Below, in pieces: positions 1 to 64,000 of a stretch of DNA of 64,000 bases. The translations under genes and the position numbers were made by a program. The notes under the pieces were generated by a model, which saw only the letters and a list, made by a program, of their open reading frames with translations, was not told where the DNA came from and searched no databases. Where the stretch lies: contig JAKSLM010000011.1 in NCBI GenBank assembly GCA_024401225.1, forward strand, positions 1 to 64,000, read 5' to 3'. The number at the start of each line of letters is the position of its first letter. Position 1 is the stretch's first letter. The stretch comes from Bacteroidaceae bacterium (GTDB lineage Bacteria > Bacteroidota > Bacteroidia > Bacteroidales > Bacteroidaceae).

Positions 1-427
1 CGGCGTACGTTAATTTGCCGTGAATTGCCCGCGAATTGTTTCGTGAATTAATTCGGGCTGTACGGTTAATGCCATTGTTTTTTGTTTTTGCCTTCGGCGT
101 ACGTTAATTTGCCGTGAATTGCCCGCGAATTGTTTCGTGAATTAATTCGAGCTGTACGGTTAATACCATTGTTTTTTGTTTTGCCTTCGGCGTACGTTAA
201 TTTGCCGTGAATTGCCCGCGAATTGTTTCGTGAATTAATTCGAGCTGTACGGTTAATACCATTGTTTTTTGTTTTGCCTTCGGCGTACGTGAATTGTCCG
301 TGAATTGCCCGCGAATTGTTTCGTGAATTAATTCGAGCTGTTCGGTTAATGCCATTGTTTTTTGTTTTGCCTTCGGCGTACGTTAATTTGCCGTGAATTG
401 CCCGCGAATTGTTTCGTGAATTAATTT
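1..427. repeat. 93-bp tandem repeat, about 4.6 copies, continuing beyond the left edge
   Basis: Units begin at 1, 95, 188, 281 and 374, giving a period of 94, 93, 93 and 93 bp. The last unit breaks off near 427. Each begins with CGGCGTACGTTAATTTGCCG and ends in a T-rich stretch and GCCTTCGG. Copies differ at only a few positions, the fourth being the most divergent near its start. No open frame runs through the array and there are no unique spacers, so it is not a CRISPR array. A degenerate inverted remnant of the unit lies at about 755-800, just before the esterase gene. Function unknown. Confidence 0.9.
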
Positions 428-513
428 TATAATGTGTTGATGTTCAATTTTCGATAAAATTTGGACCATTTATGGACAGTTACTTTCCTTGAAAGTGCAT
501 CGCGATGACTGAT

Positions 514-702
514 TGCCCACAGAGGCACAGAGCCCACAGAGATATTTTCCATGCGGATAGTGGGAGACCACAGAGTCGCCCTTCTGGCGATTGTACACCA
601 TCAGAGGTACCGCATGGCTCTGTGTCCTCCCTCAGCGTAGCACGAAGTGCCAAAGCCTCTGTAACAATATAAACCTCTATGTCCTCTGTGCCTCTGTGGG
701 CA
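514..702. repeat. 19-bp perfect inverted repeat enclosing about 150 bp
   Basis: TGCCCACAGAGGCACAGAG at 514-532 is matched by its exact reverse complement at 684-702. The enclosed sequence repeats fragments of the same words (CACAGAG, CCTCTGT), which suggests a degenerate palindromic element. No gene lies in 428-895; besides this repeat the stretch holds a short direct repeat at about 717-752 (CTACG-CGAGCTAAA twice). Confidence 0.7.
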
Positions 703-715
703 TTTATATAATTGA

Positions 716-1780
<1,065 letters not shown>

Positions 1781-2146
1781 GCGCAAGTTGAATGCTAAAA
1801 TACACAAGTTTCGCAAGTGTTTTATGATTTTTATTAAGATTTTAGTTTTGATGTCGAGCCCGAAGGGCGATCCCAAATAAAATCCTTCACAAAAGCGACG
1901 AACTGGAGCGCATTTTCTGTTGAGATTCTTGCCTTGCAAGCGCTAAAGCGATGATTAGTTATAGATTATAGTGAGGAAACAAATCTTTAAACAAAATCCT
2001 TACCAAAATACGCTCGAATACCTCGCTTTTTAGGAGGCCTTTTGGGGGGATCGTCGCTACGCTCCTCGAAATCCAAACGAAAATCTTTATAAAAATCTAT
2101 AACATAGTGCATTAATGAACTTGCGCAAGTTGAATGCTAAAATACA
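1781..2146. repeat. Intergenic inverted-arm element, copy 1, between 24-bp direct repeats
   Basis: A perfect 24-bp direct repeat (GCGCAAGTTGAATGCTAAAA + TACA) lies at 1781-1804 and 2123-2146, directly after the esterase stop codon and directly before its terminator. The 318 bp between them consist of two inverted arms of about 110 bp and a centre of about 90 bp. The outer end CAAGTTTCGCAAGTGTT (1805-1821) reappears inverted at the right end of copy 2 (5094-5110). The arms contain a GAAGGGCGATCCC/GAGCGCATTTT version on the left and a GTAGCGACGATCC/GAGCGTATTTT version on the right. There is no open frame. It resembles a non-autonomous mobile repeat with a target duplication. Confidence 0.7.
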
Positions 2147-2184
2147 AGATGGACAAGGAGGTGACTCTTTGCCCATCTTTTTTT
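2146..2184 (+). terminator. Rho-independent terminator after the esterase gene
   Basis: AAGATGG (2146-2152) pairs with CCATCTT (2173-2179), with an inner stem CAAGGAG/CTCTTTG around a GTGA loop, followed by a T run to 2184. It ends just before the stop codon of the convergent gene at 2189. Confidence 0.8.
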
Positions 2185-2188
2185 GTGC

Positions 2189-4234
2189 TTAGAACTTATA
2201 GCGCACTTGCAGCTGGATGTCTTCCCGATGATGGCTGTCGATCATCTCCGTACCCGTGCCGATGGCATCGCGGTCGGCATACCAGGTCGCTGCACCCTTG
2301 AGGCATAGCGTGAGGCGGCAAGGGAGCGAGAGGGTGGCGCGGAGGGCTGTGCGTGTGCCTCGGCCATAGAAGGTGGTCATGCCGAAGGTGTAGGGCAGGG
2401 AGGGCTCGTAGGAGGTGAGGCGCGACTCGTAGGAGTCGGTATTGAAGTAGGTGAACGAGAGGTCGGCGGAGAGCCAGTCGGAGGGCGTGTAGCGGATGAG
2501 TTCGGCGAGGGAGAATCCCTTGTCGGCATCGGAAAACTGGATGAGCGAACCGGATGCCGTGGTGCGCAGGGAGAGTGAGTGGGAGAGGGCGAACGTGTGC
2601 TGCAGGCGTAGGGTGTGCGACTGGCGGAATCGCAGTTCAGATGCCTTGCTGGTGGCATCGGCCACGTAGTCCTTCTCCTTCGTCTTGTAGCGGTAGCGGA
2701 CTATGAATGTGCTGCGGCTGCTTGCCGTATACAACGCCTGAAGCTGGGCATCGAGACCGCGCGAGCTGCCCGACACCTGATACTTCATCCAAGGGAAGTA
2801 CATGGCATCGATGTAGGCGCTGAGCTTGAGGCGACGGCTCATGTTGTTCTGCCACGCCAGGCATACGCCCTGCTCGTTCTGCACGGCTGAGTTCTCGCCG
2901 AAGCTGCGCCCGTGGATGGCGTTGTAACGTGCTCCGTAGTAGCGGTAGGTGAGTTGGAGATTGTGGTTGTGAGGCAGGATGAGCATGAGTGAATGGAGCG
3001 TGGCCCATCCGCCCGAACTGCTGTAGGCTGCCTCGCCCGAAGCGGTGATGTTGCCGTGGGCATACTTGTAGGCAAGGCTGAACGCCTGGAAGTCCTGTCC
3101 CGTAGGGTTGTAGGCGCGGTAGTAGGACGATGGGGTGTCGCACTTAGGCGCCAGAGGCACGCTGTAGTGGGTGGCTACCGCCGATGCTGATAGCTGCCAT
3201 CGGGGGGTAGTCTGCAGGTGGATGTTGGCCCCGTAGTCGAGCACCATGATGTTGCCTCGCTTCGAGTGCTCGAGCGGAGTGCGATGGTAGCCATCGGTCT
3301 TGAGCGAGGTGATGCCTGTGGAGTCGGCGTTGTAGGTACCATCGGCATGGCGGTAGGAGGCGTAGGCTGTGACCAATGCCTTGCCGAGCGAGAGGGTGGC
3401 AGCTGCTCCGGTGAAGTAGCCCGACTCGGAGGTGGACGAGTGGCGGCTGATGCCTCGGTCCATGCGGTCCATGCTGCTTCCCATAGCCGATTTTCCAAGA
3501 CTCATGCCGCTGTTCATCACCAATCCATGACCGAAGCTGAGGCGGTAGTTGCCTACGATGGCGGAGCGCACTCGTCCCACGTTGCGCACCATGGCATAGG
3601 CGGATAGGTGGTCGATGCCCCGTTCGCCGGGATCCTTCTCCATCTGAAGGCCAAGGAAGAGCCGATCGTGCGAAGCAAACGAATAGCGGAGTGAGTGGTA
3701 GAGGCGTGAGCCACGATAGGCCTTGTTGGGCGAACTGGCAAGCACGCTGTCGGGCAGATCCTGATAGCCCGCCTTTATATATAAAGGTACGTCCGTGCGT
3801 AAGGCTACTTCATTCTGCGATTGGCGCAGGTAGTCGTGCAGCGTCGTCGCCCCCTTGTCGGCATCGCCCACATGGACGAAGAGCATGAGCATCTGGCGCG
3901 TGTGGTAGTCGATCGATGGCACAAGGGCCAGTTCGCCGAGCGAACGCAAGGGCACGTTCCTATCGCGATAGGTAATAAGGTCCGAGATCTGCACTACCGA
4001 CAGGAAGGGCAGCTGCTGGAGGTCGTCGATGGTGGCGCGGTTGATGTTGAGGGGCTGGGTGTGCAATTCGTAGAGCCGTTCGTAGAGTTCATGGTCGGGA
4101 TCGTCATCATCGTCATAGTTCTCGTGCATCAAGGTGGCAAAATCCTCCCACGACAGGTGCTGGCGATCGTGCCTCTGCGCATGCATGGGAATGCACGTGA
4201 GAAAGCATAGGATGAGGACGAAAAGAGGTGGCAT
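2189..4234 (-). CDS. Exported helix-hairpin-helix / outer-membrane beta-barrel protein
   Basis: A 681-residue protein. Residues 1-20 are a signal peptide ending in MHAQ. A ComEA-like helix-hairpin-helix segment follows at about 60-130 (LNINRATIDDLQQLPFLS and a second copy around LGELALVPSID). The remaining 530 residues are rich in alternating aromatic and polar residues and end in VRYKF, the C-terminal aromatic typical of outer-membrane barrels. Such HhH-barrel proteins are widespread in Bacteroidetes and have no established function. The start at 4234 is chosen because it opens the signal peptide; the longer frame to 4372 adds 46 residues with no export signal. No operon partner. Confidence 0.8.
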   Translation of the reverse strand: MPPLFVLILCFLTCIPMHAQRHDRQHLSWEDFATLMHENYDDDDDPDHELYERLYELHTQPLNINRATIDDLQQLPFLSVVQISDLITYRDRNVPLRSLGELALVPSIDYHTRQMLMLFVHVGDADKGATTLHDYLRQSQNEVALRTDVPLYIKAGYQDLPDSVLASSPNKAYRGSRLYHSLRYSFASHDRLFLGLQMEKDPGERGIDHLSAYAMVRNVGRVRSAIVGNYRLSFGHGLVMNSGMSLGKSAMGSSMDRMDRGISRHSSTSESGYFTGAAATLSLGKALVTAYASYRHADGTYNADSTGITSLKTDGYHRTPLEHSKRGNIMVLDYGANIHLQTTPRWQLSASAVATHYSVPLAPKCDTPSSYYRAYNPTGQDFQAFSLAYKYAHGNITASGEAAYSSSGGWATLHSLMLILPHNHNLQLTYRYYGARYNAIHGRSFGENSAVQNEQGVCLAWQNNMSRRLKLSAYIDAMYFPWMKYQVSGSSRGLDAQLQALYTASSRSTFIVRYRYKTKEKDYVADATSKASELRFRQSHTLRLQHTFALSHSLSLRTTASGSLIQFSDADKGFSLAELIRYTPSDWLSADLSFTYFNTDSYESRLTSYEPSLPYTFGMTTFYGRGTRTALRATLSLPCRLTLCLKGAATWYADRDAIGTGTEMIDSHHREDIQLQVRYKF

Positions 4235-4477
4235 GAATGTCGGTTTTTGTGTACTTTTGGGGTTTAAAATAAAAAAAGGGTAACCGCCGTTACCCAACCT
4301 TTTGTTAACCTTAAATCTAATACTATGAAAAACACACATGCAAAGGTAACTACTTTTTCGCTCTCTGACCAAATAATTTGAAGGAAAAGTTTCAAAAAAT
4401 CTTTATTTTATGATTTATGTCAAGAAAATTATGTGCTTTCGATGCTTGTTTTTGCATAAAGTGCAATTTGCAACTTG

Positions 4478-4503
4478 TTTGCAGAAACTTTGGCGTACCT
4501 TTG
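4478..4503 (+). promoter_or_regulatory. Candidate Bacteroidetes promoter reading into the repeat zone before the permease
   Basis: A -7 box TACCTTTG at 4496-4503 with TTTG at 4478-4481 (14 nt spacing, short) or 4467-4470 (25 nt, long). A transcript would cross the heptamer repeat, the invertible element and the copy-2 element before reaching the permease at 5148. Confidence 0.4.
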
Positions 4504-4509
4504 CAAAGT

Positions 4510-4592
4510 GAAAAGTTGAGAGGGGTGGAGAGTTGAGAGGTTAGAGTTGAGAGGTTAGAGTTGAGAGGTTAGAGTTGAGAGGTTAGAGTTGA
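4510..4592. repeat. 14-bp (2 x 7) tandem repeat
   Basis: AGTTGAGAGGTTAG is repeated about four times with a degenerate first unit. It belongs to a class of 7-bp-period tracts found in several intergenic regions of this window. Confidence 0.8.
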
Positions 4593-4594
4593 TA

Positions 4595-4806
4595 GCCTCC
4601 GAAGAGGAAGAAGAGAGAGCAATGGGTTATACGCCTTCGGCGGACGAAAGAAAAACAAATAAAGATATAAGAAAATAATAAAAACATCTCTTTCGTAATC
4701 GTCATTTCGTAATAATCATAAACAAGAAGAATATATCTTTAATATTTTTTCCTGTTTTTATTTATTTTTTCTTCGTCCGCCGAAGGCGTATAAATCTAGC
4801 GTAAAG
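4595..4806. other. Putative invertible element, copy A (core 4649-4771)
   Basis: Perfect 22-bp inverted repeats at 4627-4648 and 4772-4793 (core word TACGCCTTCGGCGGACGA) bound a 123-bp AT-rich core. Copy B at 10518-10722 has the same left flank (4595-4626 against 10518-10549, about 30 of 32 identical) and the same right flank (AAT-TAGCGTAAA) in the same orientation, but its core is the reverse complement of this one, with about five differences in 123. That is the footprint of inversion between the repeats. The core contains TATCTTTA words facing both ways, which are imperfect matches to a -7 box. Confidence 0.75.
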
Positions 4807-4808
4807 TA

Positions 4809-5111
4809 ATACAAGTTTAGCATGTTAATAGTTTTAGATTTTTATTAAGATTTATGTTAAGATTTCGAGGAGCGTAGCGACGATCCCCCTCAAATGACCT
4901 TCTAAAAGCGAGGTATTCGAGCGTATTTTCAGTTGAGATTTTTAGTTATAGATTATGGTGAGGATAAAAATCTTTAAACAAAATCCTTACCAAAAATGCG
5001 CTCCAGTTCGTCGCTTTTGAGAAGGGTTTTTATTCGGGATCGCCCTTCGTGCTCGAAATCTAAACGAAAATCTTAATAAAAATCAAAGAACAAACACTTG
5101 CGAAACTTGAA
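4809..5111. repeat. Intergenic inverted-arm element, copy 2
   Basis: Same family as 1781-2146. Here the two arms and the outermost ends are in the opposite order (the GTAGCGACGATCC arm is on the left, the GAAGGGCGATC arm on the right), whereas the centre (TTAGTTATAGATTATGGTGA to about 4990) has the same orientation as in copy 1. It lacks a 27-bp insertion present in the centre of copy 1. TAAAGTA occurs at 4802-4808 and 5112-5118, a possible short target duplication. With the features above it fills the gene-free stretch 4235-5147. Confidence 0.65.
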
Positions 5112-5147
5112 TAAAGTAGTTGTAAAATTATAAAAGAATATAGTATT

Positions 5148-6512
5148 ATGGATTATCTGTTGAACTTTTTGGAGGAGATCTTTGATCTGACCAACGAGAT
5201 GTCGCCTTACCTGCTGTTGGGATTCCTCATCGCAGGATTGATGCATGCATTCATACCAAGCAGCATGTACCATAAGTACCTTGCAGGCAATAGTGTGAGG
5301 TCAGTACTTAATGCCGCCATCTTCGGTGTGCCGCTGCCATTGTGCTCGTGTGGAGTGATACCTACTGCCATGTCGCTGCGTAAGGAAGGGGCGAGCAGGG
5401 GAGCTACGGTGTCGTTTCTCATAGCCACTCCGCAGACGGGTGTGGACAGCATCTTTGCTACCTATTCGCTCATGGGACTGCCATTTGCCATCGTGCGCCC
5501 TATAGCAGCCCTGCTCACAGCCGTGCTGGGTGGAGTGATGGTCAACAATCTTGTGCCTGCCGATGGCGAGGCAAGTGCCGAGGCGAAGGCTGAGCACGAA
5601 GGACGCACGGAGGGTTGCAGCTGCGGTCACGACCACAAGGAGCAGTCGTGCGGCTGCGGATGTGGCAGTCATGAGGGCCATCATCACGAAGGGTTCGTGA
5701 GCAAGCTGCGCGAGGCCCTGACCTTCGGATTTGTAGAGATGATGGAGGACATAGGCAAATGGCTCGTGGTGGGACTCCTCATAGCCGGAGTGATCACGGT
5801 AGTGGTGCCCGACAGCTTCTTCGTGCTGTTCAAGGGCAATACGCTGATGAGCATGTTGCTGGTGCTGTGCATCAGTATTCCGATGTACCTGTGTGCCACA
5901 GGAAGCATACCAATCGCCGTAGCCCTGATGATGAAGGGACTGACTCCTGGTGCTGCCCTGGTGCTGCTGATGGCTGGTCCGGCAAGCAATGCTGCTTCGA
6001 TACTGGTAATCAATAAGGTACTGGGCAGGAAGACTCTGCTCGTATACCTCGCGGTCATCATAAGCGGAGCCATCGGATGTGGCTACCTCATCGACTATGC
6101 GATGCCAAGGGCATGGTTCGAAAGCGTGATGCCTGTGGCTGGCGATTGCTGCCACGAGGAGGCAAGCTGGTTCAGCATAGGATGTACGGTGCTCTTGGGC
6201 CTGCTGCTGCTCAACGTGCTGCGCATGCGACTCACTCACAAGAGTGCCTGCAGCTGCGGCCATTGCCATGATGGCGAAGGTGCTGAGGCTGAAGGTGAGG
6301 ACGACTGCTGCGAGACGCGCGTGTGCCACGTGGAAGGCATGACTTGCAACCATTGCCGTGCCAACGTCGAGAAGGCGATAATGGGTGTGCCGGGAGTGGA
6401 AAATGTGACGGTCGACCTGCACTCGGGCGAGGCTCGCATCACGGGCGACGATGTGGATTGGAATGAAGTCACAAGTGCCGTAGAAAGCATCGGTTTTAGC
6501 GTAAAATGGTGA
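5148..6512 (+). CDS. Cu/Zn-efflux-type permease with C-terminal HMA domain
   Basis: A 454-residue membrane protein of the permease family formerly called DUF318 (SO_0444-like). Two bundles of four or so hydrophobic helices (about 1-130 and 180-345) carry the PLPLCSCGVIPTA and SIPMYLCATGSIPIA repeats. They are joined by a metal-rich loop at about 150-180 (CSCGHDH, CGCGCGSHEGHHHE). A second Cys/His cluster at about 368-390 leads into a heavy-metal-associated domain with GMTCNHC at about 397-403, as in copper chaperones. The family is thought to export heavy metals, and the ligands suggest Cu or Zn, which is an inference. It stands alone and ends at a strong terminator. Its upstream region contains two repeat elements, one possibly invertible. 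Confidence 0.85.
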   Translation: MDYLLNFLEEIFDLTNEMSPYLLLGFLIAGLMHAFIPSSMYHKYLAGNSVRSVLNAAIFGVPLPLCSCGVIPTAMSLRKEGASRGATVSFLIATPQTGVDSIFATYSLMGLPFAIVRPIAALLTAVLGGVMVNNLVPADGEASAEAKAEHEGRTEGCSCGHDHKEQSCGCGCGSHEGHHHEGFVSKLREALTFGFVEMMEDIGKWLVVGLLIAGVITVVVPDSFFVLFKGNTLMSMLLVLCISIPMYLCATGSIPIAVALMMKGLTPGAALVLLMAGPASNAASILVINKVLGRKTLLVYLAVIISGAIGCGYLIDYAMPRAWFESVMPVAGDCCHEEASWFSIGCTVLLGLLLLNVLRMRLTHKSACSCGHCHDGEGAEAEGEDDCCETRVCHVEGMTCNHCRANVEKAIMGVPGVENVTVDLHSGEARITGDDVDWNEVTSAVESIGFSVKW

Positions 6513-6546
6513 AAAAACGACTATTTTGTGATTTTTTAAGAAATTT

Positions 6547-6584
6547 AACGTACCAAACACCACTTGGTACGTTATTTTTTTTTA
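6547..6584 (+). terminator. Rho-independent terminator after the permease
   Basis: AACGTACCAA (6547-6556) and TTGGTACGTT (6564-6573) form a perfect 10-bp stem with a 7-nt loop, followed by nine or ten T residues. The rest of 6585-6786 holds no gene that I can see. Confidence 0.9.
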
Positions 6585-6786
6585 CCTTTACATACTTTAT
6601 TGGTGTAGTATGCAGTAATGTGTGCTAAGATGTAGGTGTATACAGAGGTGAGAGAGTGGGGCGGACACGTGGATGATGACGAGGCAGAGGATGGATGGAG
6701 ATGAGCATGCTGCACAATGTTGAACGAGCGACGGACTGAAGAGGTTGCGCCGCATAAAAACCAGACAATAAAAATGACAATATATA

Positions 6787-8505
6787 ATGAATTACAAGTG
6801 GAATTACAAACCTCCGACTCCCGAAACGACGGAAGCTGCGCAAGCTCTGGCTGAGGCTGTAAACGTCAGTCCCGTGCTGTGCCGGATGCTCATAGACAGG
6901 GGCATAACCACCCCGAGCGCCGTGCGTTCCTTCTTTCGCCCGCAGTTGCAAGAGCTGTACGATCCGTTCCTGATGAAGGACATGGACCGTGCCGTGGAGC
7001 GACTGAACGAAGCCATGGGCAACCGCGAGCGCATCATGGTGTACGGCGACTACGACGTCGACGGGTGTACGGCAGTAGCATTGGTGTACCGCTTCCTGCA
7101 GCAGTACTACAGCAACATCGAGTACTACATCCCTGACCGCTACGACGAGGGATATGGAGTATCGCTGGCAGGCATCGACTATGCTGCTGACAACGGAGTG
7201 AAACTTATCATCGTGCTCGACTGCGGCATCAAGGCTGTGGACGAGATCACGTATGCCAAGAGCAAGGGCATCGACTTCATCATCTGCGACCATCACGTGC
7301 CGGACGATGAACTGCCTCCTGCCGTGGCAATACTCAACGCCAAGCGCAAGGACGCTACCTATCCTTACAAGGACCTGAGCGGATGTGGCGTGGGATTCAA
7401 GTTCATGCAGGCCTTCGCCATCAGCAACGGCATAGCATTCTCGACACTCATCCCGCTGCTCGACCTTACGGCTGTGAGCATAGCGAGCGACATAGTGCCT
7501 ATCATGGGCGAGAACCGCATCCTTGCCTACCACGGCCTGCGACAGATCAACAACAACCCAAGCGTAGGCCTGAAGGCTGTGATTGATGTGTGCGGACTCA
7601 CGGGCAAGGACATCACCATGTCGGACATCATCTTCAAGATCGGTCCGCGCATCAACGCCTCGGGACGCATACAGAACGGCAAGGAGAGCGTCAACCTGCT
7701 CGTGGAGCACAACTACGATCGTGCGCTGGAGAAGGCTAAGCTCATAAACCAATACAACGAGGAGCGCAAGGAACTCGACAAGCGAATGACCGAGGAGGCC
7801 AGCGCACTCGTAGAGGGACTGCCTGAGATGGGCGAGAAGTCGGCCATCGTCATCTACAACGAGGACTGGCACAAGGGTGTGATAGGCATCGTGGCTTCAC
7901 GCCTCACGGAGGTCTACTTCCGTCCGGCAGTAGTGCTGACACGTACCGGCGATACGGTCACGGGATCGGCACGAAGCGTGAGCGGATTTGACGTCTACAA
8001 GGCCATCGAGAGCTGCCGCGACCTGCTTGAGAACTTCGGCGGACACACGTATGCCGCAGGTCTCTCGCTCAACGTCAACAACGTGGATAAGTTCCGCGAA
8101 CGATTCGAGAAGTATGTGGAGGAGAACATCGAACCAGAACAGACCGATGCCAACCTCACCATCGATGCAGTCATCACGTTCCGCGACATCACGCCAAAGT
8201 TCTGTTCCGACCTCAAGAAGATGCGCCCATTCGGCCCCGACAACCAGAAGCCGCTGTTCTGTTCGCGCCAGGTGTACGACTACGGCACGAGCAAGGTGGT
8301 AGGAAGGGAGCAGGAGCACATCAAGATGGAACTGGTGGACAACAACTCCAACCACGTGATGAACGGCATCGCCTTCGGGCAGAGTTCGCAGGTGAGGCTG
8401 ATAAAGACTAAGCGATCGTTCGAAATCGTATACAGCATAGAGGACAATACCCACAAGCGTGGGGAGATACAATTGCAGATAGAAGACATTCGACCTACAG
8501 AATGA
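6787..8505 (+). CDS. recJ: Single-stranded-DNA-specific exonuclease RecJ
   Basis: A 572-residue DHH-family 5'-3' single-strand exonuclease of recombination and mismatch repair. Motif DYDVDG is at 88-93, the Asp of VLDCG at about 145, and the CDHH signature at 167-170. The DHHA1 half has GGHTYAAG at 418-425. A C-terminal OB-like region follows (about 455-572). Length is normal for the family. Its stop overlaps the recQ start by 4 nt (ATGA), so the two repair genes form an operon and are probably translationally coupled; RecJ and RecQ act together in the RecF pathway. Confidence 0.95.
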   Translation: MNYKWNYKPPTPETTEAAQALAEAVNVSPVLCRMLIDRGITTPSAVRSFFRPQLQELYDPFLMKDMDRAVERLNEAMGNRERIMVYGDYDVDGCTAVALVYRFLQQYYSNIEYYIPDRYDEGYGVSLAGIDYAADNGVKLIIVLDCGIKAVDEITYAKSKGIDFIICDHHVPDDELPPAVAILNAKRKDATYPYKDLSGCGVGFKFMQAFAISNGIAFSTLIPLLDLTAVSIASDIVPIMGENRILAYHGLRQINNNPSVGLKAVIDVCGLTGKDITMSDIIFKIGPRINASGRIQNGKESVNLLVEHNYDRALEKAKLINQYNEERKELDKRMTEEASALVEGLPEMGEKSAIVIYNEDWHKGVIGIVASRLTEVYFRPAVVLTRTGDTVTGSARSVSGFDVYKAIESCRDLLENFGGHTYAAGLSLNVNNVDKFRERFEKYVEENIEPEQTDANLTIDAVITFRDITPKFCSDLKKMRPFGPDNQKPLFCSRQVYDYGTSKVVGREQEHIKMELVDNNSNHVMNGIAFGQSSQVRLIKTKRSFEIVYSIEDNTHKRGEIQLQIEDIRPTE

Positions 8506-10403
8506 CTTATTTAGAAATATTGCAGCAATACTGGGGTTATGATTGTTTCCGAGGCATTCAGGAAGCAATCATAACTAGTATAGGCGAGGGTCGCGACACG
8601 CTGGGACTCATGCCTACGGGCGGAGGAAAGTCCATTTGCTTTCAGGTTCCGGCGCTTGCCAAGGATGGGCTGTGCATCGTCATCACGCCCCTCATAGCCC
8701 TGATGAAGGACCAGGTGGCGCAGCTGAAGCGAAGAGGATTGACGGCCGAGGCTGTCTATACGGGCATGCAGAGGGATGACATAGTCCGCATCTTCGACAA
8801 CTGCGTGCTGGGCGGCTGCAAGTTCCTTTACATCTCGCCTGAGCGACTGGCTTCCGACCTCTTCAGGGCAAAGCTGGAGCGCATGCACAACATAAGCATG
8901 ATATGCGTGGACGAGGCACATTGCGTGTCGCAATGGGGCTACGACTTCCGTCCTTCGTACCTGCGCATAGCCGAGATACGCCACATCATTCAGTACCCCG
9001 TACCTATACTGGCACTTACGGCCACAGCTACGCCTCAGGTGATAGACGACATTCAGGACAAGCTTGAGTTCCGGGAAAAGAACACCATACGCATGAGCTT
9101 CGAGCGCAAGAACCTCGTGTATGTGGTGCGCCATACGGACAACAAGGCTGAGGAGATGCTACGCATACTCCGGGGCATAACCGTGGGAAGTGCCATCGTC
9201 TATGTGCGTAGCCGCCGACTGACGAGCGAGATAGCCCGATTCCTCAACGACAACGGATTTACGGCGCTCAACTTCCATGCCGGACTGACCAATGCGGAGA
9301 AGGATGTGCGACAGATCAGTTGGACGAAGAACCGCGTGCGAGTCATGGTGGCCACGAATGCCTTTGGCATGGGCATCGACAAGCCCGATGTGAGGGTGGT
9401 GATACACTTCTCGTCGCCCGACTCGATCGAGGCATACTATCAGGAAGCAGGACGAGCAGGGCGCGACGGTCAGCGATCGTATGCCATACTGCTCACCGAC
9501 AAGGCCGACATCACATCACTTCGCAGGCGCGTGGCACAGACATACCCGGAGATAGAATACGTGAAGAAGGTGTACGAGGACCTCTGCTACTTCCTCCAGG
9601 TAGGCATGGGAGAGAGCGAGGGGCGCACGTACGACTTCCACATGGAACGATTCTGCGTCACGTTTCGCCACTTTGCCGTGCAGGCCGACAGCGCCTTGAA
9701 GCTGCTTAGCAACGCAGGCTACATAGAGTACTGTACGGATCAGGAGTTCAAGTCGCGCCTGCAGATCATATTGCGCAAGGAACAGCTGTACCGCCTGTAC
9801 AACATGAGCGAGGATGAGAACCGTCTGCTGCAGGCCATACTGCGCACCTATCCAGGCGTGTTTGCCGACACGGTCTACATAGAGGAGATGCAACTGGCGC
9901 ACCTCACATCGCTCAAGGCCGACTGGATATACGAGACGCTCAAGGACTGGAACTCGCGCCGCATAGTGGACTTCATCCCTCACAAGAACACGCCTACCAT
10001 AACCTTCAGCATGCCTCGCCTGGAGACGGAACGCGTGGCGTTGCCTCCATCGGTCTACCTCGACCGGCGTGACGACTACGCCCAGCGCATAGAGCACATG
10101 GTGGACTACCAGACATCGGAGGTCAGTTGCCGAAGCCGCTTGCTGCTTGAATACTTCGGGCAGGAGGATGTGAAGGATTGTGGCCAATGCGACATTTGTG
10201 TGGCAAGGCGCAAGGACGTGAACTACGATCAGCATACTCATGCCGAGCGCGTCATCATGCAATGGCTTAGTGACGGACAGCATCATCCGGTAAAGGATCT
10301 ACTTACACTTGGACTTGAGCGCGAGGCTATCTCAGAGGCTCTGACGAAGTTGCAGAATGATGATGAGATAGAGAGTGATACTGTTGAGGTGTGGAGGAGT
10401 TGA
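8502..10403 (+). CDS. recQ: RecQ-family ATP-dependent DNA helicase
   Basis: A 633-residue 3'-5' helicase. Walker A MPTGGGKS lies near 37-44, DEAH at about 137-140 (VDEAHCVSQWGYDFRP), and motif VI QEAGRAGRDG at about 317-326. The RecQ zinc cluster has Cys residues in SCRSRLLLEYF and DCGQCDIC (about 545-565). The C-terminus after the zinc cluster is short and I see no HRDC domain, so this is the shorter RecQ type common in Bacteroidetes. It overlaps recJ by 4 nt. Confidence 0.93.
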   Translation: MTYLEILQQYWGYDCFRGIQEAIITSIGEGRDTLGLMPTGGGKSICFQVPALAKDGLCIVITPLIALMKDQVAQLKRRGLTAEAVYTGMQRDDIVRIFDNCVLGGCKFLYISPERLASDLFRAKLERMHNISMICVDEAHCVSQWGYDFRPSYLRIAEIRHIIQYPVPILALTATATPQVIDDIQDKLEFREKNTIRMSFERKNLVYVVRHTDNKAEEMLRILRGITVGSAIVYVRSRRLTSEIARFLNDNGFTALNFHAGLTNAEKDVRQISWTKNRVRVMVATNAFGMGIDKPDVRVVIHFSSPDSIEAYYQEAGRAGRDGQRSYAILLTDKADITSLRRRVAQTYPEIEYVKKVYEDLCYFLQVGMGESEGRTYDFHMERFCVTFRHFAVQADSALKLLSNAGYIEYCTDQEFKSRLQIILRKEQLYRLYNMSEDENRLLQAILRTYPGVFADTVYIEEMQLAHLTSLKADWIYETLKDWNSRRIVDFIPHKNTPTITFSMPRLETERVALPPSVYLDRRDDYAQRIEHMVDYQTSEVSCRSRLLLEYFGQEDVKDCGQCDICVARRKDVNYDQHTHAERVIMQWLSDGQHHPVKDLLTLGLEREAISEALTKLQNDDEIESDTVEVWRS

Positions 10404-10517
10404 GGGCCTTCGGCACTCCTTTGGGTTGCTAAAGCACCGCTTCGCTACCGTCGTCGCAAGCCGAGCTCCTATTCCGCTCGGCGGTTAGAGTTGAGAGGTT
10501 AGAGGTTAAAGGTTAGA

Positions 10518-10722
10518 GCCTCCAAAGAGGAAGAAGAGAGAGCAATGAGTTATACGCCTTCGGCGGACGAAGAAAAAATAAATAAAAACAGGAAAAAATA
10601 TTAAAGATATTTTCTTCTTGTGTATGATTATTACGAAATGATGATTACGAAAGAGATGTTTTTACTATTTTCTTATATTTTTATTTGTTTTTCTTTCGTC
10701 CGCCGAAGGCGTATGAATATAG
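10518..10722. other. Putative invertible element, copy B (core 10572-10694)
   Basis: Inverted repeats at 10550-10571 and 10695-10714 bound a 123-bp core that is the reverse complement of the copy A core, while both outside flanks match copy A in direct orientation. The right repeat ends 43 nt before the TPR gene start at 10758, so the core would be placed to influence that gene. The gene-free stretch 10404-10757 otherwise holds a GCCGAG/CTCGGC hairpin near 10465-10490 and a short heptamer tract (10484-10517). Confidence 0.75.
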
Positions 10723-10757
10723 CGTAAATATTATATAATGAATTAAATAGAAGAACA

Positions 10758-11012
10758 ATGAATCATTTGGAATTGGCAAAAGAGGCGATAAGGAAGCAGG
10801 ACATACTCACGGCGAGTGTGGAGGCAACCAAGGCCATAGAGGAACAGCCGGACAACTATGAGGCATACCTCATACGCGGACAGATAAGCATGGCGTTCGG
10901 CGATAAGGCTGGAGCTGCCGAGGACCTGCAGAAAGCCGTGGAACTCAATCCTTCGCTACTCACGCAGATGAGCGGCGAGTTCAAAAACAAAGAGGACGGA
11001 CATTGCCATTGA
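10758..11012 (+). CDS. Small TPR-like protein
   Basis: An 84-residue soluble protein with about two tetratricopeptide helices pairs: LELAKEAIRKQDILTASVEA and YLIRGQISMAFGDKAGAAED, ending with the typical AVELNP. It ends in a Lys/His-rich tail and has no signal peptide. It probably acts as a small protein-binding module; no partner can be named. Its stop codon lies inside the following terminator hairpin. The putative invertible element sits immediately upstream. Confidence 0.75.
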   Translation: MNHLELAKEAIRKQDILTASVEATKAIEEQPDNYEAYLIRGQISMAFGDKAGAAEDLQKAVELNPSLLTQMSGEFKNKEDGHCH

Positions 11013-11030
11013 GCGATGTTCGTCCTCTTT
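10991..11030 (+). terminator. Terminator overlapping the end of the TPR gene
   Basis: AGAGGACGGACAT (10991-11003) pairs with ATGTTCGTCCTCT (11016-11028), one wobble pair, 12-nt loop containing the stop codon, then T-rich sequence. Confidence 0.75.
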
Positions 11031-11094
11031 CTTTGCTTTCTATCTTAGTTGAGCATGCATTATCGCGAAGCGCTTTCGAAGAAAGAAACTTGTA

Positions 11095-11868
11095 TTACTT
11101 GATGTTCTGTCTGATCTTTGTAAGGAATGCCTGCATACGTTCTTCGTCCTTGGTGTCGATGATATCGATGATCTCCTTCATCTCGGCACGAATCTTAGCC
11201 ACCTGATCCTTGGTGTAAGGGTTGAAGAGAATCTCGCGCAGCAGGGTGTCGTCCTCCGAGAGTACGCCCTGGGCAATCTTCATGTGGCGCTTGAATGTGG
11301 TACCAGGAGCATCCTGATGCTTCATCACGGCTGCGAAGGCAAAGGTAGAGATGAATGGGATGCTGAGCGAATAAGCCACCGTGCGGTCGTGCTCCTCGAA
11401 TGTATATTCGCACACGTTGAGTTCGAGGCGTGAGTAGAGTTCCTTGAAGAAGCAACGTCCCATGAAGTCGCCCTCGCTGATGATGATGGCATTCTCAGAG
11501 GCCAGTTTGCCGAGGTTGGCAAATGTAGGTCCGAACATAGGGTGTGTACTAACGTAGCGCATGCCTGTGTTCTCGTAAAACTCCTTGAATCCAGTCTTCA
11601 CCGAACTGATATCGGACAGTATACATGTGTCGGGAAGGTATGGGATGACCTGCTCAAACACGGAGAGCGTGTACTTCAGACTCACGGCATTGATGACGAG
11701 CTCAGGCTTGAACTCGCGTATCTCCTCCATCGTTGTGAAGCGCTGCGTGTTGTACATGAATCGCAGGCGCTTAGGATCAATCTCGTAAACGGCCACCTCG
11801 TGGTCAAAACTAAGCAGGTCGGTAAAGAACGAGCCCATCTTGCCTGCTCCAAGTATCAGTATCTTCAT
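11095..11868 (-). CDS. tyrA: Prephenate dehydrogenase
   Basis: A 257-residue NAD(P)-dependent enzyme converting prephenate to 4-hydroxyphenylpyruvate on the tyrosine branch. The Rossmann motif GAGKMG is at 7-12, followed by the acidic residue of YEID. ISSVKTGF and STHPMFGP match prephenate dehydrogenases. No chorismate mutase or ACT domain is attached; the mutase is on the upstream gene. It is the last gene of the minus-strand aromatic operon, separated from DAHPS-CM by 170 bp of heptamer repeats. Confidence 0.9.
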   Translation of the reverse strand: MKILILGAGKMGSFFTDLLSFDHEVAVYEIDPKRLRFMYNTQRFTTMEEIREFKPELVINAVSLKYTLSVFEQVIPYLPDTCILSDISSVKTGFKEFYENTGMRYVSTHPMFGPTFANLGKLASENAIIISEGDFMGRCFFKELYSRLELNVCEYTFEEHDRTVAYSLSIPFISTFAFAAVMKHQDAPGTTFKRHMKIAQGVLSEDDTLLREILFNPYTKDQVAKIRAEMKEIIDIIDTKDEERMQAFLTKIRQNIK

Positions 11869-11883
11869 TTGCTTCTTTTTTTT

Positions 11884-12038
11884 AGGTTATAGGTTAGAGG
11901 TTAGAGGTTAGAGGTTAGAGGTTAGAGGTTATAGGTTAGAGTGTTTTTCTCTCCACTCTCACCTCTCCACTCTCACCTCTCACCTCTCCACTTTAACCTA
12001 TAACCTTTAACCTATAACCTTTAACCTTTAACCTTTTC
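11884..12038. repeat. 7-bp repeats in inverted arrangement between DAHPS-CM and tyrA
   Basis: GGTTAGA-type heptamers run from 11884 to 11942; after CTCTCACCTCTCC-type units the complementary TAACCTT/TAACCTA units run from 11992 to 12038. In the minus-strand transcript the two arms could pair into a long hairpin between the two cistrons. Confidence 0.75.
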
Positions 12039-13103
12039 TTACTTATTGATAACTTCCATCTGCTGATTGACACTCTCCTCGTGTATGTGCTCGAAGATGC
12101 CCTTGATGCAGTCGGGATTGATGCCGAGGATGGAACCCTGTGCTCCGCGCTTGTCGAGAATCTCGCTATAGCGTGTGGTCTGCACGATGGTCATGCCATG
12201 CTCCCTCTTGTACTGACCGATCTCGCGGCTCACGCGCATACGCTTGGCAAGCATGTCGATGAGGTCGTTGTCGATCTCGTCAATCTGCTTACGAAGCTGC
12301 GACAGAGGTTCGGTAGTCTGTCCCTGTTCGCGGATTACGAGGAGCGAGAGGATGTAGTCGAGAATGTCAGGTGTGACCTGCTGACTTGCATCGCTCCATG
12401 CCTTGTCAGGATTGCAATGGCTCTCAACTATCAGTCCATCCATACCGAGGTCCATAGCCTGCTGGCAGAGAGGTGCGATGAGGTCGCGCTTACCGCCTAT
12501 GTGGCTTGGATCGTTGACGATAGGAAGCTGTGGACAGCGACGATGAAGCTCGATAGCAATCTGCCACATAGGGAGGTTGCGGTATATCTTCTTGTCGTAG
12601 CTTGAGAATCCGCGGTGGATGGCACCAAGGCGCTTGATGCCGGCACGGTTGATGCGCTCGAGAGCTCCGATCCAAAGTTCGAGGTCAGGATTGACAGGGT
12701 TCTTCACGAGGACTGGTATGTCAACACCCTGCAAAGCATCGGCCAATGACTGCATGGCAAACGGATTGGCGCTGGTGCGTGCACCAACCCAGAGGATGTC
12801 GATGCCATATTTGAGAGCCAGTTCGACATGCTCAGGTGTAGCCACCTCGGTAGCTGTGAGCATGCCCGTCTCCTGCTTCACCTGCTGCATCCATGGAAGG
12901 GCATTCTCGCCGTTGCCTTCGAAGCCTCCTGGCTTGGTACGAGGCTTCCAGATGCCGGCACGGAACATGTGGCATCCCTTCTCTGCCAACTGGCGTGCAG
13001 TAGTCATCACCTGTTCTTCGGTCTCGGCCGAGCAAGGTCCTGCTATTACGAACGGACGTTTATTATCGCTTGGTAAGTTTAATGGTTGTAGTTCAAGTTC
13101 CAT
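12039..13103 (-). CDS. DAHP synthase / chorismate mutase fusion
   Basis: A 354-residue bifunctional enzyme. Residues 1-255 are a KDO8P-synthase-like (type I-beta) 3-deoxy-7-phosphoheptulonate synthase: IAGPCSAE at about 20-27, KPRTKPGGFEG, VGART, and DPSHIGGKRDL. Residues 265-345 are an AroQ-type chorismate mutase (LRKQIDEIDNDLIDMLAKR, then REIGQYKREHG). It therefore makes the first shikimate-pathway intermediate and converts chorismate to prephenate, feeding both pheA and tyrA in this operon. In fusions of this kind the mutase often mediates feedback control by prephenate; that is family knowledge. The start lies 26 nt after the aminotransferase stop. Confidence 0.93.
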   Translation of the reverse strand: MELELQPLNLPSDNKRPFVIAGPCSAETEEQVMTTARQLAEKGCHMFRAGIWKPRTKPGGFEGNGENALPWMQQVKQETGMLTATEVATPEHVELALKYGIDILWVGARTSANPFAMQSLADALQGVDIPVLVKNPVNPDLELWIGALERINRAGIKRLGAIHRGFSSYDKKIYRNLPMWQIAIELHRRCPQLPIVNDPSHIGGKRDLIAPLCQQAMDLGMDGLIVESHCNPDKAWSDASQQVTPDILDYILSLLVIREQGQTTEPLSQLRKQIDEIDNDLIDMLAKRMRVSREIGQYKREHGMTIVQTTRYSEILDKRGAQGSILGINPDCIKGIFEHIHEESVNQQMEVINK

Positions 13104-13129
13104 TGTATGATGATTTTTTTTGTTTCGAT

Positions 13130-14296
13130 TTATTCAAAAACCTTCTTCACTCTCTCGAGGGCTTCCTGCATCTTCTCGTCCTTGGCGCAGAGCGAGATGC
13201 GGAGGTAGCGCTTACCGTTGCTTCCGAAGATGAAGCCAGGAGTGATGAATACGCGAGCCTCGTGCAGCACCTTTTCCGTGAGGTCCTCGACATCGGCATA
13301 AGTGTCAGGTATGCGTCCCCAGAGGAACATGCCCTGCTGAGTAGGGTCGAACGTGCATCCGAGAGTGGTCATGATCTGCTCGGCAATGTTGCGTCGGCTG
13401 GCGTAGGTCTCGATGTTGGCATGTGTGTGCCAAGCCTCTGTGTTGTCGTAAGCCTGGGCAGCAGCAAGCTGTAGCGGACGGAAGGTACCAGAGTCGATGT
13501 TTGACTTAATCTTCAGTATCCACTGTACGAACGTGCTGTTGGTGGCGAGCATACCCACGCGCCATCCAGGCATGTTGTGGCTCTTGGACATGGAGTTGAA
13601 CTCAATGCAGCAATCCTTTGCACCAGGGATCTGGAGAATGGACAGATGCTCGTCCTTGTTGAGGATGAATGAGTATGGATTGTCGTTCACCACTACGATG
13701 TCGTGAGCCTTGGCAAATGCCACGATCTTCTCATAGAGCTCGCGAGTGGCACGTCCGCCTGTAGGCATGTTAGGATAGTTGGTCCACATCAGTTTCACGC
13801 CTGTGAGGTCCATGCTCTCCAGCTGATCGAAGTCAGGCTGCCAACCGTTGCTCTCCATGAGGTCGTAGTTGACAATCTGCTGGCCGAGGATCTTTGACAG
13901 GGATGTGTAGGTAGGGTAGCCAGGGTTTGGCACCAGCACCTTGTCGCCAGGGTTGCACAGGGCAAGAGTGACATGAAGGATGCCCTCCTTGCTGCCTATC
14001 AGAGGCTGGATCTCGGTGGCAGGATCGAGTTCTACTCCGTACCATCGGTTGTAGAAGCGAGCCATGGCCTGTCGCAGTTCAGGTATGCCGACAGTAGGCT
14101 GGTAGCCGTGAGCATCAGCCTTCTTGGCGTTTTCGCAGAGCACATCGATGGTCTCTGTCGATGGTGGCATGTCGGGCGAACCGATGGCAAGGCTTATGAT
14201 GTCCTGTCCTTCGGCATTGAGCTTAGCCACTTCTTTCAGTTTTCTTGAGAAATAATATTCGCTTACGAGCGATAAACGGTCTGCTGGAGTTATCAT
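13130..14296 (-). CDS. PLP-dependent class I/II aminotransferase (aromatic/aspartate type)
   Basis: A 388-residue fold-type I aminotransferase. YQPTVGIPELRQAMARFY, TNYPNMPTG, the VNDNPYSF aspartate region, the PLP lysine in EFNSMSKSHNMPGWR (about 237) and the C-terminal YLRISLC arginine are all visible. Its position between pheA and DAHPS-CM suggests it transaminates phenylpyruvate and hydroxyphenylpyruvate, or prephenate. That role is inferred; general aspartate or LL-diaminopimelate aminotransferase activity is an alternative. It overlaps pheA by 4 nt. Confidence 0.88.
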   Translation of the reverse strand: MITPADRLSLVSEYYFSRKLKEVAKLNAEGQDIISLAIGSPDMPPSTETIDVLCENAKKADAHGYQPTVGIPELRQAMARFYNRWYGVELDPATEIQPLIGSKEGILHVTLALCNPGDKVLVPNPGYPTYTSLSKILGQQIVNYDLMESNGWQPDFDQLESMDLTGVKLMWTNYPNMPTGGRATRELYEKIVAFAKAHDIVVVNDNPYSFILNKDEHLSILQIPGAKDCCIEFNSMSKSHNMPGWRVGMLATNSTFVQWILKIKSNIDSGTFRPLQLAAAQAYDNTEAWHTHANIETYASRRNIAEQIMTTLGCTFDPTQQGMFLWGRIPDTYADVEDLTEKVLHEARVFITPGFIFGSNGKRYLRISLCAKDEKMQEALERVKKVFE

Positions 14297-15135
14297 ATTG
14301 TGGATTTTCCTTCTTTATATTCGCCTAATACTTTTAGTTGCTTTGTAAGTGGTCGTACGGCATCGATAGCCTGATGGTAGCGTGTGTAGTCTTCGTACAT
14401 CACGTCGATGTAGAACATGTATTCCCATTCGCGTCCGATGATAGGGAGCGACTGGATCTTGGTGAGGTTGATCTTGTAGAACGAGAAGATCGACAACACC
14501 TGCGACAGGCTACCCTCGTTGTGTGGCAGGCTGAACACGATGCTTGCCTTGTTCGACTGGTTAGGCATGGACAACTCTTCTGCCTGCCAAGGGTCGCAGA
14601 GCACGAGGAAGCGTGTGAAGTTGTGCTTGTTGGTCTCGATGCTCTCCTCCAGCACCTTCATGTTGTAGAGTGGTGCAGCAAACTTCGAGCAGATGGCTGC
14701 GTGTCCTCGCATCTGTCCCTCGCTGATCATCTTTGCCGATCCGGCGGTGTCGTCGGCCTCGACAACCTTCATGCTTGGGTGCTTCTTCAGGAAGTCGCGG
14801 CATTGCATGAGGGCCACAGGGTGCGAATTGACCTCTGTGATGTCGTTCCAGTCCTCATCAGGCAGGCACATTATGGAGTGGCTGATGCGCAGCTTGTGCT
14901 CGCCCACTATCTGCATTCCGCTCTCGCGCAGCAGTTCGTAGTTGTGGAGCAGCGAACCTGCTATGGTGTTCTCGATGGCCACGAGAGCAATGACATTGTT
15001 GTCCTTCTTCATCTCTGCAAACACATCCTCAAATGTGTCGCAGCATATCAGTTCGATCTCCTCGCCCTCGAAGTACCGATGGCTTGCCACGTCGTGGAAA
15101 CTGCCTACCTGTCCTTGTATCGCAATTCTTTTCAT
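14293..15135 (-). CDS. pheA: Prephenate dehydratase with ACT domain
   Basis: A 280-residue monofunctional enzyme converting prephenate to phenylpyruvate. The catalytic half (1-180) opens with IAIQGQVGSFHDVASHRYF and includes VAIENTIAGSL. The ACT regulatory half spans about 190-275 (FSLPHNEGSLSQVLSIF). The ESRP motif of most ACT-type dehydratases reads KIQSLPI here, so phenylalanine binding may differ. First gene of the operon; its start codon directly follows the T run of an attenuator terminator, with a Phe/Tyr leader peptide further upstream. Confidence 0.93.
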   Translation of the reverse strand: MKRIAIQGQVGSFHDVASHRYFEGEEIELICCDTFEDVFAEMKKDNNVIALVAIENTIAGSLLHNYELLRESGMQIVGEHKLRISHSIMCLPDEDWNDITEVNSHPVALMQCRDFLKKHPSMKVVEADDTAGSAKMISEGQMRGHAAICSKFAAPLYNMKVLEESIETNKHNFTRFLVLCDPWQAEELSMPNQSNKASIVFSLPHNEGSLSQVLSIFSFYKINLTKIQSLPIIGREWEYMFYIDVMYEDYTRYHQAIDAVRPLTKQLKVLGEYKEGKSTI

Positions 15136-15229
15136 AAAAAAACAATCCCACTCACATTGGAGCGGGATGATATACTTGATTTTTTAGTTTGTTTCGTTGT
15201 TACGAAGTCTTGCACATGAAATCCCGCTC
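15136..15229 (-). promoter_or_regulatory. Transcription attenuator of the pheA operon
   Basis: On the minus strand, ATCCCGCTC (15168-15160) can pair with GAGTGGGAT (15153-15145) around a 6-nt loop, followed by TGTTTTTTT (15144-15136): an intrinsic terminator ending at the pheA AUG. The same ATCCCGCTC can instead pair perfectly, 9 bp, with GAGCGGGAT (15229-15221), which begins one base after the leader-peptide stop codon. A ribosome finishing the leader would cover GAGCGGGAT and let the terminator form; one stalled on the Phe/Tyr codons would leave it free and antiterminate. Pairings are seen in the sequence; the mechanism is inferred from classical attenuators. Confidence 0.85.
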
Positions 15230-15286
15230 TTACCGTTTGCTAAAGTAAAAGTAAAAATAGAAATATGTGCTAAAATACGACTTCAT
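15230..15286 (-). CDS. Phe/Tyr-rich leader peptide of the pheA operon
   Basis: An 18-codon frame reading MKSYFSTYFYFYFYFSKR, with six Phe and five Tyr codons, eight of them an unbroken Tyr/Phe alternation. It starts at an ATG after an AT-rich stretch and ends at TAA (15232-15230), right at the edge of the antiterminator. Composition and position match leader peptides that sense charged tRNA; mixed Phe and Tyr codons fit an operon that serves both amino acids. Too short for ordinary gene finding. Confidence 0.85.
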   Translation of the reverse strand: MKSYFSTYFYFYFYFSKR

Positions 15287-15336
15287 TATTATATAAATAT
15301 GTGTACTTGTTATAACCTTTGATTGGTTTTACGATG

Positions 15337-15370
15337 CAAAATTACGTATTCTTATCCACTCCACCAACAA
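15337..15370 (-). promoter_or_regulatory. Candidate promoter of the aromatic operon
   Basis: On the minus strand a -7 box TAATTTTG (15344-15337) is preceded by TTG at 15367-15365 with 20 nt spacing. A start near 15330 would give a leader of about 195 nt containing the leader peptide and the attenuator. The remaining stretch to 15489 shows nothing else. Confidence 0.55.
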
Positions 15371-15489
15371 TTTGCAAGAAAAAACATCGAAATTCAGTAA
15401 AAAAGGTATAAAAACAAAGAAAATGTAAATGCTTGCACCCACTTTTTTGTTCTTATACCTATGACGTTCACCTTTGCTTATGTCGTTAT

Positions 15490-16497
15490 CTACTTCTCGC
15501 ACTTCAGGTTGAAATCGACTGAATTGAAGTCCTGGTTGTAGAATTGTCCCTTGTACGTTATTATACCATCGGTGTGGTCGCATGTACCCTGGAAGTAACC
15601 AAGGTACTTGTTGTTGCTTTTCTGGTAAGCCTTGATCAGCAATGTGCCATCGCTTGGATGGTAGCGGTAGACTTTCAACAGGCGTGTGCCGATGCTGATG
15701 GTGTAGTCGCCCTCACCATTCGAGATGTTGAGTGTGGCATTCTTGTCGCCTCCTATGCTGCCGGTCATGTGGTAGGTGTCGCGTTCTGGATGAAGCGAAG
15801 CGGGGCCAGTCAAAGACTTTTCCGACTCGCCGTAGTAGAGTATCTGACGCTTTGCCTCATTGCCTTCTTCGTCCGTGCGCAGAGTCCAGTTGCCATGAGC
15901 ATCGTGCTTGCGTATGGTGTATTTGGTTTCCACCTTCTCGTAGTATTCGTCATCACCTTCCTCATCATTGTATCCAACGCTTCGGTACTCGGCAATCATC
16001 TTCACAAGATCACCATTCTTGTCGTATGAATAGTGGTAGGTGAACTCGGTGCCTTCCACCTGACCTTCTTCTCGCGCCAGATGGTCGTTCTCCCAAATAA
16101 TCTCGCTAAACGATTCCAAACCATAGGTTTCGCTGATGCGTCCCTTTGCATCGCGCTTGTAGCATGTTGTCTCTTCAAACTGACTGGTCTCTTCATCGTA
16201 TATGCGCTCCGACTCTTTGAAAGGATCGTAATCGTCCATCTTGATGAGTTTGCCATCCTCATCAAACTCATATGTGCTGCCGAATGCGAACAGCTTGTGT
16301 ACTGGTCCGTGAACGTTGAAATATGCAAGGTCGGGCGAAGTGAAATCGTCAGGCTTGATGTTGTCAGCCTTTACTTCATCGCCAGTTGTGGCACTTACGG
16401 CATTGGTGCTGTCTGCACTCTCATTGTTGTTTGAAGTCTTGTTGCCGCAAGCAGTTATGGTTGCTGCAACGATGAAAGGAAGGAAATACTTTCTCAT
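15490..16497 (-). CDS. Putative lipoprotein with YD-like repeats, downstream of the cobalamin genes
   Basis: A 335-residue protein with a lipoprotein signal (TITAC, Cys17), then a low-complexity Asn/Ser/Ala/Glu linker to about residue 50. The middle contains several short units of the form FDEDGKLIK, RDAKGRISE, YDKNGDLVK and HDAHGNWTL, resembling YD/RHS-like strands. The C-terminal 90 residues contain TYHMTGSIGGDKNATLNIS and GYFQGTCDHTDG, suggesting a small beta domain. Function unknown. It begins 3 nt after the cbiB stop, so it is almost certainly co-transcribed with cbiP-cobD-cbiB. Confidence 0.7.
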   Translation of the reverse strand: MRKYFLPFIVAATITACGNKTSNNNESADSTNAVSATTGDEVKADNIKPDDFTSPDLAYFNVHGPVHKLFAFGSTYEFDEDGKLIKMDDYDPFKESERIYDEETSQFEETTCYKRDAKGRISETYGLESFSEIIWENDHLAREEGQVEGTEFTYHYSYDKNGDLVKMIAEYRSVGYNDEEGDDEYYEKVETKYTIRKHDAHGNWTLRTDEEGNEAKRQILYYGESEKSLTGPASLHPERDTYHMTGSIGGDKNATLNISNGEGDYTISIGTRLLKVYRYHPSDGTLLIKAYQKSNNKYLGYFQGTCDHTDGIITYKGQFYNQDFNSVDFNLKCEK

Positions 16498-16500
16498 ATC

Positions 16501-17460
16501 TTAAAAAGTTGACATTAATATTGCTGCTATTATACCAATCATGATGCACTCGGCTATGACCATGATGCGGATGCTGAGTTGCATGTGGGCTGTAGTGAGA
16601 AGGCGTGGGGTGGTGCCGATGAACGGCTTGTAGAAATATTCGCCGAAATAGTTGTGCGGACCACCGAAACGGCAGTCGAGCACTCCTGCAAGCGCAGCCT
16701 CAGGCCATCCGCTGTTGGGCGATGCGTGCTGAGGGCCGAAGTGGAGCGTGAAGCGTATGAGTGACCATGCGCTGGCACCTTGCGTAGGATGGGTGAACAA
16801 CTGATGCCCTCTGTAGGCGATAATGATGAGCAGGGCAGAGAGTCGTGCAGGGATGCAGTTTGCTATGTCGTCGATATGTGCTGCCCAGCATCCGAAGTCC
16901 TTGTAGCGTGCATTCTGATAGCCTATCATGGAGTCGAGCGTGTTGATCATCTTGTATGCCATCATGCCCGGAACGCCAAGCAACAGATACCAGAACAGGG
17001 GAGCGATGACTCCGTCCGAAAGGTTCTCGGCCAATGTCTCCAAGGCTGCAGTCCTACATTCCTGAGCGGTAAGCTCGGACGTGTCGCGGCCCACGATGCG
17101 TCCCACCTGCTTGCGACCGTCCTCCACGCTGCGGTCCACGGCTTCGAACACCATCCTCACCTCCTTGCGTAGCGTATGGCCTGCCAGGCAGAAGAACACA
17201 AGTATGCCGCCTACTGCCCAACCGACATATTCAGGAAGGAAGGCGTCGATGGCATACATCAGCAGGTAGATCAGGGCAAAGGTGAGCAGAATGCTGCTTG
17301 TGGCAAACATGGCCCCCTTTGCCAGCCGATGGCTATCCTTGTTGAGGCGTTTCTCTCCGAAGGCTATCCACTTGCCCATGTAGACTATGGGATGAGGCAA
17401 GCGCTCCGGATCGCCAAGGATGAGGTCCAATATCCAGCCTATGATGAGTTTCTGAATCAT
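16501..17460 (-). CDS. cbiB: Adenosylcobinamide-phosphate synthase
   Basis: A 319-residue membrane enzyme (CbiB, called CobD in the aerobic nomenclature) joining aminopropanol phosphate to adenosylcobyric acid. The start MIQKLIIGWILDLILGDP is the family N-terminus; the longer frame to 17667 adds unrelated residues and overlaps cobD, so it was discarded. Motifs WILDLILGDPERLPHP at 9-24, ENLSDGVIAPLFWY and NTLDSMIGYQN are typical. Several membrane segments. It overlaps the upstream aminotransferase by 4 nt. Confidence 0.92.
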   Translation of the reverse strand: MIQKLIIGWILDLILGDPERLPHPIVYMGKWIAFGEKRLNKDSHRLAKGAMFATSSILLTFALIYLLMYAIDAFLPEYVGWAVGGILVFFCLAGHTLRKEVRMVFEAVDRSVEDGRKQVGRIVGRDTSELTAQECRTAALETLAENLSDGVIAPLFWYLLLGVPGMMAYKMINTLDSMIGYQNARYKDFGCWAAHIDDIANCIPARLSALLIIIAYRGHQLFTHPTQGASAWSLIRFTLHFGPQHASPNSGWPEAALAGVLDCRFGGPHNYFGEYFYKPFIGTTPRLLTTAHMQLSIRIMVIAECIMIGIIAAILMSTF

Positions 17461-18467
17461 AATGCAATCCAATTTATAATGCCCTTTATAAGTTGCTCGT
17501 TTTCCTCGCGGCTCTGTACGGCTATGCGGAAGAAGGTGTCGTCCAGACCAGCGAAGTTGGAAGCATCGCGGATGAGTATTCCCTCCTCGCGTGCAAGGTA
17601 ATCCTTGAGAGCTGAGGCGCGTCCCATGCGAAGCTTGCATAGCAGAATGTGAGTGTCGGATGGCCACACCTCGATGACGCCCAGAGCCTGAAGGGCCGAT
17701 GCCGTGTGCTCGCGCTCGTCCATGAGTGCCTTTACATCAAACTGATACTCGTCCTGATGCATGAGCAGGTAGTGGCCGGCGTCGATGGCAACCTGATTGA
17801 CCGACCAAGGCATGCGCTGCAATCGAATGGAATGCAGCAGATCCTCGCATGCCGTGATGTAGCCCAGACGAAGCCCCGGAATGGCAAACTCCTTGGTCAT
17901 GGAGTGGAGCATGATGACGTTGGGCATCGATACCGCCTCGGCAGGAGTGATGAGCGGCTGCTGGGTGAATGGCGCATAGCTGGCATCGATGATGAAGGTT
18001 ACCGCAGGGTGCGTCTCGATGGCCTTTATGAGTTCCTCCTTCGGGATGACTGTTCCTGTAGGATTGTTTGGACAGCAGAGCCATAAAGTCTCGGCACGTT
18101 CGGGAATCTCGTCGATAGTGAAGATGTTGCACAACTGATGCTCGTGCATTCGACATGCATCGGCATACTCGGCAAAGGTCGGAGTTAGGATGGCCGACTT
18201 GTTGCGCCGGAATGTCTGTGCAATAAGATAGATGGCTTCCGTGGCACCATTTGTCACGCAAACCTGTTCCGGACGGAGCGAAAGCATCATGGCCAGTTCC
18301 GTTTCCAGCGATAGTGGAGTAGGCTCGGGATAGCTGACTACCTTGTCGAGTTGGTCGGCAAGGTGGCAGAACAGTCCTTCGTGATCAAACTGGTTGTATA
18401 TGTTTGATGAGAAGTTGATCCTGATGTCCTTATATAAATATGTATCGTCTCCGTGACCGTTTATCAT
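17457..18467 (-). CDS. cobD: Threonine-phosphate decarboxylase-type aminotransferase
   Basis: A 336-residue fold-type I PLP enzyme like Salmonella CobD (CobC in aerobic naming), which makes aminopropanol phosphate for the nucleotide loop. INFSSNIYNQF, YPEPTPLSLE, the CCPNNPTGT motif, the DASYAPFT aspartate and the PLP lysine in HSMTKEFAIPGLRLGY are visible. Start at 18467 gives the family N-terminus and an ATGA overlap with cbiP. Histidinol-phosphate aminotransferase is the nearest alternative, but the position between cbiP and cbiB decides it. Confidence 0.9.
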   Translation of the reverse strand: MINGHGDDTYLYKDIRINFSSNIYNQFDHEGLFCHLADQLDKVVSYPEPTPLSLETELAMMLSLRPEQVCVTNGATEAIYLIAQTFRRNKSAILTPTFAEYADACRMHEHQLCNIFTIDEIPERAETLWLCCPNNPTGTVIPKEELIKAIETHPAVTFIIDASYAPFTQQPLITPAEAVSMPNVIMLHSMTKEFAIPGLRLGYITACEDLLHSIRLQRMPWSVNQVAIDAGHYLLMHQDEYQFDVKALMDEREHTASALQALGVIEVWPSDTHILLCKLRMGRASALKDYLAREEGILIRDASNFAGLDDTFFRIAVQSREENEQLIKGIINWIAL

Positions 18468-19891
18468 GATCCAAGTATTCTGTAAAGTGTATCCATGTCC
18501 AGATGTCGCCTGACGTGATCGGCAAGAAGGTCGTACTGATGGTCCTTGAAGTCCTCGATGCTTGCCGTTGGTGCATCGGTCTTCACCTTGTCGTGCAGTA
18601 TGTAGTCGATCACCGCAGGGTTGTCGAGAAAACCGTGTATGTACGTGCCTATGCAATTGCCTTCCTGCAGAATCTGCTGTTCGGTGGTGCTTCGTCCCTG
18701 GTGTATCTCATACCCCTTGCACGATGCGCCGTTGAAGTCGAACGCGACCTGCTTCGTGGTTTTGTCGGCAGTCATCACGGTGTCAATGCTTAGCAGTCCG
18801 AGACCAGGCAACTGAGGTATGCTGCCCTCTATGCCGTCGGGATCGCTCACCGTCTGTCCCAACATCTGATAGCCTCCGCATATGCCTATGATGCGAGTGC
18901 CATTGCGATGAGCCCTGATGATGGCCTGTGCCACACCGTTGCGTCGCAGTTCGTAGAGGTCGTCGAGCGTGGCTTTAGTGCCGGGCAGGATGATGATGTC
19001 AGCCTTCTCCAGATCCTGAGTGTTGCTTGTATAAAATAGGTTCACGCGCGAGTCGCGCTCCAGGACGTTGAAGTCGGTGAAGTTGCTCATGTGGCGCAGC
19101 AGCACTACGGCTATGTTGACCTTCCCGTCCACGAGGCTGCGGTGCTTCTGCTCCAGCTGTACGCTGTCCTCCTCCTCGATCACGATGTCCTTGTACATAG
19201 GTATGACACCCAGCACAGGGATGCCGCATATGTCCTCGAGCATCTTGCGTCCCGATTCGAAGAGGCGTATGTCGCCGCGAAACTTATTGATGATGATGCC
19301 CTTGATGCGTGCCTTGTCCTCAGGCAACTGCAGCATCACGCTTCCGTAGCACGATGCAAACACACCTCCGCGGTCGATGTCGGCTACCAGTATCACATCG
19401 GCATCAGCATGGCGTGCCATAGGCATATTGACCAGGTCGCTCTCGCGCAGGTTGATCTCCGACACGCTTCCTGCTCCTTCCATCACTATAGGATTGTAGC
19501 GGGCTGACAGACGGTCGAAGGCTGCATGCACCTGCTGGCGCAGTTCTTCGCGTCCCTCCTTGCGGAAATAGTCGTAGGCCGAACGGTTGCCTATAGGTCG
19601 TCCGTTGAGCACCACCTGAGTCGTATGCTCTGAGTTAGGCTTGAGCAGCAGCGGATTCATGTCGGTGTGGCATGCCACCTTTGCTGCCTCGGCCTGTACA
19701 GCCTGTGCACGTCCTATCTCCAATCCATCGGGTGTGGCATACGAATTGAGTGCCATGTTCTGTGCCTTGAATGGTGCCGGCTGGTAACCATCCTGCAGGA
19801 ATATGCGGCAGAGGGCCGTGGCGAGAATGCTCTTGCCTACGTCCGAACCGGTACCTACCAGCATCACGGGGTGCAGTTTGTTTTGTTTCAT
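18464..19891 (-). CDS. cobQ: Cobyric acid synthase
   Basis: A 475-residue glutamine-dependent amidotransferase (CbiP/CobQ) that amidates adenosylcobyrinic acid a,c-diamide at four positions. P-loop GTGSDVGKS at 13-21, FKAQNMALNS next, and the class I glutaminase nucleophile in IIGICGGYQMLG at about 338, with its His in GTYIHGFLDNP. Full length. First gene of the cobQ-cobD-cbiB-lipoprotein operon. Unlike the divergent operon, it has no riboswitch; a -7 box ends five bases before the ATG, so the message may be leaderless. Confidence 0.95.
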   Translation of the reverse strand: MKQNKLHPVMLVGTGSDVGKSILATALCRIFLQDGYQPAPFKAQNMALNSYATPDGLEIGRAQAVQAEAAKVACHTDMNPLLLKPNSEHTTQVVLNGRPIGNRSAYDYFRKEGREELRQQVHAAFDRLSARYNPIVMEGAGSVSEINLRESDLVNMPMARHADADVILVADIDRGGVFASCYGSVMLQLPEDKARIKGIIINKFRGDIRLFESGRKMLEDICGIPVLGVIPMYKDIVIEEEDSVQLEQKHRSLVDGKVNIAVVLLRHMSNFTDFNVLERDSRVNLFYTSNTQDLEKADIIILPGTKATLDDLYELRRNGVAQAIIRAHRNGTRIIGICGGYQMLGQTVSDPDGIEGSIPQLPGLGLLSIDTVMTADKTTKQVAFDFNGASCKGYEIHQGRSTTEQQILQEGNCIGTYIHGFLDNPAVIDYILHDKVKTDAPTASIEDFKDHQYDLLADHVRRHLDMDTLYRILGS

Positions 19892-19895
19892 AATG

Positions 19896-19903
19896 CAAAG
19901 GTA
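19896..19903 (-). promoter_or_regulatory. -7 box TACCTTTG directly before cobQ
   Basis: TACCTTTG on the minus strand ends 5 nt before the ATG at 19891. Initiation at the usual distance would fall on or next to the start codon. No clear TTTG box is seen at the usual upstream distance, which is filled by heptamer repeats. Confidence 0.5.
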
Positions 19904-19911
19904 GAAAATAA

Positions 19912-20140
19912 TTTTGAATTAAGAATTAAGAATTATGAATTAAGTTATCGCAAAGCGCTTGGAGCGTAGCGGAAAGAATTAAGAGTTATGAATTATGAAT
20001 TAAAAATTAAGAATTATGAATTAAGAATTATGAGTTAAGAATTAAGTTATCGCGAAGCGCTTGGAACGTAGCGGAAAGAATTATGAATTAAGAATTAAGA
20101 GTTATGAATTAAGAATTATGAATGGTGATTTGTGAATTTA
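19912..20140. repeat. 7-bp tandem repeat tract (GAATTAA type) with two embedded short palindromic units
   Basis: GAATTAA/GAATTAT heptamers fill most of the tract. Two nearly identical units of about 38 bp (starting AAGTTATCGC at 19942 and 20044, with AAGCGCTT and GTAGCGGAAAG) are embedded. It lies between the cobQ promoter and the promoter of the riboswitch-controlled operon. Confidence 0.8.
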
Positions 20141-20160
20141 TGAATTATTTTGTATCTTTG
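20129..20160 (+). promoter_or_regulatory. Promoter of the riboswitch-controlled cobalamin operon
   Basis: TTTG at 20129-20132, 20 nt, then TATCTTTG at 20153-20160: a full match to the Bacteroidetes vegetative promoter. Transcription would begin just before the riboswitch aptamer. Confidence 0.75.
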
Positions 20161-20166
20161 CACCAT

Positions 20167-20293
20167 AATTTGATATGGGCAATCAGGTGTGAGGCCTGAG
20201 CAGTTCCTGCTACTGTATGCATCCGTGCAAGCCAGAAAACCTGTCAAATTGTGTGTGTATATTAAAATAAACGTTTATTCCCCAGGATTTGGG
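20167..20293 (+). ncRNA. Cobalamin riboswitch upstream of TonB receptor and corrin genes
   Basis: P1 pairs AATTTGA (20167-20173) with TCAAATT (20244-20250), a compact aptamer of about 84 nt. Conserved parts are CAGGTGTGAGGCCTG, GCAGTTCCTGC followed by TACTGT, and the B12 box AGCCAGAAAACCTG (20230-20243). A small hairpin CCCAGGATTTGGG (20281-20293) presents CAGGA (20283-20287), complementary to TCCTG in the L5 loop (20205-20209), as in the known kissing-loop expression platform. It ends 12 nt before the start codon at 20306, so it probably controls translation initiation. Confidence 0.88.
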
Positions 20294-20305
20294 TAAAACA
20301 TTTTT

Positions 20306-22378
20306 ATGAAAAAAACATTATTGCTGCCTTTGTGTTTGGCAGCTTCCGTTAGTGCGGAAGCACAGACTACCAGCACGACAGAGCAGACCATCGACCTCAA
20401 TCCAGTCATCGTAACCGGAACTGGTACTTATCGAAAGGCGGACAATTCGCCCGCTCGCGTGAGAGTGATATCGGCAAAGGAATTGAAAGACGCACAGGTG
20501 ACGAGTCTGCAGGATGCCCTCAACCGACTTACTACCAACATCACCACCCATACCAGCGGCATGGGTACCTTCGTCAATTTCAACGGCGTGAGTGATGACT
20601 ATATCCTCATTCTTGAGAACGGCAAGCGCGTGAGTGGCGATGATCGATGGAACCGCATCAGCATGGCCAACGTGAAGCGTATTGAAATCCTTCCCGGTGC
20701 TGCAAGCGCCCTGTATGGAAGCGATGCGATAGCGGGAGTGATCAATATCATTACCGACGAGAGCAAGAGCGCTGTTGATGCATCGTCCAACACCCGCTTC
20801 TCTACCCATGGACGTCTCGATCAGGACATCAATGTCGATGCAACCCTTGGTCGCTTTTCCACCTACACATCCTATACTCATAGACAGGCGGACAACTGGC
20901 AAGTAAACAAATACCAGGAGTTTGATGAGGACGGCACTCAGATTCTCAAGCTCACAGGCCGCCCTATGTCGGTTGGCTACGGGAGCGATAACATCAGCGA
21001 GCGCCTTGAGTGGAGGTTTGATGATCATTTTGATGTGTATGTGAAGGGCGACTACTACGACTATCTCACCCATCGCCCTCAGAACGCTACTTACTACACC
21101 CAGTCGCAGGACAAGAAGACTGGCGAATACAAGTACACATCGAAGGCAGCCTATACCTACGACCTCCATCACCAGTCGTTCAGTTACGGCGCTGGTGCCC
21201 GCTGGACTCCCAACAGCCGCACACACGTATACCTCGACCTCTATAGCGACAACTATACCTCGCAGTACGACTATTGGCAGACAGCCGACAAGGAGGAATA
21301 CGAGGAGGTGAGAAAGCGTACACATTATTATAATGAGACATTGAAGGGCATCATCCGCCTCACTTCGTGGAACAAGTTGAGCGCAGGTGCCGAACTGGTG
21401 CAGGAATACCTCAACAGCGCATCCGACAATATCGACTCGGAGCATACCAATACCTACAACATCTTTGCCCAGGATGAGATCAACATCCTCAAGGGACTTG
21501 AAGGAGTGGTAGGTCTGCGCTACACCTACAACAACAATTTCGGCAGCAACCTCACGCCCCACGTTGCCCTCTTCTATCACACCGGCGGTCTGCGACTCCG
21601 TGCCAGCTATGCAGGAGGCTATCGCACTCCATCGCTTTCGCAGCTCTATGCTACCGATCAAGCCAAGACCACGGCTCGCTACACCATCAGCAATCCCGAC
21701 CTTCGTCCGGAGAAGAACAACTTCTGGAACGTGAATGCCGAGTATGGCAACCGATGGCTCAATGTCAGCGTGAGCGCCTTCGTGAACAGCATCCACGACA
21801 TGATCAACTATCGCACTCTGCCTCAGTCGGAGATCGATGATGATGCCCATCTGCATAGCCTCTACGATGAGGGCTGGACCACCATCCGCCAGCGCGACAA
21901 CATCGATAAGGCAACGATCAAGGGCATCAATGCCAATGTCAAATTGCTTCTGCCATGTGGCTTCACCCTTGGCGGAGGCTACACCTTCACCGACTCAAAG
22001 GCTGAGACCAGCACTCTCGATAATAAGACTCAGCAGTATGTCACCACCGAGAGCCCTGTGGACAAGAGCGTGCGCCATGTGGCAAACGTGAATGCAACAT
22101 GGGATCGCAGCTGGCATCAGTATCATCTCAATGTCAGCCTCAATGGTCACATTCAGGGCGAACGCTATAGCAGTACTTACGGCTATGCGCCACGCTATCA
22201 GCAATGGGACCTCAACACACGCCATTCCATCAACCTCCAGCACTTCATCCTGGAGCCAGGCATAGGAATTGAGAATATCTTCAACCAGCGCGACACCTCA
22301 TACTGGAATTCCAACTTCTCAACCATCAATCCAGGTCGTGCAGTATATGTGAGTCTGGCATTGAAATTCAAGGATTAG
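20306..22378 (+). CDS. TonB-dependent outer-membrane receptor, corrinoid uptake (BtuB-like)
   Basis: A 690-residue receptor. Signal peptide 1-20 (ends SAEAQ), TonB-box-like region IDLNPVIVTGTG at about 28-39, plug domain about 40-150 (ENGKRVSGDDRWNRI, ILPGAASALYGSDAIAGVIN) and a 22-strand barrel ending in LALKFKD. The substrate is inferred as cobalamin or cobinamide because the gene lies directly behind a cobalamin riboswitch and ahead of corrin genes. No N-terminal carboxypeptidase-like or signalling domain. The next gene starts 3 nt after its stop. Confidence 0.9.
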   Translation: MKKTLLLPLCLAASVSAEAQTTSTTEQTIDLNPVIVTGTGTYRKADNSPARVRVISAKELKDAQVTSLQDALNRLTTNITTHTSGMGTFVNFNGVSDDYILILENGKRVSGDDRWNRISMANVKRIEILPGAASALYGSDAIAGVINIITDESKSAVDASSNTRFSTHGRLDQDINVDATLGRFSTYTSYTHRQADNWQVNKYQEFDEDGTQILKLTGRPMSVGYGSDNISERLEWRFDDHFDVYVKGDYYDYLTHRPQNATYYTQSQDKKTGEYKYTSKAAYTYDLHHQSFSYGAGARWTPNSRTHVYLDLYSDNYTSQYDYWQTADKEEYEEVRKRTHYYNETLKGIIRLTSWNKLSAGAELVQEYLNSASDNIDSEHTNTYNIFAQDEINILKGLEGVVGLRYTYNNNFGSNLTPHVALFYHTGGLRLRASYAGGYRTPSLSQLYATDQAKTTARYTISNPDLRPEKNNFWNVNAEYGNRWLNVSVSAFVNSIHDMINYRTLPQSEIDDDAHLHSLYDEGWTTIRQRDNIDKATIKGINANVKLLLPCGFTLGGGYTFTDSKAETSTLDNKTQQYVTTESPVDKSVRHVANVNATWDRSWHQYHLNVSLNGHIQGERYSSTYGYAPRYQQWDLNTRHSINLQHFILEPGIGIENIFNQRDTSYWNSNFSTINPGRAVYVSLALKFKD

Positions 22379-22381
22379 CCT

Positions 22382-23782
22382 ATGAAAAAGATATATGTAG
22401 CAGGCATCGGTCCTGGTTCGCCCGACGACATCACTCCTGCTGTGCTTCAAGCCGTGCAGGACAGCGATGTGGTGGTGGGCTACAAGTACTACTTTCAGTT
22501 TGTGGAACGCTATCTCCGTCCTGGTACCGAGTGCATCGATACCGGCATGAAGAAGGAACGCGACCGTGCGATGCAGGCATTTCAGTTGGCCGAGCAGGGC
22601 AAGACCGTATGTGTCATCTCAAGCGGCGATGCAGGCATCTATGGCATGACTCCTCTCATCTACGAGATGCAACGTGAGAGGGGCACCGACATCGACATCG
22701 TCCCACTCCCTGGCATCAGCGCCTTCCAGAAGGCAGCATCGCTGCTTGGTGCGCCTATGGGGCATGACTTTTGTGTCGTCAGCATGAGCGACCTCATGAC
22801 TCCGTGGCAACTCATCGAGCGACGCATACGCTGTGCTGCCGAGGGCGACTTCGTTACTGCCGTCTACAATCCCAAGAGCCATGGACGCTACTGGCAGCTT
22901 CATCGCCTCAAGGAACTCTTCCTTCAGTACCGCCATGAGGACAATGTCGTAGGCTATGTGCGCCAGGCTGGGCGTGAGGACCAGGAGGTGAAGGTCACTA
23001 CGCTTCGCGACTTCGATCCTGATGATGTCGATATGTTTACCATAGTCATCATAGGCAACAGCATGTCCTACCTTGATGGCAGCACCTTCATCACCCCTCG
23101 TGGCTACTACCGCGATCGGCAGGAGCAGGGGGCTTCCGTGGGCCAGTCCATCATGATCAAGTCGTTCCAGACCATACGTGGCGAACTACGCCATCCCGAC
23201 ATACCCCTATGGCGACTATGGCCTATGCTTCATGCCATTCATACCACCGCCGACTTCGACATGGAGAACCTTGTGTGGATGGACGATGAGGCCACATCCC
23301 GACTATATAATAAGGTGCAGGACGGCACGCTCCGTTGCATCGTGACCGATGTCACCATGGCAGCCTCAGGCATACGCAAGGGTGCCTTGGAGCGACTGGG
23401 CATAGAGGTGGTGTGCTACATCAACGATCCTCGTGGGGCAGAGATGGCACGTACGCTTGGCATCACTCGTGCCCAGGCAGGCATGCGACTGGCGGCAGAG
23501 GAGCATCCCGATGCCCTCTATGTGTTTGGCAATGCGCCTACCGCCTTGCTCGAACTCTGCGACCTCATCCGTCGTGGCAAGTGTCAGCCATGTGGCATCA
23601 TCGGTGCTCCCGTAGGCTTCGTTCATGTGGAGGAAAGCAAGCATGCTGCCAAGCCATTCAAGAATATACCAAAAATCATTATCGAAGGACGCAAGGGAGG
23701 CAGCAACCTCGCTGCTACGCTTGTCAACAGCATCCTCACCTTCGATGATGCCGAACTATTAAGACCAGGACGCGATGTATAA
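22382..23782 (+). CDS. cbiHC: Cobalt-precorrin-3 C17-methyltransferase / cobalt-precorrin-8 methylmutase fusion
   Basis: A 466-residue fusion. Residues 1-245 are an SAM-dependent tetrapyrrole methylase of the CbiH/CobJ type: VAGIGPGSPDDITP at 5-18, SSGDAGIYGM, PLPGISAFQKAA, VYNPKSHGR. Residues 250-466 are CbiC/CobH: IHTTADFDMENLVW with the catalytic His, DVTMAASGI and GAPVGFVHVEESK. It contracts the ring at C17 and later shifts the C11 methyl to C12. The fusion is read as genuine because the frame is continuous. It overlaps the next gene by 8 nt. Confidence 0.93.
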   Translation: MKKIYVAGIGPGSPDDITPAVLQAVQDSDVVVGYKYYFQFVERYLRPGTECIDTGMKKERDRAMQAFQLAEQGKTVCVISSGDAGIYGMTPLIYEMQRERGTDIDIVPLPGISAFQKAASLLGAPMGHDFCVVSMSDLMTPWQLIERRIRCAAEGDFVTAVYNPKSHGRYWQLHRLKELFLQYRHEDNVVGYVRQAGREDQEVKVTTLRDFDPDDVDMFTIVIIGNSMSYLDGSTFITPRGYYRDRQEQGASVGQSIMIKSFQTIRGELRHPDIPLWRLWPMLHAIHTTADFDMENLVWMDDEATSRLYNKVQDGTLRCIVTDVTMAASGIRKGALERLGIEVVCYINDPRGAEMARTLGITRAQAGMRLAAEEHPDALYVFGNAPTALLELCDLIRRGKCQPCGIIGAPVGFVHVEESKHAAKPFKNIPKIIIEGRKGGSNLAATLVNSILTFDDAELLRPGRDV

Positions 23783-24959
23783 GTGTACCATAATAGGAAT
23801 AAGCGATAGCCGCAAGCAATGGTTTCCGCCTCATGTCATGGAGGTCATCCGTACGGGGCACGTATTCTCTGGTGGCAAGCGCCATGCCGAGATCATGGGT
23901 GCGCTGCTGCCCGAAGGAGCCCTGTGGATAGATATCACCGTACCGCTCGATGCCGTGTTCCGTCAGTATGAGCAGCACGATAAAGTTGTCATCTTCGCAT
24001 CGGGCGATCCCCTCTTCTATGGATTTGCCAACACCGTGCAGCGAGAATGTCCGGAGGTAAGGATGACGGTCTATCCGTCGTTCCATTCACTCCAGATGCT
24101 GGCACACCGCATGTGCCTGCCTTACCACGACATGCACGTGGTGTCGCTCACCGGTAGGCCATGGGACTGCTTCGATGAGGCACTCATCAACGGCGAACCG
24201 CTCATAGGCTGTCTTACCGATCGGCACAATACTCCTCATGCCATCATGCAGCGCATGCTCGACTATGGCTACGACAACTACCGCATGACCGTAGGCGAGA
24301 ACCTTGGCAATGAGCATGCCGAGCGCATCAGCACCTATTCATCCGCAGCCTCCTATGCCCATCCCAACTGCATCATCTTGCAGCGCACATACCAGCGCCC
24401 TCGTCTTTTCGGTATTCCTGAACAGGCGTTCCATCTGCTCAATGGCAGGGCGAAGATGATTACCAAGATGCCTATACGCCTCCTATCGCTATCCATGCTC
24501 GACCTGCGCAACAGGCAGAGCTTCTGGGATGTGGGCTTCTGCACCGGTTCGGTAAGCATAGAAGCCAGGCTGCAGTTCCCCCATCTCCACATCACCGCCT
24601 TCGAGGTGCGCGAGGAGGGTCGCGAACTGATGGCTGCCAATTCGCGCCGCTTTGGTGCTCCCGGTATTGAGAGCGTGATAGGCGACTTCCTCGATGCCGA
24701 CCTTACGGCCTATCCGGCGCCCGATGCCGTGTTTATCGGTGGGCATGGTGGCCGTCTGAAGGAGATGATAGCCCGCTTGCGTACAGTCCTCACACCCGAT
24801 GGCGTGATAGTGTTCAACTCCGTGACTGACGATAGTCGTCGCCTCTTTGAGGCTGGTGTGGAGGCAGCAGGGATGACCATCGTACAGTCCACCCGGATAG
24901 CCATTGACGAACATAATCCTATACAAGTATTGCTTGCAAGACAAGTAAGCGAAACATAA
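23775..24959 (+). CDS. cbiET: Cobalt-precorrin-7 C5- / precorrin-6B C15-methyltransferase (decarboxylating) fusion
   Basis: A 394-residue CobL-type protein. Residues 1-200 are the CbiE methylase (IIGISDSRKQWFPP, VIFASGDPLFYGF, YPSFHSLQMLAHRM, VGENLGNEHAERI). Residues 210-394 are CbiT with a class I methyltransferase fold: motif I DVGFCTGSVSIEA and DAVFIGGHGGRLKEM. CbiT removes the acetate carboxyl and methylates C15, CbiE methylates C5. Second part of the plus-strand corrin operon, overlapping cbiHC. Confidence 0.93.
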   Translation: MYKCTIIGISDSRKQWFPPHVMEVIRTGHVFSGGKRHAEIMGALLPEGALWIDITVPLDAVFRQYEQHDKVVIFASGDPLFYGFANTVQRECPEVRMTVYPSFHSLQMLAHRMCLPYHDMHVVSLTGRPWDCFDEALINGEPLIGCLTDRHNTPHAIMQRMLDYGYDNYRMTVGENLGNEHAERISTYSSAASYAHPNCIILQRTYQRPRLFGIPEQAFHLLNGRAKMITKMPIRLLSLSMLDLRNRQSFWDVGFCTGSVSIEARLQFPHLHITAFEVREEGRELMAANSRRFGAPGIESVIGDFLDADLTAYPAPDAVFIGGHGGRLKEMIARLRTVLTPDGVIVFNSVTDDSRRLFEAGVEAAGMTIVQSTRIAIDEHNPIQVLLARQVSET

Positions 24960-24974
24960 AAAAAAAGAACAACA

Positions 24975-26759
24975 ATGATAACATTCGAATATGTCAACGA
25001 TATAGGCAAACGCCTTGCCGACACCATCCAGCGCGAACTCGAAGGCTACGAGGCTGAGGCATTGGTGTTTGTAGGTGCTTTGGGCATCTGCGTGCGCCGC
25101 ATGCAGGAACTCATGCATGATAAGTATACCGACCCTGCTGTGGTGTGTGTCGACTCTACAGGACGCTACGTCATCCCTGTGCTTAGCGGTCATGTGGGTG
25201 GAGCCAACGACCTTGCCCGTCAGATAGCCATGATCACAGGTGGTGAGGCAGTCATCACCACCCAGAGCGACAACACAGGCCTGTGGGCTCTCGATACCCT
25301 TGCTCGCGAATACGGATGGACCATGTTGAAACTGAAGCGCCTGCAGATGAACAAAGCCATAGCAGCCTTTGTCAATCGTCAGCCTACAGCGCTTGTCATC
25401 GAGTGTGAGGATGAGGGTACGCGCTACCTTGAGTCCACATGTCCCGCTCATGTCAAGGTGTTCCGCAGCGTCAAAGACTACAAGTTCTATGCACGCCGCA
25501 ACAGCGTGCAGTATGCGCTGCTCATCGTTGTCTCACCCCATACTTATCCTGTGCAGGACATACCTGTCATACAGTACTTCCCACCGTGCCTCCATCTCGG
25601 TGTGGGATGCCAGAAGGATGCTCCTGTCGCAATCGCAGAACAGTTGCTCGGAGAGCTCCGCCTTGCGGGCTATGCAGCCCAGTCCATCGCTACCATTGGC
25701 AGCATCGCATTGAAGAAGGACGAAGCGCTCCTGGCACGACTTGCAGAACTCCTGCCTCATGCAGAGGTGAAGATATACTCAGCCGAAGAACTCGCGAAGA
25801 TCAAGATTCCAAACCCATCCGACAAGGTGTATGAGGTCACCGGATGCTACGGCGTGGCTGAGGCATCGGCCAAGGCGCCTAATGTGAATGGCATGCTGGT
25901 CATCGAGAAGCAGAAGGGCAAGTACACCGCCGATGGCAAGATATCGCACTACACCTATGCCCTGGCACAGGACAAGGAGATTGAGCGCCGAGGTCATATC
26001 GAGATTGTAGGTGCAGGTCCTGGCGATCCAGAACTGGTCAGCGTCAGGGGGCGCAAGTACCTCGAACAGGCCGACCTCATCCTCTATGCAGGCAGTCTCG
26101 TGCCTCGCGAACTGACCTACTGTGCCAAGCGTGGTGCCACGGTCCGTTCGTCGGCCAATATGGATCTTGAGGAACAGTTCCTTCTCATGAAGGAATTCTA
26201 TGATAAAGGCAAACTCGTGGTTCGCCTCCACACCGGCGACCCATGTATCTATGGAGCCATACAGGAGCAGATGGCATACTTCGATGAGTATGGCATGGAC
26301 TATCACATCACTCCGGGCATATCCTCATTCCTTGCTGCAGCAGCCGAACTGAGGAGCCAGTTTACCATCCCGGAGAAGTGCCAGACCATCATCCTCACTC
26401 GTGGCGAGGGTCGTACCCCTATGCCTGACAAGGAGAAGCTGCACATGCTGGCAAGCCATCAGAGCACCATGTGCATATTCCTAAGTGCCAGTCTGGCTCA
26501 GCAGGTGCAGGACGAACTGTTGGCTGGAGGCTATCCGCCCGAGACGCCAGTAGCAGCTTGCCACAAACTCACGTGGAAGGATCAGCGCATCTATCGTGGT
26601 CAGCTCAAGAATCTTGCTGCCATCATGCAGACGAACCGTCTCACCCTCACCACCATGATTGTGGTGGGCGATGCCATCGGCAATCGCGATGGACTGAGCA
26701 AGCTCTACGATAGCCATTTCACCCATCTGTTTAGAAATGGGGGGGATAGGAAATTGTGA
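24975..26759 (+). CDS. cbiGF: Cobalt-precorrin-5A hydrolase / cobalt-precorrin-4 C11-methyltransferase fusion
   Basis: A 594-residue fusion. Residues 1-335 are CbiG, the lactone-opening enzyme that marks the anaerobic pathway (VFVGALGICVRRM, VIPVLSGHVGGANDLAR, LGVGCQKDAP). Residues 342-594 are CbiF/CobM (IEIVGAGPGDPELVSVRGRK, YAGSLVP, HTGDPCIYGA, TPGISSFLAAAAEL, ILTRGEGRTPMP). The two act in successive steps. It follows cbiET by 15 nt. A gene-free spacer of 152 bp follows. Confidence 0.93.
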   Translation: MITFEYVNDIGKRLADTIQRELEGYEAEALVFVGALGICVRRMQELMHDKYTDPAVVCVDSTGRYVIPVLSGHVGGANDLARQIAMITGGEAVITTQSDNTGLWALDTLAREYGWTMLKLKRLQMNKAIAAFVNRQPTALVIECEDEGTRYLESTCPAHVKVFRSVKDYKFYARRNSVQYALLIVVSPHTYPVQDIPVIQYFPPCLHLGVGCQKDAPVAIAEQLLGELRLAGYAAQSIATIGSIALKKDEALLARLAELLPHAEVKIYSAEELAKIKIPNPSDKVYEVTGCYGVAEASAKAPNVNGMLVIEKQKGKYTADGKISHYTYALAQDKEIERRGHIEIVGAGPGDPELVSVRGRKYLEQADLILYAGSLVPRELTYCAKRGATVRSSANMDLEEQFLLMKEFYDKGKLVVRLHTGDPCIYGAIQEQMAYFDEYGMDYHITPGISSFLAAAAELRSQFTIPEKCQTIILTRGEGRTPMPDKEKLHMLASHQSTMCIFLSASLAQQVQDELLAGGYPPETPVAACHKLTWKDQRIYRGQLKNLAAIMQTNRLTLTTMIVVGDAIGNRDGLSKLYDSHFTHLFRNGGDRKL

Positions 26760-26764
26760 TGCCT

Positions 26765-26905
26765 CCAAAGAAAAAGTTATCGCGGAGCGGTTCTTTCCGA
26801 GAAAGCGCCAAGGCGATGAGGCAAGGCAAGAACATTGAGCAAAAAAAAAAAACATGATTGGCTCTTACTTCATACTTATTACTTCATACTTCTTACTTAA
26901 AATAA
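26765..26905. repeat. Intergenic repeat spacer before cbiJD
   Basis: Contains a variant of the GTTATCGCGAAGCGCTTT family (GTTATCGCGGAGCGGTTC near 26776), a run of twelve A residues near 26841-26852, and a CTTACTT/CATACTT heptamer tract at about 26864-26899. Confidence 0.7.
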
Positions 26906-26911
26906 AAAAAA

Positions 26912-28642
26912 GTGATACTCATATTCGGAGGAACGACCGAGGGACGTCTTGCAGTTGATGTCTGCGAAAAGGCTGGCAACACTTACTACTACTCCACCAA
27001 GGGCAGTATGCAGGATGTGGCGATGCACAATGGTGTGCGTCTTACTGGTGTCATGACTGCAGCCGATATGAAGTCGTTCTGCAAGGAGCACGATGTGCGT
27101 TGCATCGTCGATGCAGCACACCCCTTCGCAGAGGCTCTTCACAAGGCTATAGCCGATGCCGGGCAGCCTGTGGTACGGTTGCAGCGGTCGTTCGGTCCTC
27201 GCATCGAGGGCGTGACATACTGCTCCGACTATTCTGATGCCGTCGAGCGGATGAGCCAGACGAACATACATTGTCTGCTTGCCCTGTCGGGTGCCAACAC
27301 TATCAGTAGGCTGAGCGGATATTGGCAGCATCACAGGACCCTGTTTCGCATACTCAATCGTGCCGAGAGCATTGAGACCGCTTTGCGTAGTCAGTTTCCT
27401 ACCGGCAACCTCATATTCTATAATGACGACTGCCGCCTCCCTTCCATCGAGGATGAGAAGGCGCTCATGCAGTCGGTAGGCTGCGATGCTATCATCACCA
27501 AGGAGAGCGGAGCCAGTGGAGGATATGATGCAAAGGTGCAGGCAGCCCTCCAGCTTGGACTGCAGGTATATGTGATTGAGGCCCCTCAGCCGCATCCCGA
27601 TGCCATCGTCGTGACGGGACGCCATGGATTGCGTCGTGCCATCGAGCACCTCGTACCCCACTTCTTCCCCTTGCACACAGGCTTCACCACCGGAGCATGT
27701 GCTACGGCAGCCACCAAGGCAGCATGCCTCTCGCTCATGTACGACGAGGTGCCTGAAGAGGTGGCATTCACCCTGCCCGACGATGAGGTGATGACCATAC
27801 CAGTCGCCATCGAAGGCAAGGGCGTGGCTTCGGTTGTGAAGGATAGTAGCGACGATCCCGATGTGACCAAGGGATGCCGAATCACATCCACCGTGAGGTG
27901 GAACGACTGCGATGAGATACGATTCCTGCAGGGCGAGGGCGTTGGTACCGTCACATTGCCAGGACTGGGCATCGAGGTGGGCGAACCAGCCATCAATCCC
28001 ACCCCTCGCAGCATGATGAGGCGCGAACTGCGCTCACTCACCCCTCGTGGAGTCGATGTGACCATTTCCGTCGCAGGTGGCGAGACACTGGCCAAGCATA
28101 CGTTCAATCCGAAGGTTGGGGTAGTGGGTGGAATAAGCATCATCGGTACTTCGGGCATTGTGTCGCCCCTGTCTCACGAAGCGTTTGTGCAGAGCATACG
28201 GCGCGAGATGGAGGTGGCAAAGGCCATAGGGTGCAGAGAGATAGCACTCGTGTCGGGCAAGCGGAGCGAGGACTACCTGCTATCCAAGCGCGAGGTGCGC
28301 TGCATACACTATGGCAACGCCATCGGCGAGGCGCTGCTCGCAGCCCACCAACTATCCATACCCGAGGTTACGGTCGGCATCATGCTCGGCAAGGCTGTGA
28401 AACTGGCAGAAGGACATCTCGACACCCATTCGCACAGGGTTACGATGAATCGGGACTTCCTGAAGTCCATAGCTCCCGACTGCTCCGAACTGATAGACCG
28501 CATCACCCTTGCCCGCGAGCTCTGGCAATTCATGCCTCCTGACTTCTTTGACACTATACGACACTTATGCTATCAACATTGCCGAACGGTATATCCTGAC
28601 GGCAAACTAACCATCGAACTGATATGCGACGACAAGCTATAA
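26912..28642 (+). CDS. cbiJD: Cobalt-precorrin-6A reductase / cobalt-precorrin-5B C1-methyltransferase fusion
   Basis: A 576-residue fusion with a GTG start at 26912. Residues 1-245 are CbiJ/CobK (ILIFGGTTEGR at 2-12, DAAHPFAEALHKA, TKESGASGGYDAKVQAA). Residues 248-576 are CbiD (HTGFTTGACATAATKAA, IGTSGIVSPLSHEAF, IMLGKAVKLAEGHLDTHS). CbiD is specific to the anaerobic pathway. GTG is taken because the CbiJ N-terminus begins exactly there. It overlaps btuC. Confidence 0.92.
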   Translation: MILIFGGTTEGRLAVDVCEKAGNTYYYSTKGSMQDVAMHNGVRLTGVMTAADMKSFCKEHDVRCIVDAAHPFAEALHKAIADAGQPVVRLQRSFGPRIEGVTYCSDYSDAVERMSQTNIHCLLALSGANTISRLSGYWQHHRTLFRILNRAESIETALRSQFPTGNLIFYNDDCRLPSIEDEKALMQSVGCDAIITKESGASGGYDAKVQAALQLGLQVYVIEAPQPHPDAIVVTGRHGLRRAIEHLVPHFFPLHTGFTTGACATAATKAACLSLMYDEVPEEVAFTLPDDEVMTIPVAIEGKGVASVVKDSSDDPDVTKGCRITSTVRWNDCDEIRFLQGEGVGTVTLPGLGIEVGEPAINPTPRSMMRRELRSLTPRGVDVTISVAGGETLAKHTFNPKVGVVGGISIIGTSGIVSPLSHEAFVQSIRREMEVAKAIGCREIALVSGKRSEDYLLSKREVRCIHYGNAIGEALLAAHQLSIPEVTVGIMLGKAVKLAEGHLDTHSHRVTMNRDFLKSIAPDCSELIDRITLARELWQFMPPDFFDTIRHLCYQHCRTVYPDGKLTIELICDDKL

Positions 28643-29643
28643 TGACATTCCTTCTGCTGCTCATCCCACTCTTTGCCATGCTCAACATGGTGATGGGATC
28701 GGTAGCCATACCCATCTCGGAAGTGTTCGACATCCTGCTTCATCCTTCATCGAGCGCAGCCGACAAGGTACACCATATCATCATCCTTCATACCCGTCTG
28801 CCTCAGACACTCACAGCCATAGCCTGTGGGGCAGGACTGGCTGTGGCAGGACTGGAGATGCAGACCGTGTTCCACAATCCGCTGGCAGGCCCCTCCGTGC
28901 TTGGTATCAGTAGTGCTGCAAGCCTTGGAGTGGCATTCGTAGTGCTCCTCTCGGGCACGATAGGTGGAGGAGTGATGTCGCAGTTCGGCATCTTCGGCAA
29001 CACGGCACTCACCCTTGCAGCCATCAGCGGAGCGCTGGCAGTCATGGCGCTCATAGTCTATCTATCGCAGAAGGTGGAGGGCAATGTGACGCTGCTCATC
29101 GTGGGAGTCATGATAGGCTACATAGCTTCAGCCATCATCGGAGTGCTGAAATACTTCTCGAGCGAGGAGGATATACGAGCCTACGTCATCTGGGGGCTTG
29201 GCAGCTTTGCCCGTGTCACGGGAGGTCAGGTCTATGTGTTTGTGGGCCTCATGGCAGTCCTTCTGCCTCTGTCCATGCTACTTGCCAAACCGCTCAACAT
29301 GCTCCTGCTCGGTGAGCAGTACGCCCTCAACCTCGGACTCAACCTGCGCCGCTCGCGTATGCTCATCATAGCCTCGGCAGGCATCCTCGTTGCCATCGTT
29401 ACTGCCTATTGCGGACCAATCATGTTCCTCGGTCTTGCCGTACCGCACATCTGCCGTGGACTGTTCGGTACAGCCGACCATCGCGTGCTCCTGCCGTCCA
29501 CACTCCTTGCCGGCGCCAACCTGGCACTCATCTGCAATCTCATAGCCCGTTTACCTGGTTTTGAGGGAGCATTACCAATCAATTCCGTAACAGCCCTTAT
29601 CGGAGCACCTGTGGCCCTGTGGGTATTATTAAGTAGAAAATGA
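28624..29643 (+). CDS. btuC: FecCD/BtuC-family ABC transporter permease
   Basis: A 339-residue inner-membrane permease with about ten hydrophobic helices. RLPQTLTAIACGAGLAVAGLEMQ at about 59-80, NPLAGPSVLGIS, and GPIMFLGLAVPHICRGLFG are the BtuC/FepD signatures. Corrinoid specificity is inferred from the operon. The start could be 28624 (MRRQAIM, giving a positive N-terminus) or the ATG at 28642 that overlaps the cbiJD stop as TAATG. No ATP-binding subunit lies nearby; the likely binding protein is in the convergent operon at 31293-32453. Confidence 0.87.
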   Translation: MRRQAIMTFLLLLIPLFAMLNMVMGSVAIPISEVFDILLHPSSSAADKVHHIIILHTRLPQTLTAIACGAGLAVAGLEMQTVFHNPLAGPSVLGISSAASLGVAFVVLLSGTIGGGVMSQFGIFGNTALTLAAISGALAVMALIVYLSQKVEGNVTLLIVGVMIGYIASAIIGVLKYFSSEEDIRAYVIWGLGSFARVTGGQVYVFVGLMAVLLPLSMLLAKPLNMLLLGEQYALNLGLNLRRSRMLIIASAGILVAIVTAYCGPIMFLGLAVPHICRGLFGTADHRVLLPSTLLAGANLALICNLIARLPGFEGALPINSVTALIGAPVALWVLLSRK

Positions 29644-30305
29644 AAAAGGGAATACTGATAGGAGCTGCCACCTCCAATAGCGGCAAGACCACCTTCACCA
29701 TGGGACTGCTACGTGCCCTCACACGCCGAGGCATGCGTGTGCAGCCATTCAAGTGCGGGCCTGACTATATCGACACCATGTTTCATCATCTCGCCTCGGG
29801 TAGTGAATCAGTCAATCTCGACACCTTCATGTCCAGCACGGAGCATGTGCAGCAACAATATGCGAAGTATGGCAATGAGGCGGATATGTGTGTGGTGGAA
29901 GGTGTGATGGGCCTCTTCGATGGGTATGATAGGAGTCAGGGCAGCAGCGCAGAGATAGCCATGCTACTTGACCTCCCGGTAGTGCTTGTGGTCAATGCAC
30001 GTTCGGCAGCCTACAGCGTGGCACCACTCATCTATGGTTTCAAGCACTTCAACCCCAAGGTGAGGATAGCAGGTGTCGTATTCAACATGGTGTCGTCCGA
30101 CCATCACTATTCCTTCCTGAAGGATGCCTGCGAAGCGGCAGGTGTAGCATGTCTCGGTTACCTGCAGAAGAATCCCGACATCAACATTCCAGGACGTCAC
30201 CTTGGTCTCACCATATCGGCACGCGAAGAGATGGAGTCGCTCATCAACCTTGCAGCCGACGAGGTGGAGCGTCATGTGGACTTGAATGGACTTGTTGATT
30301 TGTGA
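29640..30305 (+). CDS. cbiA: Cobyrinate a,c-diamide synthase, N-terminal (ATPase) half
   Basis: A 221-residue protein matching the first half of CbiA/CobB: P-loop AATSNSGKTT at 8-17, FKCGPDYIDTMFH, VEGVMGLFDGYD, and LGYLQKNPDINIPGRHLGL near the end. In other bacteria CbiA is one chain of about 450 residues with a C-terminal glutaminase. Here the chain stops at 30303-30305 inside a heptamer repeat at the interdomain linker, and the glutaminase half restarts at 30351 in the same frame. The catalytic ATPase residues look intact, so a two-subunit enzyme is plausible. It overlaps btuC by 4 nt. Confidence 0.85.
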   Translation: MKKGILIGAATSNSGKTTFTMGLLRALTRRGMRVQPFKCGPDYIDTMFHHLASGSESVNLDTFMSSTEHVQQQYAKYGNEADMCVVEGVMGLFDGYDRSQGSSAEIAMLLDLPVVLVVNARSAAYSVAPLIYGFKHFNPKVRIAGVVFNMVSSDHHYSFLKDACEAAGVACLGYLQKNPDINIPGRHLGLTISAREEMESLINLAADEVERHVDLNGLVDL

Positions 30306-30350
30306 TTTAAGATTTATGATTTGTGATTTATGATTTATAAGTTTTGAGTT
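30296..30350. repeat. 7-bp repeat tract splitting cbiA
   Basis: GATTTGT/GATTTAA/GATTTAT units with exact 7-bp spacing. Read in the cbiA frame it introduces three TGA stops (30303, 30324 and 30345). Confidence 0.85.
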
Positions 30351-30938
30351 ATGAATTATAAAATAGCAATAGCACGCGACGAAGCGTTTAACTTTACTTA
30401 TCGTGCCAATATCGAAGCGTTGGCGGAGCTGGGCGAGGTGCAGTTCTTCTCGCCTCTGCACGATGAGACTCTGCCTCCATGTCAGTTGCTCTATCTGCCA
30501 GGAGGCTATCCGGAACTGTTTGCAGAGCAGTTGTCTGCCAACGAATCCATGCGCCAGTCGATTCGTGACTATGCGGAGGCTGGAGGCCGTATCTATGCCG
30601 AGTGTGGCGGATTCATGTACCTGTGCCGCAATATCGATGAACACATGATGTGTGGTGTGCTGCCCCTTTCTGCTACCATGCAGGGCGCACATCTGCATCT
30701 GGGCTATAGGCAGATGGAGTGGGAAGGAACGACGATGCGAGGGCATGAATTCCACTATTCCGACATCGTTGATACTCCTGCCGATACCCCCGAACTGCGT
30801 GTTCTCCGTCTGCAGCAATCAGCAAAAGGCACATCCGTACCTACTGCCATCTACCTCTATCGCAACGTAATAGCAGGCTATACCCATTGGTATTGGGGAG
30901 AAAGTGGCTTCCCGTTTTGGAATCGTCCTTCTCACTAA
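30351..30938 (+). CDS. cbiA: Cobyrinate a,c-diamide synthase, C-terminal (glutaminase) half
   Basis: A 195-residue protein equal to the class I glutamine amidotransferase half of CbiA: IAIARDEAFNFTYRANI at 5-21, YLPGGYPELFA, the nucleophile Cys85 in YAECGGFMYL, GYRQM and a C-terminal His in AGYTHWYWGE. It would supply ammonia to the ATPase half at 29640. It is in the same reading frame as that half, with 45 bp of repeat between. The ATG at 30351 restores a normal domain boundary, so the split looks tolerated rather than destructive. Confidence 0.85.
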   Translation: MNYKIAIARDEAFNFTYRANIEALAELGEVQFFSPLHDETLPPCQLLYLPGGYPELFAEQLSANESMRQSIRDYAEAGGRIYAECGGFMYLCRNIDEHMMCGVLPLSATMQGAHLHLGYRQMEWEGTTMRGHEFHYSDIVDTPADTPELRVLRLQQSAKGTSVPTAIYLYRNVIAGYTHWYWGESGFPFWNRPSH

Positions 30939-30982
30939 CTATCGACAGCATTGATAATACTCTATTATCTTTTGCACTTAGG

Positions 30983-31080
30983 CCTAGTAAGAAGATGATA
31001 AACTCCTTGCAAGGACTTTGCCAACTCCTTGCAAGGAGTTCATCAATTCCTTGCAAGGACATCGTCGACTTCTTACTAGG
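30983..31080. repeat. Three 12-bp palindromes at 22-bp spacing inside a 12-bp outer inverted repeat
   Basis: TCCTTGCAAGGA occurs at 31004-31015, 31026-31037 and 31048-31059, exactly 22 bp apart. CCTAGTAAGAAG (30983-30994) and CTTCTTACTAGG (31069-31080) flank them as a perfect inverted repeat. It lies in the tail-to-tail region between the two riboswitch-controlled operons (30939-31292), which also has a GAATGC/GCATTC hairpin at 31146-31175. Terminator, protein-binding array or mobile repeat are all possible. Confidence 0.8.
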
Positions 31081-31292
31081 GGTTCCAATCCTTCATATTA
31101 ACTCGTAGAATACATCTTCTCCTTCATATAGGGGAATGAAAGGCAGAATGCCCCAACCTCACGGCTGGAGCATTCAGGCATTTACAACTTTAATGATTTT
31201 TTTTTCTATAGCTAATAAACAAATAGATGATAGCAGAAATATGATTTTCTTGTAGAATAGCTGTATAGTTATTTGTGGTAAAAAACTTTCGT

Positions 31293-32453
31293 TTATTTGC
31301 TTAGCAGCCTGTAGTATTTAGGCTGATAGTGGGGCAGCAGCTGCGGATGGAAGGCTTTGACGAAGTCGGCCAACAAGTAGTGTGGCTGTACGCCTGCCAG
31401 TTCGCGGTAGGGGGTCTGCGAGAGGTTGCAGAAGATGACGTGCTGCTGCTTGTATGCGTTGAGCTCGGCATAGCGAGGATCCTCGTTGGCAAGGTCGGTA
31501 AGGGTGAATTCACCATCGAAGGCGCCGTCGATCTGCCAGAAGTCGGCTGTGACTGACTGGGCAAAGGCTGCCTCGAAGTCGATGGTGGTTCCGCCCGACT
31601 CGCCGTTGTCCTTCATGATGTAGTCGACTCCGGCATCGCTGAATATCTGCGCCATGTAGCTCTTGCCGCCCACGATGTACCAGCCGTCGCGCAGCTGTCG
31701 GCCCGAGGCTACGGTGCGCATTACGGTGTGGTGCTGACGCTCGCTTTCGAGAAGCTGCTGCACCTCGTCCTTGAGGGTGAGGTACTTCTGCTCGATGTCG
31801 GCAAAGACTGCGTTGGCACGGCGTGTCTCGCCTGTGAGCAGGCCGATGAGCTTGATCCATTCTGCCTGACCAAGTGGGTGGGTCTCCTTGTATCCGTGGT
31901 GGGATATGAGTGGGATGCCGCACTCGCGCAGGGCCTCAAAGCCGCCGTGCTTGCTTGCCGACACGAAGATGTAGTCGGGGCGCGAGGCGATGACTGTCTC
32001 GAGGTCGAAGTTGCCTTCCTTGCCTATCTTGACGGTCTGGCCCGAGCGCATCTGCTCCTTCATGCGTGGGGAGAAGAGGTTGCGCAGCGAGTTCATGCCT
32101 ACGATGCGATCCTCAAGTCCGAGTATCTCGAAGTTGCCAAGCTGCAGGGCTGTGGTGCAGATGAAGCGCTGGGATGGGGCTGTGATGAGGATGGTGTCGG
32201 CCTTGGAATGGCGGGCTGACGGATCGGGGTTGCTTATGATGACCCTGATGCCGTCGGCCTCGTAGCGGACATCAAGTCCCTGGGCATACTTGATGGTGAC
32301 CTCCTCGGGATACTGGTCGATACGATCGAAGAGGGTATCGGCGATCTGGAAGAGGCTGTCGGCTGTGATGTCGGCGGAGCGCTTTGTCTGTCCGCACGAG
32401 CATAGCAGCAGGATGATGACTGCCAGGGATGAGATGGAGCGTAGCTTGTGCAT
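31293..32453 (-). CDS. btuF: BtuF-like periplasmic binding lipoprotein
   Basis: A 386-residue ABC-transporter substrate-binding protein of the FecB/BtuF fold. Lipoprotein signal LLLCSC with Cys20. DTILITAPSQRFICTTALQ, GLEDRIVGM, VIASRPDYIFVS and a C-terminal ALNAY-like PYRELAGVQPHYLLADFVKAFHP follow the family layout of two lobes with a linking helix (about 190-215). Corrinoid binding is inferred from its operon, which starts with a B12 riboswitch and a TonB receptor and includes CbiK. Its likely permease is btuC in the convergent operon. Confidence 0.82.
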   Translation of the reverse strand: MHKLRSISSLAVIILLLCSCGQTKRSADITADSLFQIADTLFDRIDQYPEEVTIKYAQGLDVRYEADGIRVIISNPDPSARHSKADTILITAPSQRFICTTALQLGNFEILGLEDRIVGMNSLRNLFSPRMKEQMRSGQTVKIGKEGNFDLETVIASRPDYIFVSASKHGGFEALRECGIPLISHHGYKETHPLGQAEWIKLIGLLTGETRRANAVFADIEQKYLTLKDEVQQLLESERQHHTVMRTVASGRQLRDGWYIVGGKSYMAQIFSDAGVDYIMKDNGESGGTTIDFEAAFAQSVTADFWQIDGAFDGEFTLTDLANEDPRYAELNAYKQQHVIFCNLSQTPYRELAGVQPHYLLADFVKAFHPQLLPHYQPKYYRLLSK

Positions 32454-32462
32454 AGGTGGGGA

Positions 32463-33581
32463 TTAGAGTGATGGGTACATTGAGTGATATGCCTCCTCGA
32501 GTGTCTCAGCTTCCTTAGTATGCTTGATCCAGATGCTGCGGATGCCTGGGAGTTCAAGGAGTCCCTGTGGATGGAAGTTGACTGTAGGAACGATTGTCTG
32601 GTAGCCGAGCTTGCTGAAGAATACCTTCCATGAAAGGTCCTCGATCTCGCCATCATCATTGAGTTCCCACTCATCTGGATCCATATCCTCGCCATCGTCG
32701 CCTCCCATATCGTTGTGAGCGTGGTCACCTGCGATTGACATGAGTGGGTGGAGGTAGAGCTTGCCAGATGTGAGACCAGCATCAACCATACGTGCGTAGA
32801 CGTGAGTCTTGAAGTTTTCTGGCTGATCAACACATCCTACGAAGTAGTTAGGGCTGAGCTCCTGGAGTGCCTCCTCGAGCTGGTTGTAGCGGATGTTAGC
32901 CTTGAATGTGTCGTATGAGTCAGGGTTGCCGTGGCCCATGAAAGCTACGATGCCATCGACCGACTCGAGTGTGCAAGTTTTGTGGAGCTGCTCTGCAACT
33001 GCTGGTACATCAACATCAGGGTTGTCAAGGAGTGGCATACCGAGACGGATGTTTACATGCTTGAGGTATTCGTCATCGAGGTGAGCAGAAGCGACGTAAC
33101 CGTTGTTGGCAAACTTCTTTACTGATGCTACAACTGCTGCGAACTCTTCACCTGGGATGACCTGAAGTGACTGTACGCGGATCTCTGAATACTTGGCTGC
33201 ACCAATAGCGTGGAGGAGGTAACGTGGCTCGTAGTAGTCGCGCTTTACGATGTTGCCTTCTTCGTCCTCGTTCTCACCTGCGCTTGCACGGTTGATACAG
33301 ATGTCGGATGAGAATGATACGTATACGTCGTAGCCAGGGAATTCCTTCTCATAAGCTGCCTTTGTGTCGTCGAATGCGAGGAATGCGTTGTTCCAAGTAG
33401 AACCGAATGCTACGAGAAGGATGGCCTTGTCGTTGCCCGACTTTGCCTTCTGAGCAGCTACGAGTTCGTCGTTGAGCTGATACTCTGATACCATGTTGAT
33501 CTTTACGTCTTCGTCCTTTGAGCAGGAAGCGAATGTGAGTGCTGCGAGGGCAGCAACCAAGAGGAATTTAATCTTCTTCAT
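32463..33581 (-). CDS. cbiK: Lipoprotein sirohydrochlorin cobaltochelatase (CbiK-like)
   Basis: A 372-residue class II chelatase that inserts cobalt into sirohydrochlorin. Unusually it has a lipoprotein signal (TFASC, Cys20), so it would sit in the cell envelope. LVAFGSTWNNAF starts the chelatase fold; the metal-binding histidines are in FMGHGNPDS and in AGDHAHNDM. An acidic insertion of about 20 residues (GEDMDPDEWELNDDGEIED) follows the second site. Periplasmic CbiK proteins are known in Desulfovibrio; chelation of haem-like or other substrates is an alternative. Overlaps the TonB gene by 14 nt and precedes btuF by 9 nt. Confidence 0.85.
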   Translation of the reverse strand: MKKIKFLLVAALAALTFASCSKDEDVKINMVSEYQLNDELVAAQKAKSGNDKAILLVAFGSTWNNAFLAFDDTKAAYEKEFPGYDVYVSFSSDICINRASAGENEDEEGNIVKRDYYEPRYLLHAIGAAKYSEIRVQSLQVIPGEEFAAVVASVKKFANNGYVASAHLDDEYLKHVNIRLGMPLLDNPDVDVPAVAEQLHKTCTLESVDGIVAFMGHGNPDSYDTFKANIRYNQLEEALQELSPNYFVGCVDQPENFKTHVYARMVDAGLTSGKLYLHPLMSIAGDHAHNDMGGDDGEDMDPDEWELNDDGEIEDLSWKVFFSKLGYQTIVPTVNFHPQGLLELPGIRSIWIKHTKEAETLEEAYHSMYPSL

Positions 33582-35721
33582 ACGTTGTTTGTTTTTTTAT
33601 GTTAGTATTAATTTTCTTTCCTTGTTGGAATCTGATGGCGAACGATGCATAGATGGTGGTGCCGGCAGATGTGGTGCCGAGATGGTATGGATGCATGGTG
33701 CGGTCTACATAATTGAATATGTTGTCGACTCCTGCCTCCAGTTTATATGATAGTTTTCGGTTAGTTCGTCCCAGTTCGTGGGTGGTATTGATGCGCCATA
33801 TCTGGAATGGGCTTCCATTGCCGTTGTTCTGATAGTAGCGAAGGCTGCTGCCACGGGTGGAAAGGTTGATGCCCAGGCGGTAGGTCTTGGTGAGTCGATG
33901 CTGCCAAAGGGCCGAGGCGCTCCACTTGTGGTGGGCTGTGCCATCGATGATGACCTTGTCGAGGCGGTCGTGGGTGGCGTTGTACTGGTGGGCATCGGTG
34001 TTGAGGTAGCTATAGGCCGCGGTGAGGGTGAGCTCGGACAGGGGCTGATAGCTGAGGTTGAGGTCGATGCCGTAGGTCCTGGCATCCTCCATATTCTTAT
34101 ACATGCGTGCCTGCACGTTGCCGCTTCCATCGCCGAGGTAGGCTGTGGTGATGCCTGCCGGAATCTCGCCAACGGGCACGTTGACAAGTGCTATCATGTG
34201 GTCGAGACTGTTGAGGTAGGCGGTAGCGGAGGCTGTGAAGCGACTGCCACGGTACTCGATGTTGGCGCTGGTGTAGTTGCTAGTCTGCGGGCGGAGGCTT
34301 GTGTTGCCTATGTTGAAGAATGTGCTCGATCCCATGACATGGAGGTAGCGGTAGTGAAGCTCCTTGACTGTAGGGGTCTTGAAGCCCTGGCTCCAACCGA
34401 GTCGGAAGCGCCAGTCGCCTGCTGACAGCATGGTGCTGACCTTTGGACAGAGGCGCATGCCGTAGCTGCCGTTGTCGACGAGGCGGATGCCTGCCGTGAC
34501 GTTGAGCCATGGGATGAAGTCGAACTCATCCTGCAGGTAGAGTGCGCCGGTCCAGTCGCTCGCATGTCCGCTCTCGGTTCGCATAGGTGCGTTGAGATAG
34601 TCGTAGCGGTACTCCAGTCCGGTGTTGATGGTGTTGGACAGCGGAAGGTAGAACACGCCCTTGAGTTCGGCCATGAGGCGGTGCTGATCGCTCTGCAGAC
34701 GGCGCTGGCCCGGATAGAACGGTATGCCATGCTCGAGGTTGCCATCGATGTAGGCGTCCTCGTAGGTGCGATGGGTGTAGCGGTAGTAGTAGGCGTGCTT
34801 GTTCCAATCGACATCGAGGGTAACGTAGTTGCGATTGCGTCCCAGTCCGGCATCGGGTAGGGTCCACTTTGCCCCGGCTCCTGCGCTGGCGTTGTTGTAC
34901 ATGAGATTGTACGTATAGACATCGCACGATGGGTAGTTGCCATCGGTAGGGCGACTGATATTCTTTATATAATAGGTGCCGTCGGCATGGAACGTGAGGT
35001 CGCGGCTGAGGCTGTAGTCGAGTCGTTCGGCAAGTTGCCAGTTGGTGTAGCGATTGACGGTCTTGTTGCGTGAGTCGTGAACCACGGTTGCCTCGGTCCA
35101 CTCGTCGGCTGTGTTCTGCCAGCCATCGGTGTGCTGGAGCTGGAAGTTGGTGTAGCTCGAGAGGCGTCCGATGGAGAACCCGAAGCCGTTGTGCTGGCGC
35201 AGGTCGTTGTAGGAGCCGTAGCGAGTGGTGTTCTCGATGGTGAGGCTCTCCTTGTCGCGGCGCTTGGTGATGATATTGATCACTCCTGCCATGGCATCGC
35301 TGCCGTAGAGGGCCGATTGGGCTCCCTTGACAATCTCTATGCGTTCGATGTTGTGAGGATCGATGAGGCCGAGGTCGTTCTCGCCTCCCACGTCGCCGTG
35401 GATGCGCTTGCCGTCGATAAGGATAAGGATGTAGGAATTGCCAAGTCCTCCGAGCTGCATCTGACTGCCCATATCGCCCTCGCTGAAGGCAAACGACGCA
35501 GTCAGACCACCGAGGATGTCCTCGATGCTCTTGCCTCCATAGCTGTCAAGCATCCTGCGGCTGATGACCTCGGTATGTACGGGCGCATCCTTGAGCAGAT
35601 GGCGCGTACCGGTGCCAGTCACCACGACTTCACGCAAGGTGTCGGACGGCTCTGTCGATTGTGCATACGTATGGCAAGCACAGGTACTCATCGCAAGGAT
35701 GAGCGACAATAGCTGCTTCAC
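33568..35721 (-). CDS. TonB-dependent outer-membrane receptor, corrinoid-related
   Basis: A 717-residue receptor with signal peptide 1-21 (HTYAQ), TonB-box region LREVVVTGTGT, plug about 40-155 (LIDGKRIHGDVGGENDLGLID, IVKGAQSALYGSDAMAGVIN) and a barrel to about residue 700. The C-terminus runs on through KKINTNIKKQTTYEED past a normal barrel end (ASFAIRFQQ), an odd Lys/Thr tail. It resembles the receptor at 20306 in the plug but not closely in the barrel. Control by a cobalamin riboswitch supports a corrinoid or cobalt-chelate substrate. Confidence 0.88.
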   Translation of the reverse strand: MKQLLSLILAMSTCACHTYAQSTEPSDTLREVVVTGTGTRHLLKDAPVHTEVISRRMLDSYGGKSIEDILGGLTASFAFSEGDMGSQMQLGGLGNSYILILIDGKRIHGDVGGENDLGLIDPHNIERIEIVKGAQSALYGSDAMAGVINIITKRRDKESLTIENTTRYGSYNDLRQHNGFGFSIGRLSSYTNFQLQHTDGWQNTADEWTEATVVHDSRNKTVNRYTNWQLAERLDYSLSRDLTFHADGTYYIKNISRPTDGNYPSCDVYTYNLMYNNASAGAGAKWTLPDAGLGRNRNYVTLDVDWNKHAYYYRYTHRTYEDAYIDGNLEHGIPFYPGQRRLQSDQHRLMAELKGVFYLPLSNTINTGLEYRYDYLNAPMRTESGHASDWTGALYLQDEFDFIPWLNVTAGIRLVDNGSYGMRLCPKVSTMLSAGDWRFRLGWSQGFKTPTVKELHYRYLHVMGSSTFFNIGNTSLRPQTSNYTSANIEYRGSRFTASATAYLNSLDHMIALVNVPVGEIPAGITTAYLGDGSGNVQARMYKNMEDARTYGIDLNLSYQPLSELTLTAAYSYLNTDAHQYNATHDRLDKVIIDGTAHHKWSASALWQHRLTKTYRLGINLSTRGSSLRYYQNNGNGSPFQIWRINTTHELGRTNRKLSYKLEAGVDNIFNYVDRTMHPYHLGTTSAGTTIYASFAIRFQQGKKINTNIKKQTTYEED

Positions 35722-35754
35722 TTCGTTTCTTGTGTTGAAATAAAATGTGACAAT

Positions 35755-35990
35755 TAGACTCCAAATCCTGGGAGTGAAATATCTCTAGTACGGACGATTG
35801 GCAGGTCTTCTGGCTTACCATGAACGGACGGTCTTCCCGAGGGCGAGGGGAGCGTGATGTGGCTTCCCAATCTCAGTGACACGGTGTGTCCGCTCTTGAA
35901 TAATGGCTTACAGCTGCAGGAACAGCTCAGGTGTTGCACCTGATTCCCTTGCACATGGTGCTGGATGCACCTTGTTACCAAATCCGCTGC
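35755..35990 (-). ncRNA. Cobalamin riboswitch upstream of the TonB-cbiK-btuF operon
   Basis: Minus strand. The aptamer spans about 35990-35790: GGTGCATCCAGCACC, AAGGGAATCAGGTGCAACAC, GCTGTTCCTGCAGCTGT, GAGATTGGGAAGCC and the B12 box TAAGCCAGAAGACCTGCC (35817-35800). It is larger than the riboswitch at 20167, with an extra paired arm around CCGTGTCACTG and CCCTCGCCCTCGGG. A hairpin ACTCCCAGGATTTGGAGT near 35774-35757 presents CAGGA, complementary to TCCTG of the aptamer loop (35921-35917). It is 36 nt before the receptor start at 35721. It fills the gene-free stretch 35722-36085. Confidence 0.9.
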
Positions 35991-36085
35991 AAATGTATTG
36001 CTTATTTACGAAATGACCAAATAAAATACGAGAAAAATGTGCTTGCTGCATACAAAAGGTGCAGGAAGGATAGGAAATGGGGGAT

Positions 36086-37444
36086 TCAGACAAAGGCTTT
36101 CTTTGCCCACTTCATGCTCTTCCAACGCCAGATGAAGATGAGTCCGCGTATGTTCTCATCGAGAATGAAGGCTATCCACATGCCGGTGAGTCCCCATCCG
36201 AGCACGAGGCTGAAGATGTAGCCGCAGATGACGCCTGCCGTCCATTGTACCACTACGCCTACGTAGAAGGGAAAGTTGACATCGCCCGTGGCGCGGAGCA
36301 CATTGGTGGCATAGATGTTGATGGTGCGGCCGAACTCACGACCTATGTTGACAAAGAGGAGCATGCTTCCCATGCGGATGATGTTTGCGTTGTCGGTAAG
36401 CACGTTGAAGATTGGACGCCCTATGGATGCGCTTCCTATCGAAAGGGTGAGGGTGACGATGAGAGATATCCACATCACGTATTTGCCAAGGATATAAGCG
36501 GCACGAGGCTTGTGCTCGCCCACTATGTGACCTATGCTGATGGCTCCAGCCTGAGCCATGCATATGCAGAAGATGTAGACGAACATGACGATGTTGGTGA
36601 TGTAGGTGAAGGTGGTGAGCTCGTCGTTGCCGATGCGATTGATGAAGTAGGTGAGGACTACCTGCTGCGCATTGTACGACATGTTCTCGCCAGCCGAAGG
36701 AAGGCCGATGCGGAGTAGGCGGCGCACCTCGGTCCATGGGAACGGAGCAAAGAGGGCGAGCGGGAACGATGGTATGTGGCGCGTGAAGAGGATGACGAAC
36801 AGCAGCACCATGGCTACCCCGCGCGAGAAGGCGGTGGCTATGGCGGCTCCCTCGACTCCCAGCGCTGGCATGCCGAAGTGGCCGAAGATGAGGGCGTAGT
36901 TGCAGATGATGTTCACGATGTTGGCTATGAATACCACCATCATAGGGTACGCAGCCTTCTTGTTGGCTCGCAGGGTGGCTGAGATGGTGGTCTGCAGGGC
37001 CTGGAACACGATGAATACGCCCACGATCTTCATGTACGGCAGTCCGTACTGCATGAGTTCGGGGCGCAGCCCCATGAGGTGGAGCAGCCACGGCGCTCCG
37101 AAGTAGAGCAGGGCGCTCATGCTGATGCCCAGCACAATGTTGAGGATGAGTGCCACTCCCGTCACCTGCACCATGCGCGAATGTTTGCCCGCTCCCAGAT
37201 ACTGCGAGCAGAGCACGGAGGTGCCCACGTTGATGACTTGGAAAACGAGGATGGAGAATACGATGAGCTGATTGACCAGTCCTACCGCTGCTACCGCATG
37301 GTCGCTGAACTGGCTCAGCATAAATGTGTCGACTCCGCCCATCAGGGTGATGAGCAGAGTCTCTATGAAGATAGGGGTGGCAAGACGTGCCAGGTCCCTT
37401 TTTAGGTTTATGTTGTCTCCTGTAAATAATCTTTTGCCGTGCAT
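36086..37444 (-). CDS. MATE-family multidrug/cation efflux transporter
   Basis: A 452-residue inner-membrane protein with twelve hydrophobic helices in two homologous halves: about 20-210 (LARLATPIFIETLLITLMGGVDTFMLS) and 235-430 (GLPSAGENMSYNAQQVV). Such carriers expel drugs or metabolites using Na+ or H+ gradients. It has its own promoter at 37470-37500. Although it lies just upstream of the B12 riboswitch, nothing links it to cobalamin. Confidence 0.88.
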   Translation of the reverse strand: MHGKRLFTGDNINLKRDLARLATPIFIETLLITLMGGVDTFMLSQFSDHAVAAVGLVNQLIVFSILVFQVINVGTSVLCSQYLGAGKHSRMVQVTGVALILNIVLGISMSALLYFGAPWLLHLMGLRPELMQYGLPYMKIVGVFIVFQALQTTISATLRANKKAAYPMMVVFIANIVNIICNYALIFGHFGMPALGVEGAAIATAFSRGVAMVLLFVILFTRHIPSFPLALFAPFPWTEVRRLLRIGLPSAGENMSYNAQQVVLTYFINRIGNDELTTFTYITNIVMFVYIFCICMAQAGAISIGHIVGEHKPRAAYILGKYVMWISLIVTLTLSIGSASIGRPIFNVLTDNANIIRMGSMLLFVNIGREFGRTINIYATNVLRATGDVNFPFYVGVVVQWTAGVICGYIFSLVLGWGLTGMWIAFILDENIRGLIFIWRWKSMKWAKKAFV

Positions 37445-37469
37445 TGTGTCGCTATTTCAAAAAACGCTG

Positions 37470-37500
37470 CAAAGGTACGGCAAATATTCGTAACGGCAAA
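37470..37500 (-). promoter_or_regulatory. Promoter of the MATE gene
   Basis: Minus strand TTTG at 37500-37497, 19 nt, then TACCTTTG at 37477-37470, about 26 nt before the ATG at 37444. Confidence 0.7.
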
Positions 37501-37516
37501 GTGTTTGCCTGACTTT

Positions 37517-38827
37517 CTACAGGGATACGCCTCGATAGAAGTCGAGAATCTTCTGACGGAAGAGGAATGTATACTTCGCTTGAATGGCTGTAGCCTCGGC
37601 CTTCATGAGGGCAACCTTCGATTCCTGATACTCGGTCATAGTGGCCTTTCCGTTGTCGTACTTCTTCTGCACGAGGTCGAACGAGGTGCGGTTGCTCTCG
37701 AGTGCTGCATCGCTGCTGGCACATTGCTTCTGGGCTGCGAGGGCATTGTAGTAGGCCTGCTGTATGTCCTTGTAGAGTGTCTTCTTGGTCTGCTCAAACT
37801 GCAGCTGCTGGGTGTGGACCGACACTCGGGCTGAACGCACGCTGTTGCGGGTCTGGAAGCGCGAGAAGATAGGCATGGAGAGGTTGAGCGAGAGGTACTG
37901 GGAGAAGTTGTCCTTCATCTGGCGTCCGAAGGCAGGGTTGTTGTATCCACCGCTCGACTTGTAGTAGCTGGTGCTGAGGCCGGCGCTGAAGTGGATGGTA
38001 GGGTAGTAGCCTGCCTGTGCCATGCGGATGGAGTGCTCGGCACTCTTGAGCTTGATCTCGTCCGACTTGACCTGTGGCTTGATGCCGAGTGCCTCGCTGT
38101 AGATGATGTCGGGGGCGGTGAGCACTATGCTGCCGATGTCGGCTGTGGCAGGGCGCACCACATCGAAGCCGTCGGGCGACTCCAGTTCGAGGAGCTGCGA
38201 GAGGGTGAGAAGGGCGAGCGAGTAGCTGTTCTGCTGCTGCGTGAGCGCCAGTTCGTCGGATGCGAGTGCCGACTTGATCTGAGCGAGGTCGGCTTCCGAT
38301 GCTTTGGCATTGTCGAAGAGCACCTGGCGGCGATGCACCTGGTTCTTGCTGAGTTCCACCTGCTGCTTGGCTACCTCGACGAGGTCCTTCTGATACACGG
38401 CCTCGAGGTAGGCCGACACGACATTGAGCGCCATGTCGTCGCGCACCTTGTCAAGATCGGCCATAGCTGACTGGAGGTTGAGGTGCTTGATCTGCTGGTC
38501 GTGGTATATCTGACCTCCGGTGAATACGGGCACATCGGTGCTTAGGCCGAAGTTGGTGCTCTGCGTGTTGCGGTTGGAATAGGTGTTGTCGATGGTCAGC
38601 GCACGTCCGAAGCTAAGGCTCTCGCCTGCGCTGGCAGAGAGGCTTGGGAGGCGCTGATTGCGCGATGTGGATAGTTGGATCTGCTGCTGGCGAACATTGT
38701 CCTCCTGCATCTTGATGGTGATGTTGTGCGACAGGGCATGATCGATGCACTGGCGGAGCGTCCACTCGCTCTGGGCTGATGCTGTGAGCGAGGTGGCGGC
38801 TATGATGGAGAATAATAGATGTCTCAT
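37517..38827 (-). CDS. TolC-family outer-membrane efflux protein
   Basis: A 436-residue protein with signal peptide 1-18 (SLTASA). WTLRQCIDHALSHNI at 22-36 opens the first repeat, and two long helical repeats with coiled-coil character (about 120-215 and 325-430) alternate with barrel strands. It would form the trimeric exit duct for the adaptor and ABC permeases encoded immediately upstream, completing a MacAB-TolC-like pump. Last gene of that operon; it begins 18 nt after the adaptor. Confidence 0.9.
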   Translation of the reverse strand: MRHLLFSIIAATSLTASAQSEWTLRQCIDHALSHNITIKMQEDNVRQQQIQLSTSRNQRLPSLSASAGESLSFGRALTIDNTYSNRNTQSTNFGLSTDVPVFTGGQIYHDQQIKHLNLQSAMADLDKVRDDMALNVVSAYLEAVYQKDLVEVAKQQVELSKNQVHRRQVLFDNAKASEADLAQIKSALASDELALTQQQNSYSLALLTLSQLLELESPDGFDVVRPATADIGSIVLTAPDIIYSEALGIKPQVKSDEIKLKSAEHSIRMAQAGYYPTIHFSAGLSTSYYKSSGGYNNPAFGRQMKDNFSQYLSLNLSMPIFSRFQTRNSVRSARVSVHTQQLQFEQTKKTLYKDIQQAYYNALAAQKQCASSDAALESNRTSFDLVQKKYDNGKATMTEYQESKVALMKAEATAIQAKYTFLFRQKILDFYRGVSL

Positions 38828-38845
38828 GATGATGCGTGGATTGTA

Positions 38846-39949
38846 TTACTGCTCTTCGATAATCTCGAGTCCGCGAACCTTCTGTCCTACCTTGAGGCCT
38901 GACTTGATCTCGATGTTGATGCCATCGCTGAGGCCTGTCTGCACAGGCTGGCGCTTGAACTTCTTGACAGGTACGGAGTCGGTGAGTACGTACACGAATG
39001 TGCTGTCGGCCTTGAACTCGATCGATGCCTCTGGCACGCAGGTTGCCTTTGTGGCGCGTTCGAGCACTATCTGTGCGTTGGCACCATAGCCCGAGCGGAG
39101 GGTAGAGCCCTGAGGCACGGTGATGGCAGCCTTGATCTCAAACTGGTTGGCGCCATTGCTCTCCACGCCCTTAGGCGAGATGTACTCGAGGGTGGCATCG
39201 AGCTTGAGGTCCTGTACGGCCCCTACGGTGATGACTACAGGCATGCCCTCCACGATGCGGCCCACCTCGGTCTCGTCGATATTGCCTCGGAAGATGAGCT
39301 TGCTCATGTCGGCTACGGTAGCGATGGTGGTACCATCGTTGAATGAGTTGGAGAGGATGACGGAGTTACCTACCTTGACAGGCACATCGAGGATGAGTCC
39401 GTCGATAGTGGAACGGATGAGGGTGGTGGACATCTGGGCATTGCTGAGCGACACACCCTCGCGTACGATGTTGAGGGCATCCTTGGCTGCAGTAAGCTCG
39501 GCCTTGGCATTCTTGAGTGCATTCTCAGCCTTCTCATAGTCCTCGGCTGTGATCACCTTCTCGTTGTAGAGGTTCTTCATGCGGTCGAAGTCGGTCTGAG
39601 CCTGGTTGAGGCTGATGTTGGCGAGCTTTACGCGGTTCTCGGCCGAGGCGAGATTGCCCATGTCAGGGATGACCTTTACCTTTGCTATCACCTCGTCCTT
39701 CTTGACCATCTGTCCTGCCTCCTTGTAGAGCTCGGTGATGATACCAGATATCTGAGGCTTGATGTTTACCTCATCGCGTGGCTCAATCTTGCCCGTCACG
39801 ATGGTGAGTTTCTCAAGATCCTTGAGCATGACTTCATTGATTTCGTACTCAGTCACCTCAGGTTGTGACTTCTGATAGAGGAACATGAAGGTTCCGATAA
39901 AGATGGCGGCAATGAGGATGATGCCTACCCATTTGAAAATCTTTTTCAT
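38846..39949 (-). CDS. Periplasmic adaptor (MacA/HlyD-like)
   Basis: A 367-residue membrane-fusion protein. An N-terminal anchor (about 6-26), biotinyl-lipoyl half-motifs (GKIEPRDEVNIKPQISGII at about 53-71 and STIDGLILDVPVKVGNSV), an alpha-hairpin at about 100-165 (NRVKLANISLNQAQTDFDRM) and beta-barrel domains to the end. It bridges the inner-membrane ABC permeases with the TolC protein. It is separated from the permease at 40073 by a 7-bp repeat tract. Confidence 0.9.
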   Translation of the reverse strand: MKKIFKWVGIILIAAIFIGTFMFLYQKSQPEVTEYEINEVMLKDLEKLTIVTGKIEPRDEVNIKPQISGIITELYKEAGQMVKKDEVIAKVKVIPDMGNLASAENRVKLANISLNQAQTDFDRMKNLYNEKVITAEDYEKAENALKNAKAELTAAKDALNIVREGVSLSNAQMSTTLIRSTIDGLILDVPVKVGNSVILSNSFNDGTTIATVADMSKLIFRGNIDETEVGRIVEGMPVVITVGAVQDLKLDATLEYISPKGVESNGANQFEIKAAITVPQGSTLRSGYGANAQIVLERATKATCVPEASIEFKADSTFVYVLTDSVPVKKFKRQPVQTGLSDGINIEIKSGLKVGQKVRGLEIIEEQ

Positions 39950-40002
39950 ATTGCGTATTGTTGTTTTTATTATCTAATATGATTCAACGTTTATTTTCAA
40001 GT

Positions 40003-40056
40003 TTCTTACTTCTTACTTTTTACTTCTTACTTATAGTATCTTACTTCTTACTTAAT
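40003..40056. repeat. 7-bp tandem repeat tract (CTTCTTA type)
   Basis: TTTCTTA/CTTCTTA/CTTTTTA units with 7-bp spacing, between a permease gene and the adaptor gene of the same operon. Confidence 0.75.
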
Positions 40057-40072
40057 ATATATAATTAAGGTG

Positions 40073-41329
40073 TCACTCATCTCGCATAGCATCAACTGGC
40101 TTGATGTTCATGGCTCGCAAGGCTGGTGCCAGTCCTGCTGCCAGTCCGAGCATGCTGAGGAGCAAGGCTGCGCCGACTGCGAGTCCGAAGGTGATCTGGA
40201 ACTGTGCATCGGGAGTGTCGCTCTGTGCCCCCTTCTCGATGAGGTTGAGCACGAAGACGGCGAAGGTGATGCCGCTCATTCCGGCTATGAGGGTGAGCAC
40301 GATGCTTTCGGACATTATCATCGAAAGGATGTCGCGTGCTGTGGCTCCGATGGCACGGCGAATGCCAATCTCGGTGGTGCGTTCCTTCACGGTGACTATC
40401 ATGATGTTGCTCACGCCGATGGCTCCTGAGATGAGTGTGCCAAGACCTATCATCCATACCAGGATGCTGACTCCGGTAAAGAGGTTGTCAACCATGCTGA
40501 ACACGGCCTCGGTGTTGATCTTGACCAGAGCCTGAGTGTCGTCAGGACTGATGTAGTGCTGGCGCTTCAGGAGGTCTTCGACCTTGTACTGTACGTCAGT
40601 CATCTTGTACTGCGACTTGGCCGTGAGGCAGAGTATGTCGACATTCTTGCCTCGGTTGTACATCTGCTGCATGGTGGTGTAAGGCAGGTGGACCGAAGTG
40701 GTTGCGTTGCCTCCGATGGAAATACCACCTTCGCCCTTGCCACTCACACCGACTATGGTGTAGTATACGTTGTCGATCTGAATGAGGCGTCCGCATGGGT
40801 TGCCATCCTTGCCAAGCGAAGGAAACAGTTCCTCGACGATGCGCTTTCCCACCACGCACACCTTGCGGTGCTGCAGGTTGTCCACATCGTTGAGAGCACG
40901 TCCGTGTCTTATCTTTGGGTTTTCCACCTTTGTGTATTCTGGGTATTCGCCTGTGAGCTGCACACGCATGCTGTGATCGTCGGCCACAGCATTGCTGCCC
41001 CAGTTGCGCAGGGTAGGAGTGCACACGTCGATCTGAGGTATGCATTGCTTCACTCGCTCCACATCCTCCAGTTCGATGTGCCATTCGCGCCCACGGCTAA
41101 AGCCCTTGTACGGCTGGCTGGTAGCGTTGGAAACCATGAATCCAGAGTTGCTCGCAAAGCCGGCAAAGTTTTGCGCAAGCATGGATTTCAGTCCGTTGCC
41201 TCCTCCCATCAGCAGGATGAGCATGAATATGCCCCAGAAGATGCCGAAGGCAGTAAGGAACGTTCGTGAACGGTTGCGGGACAGAGAGTCGAAGATCTCC
41301 TCCCACTGGTCGCTATCAAATATTCTCAT
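40073..41329 (-). CDS. MacB-type ABC transporter permease (second)
   Basis: A 418-residue permease with one N-terminal helix (FLTAFGIFWGIFMLILLMGGG), a periplasmic MacB-PCD domain (about 45-275) and three C-terminal helices with the FtsX core (SNIMIVTVKERTTEIGIRRAIGA). No ATPase is fused to it. Paralogue of the next gene upstream, which it overlaps by 4 nt; the two probably form a heterodimer with the ATPase at 42595. Confidence 0.9.
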   Translation of the reverse strand: MRIFDSDQWEEIFDSLSRNRSRTFLTAFGIFWGIFMLILLMGGGNGLKSMLAQNFAGFASNSGFMVSNATSQPYKGFSRGREWHIELEDVERVKQCIPQIDVCTPTLRNWGSNAVADDHSMRVQLTGEYPEYTKVENPKIRHGRALNDVDNLQHRKVCVVGKRIVEELFPSLGKDGNPCGRLIQIDNVYYTIVGVSGKGEGGISIGGNATTSVHLPYTTMQQMYNRGKNVDILCLTAKSQYKMTDVQYKVEDLLKRQHYISPDDTQALVKINTEAVFSMVDNLFTGVSILVWMIGLGTLISGAIGVSNIMIVTVKERTTEIGIRRAIGATARDILSMIMSESIVLTLIAGMSGITFAVFVLNLIEKGAQSDTPDAQFQITFGLAVGAALLLSMLGLAAGLAPALRAMNIKPVDAMRDE

Positions 41330-42582
41330 CCTCGTAATGCATCAATTGGTTTGACATTTACAGCCTTGCGGGCAGGGAAGAAACCTGCCAGCGCACCTGC
41401 GATGATTATCACTATCGTGGCCTGGATACACACGTGGAGGTCGACCGTTGGATCGATGAAGTACTTCGCCTGGAACATTCCGAGGTCCATGGTCTGTCCT
41501 CCCACGGCCTTGTCCATCCACTCGCAGAAGAACACGCCCAGCACCATGCCTATGTAGCCGAACGTAGCTGTGATGACTATGCTCTCAAGGATCACCATGC
41601 GGATGATGTGCCAAGGATGGGCTCCGATGGCACGACGAATGCCGAACTCGTGCGTGCGTTCCTTGACCGATATAAGCATGATGTTGCTCACGCCTACCAC
41701 TCCGCTGAGCAGAGTCAGCAGACCGAGCACCCAAAACGAGGTGTTGAGGATCGACATGGCCTTCTGCATGACGATGTTGTCGCCTGCCTGATTGTGAATC
41801 CAAAGTGCACGCTTGTCGGAAGGGTCGAACGAGTGTATCTGGCTTGTGGCGTGGATGTAGTCGTCCATGAACTTGTTCATCGCACTCTCGGTAGGGATGT
41901 TGTTGATGTTCATGGTCAGCTCATCGATAAATCGGCCACGATTGTAGATGGTGCTGAGTGTGGTGTAAGGAGTGTAGAACGTGGTGCTGTTGGACATCTC
42001 GTTGGTCTTGAATATGCCGATGATGGTATAGGATATGCCGCTGACATTTAGAATCTTGCCAATGGCCGTCTCGCCTCCCTTGAAGAGGTCGGTCACGCTG
42101 TTGCTGCCTATCACCACCACCTTGCGCTTCTGCTGGATGTCGATGTCGTTTACAAATCGTCCCTCCAGCATCTTGATGCCTTGCGAAGCGGCGTAGTTAG
42201 GGTAGATGCCGTCGAACTCGCATCCGCTAATGTGTTTGCTGCCGTACGACACGTTCAGTCCGCTCGTCTCGAGCGTAGGCATCGCCTCGCTGATGAAGCG
42301 TGAGAATGATGTCTTGGCCATGTTCAGGTCGCGGGTGTCGAGATTGATGCGGCGTCCCTCCTTTATGCCCTCGTAAGGCATGGTAGTGATGCCTCCGTAC
42401 ACGTGTATGGCATCGAAGGCAAAGCTTCCCATGTTGTACTGGAAGGAGTGGATGAGTCCGTTGCCCGCTCCCAGCAGCACGATGAGAAGAAACAGTCCGC
42501 TGGTCACGGCAAATCCCGTGGCTATGGTGCGCAACTTGTTGCGCTTCAGCGAACCCGTTATTTCGTATAGTGTATCTAACAT
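41326..42582 (-). CDS. MacB-type ABC transporter permease (first)
   Basis: A 418-residue FtsX/MacB permease of the same layout: N-terminal helix (about 20-42), MacB-PCD periplasmic domain, three C-terminal helices with SNIMLISVKERTHEFGIRRAIGA. Equal in length to its neighbour but clearly diverged, consistent with an old tandem duplication. Confidence 0.9.
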   Translation of the reverse strand: MLDTLYEITGSLKRNKLRTIATGFAVTSGLFLLIVLLGAGNGLIHSFQYNMGSFAFDAIHVYGGITTMPYEGIKEGRRINLDTRDLNMAKTSFSRFISEAMPTLETSGLNVSYGSKHISGCEFDGIYPNYAASQGIKMLEGRFVNDIDIQQKRKVVVIGSNSVTDLFKGGETAIGKILNVSGISYTIIGIFKTNEMSNSTTFYTPYTTLSTIYNRGRFIDELTMNINNIPTESAMNKFMDDYIHATSQIHSFDPSDKRALWIHNQAGDNIVMQKAMSILNTSFWVLGLLTLLSGVVGVSNIMLISVKERTHEFGIRRAIGAHPWHIIRMVILESIVITATFGYIGMVLGVFFCEWMDKAVGGQTMDLGMFQAKYFIDPTVDLHVCIQATIVIIIAGALAGFFPARKAVNVKPIDALRG

Positions 42583-42594
42583 GTGGTCTGCTTC

Positions 42595-43290
42595 TTATTT
42601 CGTTTTGCCATTTTCCTGATATTCTGTCTTGCCGTGGCACACCTGACCGTCTATGATGTTGATGATGCGGTCGGCCTGCTGGCCTACGTCGAGCTCGTGA
42701 GTCACGACGATGATGGTCATGCCCTGCTGATGGAGTTCCTTGAGCAGGTCGAGCACCTCAATGGTGGTCTTGCTGTCGAGAGCTCCTGTTGGTTCGTCGG
42801 CAAGGATGATTTTAGGGTGAGTGATGAGTGCACGTGCTATGGCAACGCGCTGTTTCTGTCCGCCCGAGAGCTCGTTAGGGTAGTGGTCGGCCCAGTCGCG
42901 CAGTCCCACCTTGTCGAGGTATTCCATTGCAATGGCATTGCGCTTGCGTCGGCTCACTCCCTGGTAGAATAGCGGAAGGGCTACATTCTCCATGGCATTC
43001 TTGAAAGGTATGAGATTGAACGACTGGAAGATGAAGCCAATCATGCGGTTGCGATAGTCGGCAGCCTTGCGCTCGTTGAGATTCTTGATGAGAGTGTCGC
43101 CGAGATAGTATTCACCCTCGTCGTAGTCATCGAGGATGCCGAGCACGTTGAGCAGCGTACTCTTGCCCGATCCTGATGCTCCCATGATGGCTACAAACTC
43201 GCCATCTTCAATGTTCAAATCTATACCCTTCAAGACGTGCAAGGGCTGAGCGCTCTTGTACGTCTTGTGGATATTCTTAAGTGTTATCAT
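42595..43290 (-). CDS. ABC transporter ATP-binding protein (LolD/MacB-like)
   Basis: A 231-residue ATPase. Walker A GASGSGKST at about 36-44, signature LSGGQKQRVAIARAL at about 141-155, Walker B ILADEPTGALDS, and the H-loop HELD. Its closest families power MacB and LolCDE permeases, so it should drive the two downstream permeases. It begins 15 nt after the GntR regulator. Confidence 0.92.
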   Translation of the reverse strand: MITLKNIHKTYKSAQPLHVLKGIDLNIEDGEFVAIMGASGSGKSTLLNVLGILDDYDEGEYYLGDTLIKNLNERKAADYRNRMIGFIFQSFNLIPFKNAMENVALPLFYQGVSRRKRNAIAMEYLDKVGLRDWADHYPNELSGGQKQRVAIARALITHPKIILADEPTGALDSKTTIEVLDLLKELHQQGMTIIVVTHELDVGQQADRIINIIDGQVCHGKTEYQENGKTK

Positions 43291-43305
43291 ACTTCGTTGT
43301 TGTAT

Positions 43306-43650
43306 TTATAATGCTTTGATGAGATCGTCGGTACTGATGTTGAGGGCCTGCATCTTCTGGCGAAGTTCGGGGATGACCTGTTCGAAAAACTCTTGCTTTC
43401 TCAGCTGACTGATCATGCCGCCTGCTCCCTCGCATACGAAATAGCCCAGGCCGCGCTTCGTGAAGATGATGTCCTGACTGCAGAGCCAGTCGTAGGCCCT
43501 CATGCAGGTGTTGACATTTACCTCCACCATAGCAGCATATTCGCGGACCGATGGTATGCGGTCGTTTTCCGGGTACAGACCTTGGAGAATCTCGTCCATC
43601 ATGTGTTCGGCGATTTGCAGATATATAGCTTTATTTTCCTTGAAATCCAT
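43306..43650 (-). CDS. GntR-family (YtrA-type) transcriptional regulator
   Basis: A 114-residue regulator. A winged helix-turn-helix at about 8-75 (IYLQIAEHMMDEILQGLYPENDRIPSVREYA, then VNVNTCMRAYDWL). The short C-terminal tail of about 40 residues, with no ligand domain, is the YtrA type that usually controls adjoining ABC transporter genes. It is placed between two ABC systems on the same strand and probably governs both. A candidate operator is at 43687-43710. Confidence 0.9.
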   Translation of the reverse strand: MDFKENKAIYLQIAEHMMDEILQGLYPENDRIPSVREYAAMVEVNVNTCMRAYDWLCSQDIIFTKRGLGYFVCEGAGGMISQLRKQEFFEQVIPELRQKMQALNISTDDLIKAL

Positions 43651-43686
43651 ATCGTAATGATAAAAAATGATGTTTGTCCATATATA

Positions 43687-43710
43687 GAATAGGTGTCATT
43701 TATCCTATTC
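43687..43710. promoter_or_regulatory. Inverted repeat, candidate GntR operator
   Basis: GAATAGG (43687-43693) and CCTATTC (43704-43710) are perfect inverted half-sites with a 10-nt spacer, 37 nt upstream of the regulator start. It could also be a hairpin at the end of the upstream gene. Confidence 0.4.
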
Positions 43711-43721
43711 TTCGTTTATAC

Positions 43722-44618
43722 TTATTTGTTCAAACGACTGGTGATCTGCGCTTTGCAGTAGAACTTGTAGCTCCATGTGTAGAACACTACGGAGATGATG
43801 GCTGCAATGACTGAGGTTATGAATATGAACGCCTCAAATCCGGTGTTGAACCACAGCATGAGGTCGAGGCTATCCATGTGTGGCTTTGGATGTGCGTTTA
43901 CAGCCAGGGAGATGATTCCTACCAGCAGTACGAAGTTGATAGCCTGGGTTGCGATGATGGTGAGTATGATGTTGTACTTGTACTTGATAGCGTTGCCCAG
44001 CGTGAAGGTAGAGTATACCATGAGCGGAATGAATATGTAGCCAAGGATGATCACCCATTGATACTCTGGAGTGAGTTCAGAGTCAATACCAATATTAAAA
44101 TTATATAGTTCCTTTGTGAAACAATCGCTAATCTCTGTGCCATAGGTGATGAGGTTGAGGATGGCATTGGTGATGTCGGCACATACTACGCTGCAGAAGC
44201 ACACCAGTTGGCCCCCAATCATCATGAAGAGCACGTGCCATGACCATCGCTCAAGGTTGGTGGCAGGTATGGTAAGCTCTGATATGCGTCCTTGCTTGTT
44301 GCGGAGGTTGTGGAATGTGTAGCCTATCAGCGCAGTACTAAATACCACCGTTATCACCGCAAGAAGTCCTAAAGTCCAATGATGCTCGCCTGGATATACG
44401 CTCCATACATGATTCTTTAGGTGCTCAGGCCACTGGATGACTTCTTCGAGAGAATGTCCGGACTCCTTGAACATGTAATAGCGTATTGCAAATCCAATCA
44501 TTGCTATGCCTGTGCATACAAATATGCACATGAGTGCGAGCGAGCGGTAGAATGGCGTGTTGATTGCTATGTCGTACTTTCCGAAACTGAGGAAACGGTG
44601 TATGTTGAAATTTTTCAT
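43722..44618 (-). CDS. Membrane protein, probable ABC-type permease partner
   Basis: A 298-residue protein with about six hydrophobic helices (near 25-47, 80-100, 125-150, 187-205, 215-240, 260-285) and no signal peptide. I do not recognise a family motif. Because it directly follows an ABC ATPase with no other permease nearby, and precedes a YtrA-type regulator, it is probably the membrane subunit of that transporter. Confidence 0.7.
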   Translation of the reverse strand: MKNFNIHRFLSFGKYDIAINTPFYRSLALMCIFVCTGIAMIGFAIRYYMFKESGHSLEEVIQWPEHLKNHVWSVYPGEHHWTLGLLAVITVVFSTALIGYTFHNLRNKQGRISELTIPATNLERWSWHVLFMMIGGQLVCFCSVVCADITNAILNLITYGTEISDCFTKELYNFNIGIDSELTPEYQWVIILGYIFIPLMVYSTFTLGNAIKYKYNIILTIIATQAINFVLLVGIISLAVNAHPKPHMDSLDLMLWFNTGFEAFIFITSVIAAIISVVFYTWSYKFYCKAQITSRLNK

Positions 44619-44673
44619 CTTTCTGTTCTTTTTATAATATTATATATGTGGTTGTGATAGTGTTGCCGAAGAC

Positions 44674-45369
44674 TTATTTGTTGTTTTCCAAAGCCTTGAG
44701 AAACAATTCTTCGAGGTTGACAGGTTCCTCAACGTTGAGTCGGTCGTTGAAGAGTACCTTCTGGTCGTCGATGATGGTCACATGGTCGAGCAGCAGTTCT
44801 ACATCGCGCACCTGGTGAGTGGAGATGATGATGATCTGATCCTCGCGTATTCCTCTTGCCACCACCTTGCGAAACTGGCTCTTCGATGGAATGTCGAGAC
44901 CATTCGTAGGCTCATCCATCAGCAGCAACTTGGTATGGGTAGCGAGGGCGACACACATGTACACCTTCTTCTTCATACCCATCGACAGGCTGCCGAGATT
45001 GATGTCGGTTGGCATGTCAAACATCTGCAGACATTCGTTCATCGTCTGTTCGTCAAAGTTAGGGTAGAAAGGTTTCAGCGAATTGATGTATGACTTGAGT
45101 GATATGCTTGGCAGGTCGTACTCCTCAGGCACGATAAACATGTCCTTCATGATTTCAGGATTGCGGTCGGTGGTATTCACACCGTCCATGGTTACCGATC
45201 CTGCCTGTGGTTGGAGCAGACCCATGATGAGGTAGAGTAGGGTACTCTTGCCGGTGCCGTTCTTGCCGAGAAGGCCATAAATGCCTCCCTCATTGAATTC
45301 CAGGTTCAGTCCGTCGATAATCTTGTTGTGACTGTTGTAACCGAATGTGATGTTCTTAATCTCTAACAT
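44674..45369 (-). CDS. ABC transporter ATP-binding protein (drug-export type)
   Basis: A 231-residue ATPase: Walker A GLLGKNGTGKST at about 33-44, signature LSMGMKKKVYMCVAL, Walker B LLLMDEPTNGLD, H-loop STHQ. The MGMKKK signature is common in the ABC-2/YtrB group. First gene of the minus-strand run that continues through the GntR regulator and the MacAB-TolC-like genes. Confidence 0.9.
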   Translation of the reverse strand: MLEIKNITFGYNSHNKIIDGLNLEFNEGGIYGLLGKNGTGKSTLLYLIMGLLQPQAGSVTMDGVNTTDRNPEIMKDMFIVPEEYDLPSISLKSYINSLKPFYPNFDEQTMNECLQMFDMPTDINLGSLSMGMKKKVYMCVALATHTKLLLMDEPTNGLDIPSKSQFRKVVARGIREDQIIIISTHQVRDVELLLDHVTIIDDQKVLFNDRLNVEEPVNLEELFLKALENNK

Positions 45370-45445
45370 AATCTTTATTGTTTTTGTTTGCTAATTTTAC
45401 ATCGTTATTATGATTGTTTTAGTATACCACCTTACTAAGACACTG

Positions 45446-45478
45446 CAAAGATATGACACTTCCGGCGTTTTTCGCAAA
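45446..45478 (-). promoter_or_regulatory. Promoter of the ABC/GntR operon
   Basis: Minus strand TTTG at 45478-45475, 21 nt, then TATCTTTG at 45453-45446. Confidence 0.7.
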
Positions 45479-45600
45479 TGTTTACCTCGTTTTAACATGA
45501 ATTTAACACAATTCTTGCGCCTTGAGCCTCCTTGTCCCTTTATTTTCGTTCAAAATCTGCGTTTTTTGCCAATCTTCTTTCTCAATTTTGAAAAAATCAC

Positions 45601-45608
45601 TACCTTTG
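45601..45608 (+). promoter_or_regulatory. -7 box TACCTTTG before the Nif3-like gene
   Basis: TACCTTTG 34 nt before the ATG at 45643. TTTG words upstream are at 10 or 32 nt, so the -33 element is unclear. Confidence 0.5.
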
Positions 45609-45642
45609 CACTTGGATTTGCAAAAATGCAGATCAATACATA

Positions 45643-46425
45643 ATGAAAATACGGGAAATCATTGGTGCCCTTGAGAGTGTTGCACCTCTGTCCCTGCAAG
45701 ACAGCTACGACAATGCAGGCTTGCAGTTGGGTTTAGCAGAGGATGTTGAGGCTTCAGGGGCTTTATTGTGTCTTGACGTGACAGAAGACGTCATCGATGA
45801 GGCTATAAGCGTAGGCTGCAACCTCATCATCAGCCATCATCCGTTGCTCTTCCGCCCATTGAAGTGCATCACCGGTGCCGACTATGTGCAGCGCTGCATC
45901 ATCAAGGCCATCAAGCACGACATCGCCATCTACTCGGCCCACACCAATCTGGACTGTGCGCGTGGAGGAGTCAACTTCAAGATTGCTGAAGTCCTCGGAC
46001 TGCAGTATGTAGAGTGGCTCAACCCAAAGCAGGGGGTAGATGCAGGCGAGGGAATCATCGGCGAACTTCCAGTCGAAGTTACAGCCCATCAGTTCTGCGA
46101 GCGTATCAAGGAGAAATTCCATGTTGAGTCCGTTCGATGCAACTATTCCGACAAGCAGACCATCAAGCGCGTGGCTGTATGCGGTGGGGCAGGAGCCTTC
46201 CTCATTCCTAATGCGATCGAGAAGGGTGCCGACGTGTTCCTTACGGGCGAGATTGGATTCCATCGCTTCTTCGGTCACGATGATGAGATACTGCTCCTCG
46301 AGATTGGCCACTATGAGAGCGAGCAGTACACCGTGCCTTTGCTCCACAAGATTATCTCGCAGCATGCACCCGACCTCCGCATCTACGAGACCGAGCAGCG
46401 CACCAACCCTATCAGCTATCTGTAA
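45643..46425 (+). CDS. Nif3-like dinuclear metal-centre protein (YbgI family)
   Basis: A 260-residue member of the widespread Nif3/YbgI family, which forms hexameric rings with a two-metal site; its biological role is not settled. LQDSYDNAGLQLG at 18-30, ISHHPLLFRP at about 65-74, AHTNLDCARGGVN and the C-terminal HYESEQYTVP supply the metal ligands. The short form, without the inserted PII-like domain. It is followed after 34 nt by the zinc-ribbon gene, an arrangement often seen in Bacteroidetes. Confidence 0.9.
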   Translation: MKIREIIGALESVAPLSLQDSYDNAGLQLGLAEDVEASGALLCLDVTEDVIDEAISVGCNLIISHHPLLFRPLKCITGADYVQRCIIKAIKHDIAIYSAHTNLDCARGGVNFKIAEVLGLQYVEWLNPKQGVDAGEGIIGELPVEVTAHQFCERIKEKFHVESVRCNYSDKQTIKRVAVCGGAGAFLIPNAIEKGADVFLTGEIGFHRFFGHDDEILLLEIGHYESEQYTVPLLHKIISQHAPDLRIYETEQRTNPISYL

Positions 46426-46459
46426 TCCACCGATAAGTATACTTTAATATAATAATAAT

Positions 46460-47293
46460 ATGGCATTAAAAAAGAGAGAAAATCCTGCCGACTTGGCAGT
46501 AGAGGACAAGCTCAAGAACCTGTACCAGCTTCAGCAGCTGCTGTCAGAGATTGACAACATCCGCATCCTTCGCGGTGAGCTTCCACTCGAGGTTGAGGAC
46601 CTTGAGGACGACATCGAAGGTCTGAAGATCCGTATTGAGAAGAATGAGGAGGAGATCGATTCGCTCCGTTCGAAGATCAACGAGCTCAAGACAAAGATCG
46701 ACCTTGCACAGGAGAAGCTCCGCGGCTACAAGGAGCACCTCGACAACGTGGCTAACAACCGCGAGTACGACCTCCTCAACAAGGAGATCGAGTTCCAGAA
46801 CCTTGAGATCGAACTTTGCCAGAAGCGCATTCGCGAGGCACAGAATCAGGAAAAGAACCGCGAGGAGCAGCACGCTCGCAACATGGAGGTGCTCGAAGAG
46901 CGCACTCAGGACCTCGAGGTGAAGAAGAACGAGCTCGATGAGATCGTAGCTGAGACAAAGGCTGAGGAAGAGAAGCTTCGCGACAAGGCAAAGAGCATTG
47001 AGCTTACCATCGAGCCACGCCTCCTCCAGGGCTTCAAGCGCATCCGTAAGAACTCACGCAACGGTCTTGGTATCGTATACGTGCAGCGTGATGCCTGCGG
47101 TGGTTGTTTCGCAAAGATCCCACCACAGCGCCAGCTCGACGTTCGTATGCGCAAGAAGATCATCTTCTGCGAATACTGCGGACGCATCCTCATCGACCCA
47201 GAACTTGCAGGCGTTAAGCCTGACGGTTCGAAGGATGAAGAACCAAAGAAGAAGAGAGGCTTCCGTCGCAAGAAGGCGGCAGCAGAGGATTGA
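46460..47293 (+). CDS. Coiled-coil zinc-ribbon protein (DUF164 family)
   Basis: A 277-residue protein. Residues 20-195 are an almost unbroken coiled coil rich in Glu/Lys/Leu. Residues 205-250 form a zinc ribbon with CGGC and CEYC pairs (DACGGCFAKIPPQ, IIFCEYCGRIL). A basic tail of Lys/Arg ends the chain. The family is thought to bind nucleic acid; the exact role is unknown. Codon use resembles that of lysS and pgi, suggesting strong expression. Confidence 0.85.
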   Translation: MALKKRENPADLAVEDKLKNLYQLQQLLSEIDNIRILRGELPLEVEDLEDDIEGLKIRIEKNEEEIDSLRSKINELKTKIDLAQEKLRGYKEHLDNVANNREYDLLNKEIEFQNLEIELCQKRIREAQNQEKNREEQHARNMEVLEERTQDLEVKKNELDEIVAETKAEEEKLRDKAKSIELTIEPRLLQGFKRIRKNSRNGLGIVYVQRDACGGCFAKIPPQRQLDVRMRKKIIFCEYCGRILIDPELAGVKPDGSKDEEPKKKRGFRRKKAAAED

Positions 47294-47348
47294 TCGGTAC
47301 TCTCCTACGAGCGTATTTCTTAGATATCGCTTGGAGATAACGAGGTAA

Positions 47349-47804
47349 TCAATACTTCACATCGTCATAGGGCGGTATGTCTTCCACAAAGGCATACTGC
47401 CCTTTTTCTTTGTCCAGTCGGCAGCAGTAATGCTTAAGGCCGTTCGACACCACCAGATAGTCCACCTGCAGCACCATGTTGTAGCGGCATATCTGGTTGA
47501 ACACCTTCTGCGTTATCTCCACGCTCGGTGCCTTGTATTCCACTATCATGCGTGGCTTGAGGTGCTGGTCGTACACCACGCTGTCGCATCGCCTTTGCAT
47601 GCCGTTAAGAGTCAGAGATACCTCATTTGCCATTAGAGTAGGCGAGTAGCCCTTATGTTCCAGCAGATAGTGCACGAAGTGCTGCCTTACCCATTCCTCG
47701 GGAGTGAGCGTGACAAACTTCCTGCGCAGCACATCGAATATCTTCGTTGCGCCCCCTATCTTTTTGATGTTTGCATTATATGTTGGCAAATTTAGTTGTT
47801 CCAT
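47349..47804 (-). CDS. Stand-alone type I restriction R-subunit N-terminal-like protein
   Basis: A 151-residue protein (start MEQLNLPTYN at 47804; nine further codons upstream are in frame). It matches the HSDR_N_2 domain: VRQHFVHYLLEHKGY at about 40-54, then the PD-(D/E)xK-type core RCDSVVYDQHLKPRMIVEYKAP, with D, E and K in place. No helicase domain or other restriction genes are near. The single-domain form is common in Bacteroidetes and its role is unknown. Confidence 0.8.
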   Translation of the reverse strand: MEQLNLPTYNANIKKIGGATKIFDVLRRKFVTLTPEEWVRQHFVHYLLEHKGYSPTLMANEVSLTLNGMQRRCDSVVYDQHLKPRMIVEYKAPSVEITQKVFNQICRYNMVLQVDYLVVSNGLKHYCCRLDKEKGQYAFVEDIPPYDDVKY

Positions 47805-47863
47805 TCCGTTTTTTTTCTTAACTTTGCGCAAAGTTACAAAATATTTATAATATAATAAGCAGA

Positions 47864-48892
47864 ATGGCTAAACAAAATGCAGCTTTAAGCCCACACGACA
47901 TCGTGCGCCAGATACACGACAAGCAGTACAAGCCTGTCTATCTGCTCATGGGTGAAGAGTCGTACTATATCGATCGCATATCCGACTACATAGCCGACAC
48001 GGTACTGGCAGAGGAGGAGCGCGATTTCAACCAGCAGATCATCTATTGCACTCGCGAAACCCAGGTTGGCGACATAATAAATGCTGCGCGCAGGTACCCG
48101 ATGATGGCTGAGCGCCAAATAGTAATTGTTAAAGAGGCGCAGAATTTGTTAAAATTTGACGAACTTACAGCCTACGTTCAGAAGCCGATGCCGACCACTA
48201 TTTTGGTAATATGCTACAAGAACGGATCGGTCGATCGACGCAAGAAATTGGTGCCAGCCATTGAGCAGGTAGGCATTGTATTCGAGAGTAAACGCCTCAA
48301 GGAGGGCTTGCTTCCAGGCTTCATCAACGACTATCTGAGCCGCCGACAGGTCACCATCGATCAGCGTTCGGCACTCATGCTTGTCGAGGCAATTGGAGCC
48401 GATCTGAGTCGCATGGCAGGTGAGTTGGATAAGTTGATACTTTGTTTACCAGTTGGTTTTAAGCAGATTACGGCAGAATTGATAGAAAAGAACATAGGAA
48501 TCTCGAAGGAGTTCAACAACTGGGAGCTCCGCAATGCCATCATGGTGAAGGACGTGATGAAGGCCAACCAGATCATTCACTACTTCGAGGAGAACCCTAA
48601 GGCCAACCCTCCTGTCATGACTATCTCCATGCTTTTCAACTTCTTCAGTAGTATCATGTTAGCCTACTATGCTCCTGACAAGTCGCCACGAGGCATGATG
48701 GAGCAGCTCGACATGCGCAACGAGTGGCAGTTGAAGGATGTCACCACAGCCATGCGCCACTACACAGCCACGAAGACGATGCTCATCATCGGCAAGATCC
48801 GAGAGACCGATGCCCGACTCAAAGGCATAGAGAAGGGCAATGCAACCGATGGCGATCTGCTTCGCGAACTCGTCTACTTCATCCTCCATTGA
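47864..48892 (+). CDS. holA: DNA polymerase III delta subunit
   Basis: A 342-residue clamp-loader subunit that opens the beta clamp. VYLLMGEESYYIDRISDYI at about 25-43 is the characteristic start, followed by ARRYPMMAERQIVIVKEAQ and FESKRLKEGLLPGFI, and the C-terminal helical collar (about 215-340). Length normal for the family. It is divergent from the restriction-like gene and ends at a terminator at 48965. Confidence 0.92.
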   Translation: MAKQNAALSPHDIVRQIHDKQYKPVYLLMGEESYYIDRISDYIADTVLAEEERDFNQQIIYCTRETQVGDIINAARRYPMMAERQIVIVKEAQNLLKFDELTAYVQKPMPTTILVICYKNGSVDRRKKLVPAIEQVGIVFESKRLKEGLLPGFINDYLSRRQVTIDQRSALMLVEAIGADLSRMAGELDKLILCLPVGFKQITAELIEKNIGISKEFNNWELRNAIMVKDVMKANQIIHYFEENPKANPPVMTISMLFNFFSSIMLAYYAPDKSPRGMMEQLDMRNEWQLKDVTTAMRHYTATKTMLIIGKIRETDARLKGIEKGNATDGDLLRELVYFILH

Positions 48893-48964
48893 TGCACCTT
48901 CACGAAGCATGCTCCTGAGGAGCGATGGAATTTTTGTTCCCGATTATCGTTCTAAAAAATGTAT

Positions 48965-49010
48965 AAAGTGTTTTTCCTGCCTACAGTCTGGGGTGCGAAA
49001 AACACTTTTT
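48965..49010 (+). terminator. Terminator after holA
   Basis: AAAGTGTTTTTC (48965-48976) pairs perfectly with GAAAAACACTTT (48997-49008) around a 20-nt loop and is followed by a short T run. Confidence 0.7.
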
Positions 49011-49199
49011 CCATGCTTTACCCATCGCATTCTGCTTCATTTTTTAGCCTCAAAATCGCGAACAAAAACTTTTAGCTCACAAATATTGAACAAGAATTTT
49101 CAGCCTTCAAGCGTTGAAAACGTGGCGTTTAGCGCTCGAAAAGCCTTGTTTTGACGCTCTGAGAATCGCGCGAAAATCCTTAAATTACCATCCGATAAG

Positions 49200-49795
49200 C
49201 TCTGTTTCAAAAATATAAAAATTGAACATCTGAGCCATCCCTGAATTTTAATTTAAGAATTTTTATATTTGTAAATTGTAAAATTACAAATATAAAATGT
49301 ATCACACTTTACAAAAATACTTTAAATAAATAAATACGCATATAACACCCTTGCGCATATTTATGTTTATAAATTTAAATTAAGAAAATTAAATCACCAT
49401 CTTTATACTTCTAAATTCATAAATATGCAATATCGAATACACCTTTATAATCTACTGATTTATGCCCTTAAACCCGTATTTATATAATGTAAATGTATAT
49501 TTAATTCCTTGAAAACATGCATCTACAGCATGAAAAATATAAAAATACCCTCTATATGCCTTTATATAGCGAATTAATGCTCAAATTGTTGTTTTACACA
49601 CCGAAAGTAATACTTTTCCGTGTTTTTACGTTTGTAATATTATAAATCTAAAATTAAATGTTTATATTGTAAATCTTAGATTATTCTTTACAATATACAA
49701 TACTAAACTTAAAACTTTAAATTTATATTTTTATCTTTAATTATTTGCACATGTCGCAAAAAGTCCTTACATTTGTAAACTTTTTGAAAACAGGG
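49200..49795. promoter_or_regulatory. AT-rich gene-free region with a palindromic promoter-like site, upstream of an HTH gene
   Basis: The gene-free stretch 48893-49800 becomes extremely AT-rich after about 49200. TTTTATATTTGTAA (49261-49274) and TTACAAATATAAAA (49284-49297) are a perfect 14-bp inverted repeat; each arm contains a TATATTTG -7-like word, so the site could serve both strands. TTTGTAA recurs near 49628 and 49770. TACATTTG near 49766-49773 is a likely promoter for the gene at 49801. No open frame of note. Confidence 0.5.
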
Positions 49796-49800
49796 CAAAA

Positions 49801-50346
49801 ATGCCCTCAATCACCTTATTCACCAAAAATGAATTGAAAAAAATGGATGATAAAGAACGTATCGAAGCTGTACTTACCTACTCAGGATTGAACAATGGAG
49901 CCTTCTGTCAGAAGATCGGAATGAACGCAGCCAACTTGTCACACATACTCAGCGAACGCACCCGTCCTTCACTACCCGTCTTCAAGAGCATTGCTGAGGC
50001 ATTTCCGGAACTCAACCCTGGTTGGCTCTTCATGGGTGTCGGTGAGATGATCAATGCCGACAGTTCGTCATCATCGGACGCTGTGCCATCAGCTCCATCT
50101 GCTCCCGCAGAGACTGCCGATCCTTCACCTTTATATAATAGAACCTCTGAGATGGGAATGTTCTCCGCACTCAACCAACAGTTCCCTCCTCAGGCGTCAC
50201 AACCTGTTCACCCTGCTGCACCAGCAATCAATGTGACCGATATAGTGACGGGTGTAGTTGATGGATTGAAGAAGCCACAACGCAAGGTGATCGAAGTTCG
50301 GATCTTCTTCGATGATGGTACCTACGAAAGCTTCAGCAATCGTTAG
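49801..50346 (+). CDS. Cro/C1-type helix-turn-helix DNA-binding protein
   Basis: A 181-residue protein. The helix-turn-helix is at about 18-75 (RIEAVLTYSGLNNGAFCQKIG, then NAANLSHILSERTRPSLPVF, NPGWLFMGVGEM). A Ser/Ala/Pro-rich linker (about 82-150) follows, and a C-terminal segment from 155 (GVVDGLKKPQRKVIEVRIFFDDGTYESF) may mediate assembly. This linker type is frequent in Bacteroidetes regulators. Targets unknown; TTTGTAA repeats upstream may be autoregulatory sites. Confidence 0.85.
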   Translation: MPSITLFTKNELKKMDDKERIEAVLTYSGLNNGAFCQKIGMNAANLSHILSERTRPSLPVFKSIAEAFPELNPGWLFMGVGEMINADSSSSSDAVPSAPSAPAETADPSPLYNRTSEMGMFSALNQQFPPQASQPVHPAAPAINVTDIVTGVVDGLKKPQRKVIEVRIFFDDGTYESFSNR

Positions 50347-50407
50347 CATGGAGTTTGAATGTGGGTTGGAAAAGCAGAAAATTTGCAGAAATTAACGGTT
50401 GCAAATT

Positions 50408-50824
50408 TTATTGCTGATTTAACATTTGGGTGTGATTTAACTTGATAAAATCATAAGTCAGTCTTGTCCAGTTTTTCTGCTGTTCTAGAGAAACTGGGCA
50501 TACTTTTATGCTATTTGTCGATGGAAATTGTGATTTAAGGTTGTAAAAAGTCTTAAATCTGTTATCCGACTTACGGTAAATATACCTGATAAGGTCGGAA
50601 AGTGGTGTGTAGTTTGCAATGTTGTCCCAATAGTTGATGCGTGCAGCAAGCTCCATTTTCAACCCGAAAATGCCGATTTTTGCCCATTTTTGCATCTTGG
50701 TGGCCATTGCTGCCACCTTTCCGTCTTTTGCTCCCTCACGCGGCTCAGAGAGGCCAAACAGGTTCCATACACGCTCCATGAGCATGCATGCGGCCAAGAG
50801 TATTATGGTGAGTATAGTGAGCAT
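50408..50824 (-). CDS. Hypothetical small membrane-anchored protein
   Basis: A possible 138-residue protein starting MLTILTIILLAACMLMERVW, one hydrophobic N-terminal helix, then a mixed basic region (KMQKWAKIGIFGLKMELAARINYWDN) with no recognised motif. A TTTCTTTG box with an upstream TTTG on the minus strand near 50855-50882 could be its promoter. An in-frame ATG at 50875 lies upstream but overlaps that promoter. I do not recognise the protein; it could be spurious. Confidence 0.45.
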   Translation of the reverse strand: MLTILTIILLAACMLMERVWNLFGLSEPREGAKDGKVAAMATKMQKWAKIGIFGLKMELAARINYWDNIANYTPLSDLIRYIYRKSDNRFKTFYNLKSQFPSTNSIKVCPVSLEQQKNWTRLTYDFIKLNHTQMLNQQ

Positions 50825-50974
50825 ATTTACGTAAGAATTCTGTTTTCGAGTGCAAAGAAACGAAAACTTTTTCAAACCACCAAATGGTTCGGAAAAAAAC
50901 TTTTATTCCGAACCATCAGATGGGGTTTGTATTTTGTTATGTATCGATGTTTGCTTGGGTAGATAGGCTGAATA

Positions 50975-51823
50975 CTATAGGTTGCCCTTGAACGGACCGT
51001 GATCCTCAAGTTTGCGTGCGCTGACCAAAGCTGCGAAGGCAGCAGCATCGGCAGGAGAGGCGCCTTGTACACGCTTATAGACATAGCCCATGGTAAATGT
51101 GTCGCCGCATCCCGTAGCATCAACCACGCGGCGAGGCTGCACGGCTGGCACTTCGTAGAATTCGCCATCCACCAACAGCAGGCTACCTTCGCTGCCCAGC
51201 GTCAGGAGCACTTCCTTGATGCCCCAGGCTGCAAGTTGGCGCGCAGCCTCATGGTAGTCGCTGATGCCAGTCAGGGTGGCGATTTCCTGCTCGTTCACCT
51301 TGAGGATGTCGATATACTTGAAGTATTCGAGCTTGTCCTTCCAGTCGCATGCGAACACCTCCTCACCTCTTACCTCGCGCAGATAGCCCTGAGCATCCAT
51401 CACGATGGTGCCGTGCTGCGAGAGGTACTTCACCACATCGAGAGGGAAGTCGTCGGCCAGCAGGCTACCAAGGCAGATGTACTTGGCCTCAATGCCCTGT
51501 ACGCTATCGATGGTGAAAGGATCGGCCTTGGCACGAACGCGCTGCTGTCGGTCGTTCTGGTTGGCACCGTATATGTTCTCGAAGAATACCGACTTCCTGC
51601 TGTTGATGACCTTCACATCTATGCCTTTGGAGCGCATGTCATCTACGGCCTTCATCTCGCTCTCTGCGAGGCTTGCCACGAGCTGGAAGCTCACGGTGTC
51701 GTTGTTCAGGCTGCTCATGCCGTGAGCAAAATAATATGTTGTGCCTCCTGGCATGTAGACCTCCTTCTCTGGGGTTACTATCTTGTCGAGCGTCACGTGC
51801 CCGATGCATACTATATCCTTCAT
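50975..51823 (-). CDS. PfkB-family sugar/nucleoside kinase
   Basis: A 282-residue ribokinase-fold kinase. Start at 51823 (MKDIVCIGHVTLDKIV) gives the standard first strand; the longer frame to 51898 was rejected. MPGGTTYYFAHGMSSL supplies the substrate loop, LKVNEQEIATLTG the PfkB signature 1 region, and VVDATGCGDTFTMGYV at about 230-245 the signature 2 with catalytic Asp. Substrate cannot be told; the neighbourhood gives no clue. Confidence 0.88.
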   Translation of the reverse strand: MKDIVCIGHVTLDKIVTPEKEVYMPGGTTYYFAHGMSSLNNDTVSFQLVASLAESEMKAVDDMRSKGIDVKVINSRKSVFFENIYGANQNDRQQRVRAKADPFTIDSVQGIEAKYICLGSLLADDFPLDVVKYLSQHGTIVMDAQGYLREVRGEEVFACDWKDKLEYFKYIDILKVNEQEIATLTGISDYHEAARQLAAWGIKEVLLTLGSEGSLLLVDGEFYEVPAVQPRRVVDATGCGDTFTMGYVYKRVQGASPADAAAFAALVSARKLEDHGPFKGNL

Positions 51824-51873
51824 TTGTCGATTAGGTATTAAGAATTGTTGTTTCTTTAGTAACAAATTGTGTG

Positions 51874-51881
51874 CAAAGATA
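51874..51881 (-). promoter_or_regulatory. -7 box of the PfkB kinase gene
   Basis: TATCTTTG on the minus strand, about 50 nt before the start, with CTTG 20 nt upstream as a weak -33 element. Confidence 0.55.
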
Positions 51882-51992
51882 AATAAAATTAATAACACTT
51901 ACAAGTTTTAGCAACTTCAACTTTAAGTTATGGGTGTTATTGGGTGGGGGCTGGTTCTTAACTGCGAAGAGCTATGCAATAATTATGGCAAC

Positions 51993-52048
51993 TCCTTGCA
52001 AGGATTTGGCTGAGTCCTTGCAAGGATTCGACTAAGTCCTTGCAAGGA
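51993..52048. repeat. Three 12-bp palindromes at 22-bp spacing (second locus)
   Basis: TCCTTGCAAGGA at 51993-52004, 52015-52026 and 52037-52048. Same palindrome and same 22-bp period as at 31004-31059, but with different 10-bp spacers and no perfect outer inverted repeat. Confidence 0.8.
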
Positions 52049-52095
52049 GTTTTTGTGTGGTGGAGTCTACTATTTTTAGGAATAAGAAGTGGTTC

Positions 52096-52362
52096 AGTGG
52101 CTTTTTTAGTGTTTTTTTTGCAGGAAAAAGCCACTAAGTTCAACATTCATTATCAAGTGGTTATAAAAACTTAGTGTTTTTTTTGATACTTTTATGCTCA
52201 AAAACTCTCTATATACATACACATGTACGCGGGTACGCATGTATGTATATAGGGGTTTTTAGGGGATTCTATGGTAAAAAAACACTAGAGTGTTGTATCT
52301 TGCAAAATATCAATATTTTAACAAGTGTCTTTTCTTTTCAAAAAAACACTAAAAAAGCCACT
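52096..52362. repeat. Structured inverted-repeat element in the kinase-DUF554 intergenic region
   Basis: A perfect 23-bp inverted repeat at 52096-52118 and 52340-52362 (core AGTGGCTTTTTTAGTGTTTT). Inside lies a 12-bp stem CTATATACATAC (52209-52220) with GTATGTATATAG (52241-52252) and further AACACTA words. T runs follow the hairpin on both strands, so it could terminate transcription either way. The gene-free stretch 51824-52556 also contains a TACCTTTG box at 52439-52446. Confidence 0.65.
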
Positions 52363-52556
52363 AAATGAAAAATTGAGAGAAATTTGAGTCAATACAGAGG
52401 AAAAAATATGTAAAACGAGGATGCGGGGTATTTCTCGTTACCTTTGAGTGACATGAACCGGTAATATTTGTGCTGAAATGCTTGCAGATGTGAGATTTTA
52501 TGCCGATATTTGCATAAAATTTACGACAAATACAAAAACGATAGGTTAAAAAGATT

Positions 52557-53276
52557 ATGCTTGGAACTATATTGAACACGACAACAATCATTGTCGGTGG
52601 AACGTTTGGCGCCATTGTCCGCTCGGGCATTGGCGATAAGTATAAGCAGTCGCTCTTCAATGCCCTTGGCCTCTGCTGTCTTGTGCTGGGGGTAAATGCT
52701 TCTCTGCCTAATATGGCAAAGAGCGAGTATCCGGTGATGTTCATCCTCAGTCTTGCAATAGGTGGTGTGATAGGCACCAAGCTCGACCTTGCAGGGCGTA
52801 TTGACCGGCTGAATGCAAAGCTCAATGCGCGGTCGGGAAAGGAGAATAACAGTCTGAATGGACTGGTGACTGGCATTCTGCTGTATTGCATAGGTACGTT
52901 CTCGATTGTGGGACCGGTATTGTCCTGTCTCTCGCCTACGGGTGGATGGGCGTTTGGTGAAGCAGCCAATACGTACTTGTACACCAACGCCACTCTCGAT
53001 CTTGTGACTTCGGCTGTGCTTGCTGCTTCGTATGGGTGGATAATGCTGTTGGCGGCTCCTGTGCTCTTCTGCTGGCAGGGGATGTTCTATGCGATAGCAT
53101 ACTTTTTCGGCGAGGCCATGCCAGAACCTATGCGATGTGAACTGAGCATCGTGGGCGGCGTGCTGATACTCAGCTCCGGACTTGCCATTCTGGGGATAAA
53201 GGATTGCAAGACTGTGAATCTGTTGCCGAGCCTTTTGGTGCCGGTGGTGTTCTATCTGATAAAAGGACTTTTCTAA
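52557..53276 (+). CDS. DUF554 membrane protein
   Basis: A 239-residue inner-membrane protein with about seven hydrophobic helices. MLGTILNTTTIIVGGTFGAIV at the start, then IGDKYKQSLFNALGLCCLVLGV and GTKLDLAGRID, follow the DUF554 (YdfK/YqgA) pattern. A possible transporter of unknown substrate. Isolated gene ending at a bidirectional terminator. Confidence 0.85.
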   Translation: MLGTILNTTTIIVGGTFGAIVRSGIGDKYKQSLFNALGLCCLVLGVNASLPNMAKSEYPVMFILSLAIGGVIGTKLDLAGRIDRLNAKLNARSGKENNSLNGLVTGILLYCIGTFSIVGPVLSCLSPTGGWAFGEAANTYLYTNATLDLVTSAVLAASYGWIMLLAAPVLFCWQGMFYAIAYFFGEAMPEPMRCELSIVGGVLILSSGLAILGIKDCKTVNLLPSLLVPVVFYLIKGLF

Positions 53277-53299
53277 GCTTCCGGTTGCAAGGAAAAAAC

Positions 53300-53337
53300 A
53301 AAGAAGCGTTGGTACCTGATGGCATCAACGCTTCTTT
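53300..53337. terminator. Bidirectional terminator between DUF554 and mscS genes
   Basis: AAAGAAGCGTTG (53300-53311) and CAACGCTTCTTT (53326-53337) form a perfect 12-bp stem between convergent genes, with A-rich sequence before and T-rich sequence within the stem end. Confidence 0.75.
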
Positions 53338-53354
53338 AGTCTTAACTCCTAAGC

Positions 53355-54218
53355 TTAGTCCTTATTGTGGAGATGAACATCGAGCTGCTGGAATGGAATC
53401 TCGATACCCTTGGATGTAAGTGCCTTGTATGACTTCTCGGTAGTATCGAAAAGTACGTCCCAATAGTTGGCCGATGCGGTCCAGAGGCGCATCTGGAAGA
53501 TGATGGACGATGTAGCCATGGATATCATTGGGATGGCTGGCTCGAGACCAGCTGTCTTGATGATGCGTTCGTCGGCGTTGATGATCTTGTTGAGCACCTC
53601 ACGTACATCGTCAGGGTTGGTGCCGTAGGCTACCTCGACATTGATGTCGACGCGGCGGTTAGGCTGTGACGAGTAGTTCTTGATGCATCCAGTCGAGAGT
53701 CCTCCGTTAGGGATGATGATGGTCTGGTTGTCGACCGTAGTGATGATGGTGTTGAAGATCTGGATCTCCTTTACAGTTCCGGCAAAGCCCTGTGCCTCGA
53801 TGTAGTGACCTACGCGGAAAGGACGGAAGAGGAGTATCATCACTCCACCTGCGAAGTTCTGGAGTGTACCGCTCATTGCCATACCGATGGCTACGCCGGC
53901 CGATGCGAAGAGTGCTACGAACGAGCTGGTCTCGATGCCGAGGATGCCGATGATGGCGATGATGAGGACGAAGTAGAGTGAGATGGTGATGAGGCTGTCA
54001 AAGAAAGAGTAGAGCGATGGCTCGATGCCCTTCTTCTGCATGATTTTGCGGACGATCTTAAGTATCTTGCCGATGATGAATCGTCCTAAGAAATAGATGA
54101 TGAGAGCTGCGATGACGTTCTTGCCGAGTGTCATGGTGTAGTTCACCAGATTTTCAAGCGCTTTGCCGCTGAGATGCTTGGAAAGCGACTCGATGATGTC
54201 AGTCTGAAGTAGTGTCAT
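53355..54218 (-). CDS. Small-conductance mechanosensitive channel (MscS family)
   Basis: A 287-residue channel. Three transmembrane helices (about 30-52, 70-92, 97-125). The pore helix GVAIGMAMSGTLQNFAGGVMILLFRPFRVGHYI has the Gly/Ala pattern of MscS TM3. A beta domain (IQIFNTIITTVDNQTIIIPNG) and alpha-beta C-terminus follow. It releases solutes on hypo-osmotic shock. The start at 54218 is chosen over a longer frame that overlaps lysS and its promoter. Confidence 0.92.
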   Translation of the reverse strand: MTLLQTDIIESLSKHLSGKALENLVNYTMTLGKNVIAALIIYFLGRFIIGKILKIVRKIMQKKGIEPSLYSFFDSLITISLYFVLIIAIIGILGIETSSFVALFASAGVAIGMAMSGTLQNFAGGVMILLFRPFRVGHYIEAQGFAGTVKEIQIFNTIITTVDNQTIIIPNGGLSTGCIKNYSSQPNRRVDINVEVAYGTNPDDVREVLNKIINADERIIKTAGLEPAIPMISMATSSIIFQMRLWTASANYWDVLFDTTEKSYKALTSKGIEIPFQQLDVHLHNKD

Positions 54219-54281
54219 AATTGTTGAGTTGTTTTTATTGGTTTGTTGAAAAAATGCGATGTGTAGTGTACGAATGTTTTG

Positions 54282-54289
54282 CAAAGATA
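54282..54289 (-). promoter_or_regulatory. -7 box of the mscS gene
   Basis: TATCTTTG on the minus strand, 64 nt before the start codon; no clear TTTG box upstream. Confidence 0.5.
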
Positions 54290-54364
54290 CGTATTTATGG
54301 TGAAATGTGGCATGCTGAGGGTGAAAAATATAACTTATAAGGTGGAAAAGTGAGTAAATTTTTG

Positions 54365-54372
54365 TATCTTTG
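54365..54372 (+). promoter_or_regulatory. -7 box of lysS
   Basis: TATCTTTG 27 nt before the lysS ATG at 54400; the -33 element is not clear. Confidence 0.6.
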
Positions 54373-54399
54373 CACGCAAATATAAATAATATAATAGAT

Positions 54400-56154
54400 A
54401 TGAACGTTTTAGAATTATCAGAACAGGAGATAAACCGTAGAAACAATCTCCAGGCTCTCCGCGACATGGGCATCGACCCATATCCAGCAGCAGAGTTTCC
54501 TACCAATGCATTCTCAACTGACATCATAGCAGACTTCGTTGACCCTGAGGTAGACGCTGAGGGCAACCCTGTCACTCCTCTCCGTGAGGTAAGCATAGCA
54601 GGACGTATGATGAGCCGCCGTGTGATGGGCAAGGCTTCGTTCGTCGAACTTCAGGACTCGAAGGGCCGTGTGCAGGTCTACGTGACTCGCGACGACATCT
54701 GTCCTGAGGACAACAAGGACCTTTACAACACCGTGTTCAAGAAGCTGCTCGACCTGGGCGACTTCATCGGAATCAACGGATACGTGTTCCGCACTCAGAC
54801 AGGCGAGATCTCGGTTCATGCCAAGTCGCTCACCGTGCTTGCCAAGTCGCTCAAGCCACTCCCAATCGTAAAGGAGAAGGACGGACAGGTGTTTGATGCA
54901 TTTGAGGACCCAGAGCTCCGCTACCGCCAGCGCTATGTGGACCTCGTGGTAAACAATGGCGTGAAGGACACATTCCTGAAGCGTGCAACCATAGTACGCA
55001 CTCTGCGCCGCATCCTCGACGATGCCGGCTACACAGAGGTTGAGACTCCTACACTCCAGAGCATTGCCGGTGGTGCATCGGCTCGTCCGTTCATCACTCA
55101 CTTCAATGCACTCAACATCCCAATGTATATGCGTATCGCTACGGAGCTCTATCTGAAGCGTCTCATCGTAGGTGGATTTGAAGGTGTGTATGAGATCGGC
55201 AAGAACTTCCGCAACGAGGGTATGGACAAGACTCACAACCCAGAGTTCACCTGCATGGAGCTCTACATCTCGTACAAGGACCTCAACTGGGGTATGGAGT
55301 TCACCGAGAAGATGCTCGAGGAGATCTGTACCGCTGTGAACGGCAAGCCTGAGGTTGAGATCGATGGCAAGGTGGTATCGTTCAAGGCACCATTCCGCCG
55401 TCTGCCTATCCTCGATGCTATCAAGGAGAAGACAGGCTACGACCTCTACCCAATGAACGAGGATGAGATCCGCGAGGTGGCAAAGAAGCTCGGTATCGAG
55501 GTGGACGAGACAATGGGCAAGGGCAAGCTTATCGACGAGATATTCGGCGAGACTTGCGAGGGTACATTCATCCAGCCTACATTCATCACCGACTACCCAG
55601 TGGAGATGTCGCCACTCACCAAGATGCACCGCAGCAAGCCAGGCCTTACTGAGCGTTTCGAACTCATGGTGAACGGCAAGGAGCTTGCTAACGCATATTC
55701 TGAGCTCAACGACCCTATCGACCAGGAACAGCGCTTCGTGGATCAGATGAAGCTTGCTGACAAGGGCGACGACGAGGCCATGATCATCGACCACGACTTC
55801 CTTCGTGCCCTCCAGTACGGTATGCCTCCTACATTCGGTATTGGTATCGGTATCGACCGCCTCGTGATGCTCCTCACAGGCAAGTTTGCCATCGGTGAGG
55901 TAATGCTCTTCCCACAGATGAAGCCTGAGGTAAAGGCTCCAAAGGATTCGGCCGACAAGTATGTTGAGGTAGGATTCAGCGAGGACATCGTACCAGTAAT
56001 CCAGAAGGCAGGCTACAACCTCGTCAGCACTCTGGCTGGCGCCAACGCACAGAAGGTGCAGCAGCAGATTGGCGAGATCATAAAGAAGTACAAGCTCGAC
56101 ATCCAGAAGCCATCGGTCGACGAGCTTACAGCTATCATTGCCAAGATCGGGTAA
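54400..56154 (+). CDS. lysS: Lysyl-tRNA synthetase, class II
   Basis: A 584-residue enzyme charging tRNA-Lys. An N-terminal OB-fold anticodon-binding domain (about 55-165, VSIAGRMMSRRVMGKASF) precedes the class II core: motif 1 around RYRQRYVDLV, motif 2 FRNEGMDKTHNPEFT, motif 3 GIGIGIDRLVMLLTG. The C-terminus is about 80 residues longer than E. coli LysS, an extension (EDIVPVIQKAGYNLVSTL to the end) seen in Bacteroidetes. Start at 54400 chosen because it follows the promoter and opens with MNVLELSEQEINRR. Confidence 0.96.
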   Translation: MNVLELSEQEINRRNNLQALRDMGIDPYPAAEFPTNAFSTDIIADFVDPEVDAEGNPVTPLREVSIAGRMMSRRVMGKASFVELQDSKGRVQVYVTRDDICPEDNKDLYNTVFKKLLDLGDFIGINGYVFRTQTGEISVHAKSLTVLAKSLKPLPIVKEKDGQVFDAFEDPELRYRQRYVDLVVNNGVKDTFLKRATIVRTLRRILDDAGYTEVETPTLQSIAGGASARPFITHFNALNIPMYMRIATELYLKRLIVGGFEGVYEIGKNFRNEGMDKTHNPEFTCMELYISYKDLNWGMEFTEKMLEEICTAVNGKPEVEIDGKVVSFKAPFRRLPILDAIKEKTGYDLYPMNEDEIREVAKKLGIEVDETMGKGKLIDEIFGETCEGTFIQPTFITDYPVEMSPLTKMHRSKPGLTERFELMVNGKELANAYSELNDPIDQEQRFVDQMKLADKGDDEAMIIDHDFLRALQYGMPPTFGIGIGIDRLVMLLTGKFAIGEVMLFPQMKPEVKAPKDSADKYVEVGFSEDIVPVIQKAGYNLVSTLAGANAQKVQQQIGEIIKKYKLDIQKPSVDELTAIIAKIG

Positions 56155-56191
56155 TAAGTGAAGGCGCACTTTTAACTCTCAACTCAAACCT

Positions 56192-57193
56192 ATGCAATTC
56201 AAGTCAACCGGTCGTGTAGCAGTGGTAGGAGGCGGAAGCTGGGCAACAGCAATCGCCAAGATACTGTTGCACCATGAGCAGACCATCAACTGGTACATGC
56301 GACGTGACGACCGAATAGAGGAATTCAAGCGCCTGGGGCACAATCCGGCCTATTTGACCGGTCTGCACTTCGACGTGAGCCGCATACACTTCTCGAGCGA
56401 CATCAACGAGGTCGTGAAGCAGTCGGACACTCTGGTGTTCGTGACTCCTTCGCCCTACATCAAGAGCCACCTGAAGAAGCTCAAGACCAGCCTGCGCGAC
56501 AAGCTGGTGGTGACAGCCATCAAGGGTATCGTGGCCGATGAGGGATGCACCGTGAGCCGATACTTCGAGAAGGTGTACAATGTGCCAGAGGAACAGGTGG
56601 CATGCATCGGAGGTCCCTCGCACGCAGAGGAAGTGGCACTCGACCGTCTGTGCTACCTTACCATCGGATGCCGCGACGTTCAGAACGCCCAGGTGGTGGC
56701 CGACCTCTTTACCAACAAGTTTGTCAAGACGAGCGTGTCGACCGACGTGGAGGGTATAGAGTACTCATCGGTACTGAAGAATGTCTATGCCATCGCAGCC
56801 GGTATATGCCACGGACTCAAGCAGGGTGACAACTTCCAGGCTGTGCTGGTGGCAAATGCCGTACAGGAGATGAACCGATTTCTTGAGGCGGTGCAGCCAG
56901 AGGAGCGCAACATCTCGGCTTCGGCCTATCTGGGCGACCTGCTCGTGACCATGTACTCCAACTTCTCCCGCAACCGCGTGTTCGGTACCATGGTGGGACA
57001 GGGCTACTCGGTCAAGACGGCACAGCTCGAGATGGAGATGATAGCCGAGGGCTACTACGGCACGGAATGCATGAAGAAGATCAACAAGCGCTACCATGTC
57101 AATATGCCAATCCTCGACGCTGTGTACAACATCCTCTACGAGCGCATCAGCCCAAGCGTGGAGATCAAGATCCTGGCCGATTCGTTCAGGTAA
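56192..57193 (+). CDS. gpsA: Glycerol-3-phosphate dehydrogenase [NAD(P)+]
   Basis: A 333-residue enzyme making glycerol-3-phosphate for phospholipids. GGGSWATAIAKIL at about 13-25 is the nucleotide-binding loop; VTAIKGI, GPSHAEEVA, the catalytic lysine in SSVLKNVYAIAAGI and the NRVFGTMVGQG region are typical. It lies 37 nt after lysS and before pgi, so the three may be co-transcribed. Confidence 0.94.
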   Translation: MQFKSTGRVAVVGGGSWATAIAKILLHHEQTINWYMRRDDRIEEFKRLGHNPAYLTGLHFDVSRIHFSSDINEVVKQSDTLVFVTPSPYIKSHLKKLKTSLRDKLVVTAIKGIVADEGCTVSRYFEKVYNVPEEQVACIGGPSHAEEVALDRLCYLTIGCRDVQNAQVVADLFTNKFVKTSVSTDVEGIEYSSVLKNVYAIAAGICHGLKQGDNFQAVLVANAVQEMNRFLEAVQPEERNISASAYLGDLLVTMYSNFSRNRVFGTMVGQGYSVKTAQLEMEMIAEGYYGTECMKKINKRYHVNMPILDAVYNILYERISPSVEIKILADSFR

Positions 57194-57199
57194 GGATGA

Positions 57200-57244
57200 C
57201 GCTTCGCTACGATAACGAAAACGATTCGCTTCGCTACGATAACG
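57200..57244. repeat. Short direct repeat between gpsA and pgi
   Basis: CGCTTCGCTACGATAACG occurs at 57200-57217 and 57227-57244, period 27 bp. The word is related in inverse to the GTTATCGCGAAGCG family elsewhere in the window. Confidence 0.7.
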
Positions 57245-57298
57245 GATCGATAACAACTAAAAAACGATAACTATAATTATAATAATATATAAAGGTAT

Positions 57299-58633
57299 AT
57301 GCAGATTGATATTTCAAAGGCACAGCAGTTTCTTGCTGCAGGTGCTGTTGAGGCTCTTGTGCCTCAGGTAAAGGCTGCTCAGGAGGCTCTTGAGCACGGA
57401 ACTTGTCTCGGTAACGATTTCCTCGGATGGATGCACCTCCCAAGCTCCATCACACCAGAGTTCATCGCTGAGATCAATGAGACAGCAAAGGTGCTCCAGG
57501 ACAACTGTGAGGCAGTGGTAGTGGCAGGTATCGGAGGTTCTTACCTTGGTGCACGCATGGTCATCGACGCTCTCTCAAACAGTTTCGGATGGCTCCAGAC
57601 TTCCAAGTATCCACGTATCCTCTTTGCAGGAAACAACATAGGCGAGGACTATCTCTCAGAACTCGTAGACTACCTCAAGGGTGTAAACTTCGGTGTGATC
57701 AACATCTCTAAGTCAGGTACAACTACCGAGACTGCCATCACATTCCGTCTGCTCAAGAAGATGTGTGAGGACCAGCGCGGCAAGGAAATGGCTAAGAAGG
57801 TGATCGTAGCCGTGACAGATGCCAAGAAGGGTGCTGCACGTACTACTGCCGACAAGGAAGGCTACAAGTCGTTCATCATTCCTGACAACGTAGGTGGACG
57901 CTTCTCCGTGCTCACTCCAGTAGGTCTGCTCCCAATCGCAGTGGCAGGTCTCGACATCAATATGCTCGTGAAGGGTGCTCAGGACATGGAGGCACAGTGC
58001 GACATGAATGCTCCTCTCGAGAGCAATCCAGCAGCCGTTTACGCTGCTACACGCAATGCCATCTACCAGAGCGGCAAGAAGATCGAAATCCTCGCAAACT
58101 ACCAGCCTAAGCTTCACAACCTCGGTGAGTGGTGGAAGCAGCTCTACGGCGAGTCGGAGGGTAAGGACGGCAAGGGTATCTTCCCAGCATCGGTCGACCT
58201 CACAACCGACCTTCACTCTATGGGCCAGTGGATCCAGGAAGGCGAGCGCACCATCTTCGAGACAGTAGTATCGGTTGAGAATCCTAACACATGCCTTGAG
58301 GTGCCATCGGACGAGGAGAACCTCGATGGTCTTAACTTCCTCGCTGGAAAGCGCATCGACCAGGTGAACAAGATGGCTGAGCTCGGTACTCAGCTCGCTC
58401 ACGTGGATGGTGGTGTGCCTAACATCCGCATCTCGATCAGCAAGCTCGATGAGTACAACATCGGTCAGCTCATCTACTTCTTCGAGAAGGCTTGCGGTAT
58501 CTCAGGTCTCATCCTCGGCGTGAACCCATTCAACCAGCCAGGTGTAGAGGCTTACAAGAAGAATATGTTCGCTCTGCTCAACAAGCCAGGATATGAGGCA
58601 GAGAGCAAGGCTATCCAGGCAAGACTCCAGTAA
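57299..58633 (+). CDS. pgi: Glucose-6-phosphate isomerase
   Basis: A 444-residue enzyme interconverting glucose-6-phosphate and fructose-6-phosphate. [11 protein letters not shown] at about 79-89 and [13 protein letters not shown] begin the first SIS domain; [17 protein letters not shown] is the PGI signature, followed by the catalytic Glu ([12 protein letters not shown]) and [15 protein letters not shown]. Shorter than the E. coli enzyme, like the Gram-positive type found in Bacteroidetes. Its stop is followed immediately by the HAD gene. Confidence 0.95.
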
Positions 58634-59401
58634 ATGACAGATAAGATACAAGAGGCGGTAAGTCGCTATCTTGACCGACATGGATATGGCAGCATGGACC
58701 TCCGTGCTGCCATGTTCGACATGGACGGCGTACTCTTCGACTCCATGCGCAATCATGCCAGTTCGTGGTATCAGACCATGCAGCACTTCGGCTACACCGA
58801 CTTCACGGAGAAGGAGGCCTACATGCACGAAGGGCGTACGGGCGCCGGTACCATCAACATCGTGAAGCAGCGCATGTTTGGCACAACTGCCACGGAGAGC
58901 GAGGTGGAGGAGATGTACCGCTACAAGTCCGACCTGTTCAACACCCTGCCCAAGGCAGAGCGCATGGAGGGAGCACTCGAAGTGCTGTCTCAGGTGAAAG
59001 CGAGTGGGGTGGTGCCTATGGTAGTGACCGGATCGGGCCAGAAGACCCTGCTCGGGCGTCTGAACCGTAACTTCCCCGACATCTTCCGTGAGGAACTGAT
59101 GGTGACAGCATTCGACGTGAAGTATGGCAAGCCTAATCCCGAACCCTACCTCATGGGCATGAAGAAATATGAGGCATACGCAGATGCGGACATGGCTCCC
59201 AACAACTTCATCGTCATCGAGAATGCGCCCCTCGGAGTGCAGGCAGGAGTGGCAGCGGGAGTGCTGACCATTGCAGTCAATACAGGCCCTCTGGACGACG
59301 AGGTTTTGCTGCGAGAAGGGGCAGATTTGCTCTTCCATTCGATGTCAGAGTTCGCGGAAGAGTGGGAAAAAGTCGTATCTGTGCTGAAAAGAGGTGAATA
59401 A
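58634..59401 (+). CDS. HAD-superfamily phosphatase/phosphomutase-like protein
   Basis: A 255-residue HAD hydrolase of the beta-phosphoglucomutase type. Motif I FDMDGVLFDSM at about 29-39 with both Asp, an alpha-helical cap (about 45-110), motif II VVTGSG, motif III Lys in KYGKPNPEPYL, motif IV IENAPLGVQAG. Substrate probably a sugar phosphate, fitting its direct attachment to pgi (the genes abut, TAAATG). Residues 1-25 precede motif I, slightly longer than usual. Confidence 0.87.
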   Translation: MTDKIQEAVSRYLDRHGYGSMDLRAAMFDMDGVLFDSMRNHASSWYQTMQHFGYTDFTEKEAYMHEGRTGAGTINIVKQRMFGTTATESEVEEMYRYKSDLFNTLPKAERMEGALEVLSQVKASGVVPMVVTGSGQKTLLGRLNRNFPDIFREELMVTAFDVKYGKPNPEPYLMGMKKYEAYADADMAPNNFIVIENAPLGVQAGVAAGVLTIAVNTGPLDDEVLLREGADLLFHSMSEFAEEWEKVVSVLKRGE

Positions 59402-59423
59402 ATAAAATAAATTGCCTCAAAAT

Positions 59424-59454
59424 TTTGCAGAACCAACGAAAATGCTTACCTTTG
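59424..59454 (+). promoter_or_regulatory. Promoter of tRNA-Arg and the ribosomal protein genes
   Basis: TTTG at 59424-59427, 19 nt, TACCTTTG at 59447-59454: a full match, about 48 nt before the tRNA. Confidence 0.75.
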
Positions 59455-59501
59455 CACCCGCAAATTGCGGAGGCATGTGCTTTCGTAAGCAAAAAAAGGC
59501 T

Positions 59502-59576
59502 GGTCCGGTAGCTCAGTTGGATTAGAGCAACAGCCTTCTAAGCTGTGGGTCAAGGGTTCGAATCCCTTCCGGATCA
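59502..59576 (+). tRNA. tRNA-Arg (anticodon TCT)
   Basis: Cloverleaf readable by eye. Acceptor GGTCCGG (59502-59508) pairs with CCGGATC (59569-59575), discriminator A at 59576. D arm GCTC/GAGC, anticodon stem ACAGC/GCTGT around CTTCTAA with TCT at 59537-59539, T arm AAGGG-TTCGAAT-CCCTT. No complete CCA is encoded. Confidence 0.96.
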
Positions 59577-59663
59577 CAAGGGAGATAATCTCTCTTATCA
59601 GAAACCCTCGGGACGGTTCAAGTCCATTCGGTTATGATTAACATTATTAATTAAAACAGTACA

Positions 59664-59930
59664 ATGTCAAAAATTTGTCAGATCACAGGTAAGAAGTCAA
59701 TGATCGGAAACAACGTTTCTCATTCACTTCGCAGAACAAAGAGACATTTCGATGTAAACTTGTTCACTAAGAAATTCTACTATGTAGAGGAAGATTGCTG
59801 GATTTACTTGAAGGTTAGTGCAGCTGGATTGCGTATCATCAACCGCATCGGTCTTGATGCTGCTATTAAGCAGGCTCTCGTTAAGGGTCACCTTGACATC
59901 AAAACTCTCGAGAACCAGGTTATTGGTTAA
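59664..59930 (+). CDS. rpmB: Ribosomal protein bL28
   Basis: An 88-residue 50S protein. [17 protein letters not shown] at about 5-21 and [11 protein letters not shown] are characteristic. The typical Bacteroidetes order rpmB-rpmG-DUF4295 follows. Stop and next start are 25 nt apart, so one transcript is expected. Confidence 0.95.
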
Positions 59931-59955
59931 TTATTAAACAAAGGAGATTAAGAAA

Positions 59956-60144
59956 ATGGCAAAGAAAGCTAAAGGTAATCGTGTACAGGTAATCCTCGAG
60001 TGCACAGAAATGAAGGATAGCGGTCTTCCAGGTACATCACGTTATATCACAACAAAGAACCGCAAGAACACTCCAGACCGTTTGGAGCTCAAGAAGTATA
60101 ACCCAATCCTTAAGAGAATGACAGTTCATAAGGAGATTAAATAA
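59956..60144 (+). CDS. rpmG: Ribosomal protein bL33
   Basis: A 62-residue 50S protein: [12 protein letters not shown] at 9-20, then [20 protein letters not shown]. Of the zinc-binding Cys only one is retained (ECTE), so this is the zinc-free (C-) form. Confidence 0.94.
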
Positions 60145-60157
60145 TTTTTGAAGAACT

Positions 60158-60310
60158 ATGGCAAAGAAAGTAGTCGCTACACTTAAGACTCAGGACGGAC
60201 GCTCGTTCACTAAGGTTATCAAGATGTTTAAGTCACCAAAGACTGGTGCTTACGCATTCGATGAGAAGATGGTTCCTGCTGATCAGGTAAAGGAATATCT
60301 TAAGAAGTAA
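60158..60310 (+). CDS. DUF4295 small basic protein
   Basis: A 50-residue protein opening MAKKVVATLKTQDGRSFTKV and ending VKEYLKK. It is found next to rpmG throughout Bacteroidetes and is probably ribosome-associated, which is inferred from position and charge. It begins 14 nt after rpmG and ends at a terminator. Confidence 0.9.
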   Translation: MAKKVVATLKTQDGRSFTKVIKMFKSPKTGAYAFDEKMVPADQVKEYLKK

Positions 60311-60363
60311 TATGACTTTATAGTATTTTTTGTCAAGCAATTGACGAAAAAAACGCACAATAT

Positions 60364-60396
60364 AAGCCTTCCCGATGACATTGGGAGGGCTTTTTT
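60364..60396 (+). terminator. Terminator of the rpmB-rpmG-DUF4295 operon
   Basis: AAGCCTTCCC (60364-60373) pairs with GGGAGGGCTT (60383-60392), one wobble, 9-nt loop, then TTTT. Confidence 0.85.
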
Positions 60397-60430
60397 GTGC
60401 TATTATGCCTTGTATGTGAAAAAAAGATTG

Positions 60431-60438
60431 TATCTTTG
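60431..60438 (+). promoter_or_regulatory. -7 box of ftsY
   Basis: TATCTTTG 36 nt before the ftsY ATG, with TTG 18 nt upstream (60410-60412). Confidence 0.6.
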
Positions 60439-60474
60439 CGCATTAATATAGTAGAACTGCAAAACCGACGAATT

Positions 60475-61437
60475 ATGGGATTTTTTTCAAATCTGTTCTC
60501 GAAGAAGGAGAAGAAAGAGACTTTGGACAACGGACTCGCTCAGACCAAGGCAAGCGTGTTCGATAAGATTGCGCGTGCAGTAGCCGGCAAGTCAAAGGTC
60601 GATGAGGATGTGCTCGACAACCTTGAGGAAGTGCTCATCACCAGCGATGTGGGTGTGGAGACTACGCTCGAGATCATTCGACGCATAGAGGAGAGAGTGG
60701 CTCGCGACAAGTATGTGAGCACAAGCGAACTCAATGGCATCCTTCGAGAGGAGATAGCTAATCTGCTGACCGAAAACCGTACCGAGGATACTGAGGGATT
60801 CTCAATACCTGAAGGCCACAAGCCTTACGTAATCCTCGTGGTAGGTGTGAACGGTGTGGGCAAGACAACAACCATCGGCAAGCTTGCCTATCAGTTCAAG
60901 CAGACCGGGCTCAAGGTCTATCTCGGTGCTGCCGACACATTCCGCGCAGCAGCTGTCGACCAGCTCGTCATCTGGGGCGAGAGGGTAGGTGTGCCTGTCG
61001 TAAAGCAGCAGATGGGCAGCGATCCTGCTGCCGTGGCATTTGACTCGGTAAGTTCTGCTGTGGCAAACGATGCTGACGTCGTGATAATCGATACGGCAGG
61101 TCGTCTGCACAACAAGGTTGGACTCATGAACGAGCTCACAAAGATCAGAAACGCAGTCAAGAAGGTGGTTGATACAGCTCCGGACGAGGTGCTCCTCGTG
61201 CTGGACGGAAGCACCGGACAGAATGCGTTCGAGCAGGCAACTCAGTTCACAAAGGCTACCGAAGTCACTTCGATGGCCATCACAAAACTCGATGGCACAG
61301 CAAAGGGCGGCGTGGTGATTGGCATCTCCGAACAGTTCAAGATTCCTGTAAAGTACATCGGACTCGGTGAGGGAATGCTCGACTTGCAGCCATTCAACCG
61401 TCGTGAGTTTGTGGACAGCCTCTTTGGCGAACAGTAA
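60475..61437 (+). CDS. ftsY: Signal recognition particle receptor FtsY
   Basis: A 320-residue GTPase receiving SRP-ribosome complexes at the membrane. Short basic N-terminus, N domain (about 20-100), G domain with VGVNGVGKTTTIGKL at about 122-136, DTFRAAAVDQL, DTAGRLHNK, TKLDGTAKGG and GLGEGMLDLQPF. The acidic A domain of E. coli is absent, as is usual in Bacteroidetes. The start at 60475 is preferred over an in-frame ATG at 60397, which lies before the promoter. The 23 bp covering its stop codon are tandemly repeated downstream. Confidence 0.95.
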   Translation: MGFFSNLFSKKEKKETLDNGLAQTKASVFDKIARAVAGKSKVDEDVLDNLEEVLITSDVGVETTLEIIRRIEERVARDKYVSTSELNGILREEIANLLTENRTEDTEGFSIPEGHKPYVILVVGVNGVGKTTTIGKLAYQFKQTGLKVYLGAADTFRAAAVDQLVIWGERVGVPVVKQQMGSDPAAVAFDSVSSAVANDADVVIIDTAGRLHNKVGLMNELTKIRNAVKKVVDTAPDEVLLVLDGSTGQNAFEQATQFTKATEVTSMAITKLDGTAKGGVVIGISEQFKIPVKYIGLGEGMLDLQPFNRREFVDSLFGEQ

Positions 61438-61518
61438 TCAGCCTTTATGGCGTGTTGTTAATAGTCTTTATGGCGAGTTGTTAATAGCCTTTATGGCGAG
61501 TTATTTATAGTCTTTACT
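61417..61518. repeat. 23-bp tandem repeat derived from the 3' end of ftsY
   Basis: Units begin at 61417 (the last codons and stop of ftsY), 61440, 61463, 61486 and 61509. Consensus AGYCTTTATGGCGAGTTGTT + AAT; the first unit within ftsY reads AGCCTCTTTGGCGAACAGTA + ATC. Confidence 0.75.
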
Positions 61519-61540
61519 TTGTGGGCAGTTAGGAAGATAT

Positions 61541-62842
61541 ATGCGAAAGAACACAATTGACATCATAACCCTTGGATGCTCCAAGAACCTTGTTGACTCC
61601 GAACGACTGATCAGACAGCTGGAGCTCAACGGCTACACCGTGACACACGACAGCGAGAACCCTCAGGGAGAGATTGTAGTGGTCAATACGTGCGGCTTCA
61701 TTGCTGATGCGCAGGAGGAGAGCGTGAACATGATTCTCGAACTGTGCCAGGCAAAGGAGGAAGGACGCATCAGGCAGGTCTACGTGATGGGTTGTCTGTC
61801 GCAGCGCTTCATGAAGGAGTTGGGACATGAGATTCCTCAGGTAGACAAGTTCTACGGCAAGTTCAACTGGACAGAGCTCGTGGCCGACCTGGGCAAGGTG
61901 TACCAGAAGGATCGCCAGTATGAGCGACGACTGACCACACCTAAGCACTATGCCTACCTTAAGATCTCGGAGGGATGCGACCGTCATTGTGCCTATTGCG
62001 CCATACCTATCATAACAGGCAAGCACCAGAGCCGTCCGATGGAGGACATCATAGCTGAGGTGGAACACCTGGTAGGCGAAGGCGTAAAGGAATTCCAGAT
62101 CATAGCACAGGAACTTACATACTATGGCATAGACCTTTACGGCAAGCAGCGCATCGCAGAACTCGTGGAGCGCATAGCTGACGTGAAGGGTGTGAAATGG
62201 GTAAGGCTGCACTACGCCTACCCGATGAATTTCCCTTGGGAACTCGTGGATGTGATGCGCCGCAAGAAGAATGTATGCAAGTATCTCGACATCGCCCTGC
62301 AGCACGTCAGCACAAAGGTGCTTACCAACATGCAGCGCCATGTCACCAAGGAAGAGACTTATGCCTTGATAGAACGACTGCGCAACGAATTGCCAGGCAT
62401 ACACATACGCACCACTCTCATGGTTGGATTCCCGGGTGAGGGTGAAGCCGAGTTTGAAGAACTCAAGGAGTTCGTGCGCTGGGCCAAGTTCGACCGCATG
62501 GGAGCCTTTGCCTACTCGGAGGAAGAGGGTACTCCTGCACAGAAGAAGTTCAACGATGAAGTGCCGGACGAAGTGAAGCAGAAGCGACTCTCAGAACTCA
62601 TGGAACTGCAGCAGGAGATCTCCGCTTCGGTTCAGGCAGAAAAGGTGGGGCAGGTGATGAAGGTCATCATAGACCGAAAGGAAGGCGAATACTATGTGGG
62701 ACGCACAGAGTTTGACTCGCCAGAGGTGGATCCGGAAGTCCTCATACCGATAGCCGATGGCCAATTGCGCAGAGGCAGTTTCTACAATGTGGAGATAATA
62801 GACTCTGACGACTTCGACCTCTACGGCTGTGTGAAACGATAA
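61541..62842 (+). CDS. rimO: Ribosomal protein uS12 methylthiotransferase
   Basis: A 433-residue radical-SAM enzyme adding a methylthio group to Asp of ribosomal protein S12. The N-terminal MTTase domain (1-125) carries Cys in LGCSKNLVDSE, NTCGFI and GCLSQR; the radical-SAM cluster CDRHCAYC has Cys146, 150 and 153; a C-terminal TRAM domain (about 365-433) includes VGRTEFDSPEVD. RimO is chosen over MiaB because of the LGCSKNLVDSE start. Confidence 0.95.
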   Translation: MRKNTIDIITLGCSKNLVDSERLIRQLELNGYTVTHDSENPQGEIVVVNTCGFIADAQEESVNMILELCQAKEEGRIRQVYVMGCLSQRFMKELGHEIPQVDKFYGKFNWTELVADLGKVYQKDRQYERRLTTPKHYAYLKISEGCDRHCAYCAIPIITGKHQSRPMEDIIAEVEHLVGEGVKEFQIIAQELTYYGIDLYGKQRIAELVERIADVKGVKWVRLHYAYPMNFPWELVDVMRRKKNVCKYLDIALQHVSTKVLTNMQRHVTKEETYALIERLRNELPGIHIRTTLMVGFPGEGEAEFEELKEFVRWAKFDRMGAFAYSEEEGTPAQKKFNDEVPDEVKQKRLSELMELQQEISASVQAEKVGQVMKVIIDRKEGEYYVGRTEFDSPEVDPEVLIPIADGQLRRGSFYNVEIIDSDDFDLYGCVKR

Positions 62843-62924
62843 ATCGCCAACGGGACAATCCCTGCGGCAATGGAAAAAGCGTAAATCAACAAAAACAACT
62901 AAGGATAGAAACACTAAGTGTAGT

Positions 62925-63200
62925 ATGACTCAGGAAGAATATACTCATAGCGTAGCATCAAAGGTAGGTGTTAGCGATGCAGAGGCTTCGGATATGATGA
63001 ACAGCTTCATATCAGAAATGCTTGAGCAGTTGAAGGCTGGGCAGACTGTGGCTGTACAGGGATTTGGCAGTTTCGAGACCCGACGGAAGGCAGAGCGTAA
63101 GATGTACAATCCTACTACAAAGGATTTTAAGATCATACCAAGCAAGATGTCGTTGAATTTTAAGATGAGTAATGCCCTCAAAGGCAGAATAAACAGCTAA
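62925..63200 (+). CDS. HU-family DNA-binding protein
   Basis: A 91-residue HU/IHF-like protein: helices MTQEEYTHSVASKVGVSDAE, VAVQGFGSFETRRKAERKMYNPTT for the DNA-binding arm, KMSLNFKMSNALKGRI at the end. It bends and compacts DNA. It stands 14 nt before a second HU-like gene. Confidence 0.92.
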   Translation: MTQEEYTHSVASKVGVSDAEASDMMNSFISEMLEQLKAGQTVAVQGFGSFETRRKAERKMYNPTTKDFKIIPSKMSLNFKMSNALKGRINS

Positions 63201-63214
63201 TACCTAACGCATTA

Positions 63215-64000
63215 TGAGTGATAAGATATCTATACAGGTGCTGATTGATGCCTTAGCCCGACAGAAGGGTGTGTCGAAGAAGGTTGCCGAATCGTTATCG
63301 AAGGCATTCTTCGAGACCATCGAGGAAGGTCTGAAGACCGATGGCATGGTGAAGGTGCCAGGACTTGGTATGTTCAAGATTGTCGAGGTGGGAAGCCGTG
63401 AGAGCGTTAATGTCAACACAGGCGAACGCTTCCTCATTGCTGGCTACAAGAAGGTGTCGCTCGTGCCTGAGGACGGATTGCTGAGTCAGATGGCTATAGT
63501 AGACAATGCCAACGATGAAGAGGAAAGTGAGGACGAAGCAAGTGAAGCCATGGATTCGGTGGCAGGTAATACTGTTGAATCGGCAGCAAATGATGCCGTC
63601 GAACCAGTCGTAAACGATACTGAGGTTCCTGAGAAGGCAGAGGAAGCACCAGCAGTCGAAGAACCTGAGCGTATAGTGTTGGAAACAAAGGAGCCACAGG
63701 GAGTAGAAGCTCCTGCTGACGACTTCTCGATGATAGACATGCTGATTGCCACTCCTGAGAGCCTGGAGGAGGTCAGACAGCAAGTTGCCGAGGCAAGGGT
63801 TCGCGCAGAGCAGACCTTGGCTGAAGCACAGGAAGCACACGACGAACTGAGGCGCTTGGAGTGCCTTCTCGAACGTTTGGAGAAGGGCATGATTCCGGAG
63901 GCTATAGTAAGCGAACCAGCAGAGGCTACTGTTGCTTGCCAACCTGCGGAACTCGCTACCGTTGCCATGACTGCTGTGCCTGCTGTAGAGAGCATAGTTA
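63215..64000 (+). CDS. HU-like protein with long acidic tail (runs off the window)
   Basis: At least 262 codons, open at the right edge. Residues 1-92 are an HU domain (IDALARQKGVSKKVAESLSKAF, VKVPGLGMFKIVEVGSRESVNV). From about 95 the chain turns into an acidic Glu/Ala/Val/Pro-rich region, with a coiled-coil stretch at about 182-235 (LEEVRQQVAEARVRAEQTLA). HU proteins with such tails are seen in Bacteroidetes and may tether the nucleoid or other proteins. Probably co-transcribed with the HU gene before it. Confidence 0.85.

Follow-up and report, generated by a model that had tools for sequence, protein, structure and literature searches.

A predicted leader-peptide attenuator with Phe and Tyr codons ahead of pheA, and its conservation across Bacteroidia

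Locus and conservation

The window, by which we mean the whole stretch of 64,000 nucleotides that was analysed, carries on its minus strand a cluster of genes for aromatic amino acid synthesis. Ahead of pheA in this cluster lie a short reading frame rich in Phe and Tyr codons (F/Y below) and a set of strands that can pair with one another. The features are as follows.

11095..11868, minus strand: tyrA-like prephenate dehydrogenase (PF02153, 5.7e-09), at most possibly co-transcribed
12039..13103, minus strand: DAHP synthase - chorismate mutase fusion, DAHPS-CM (PF00793 and PF01817)
13130..14296, minus strand: class I/II aminotransferase (PF00155)
14293..15135, minus strand: pheA, prephenate dehydratase (PF00800, 6.1e-55)
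15136..15153, minus strand: predicted intrinsic terminator, made of strand 4, GAGTGGGAT (15153-15145), and the U-tract T7 (15142-15136)
15160..15168, minus strand: strand 3, ATCCCGCTC, common to antiterminator and terminator
15212..15217, minus strand: strand 2b, ATGTGC (TATGTGTT in many genus relatives), the partner of strand 1
15221..15229, minus strand: strand 2, the antiterminator strand, GAGCGGGAT, which covaries with strand 3
15230..15286, minus strand: leader ORF, MKSYFSTYFYFYFYFSKR plus TAA, 18 codons, with ATG at 15286 and TAA at 15232-15230
15265..15270, minus strand: strand 1, GCACAT, leader codons 6-8, which pairs with 15217-15212 in folds and shows covariation
15337..15344, minus strand: -7 promoter box, TAATTTTG (TAnnTTTG), a motif kept upstream of the leader in relatives

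The operon was originally predicted to hold pheA, tyrA and DAHPS-CM together. The genes for PheA, the aminotransferase and DAHPS-CM are packed tightly, with an overlap of 4 nt between pheA and the aminotransferase gene and a gap of 26 nt from there to DAHPS-CM. The membership of tyrA is doubtful, this gene lying 170 bp away from DAHPS-CM and past a long hairpin of heptamer repeats that may set it apart from the operon. The repeats (11884-12036) form two mutually complementary blocks, and the hairpin has an energy of -68.9 kcal/mol (z -8.4). Upstream of the leader and on the same strand is gene 15490-16497, for whose 335-aa product no Pfam match was obtained; by eye, the protein has a lipoprotein-like start.

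The F/Y run of the leader comprises codons 8-15, i.e. eight consecutive F/Y codons, and strand 2 starts at the base directly 3′ of the leader stop codon. Strand 4 is followed by TG, then by T7, and then by the pheA ATG at 15135. The leader, strand 2 and the T run at the pheA AUG had been read in this way before, and direct reading of the minus strand confirms all three.

At 234 pheA loci, as much as 420 nt of the preceding sequence was scanned, a leader being called when at least 6 F/Y fall within 9 codons. Conservation of the leader frame in relatives had been set beforehand as a test, and the frame was found at 27/27 loci of the genus (window included) and, class-wide, at 182 of the 204 assessable Bacteroidia loci, which, like those of the second set below, are not a random sample (for each search, the 30 best-scoring loci were taken together with others picked to cover genera). 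The remaining tiers give 76/87 for the family, 55/62 assessable loci for the order and 24/28 for the class. The genomes sampled amount to 27 of the 32 with a pheA match in the genus, 87 of 123 in the family, 64 of 65 in the order and 28 of 32 in the class. Two of the 64 order loci were dropped from the count, L176 (contig end) and L030 (where a contig end cuts pheA), and the leader of L210 enters only the class figure of 24/28 and with it the total of 182, the other statistics being calculated without it.

The 27 leaders of the genus represent 21 distinct peptides. On average, the nine-codon core contains 4.4 F and 3.5 Y, and both residues occur in 177 of 181 leaders; F/Y codons are kept while single positions exchange F for Y among relatives. 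Controls for the leader call alone gave 2/233 for dinucleotide shuffles, 9/233 for antisense strands and 0/592 for random 420-nt pieces of the window. When leader, terminator and antiterminator helix are demanded together, these numbers become 0 for the shuffles, 2/233 for the antisense strands and 0 for the window pieces.

A second set consists of 80 loci from titled contigs, 21 of which have an upstream 60-mer identical to one in the first set, and here the leader is present at 74 of the 78 assessable loci. The carriers include Phocaeicola vulgatus ATCC 8482, P. massiliensis, Bacteroides fragilis S82, B. xylanisolvens XB1A and Prevotella lacticifex. Outside the class, no F/Y leader was found over at least 1000 bases upstream of each of 28 loci that belong to other classes of this phylum, these being the best-scoring 28 of 95 genomes with a pheA match. 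At six of them the PheA frame stays open for at least 60 codons further upstream.

As to the promoter, there is a TTGG at 15364-15367 that we assume may be the -33 element. TAnnTTTG is the -7 box of the Bacteroidetes type, as described in PMC9723704, and it is present in the 140 nt preceding the leader at 161 of 180 loci, compared with a shuffle rate of 0.08-0.15 (genus 27/27, family 75/76, order 43/54, class 16/23). Its distance to the leader ATG has a median of 26 nt in the genus and is 50 nt in the window. A transcription start downstream of 15286, which had been named as a finding that would speak against the prediction, is disfavoured because the -7 box lies upstream of the leader ATG; the start is probably upstream of the leader.

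We now turn to the pairing of the strands. The original prediction described a switch of three strands, of which the competition between the 2:3 and 3:4 pairings stands, but the number of strands has to be corrected to four, strand 1 pairing with strand 2. It is important to point out that strand 2 was found via its pairing with strand 3, so that pairing percentages are circular and only permutations and spacing count. For helix 2:3, the true partners at 167 distinct loci score 21.69 and permuted ones 15.73 (sd 0.23), with none of 2000 permutations reaching the true value; this and the following permutation counts are not clean probabilities, related sequences being non-independent. The compensatory changes that had been anticipated among the stem strands are thus seen for the antiterminator helix. 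Within the genus alone, 6/2000 permutations reach the true value, a weaker signal because the strands hardly vary there.

For helix 1:2b, the corresponding scores over 161 distinct loci are 14.37 and 12.08 (sd 0.19), with 0/2000 permutations for the whole set, 6/2000 for the genus, and 0 of 2000 for each of family, order and class. Strand 1 is located just before the F/Y run, its letters being GCACAT in the window and AACACATA in several relatives, and both helix 1:2b and the terminator appear in the RNAalifold consensus built from 26 distinct leaders of the genus. At order and class level the helix is short and varied. Judging from these comparisons, strand 1 is firm for the genus and the family and only likely for the other tiers.

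In silico, the full leader of the window folds such that strand 1 is paired with strand 2 and the terminator is formed. The piece from strand 2 onward, which mimics a ribosome on the 5′ part, adopts instead the antiterminator fold, in which the terminator is absent. The energies are -14.0 kcal/mol for the terminator piece and -21.4 kcal/mol for the antiterminator piece, each of which beats 200/200 shuffles.

The spacing was evaluated for the 168 loci that have a leader, a terminator and a scored antiterminator helix, out of 171 with a terminator found by script. From the last F/Y(W) codon to the start of strand 2 the median is 11 nt (IQR 10-12), the distance from the last F/Y codon lies between 6 and 15 nt at 161 of the 168 loci, and in the window the F/Y run is 12 nt from strand 2. 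With the last base of the stop codon as reference, on the other hand, strand 2 is offset by anything between -60 and +7. Its first base falls within the leader ORF at 1/27 loci in the genus, where the stop codon sits just before strand 2, at 56/66 in the family, 34/53 in the order and 22/22 in the class. The downstream reach of a ribosome is about 12 nt at most (PMC4833913). Strand 2 should therefore stay accessible as long as the ribosome sits on an F/Y codon and become covered once it has moved past. The distance between the control codons and the antiterminator strand is hence that of a ribosome footprint, and a stalling sensor would require just such a spacing, tied to these codons instead of the stop.

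Proposed mechanism and alternatives

The element combines an ORF with end-product codons, an intrinsic terminator, and a competing antiterminator that covaries. With a probability of roughly 0.9, we interpret it as a ribosome-mediated transcription attenuator that would sense charged tRNA-Phe and tRNA-Tyr. This is the mechanism put forward originally, and it is supported by the comparison through the conservation of the leader, the position of the -7 box and the covariation of the antiterminator.

The course of events that we infer, from transcription start and leader translation to stalling, termination and the amino-acid response, is the following. RNA polymerase would start near 15331, and a ribosome would translate the leader. 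Under shortage of Phe or Tyr, the ribosome would stall in the F/Y run and cover strand 1, its leading edge reaching strand 2 or stopping slightly before it, such that 2:3 pairs, the terminator is blocked and the operon is read. When both amino acids are plentiful, the ribosome would reach the stop and cover strand 2, upon which 3:4 would pair and transcription would end immediately ahead of the pheA AUG. Without any translation of the leader, strand 1 would hold strand 2 and the terminator would form, making the default state off.

By script, a terminator is found between leader and pheA for 171 of 181 leaders. The finder misses bulged stems, which concerns 10 loci in the first set and 20 of 74 leaders in the titled-contig set. 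On inspection of the 10 by eye, 9 have a T run and a hairpin with a bulge, the exception being L064, which is without a T run. In the genus, the U-tract is interrupted (TTATAC) at 7/27 loci (L002, L003, L005, L008, L028, L045, L052), where intrinsic termination may be weaker although leader and strands have been retained. This interruption, and the distance of 9 nt between the hairpin end and the pheA ATG in the window, would suit translational control, in which the start region of pheA would be masked by the 3:4 hairpin until the ribosome on the leader opens it, with little termination taking place. However, the distance from the hairpin end to the ATG is not conserved, varying between 9 and 41 nt across the genus, and the other 20 of the 27 loci retain at least 5 T among the 8 bases after the stem. 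We therefore consider translational control improbable as a replacement for termination. In the species of the window, a translation block could still operate alongside it as an additional level of control.

A metabolite riboswitch, a T-box or a protein-bound 5′ UTR, to which the F/Y frame would be incidental, was also considered, as the element is structured and conserved and elements of the riboswitch and T-box type likewise use antiterminators. The leader families in Rfam comprise Phe, Trp, His, Leu and Thr leaders, and a search of Rfam 15 with the leader region gave nothing at gathering score, the hits at E ≤ 10 being three unrelated families with E of 1.6-2.1. This result, together with the retention of F/Y codons despite the exchanges between F and Y and their nearly fixed distance to strand 2, makes such an element very improbable. 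A search for phage relatives of the leader yielded no similar phage DNA.

Returning to the attenuator, 22 Bacteroidia pheA loci are without a leader, and in seven of these genomes a leader is found before another aromatic gene instead. According to Pfam, this is an aminotransferase gene in G079, G258, G296 and G267 and tyrA in G234. In G391 and G426 it is a DAHP synthase gene, identified from its reading frame and a profile match, and here the letters of strands 2 and 3 are much altered (CGAATCGG with CCCGATTCG) and still complementary. G258 has in addition a weaker F-rich frame before pheA. In G301 a leader is present farther upstream of pheA, and L173 has, by eye, an F/Y frame below threshold with its strands.

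For the other 13 of the 22 no leader was found, with the DAHPS-CM neighbourhoods covered except in G114 and G312. In two genera of the family, g31 and g35, no leader was found in the stretch examined upstream of pheA or in the DAHPS-CM neighbourhoods covered (G114 left out; L361, i.e. G142, ends at a contig end). These genera account for nine of the 13 loci (L032-L034, L037, L038, L043, L049, L050, L057), and their PheA frames are longer. Three genomes without a pheA match, G045, G062 and G081, show no leader near DAHPS-CM. The F/Y frames of L364, L366 and L369 were left out of the tally, the terminator being absent or the helix weak. A tandem arrangement was seen in G258 (L371), in which two F/Y-rich leader frames, each with a hairpin and a T run, precede the aminotransferase gene.

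That the hairpin is merely the terminator of the upstream gene 15490-16497, which does lie on the same strand, next to a chance F/Y frame is hardly credible, given the -7 box between this gene and the leader in the window and the recurrence of the arrangement throughout the class, also with other aromatic genes where pheA is without a leader.

A search for the exact core-plus-strand-2 pattern matched 51 of 151 family genomes, once in each, with no match in the backward control; 50 of the matches are just upstream of the pheA position and one, in G079, is before the aminotransferase gene. A wider regulon was set aside, although the pattern is narrow and further leaders may exist elsewhere. In the genome of the window, the loci examined around hisG, homoserine dehydrogenase, ilvD and two chorismate-binding genes gave no convincing leader for other amino acids. 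The frames listed there include a few with two or three W and one that is rich in I/L/V.

A broader reading, which we regard as tentative and put at somewhat less than even odds, is that of an ancestral attenuator of four strands, present throughout the Bacteroidia and reading Phe and Tyr jointly, that would have stayed with whichever aromatic gene leads the cluster. Its strand 2 would be placed by how far the ribosome footprint reaches beyond the F/Y run, the position of the stop playing no part, and some of the lineages of the window's genus with a decayed U-tract may be on their way to becoming translational switches.

Relation to known systems

The trp and pheA (pheL) attenuators of E. coli are leader-peptide attenuators, and they share with the present element a short leader ORF with end-product codons, the mutually exclusive 1:2, 2:3 and 3:4 pairings, and a terminator before the first gene. 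The element differs from them in that Phe and Tyr are mixed about equally, that no Rfam leader family matches it, and that strand 2 tracks the F/Y run, lying inside the leader ORF at 112 of the 141 non-genus loci that have all parts. The comparative attenuation survey of Lopatovskaya et al. from 2010 (Mol Biol 44:128), cited in PMC4833913, may already predict this element.

In another account from 2010 (PMC2965389), leader-peptide systems are described as shown only in Proteobacteria and Actinobacteria, and a case from Firmicutes is added; Bacteroidetes are not mentioned in its main text. The Corynebacterium ilvB uORF (PMC11109978) has in common with our case the end-product codons and a terminator with a competing antiterminator, and differs in phylum and amino acids. 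In Bacteroides thetaiotaomicron, leader-like sORFs have been reported in long 5′ UTRs (PMC7366714), with pheA absent from the main text of that paper.

A precedent is found in Flavobacterium psychrophilum, for which strong indications of leader-peptide attenuation ahead of amino-acid operons have been described, as well as a structured 5′ element of pheA that is conserved in other Flavobacteriaceae and has no Rfam hit (PMC9723704). Phylum and gene are common to both elements, while the F/Y leader, the strand model and a spread beyond Flavobacteriaceae are not given in the available text of that source. Going by this description, the two are likely the same element. To the original statement that no characterised Phe/Tyr case is known in Bacteroidetes, a precedent in the phylum can be added with this Flavobacteriaceae element.

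The kind of element is consequently not new, such attenuators being already predicted in the phylum. In the open-licence literature covered, most subscription papers being outside its scope, the F/Y leader, its strands and its spread are not described, and little is found on the regulation of aromatic amino-acid synthesis in relatives of Bacteroides, Phocaeicola and Prevotella. The details that stand out are the footprint-like spacing, which is independent of the stop, and the leader staying with aromatic genes when pheA is without one. The mRNAs of the Bacteroidetes group are described as being without Shine-Dalgarno sequences (PMC9723704), and the element suggests that transcription and translation would be closely timed in such a group. 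With its codons and strands exactly defined, it represents a concrete, testable switch in common gut species.

The absence of a match at gathering score also makes the leader a candidate for a new Rfam family. Elsewhere on the minus strand of the window, there are a cobalamin riboswitch at 35784-35997 (77.5 bits) and a match to the Bacteroidetes FopS sRNA family at 4268-4335 (81.4 bits).
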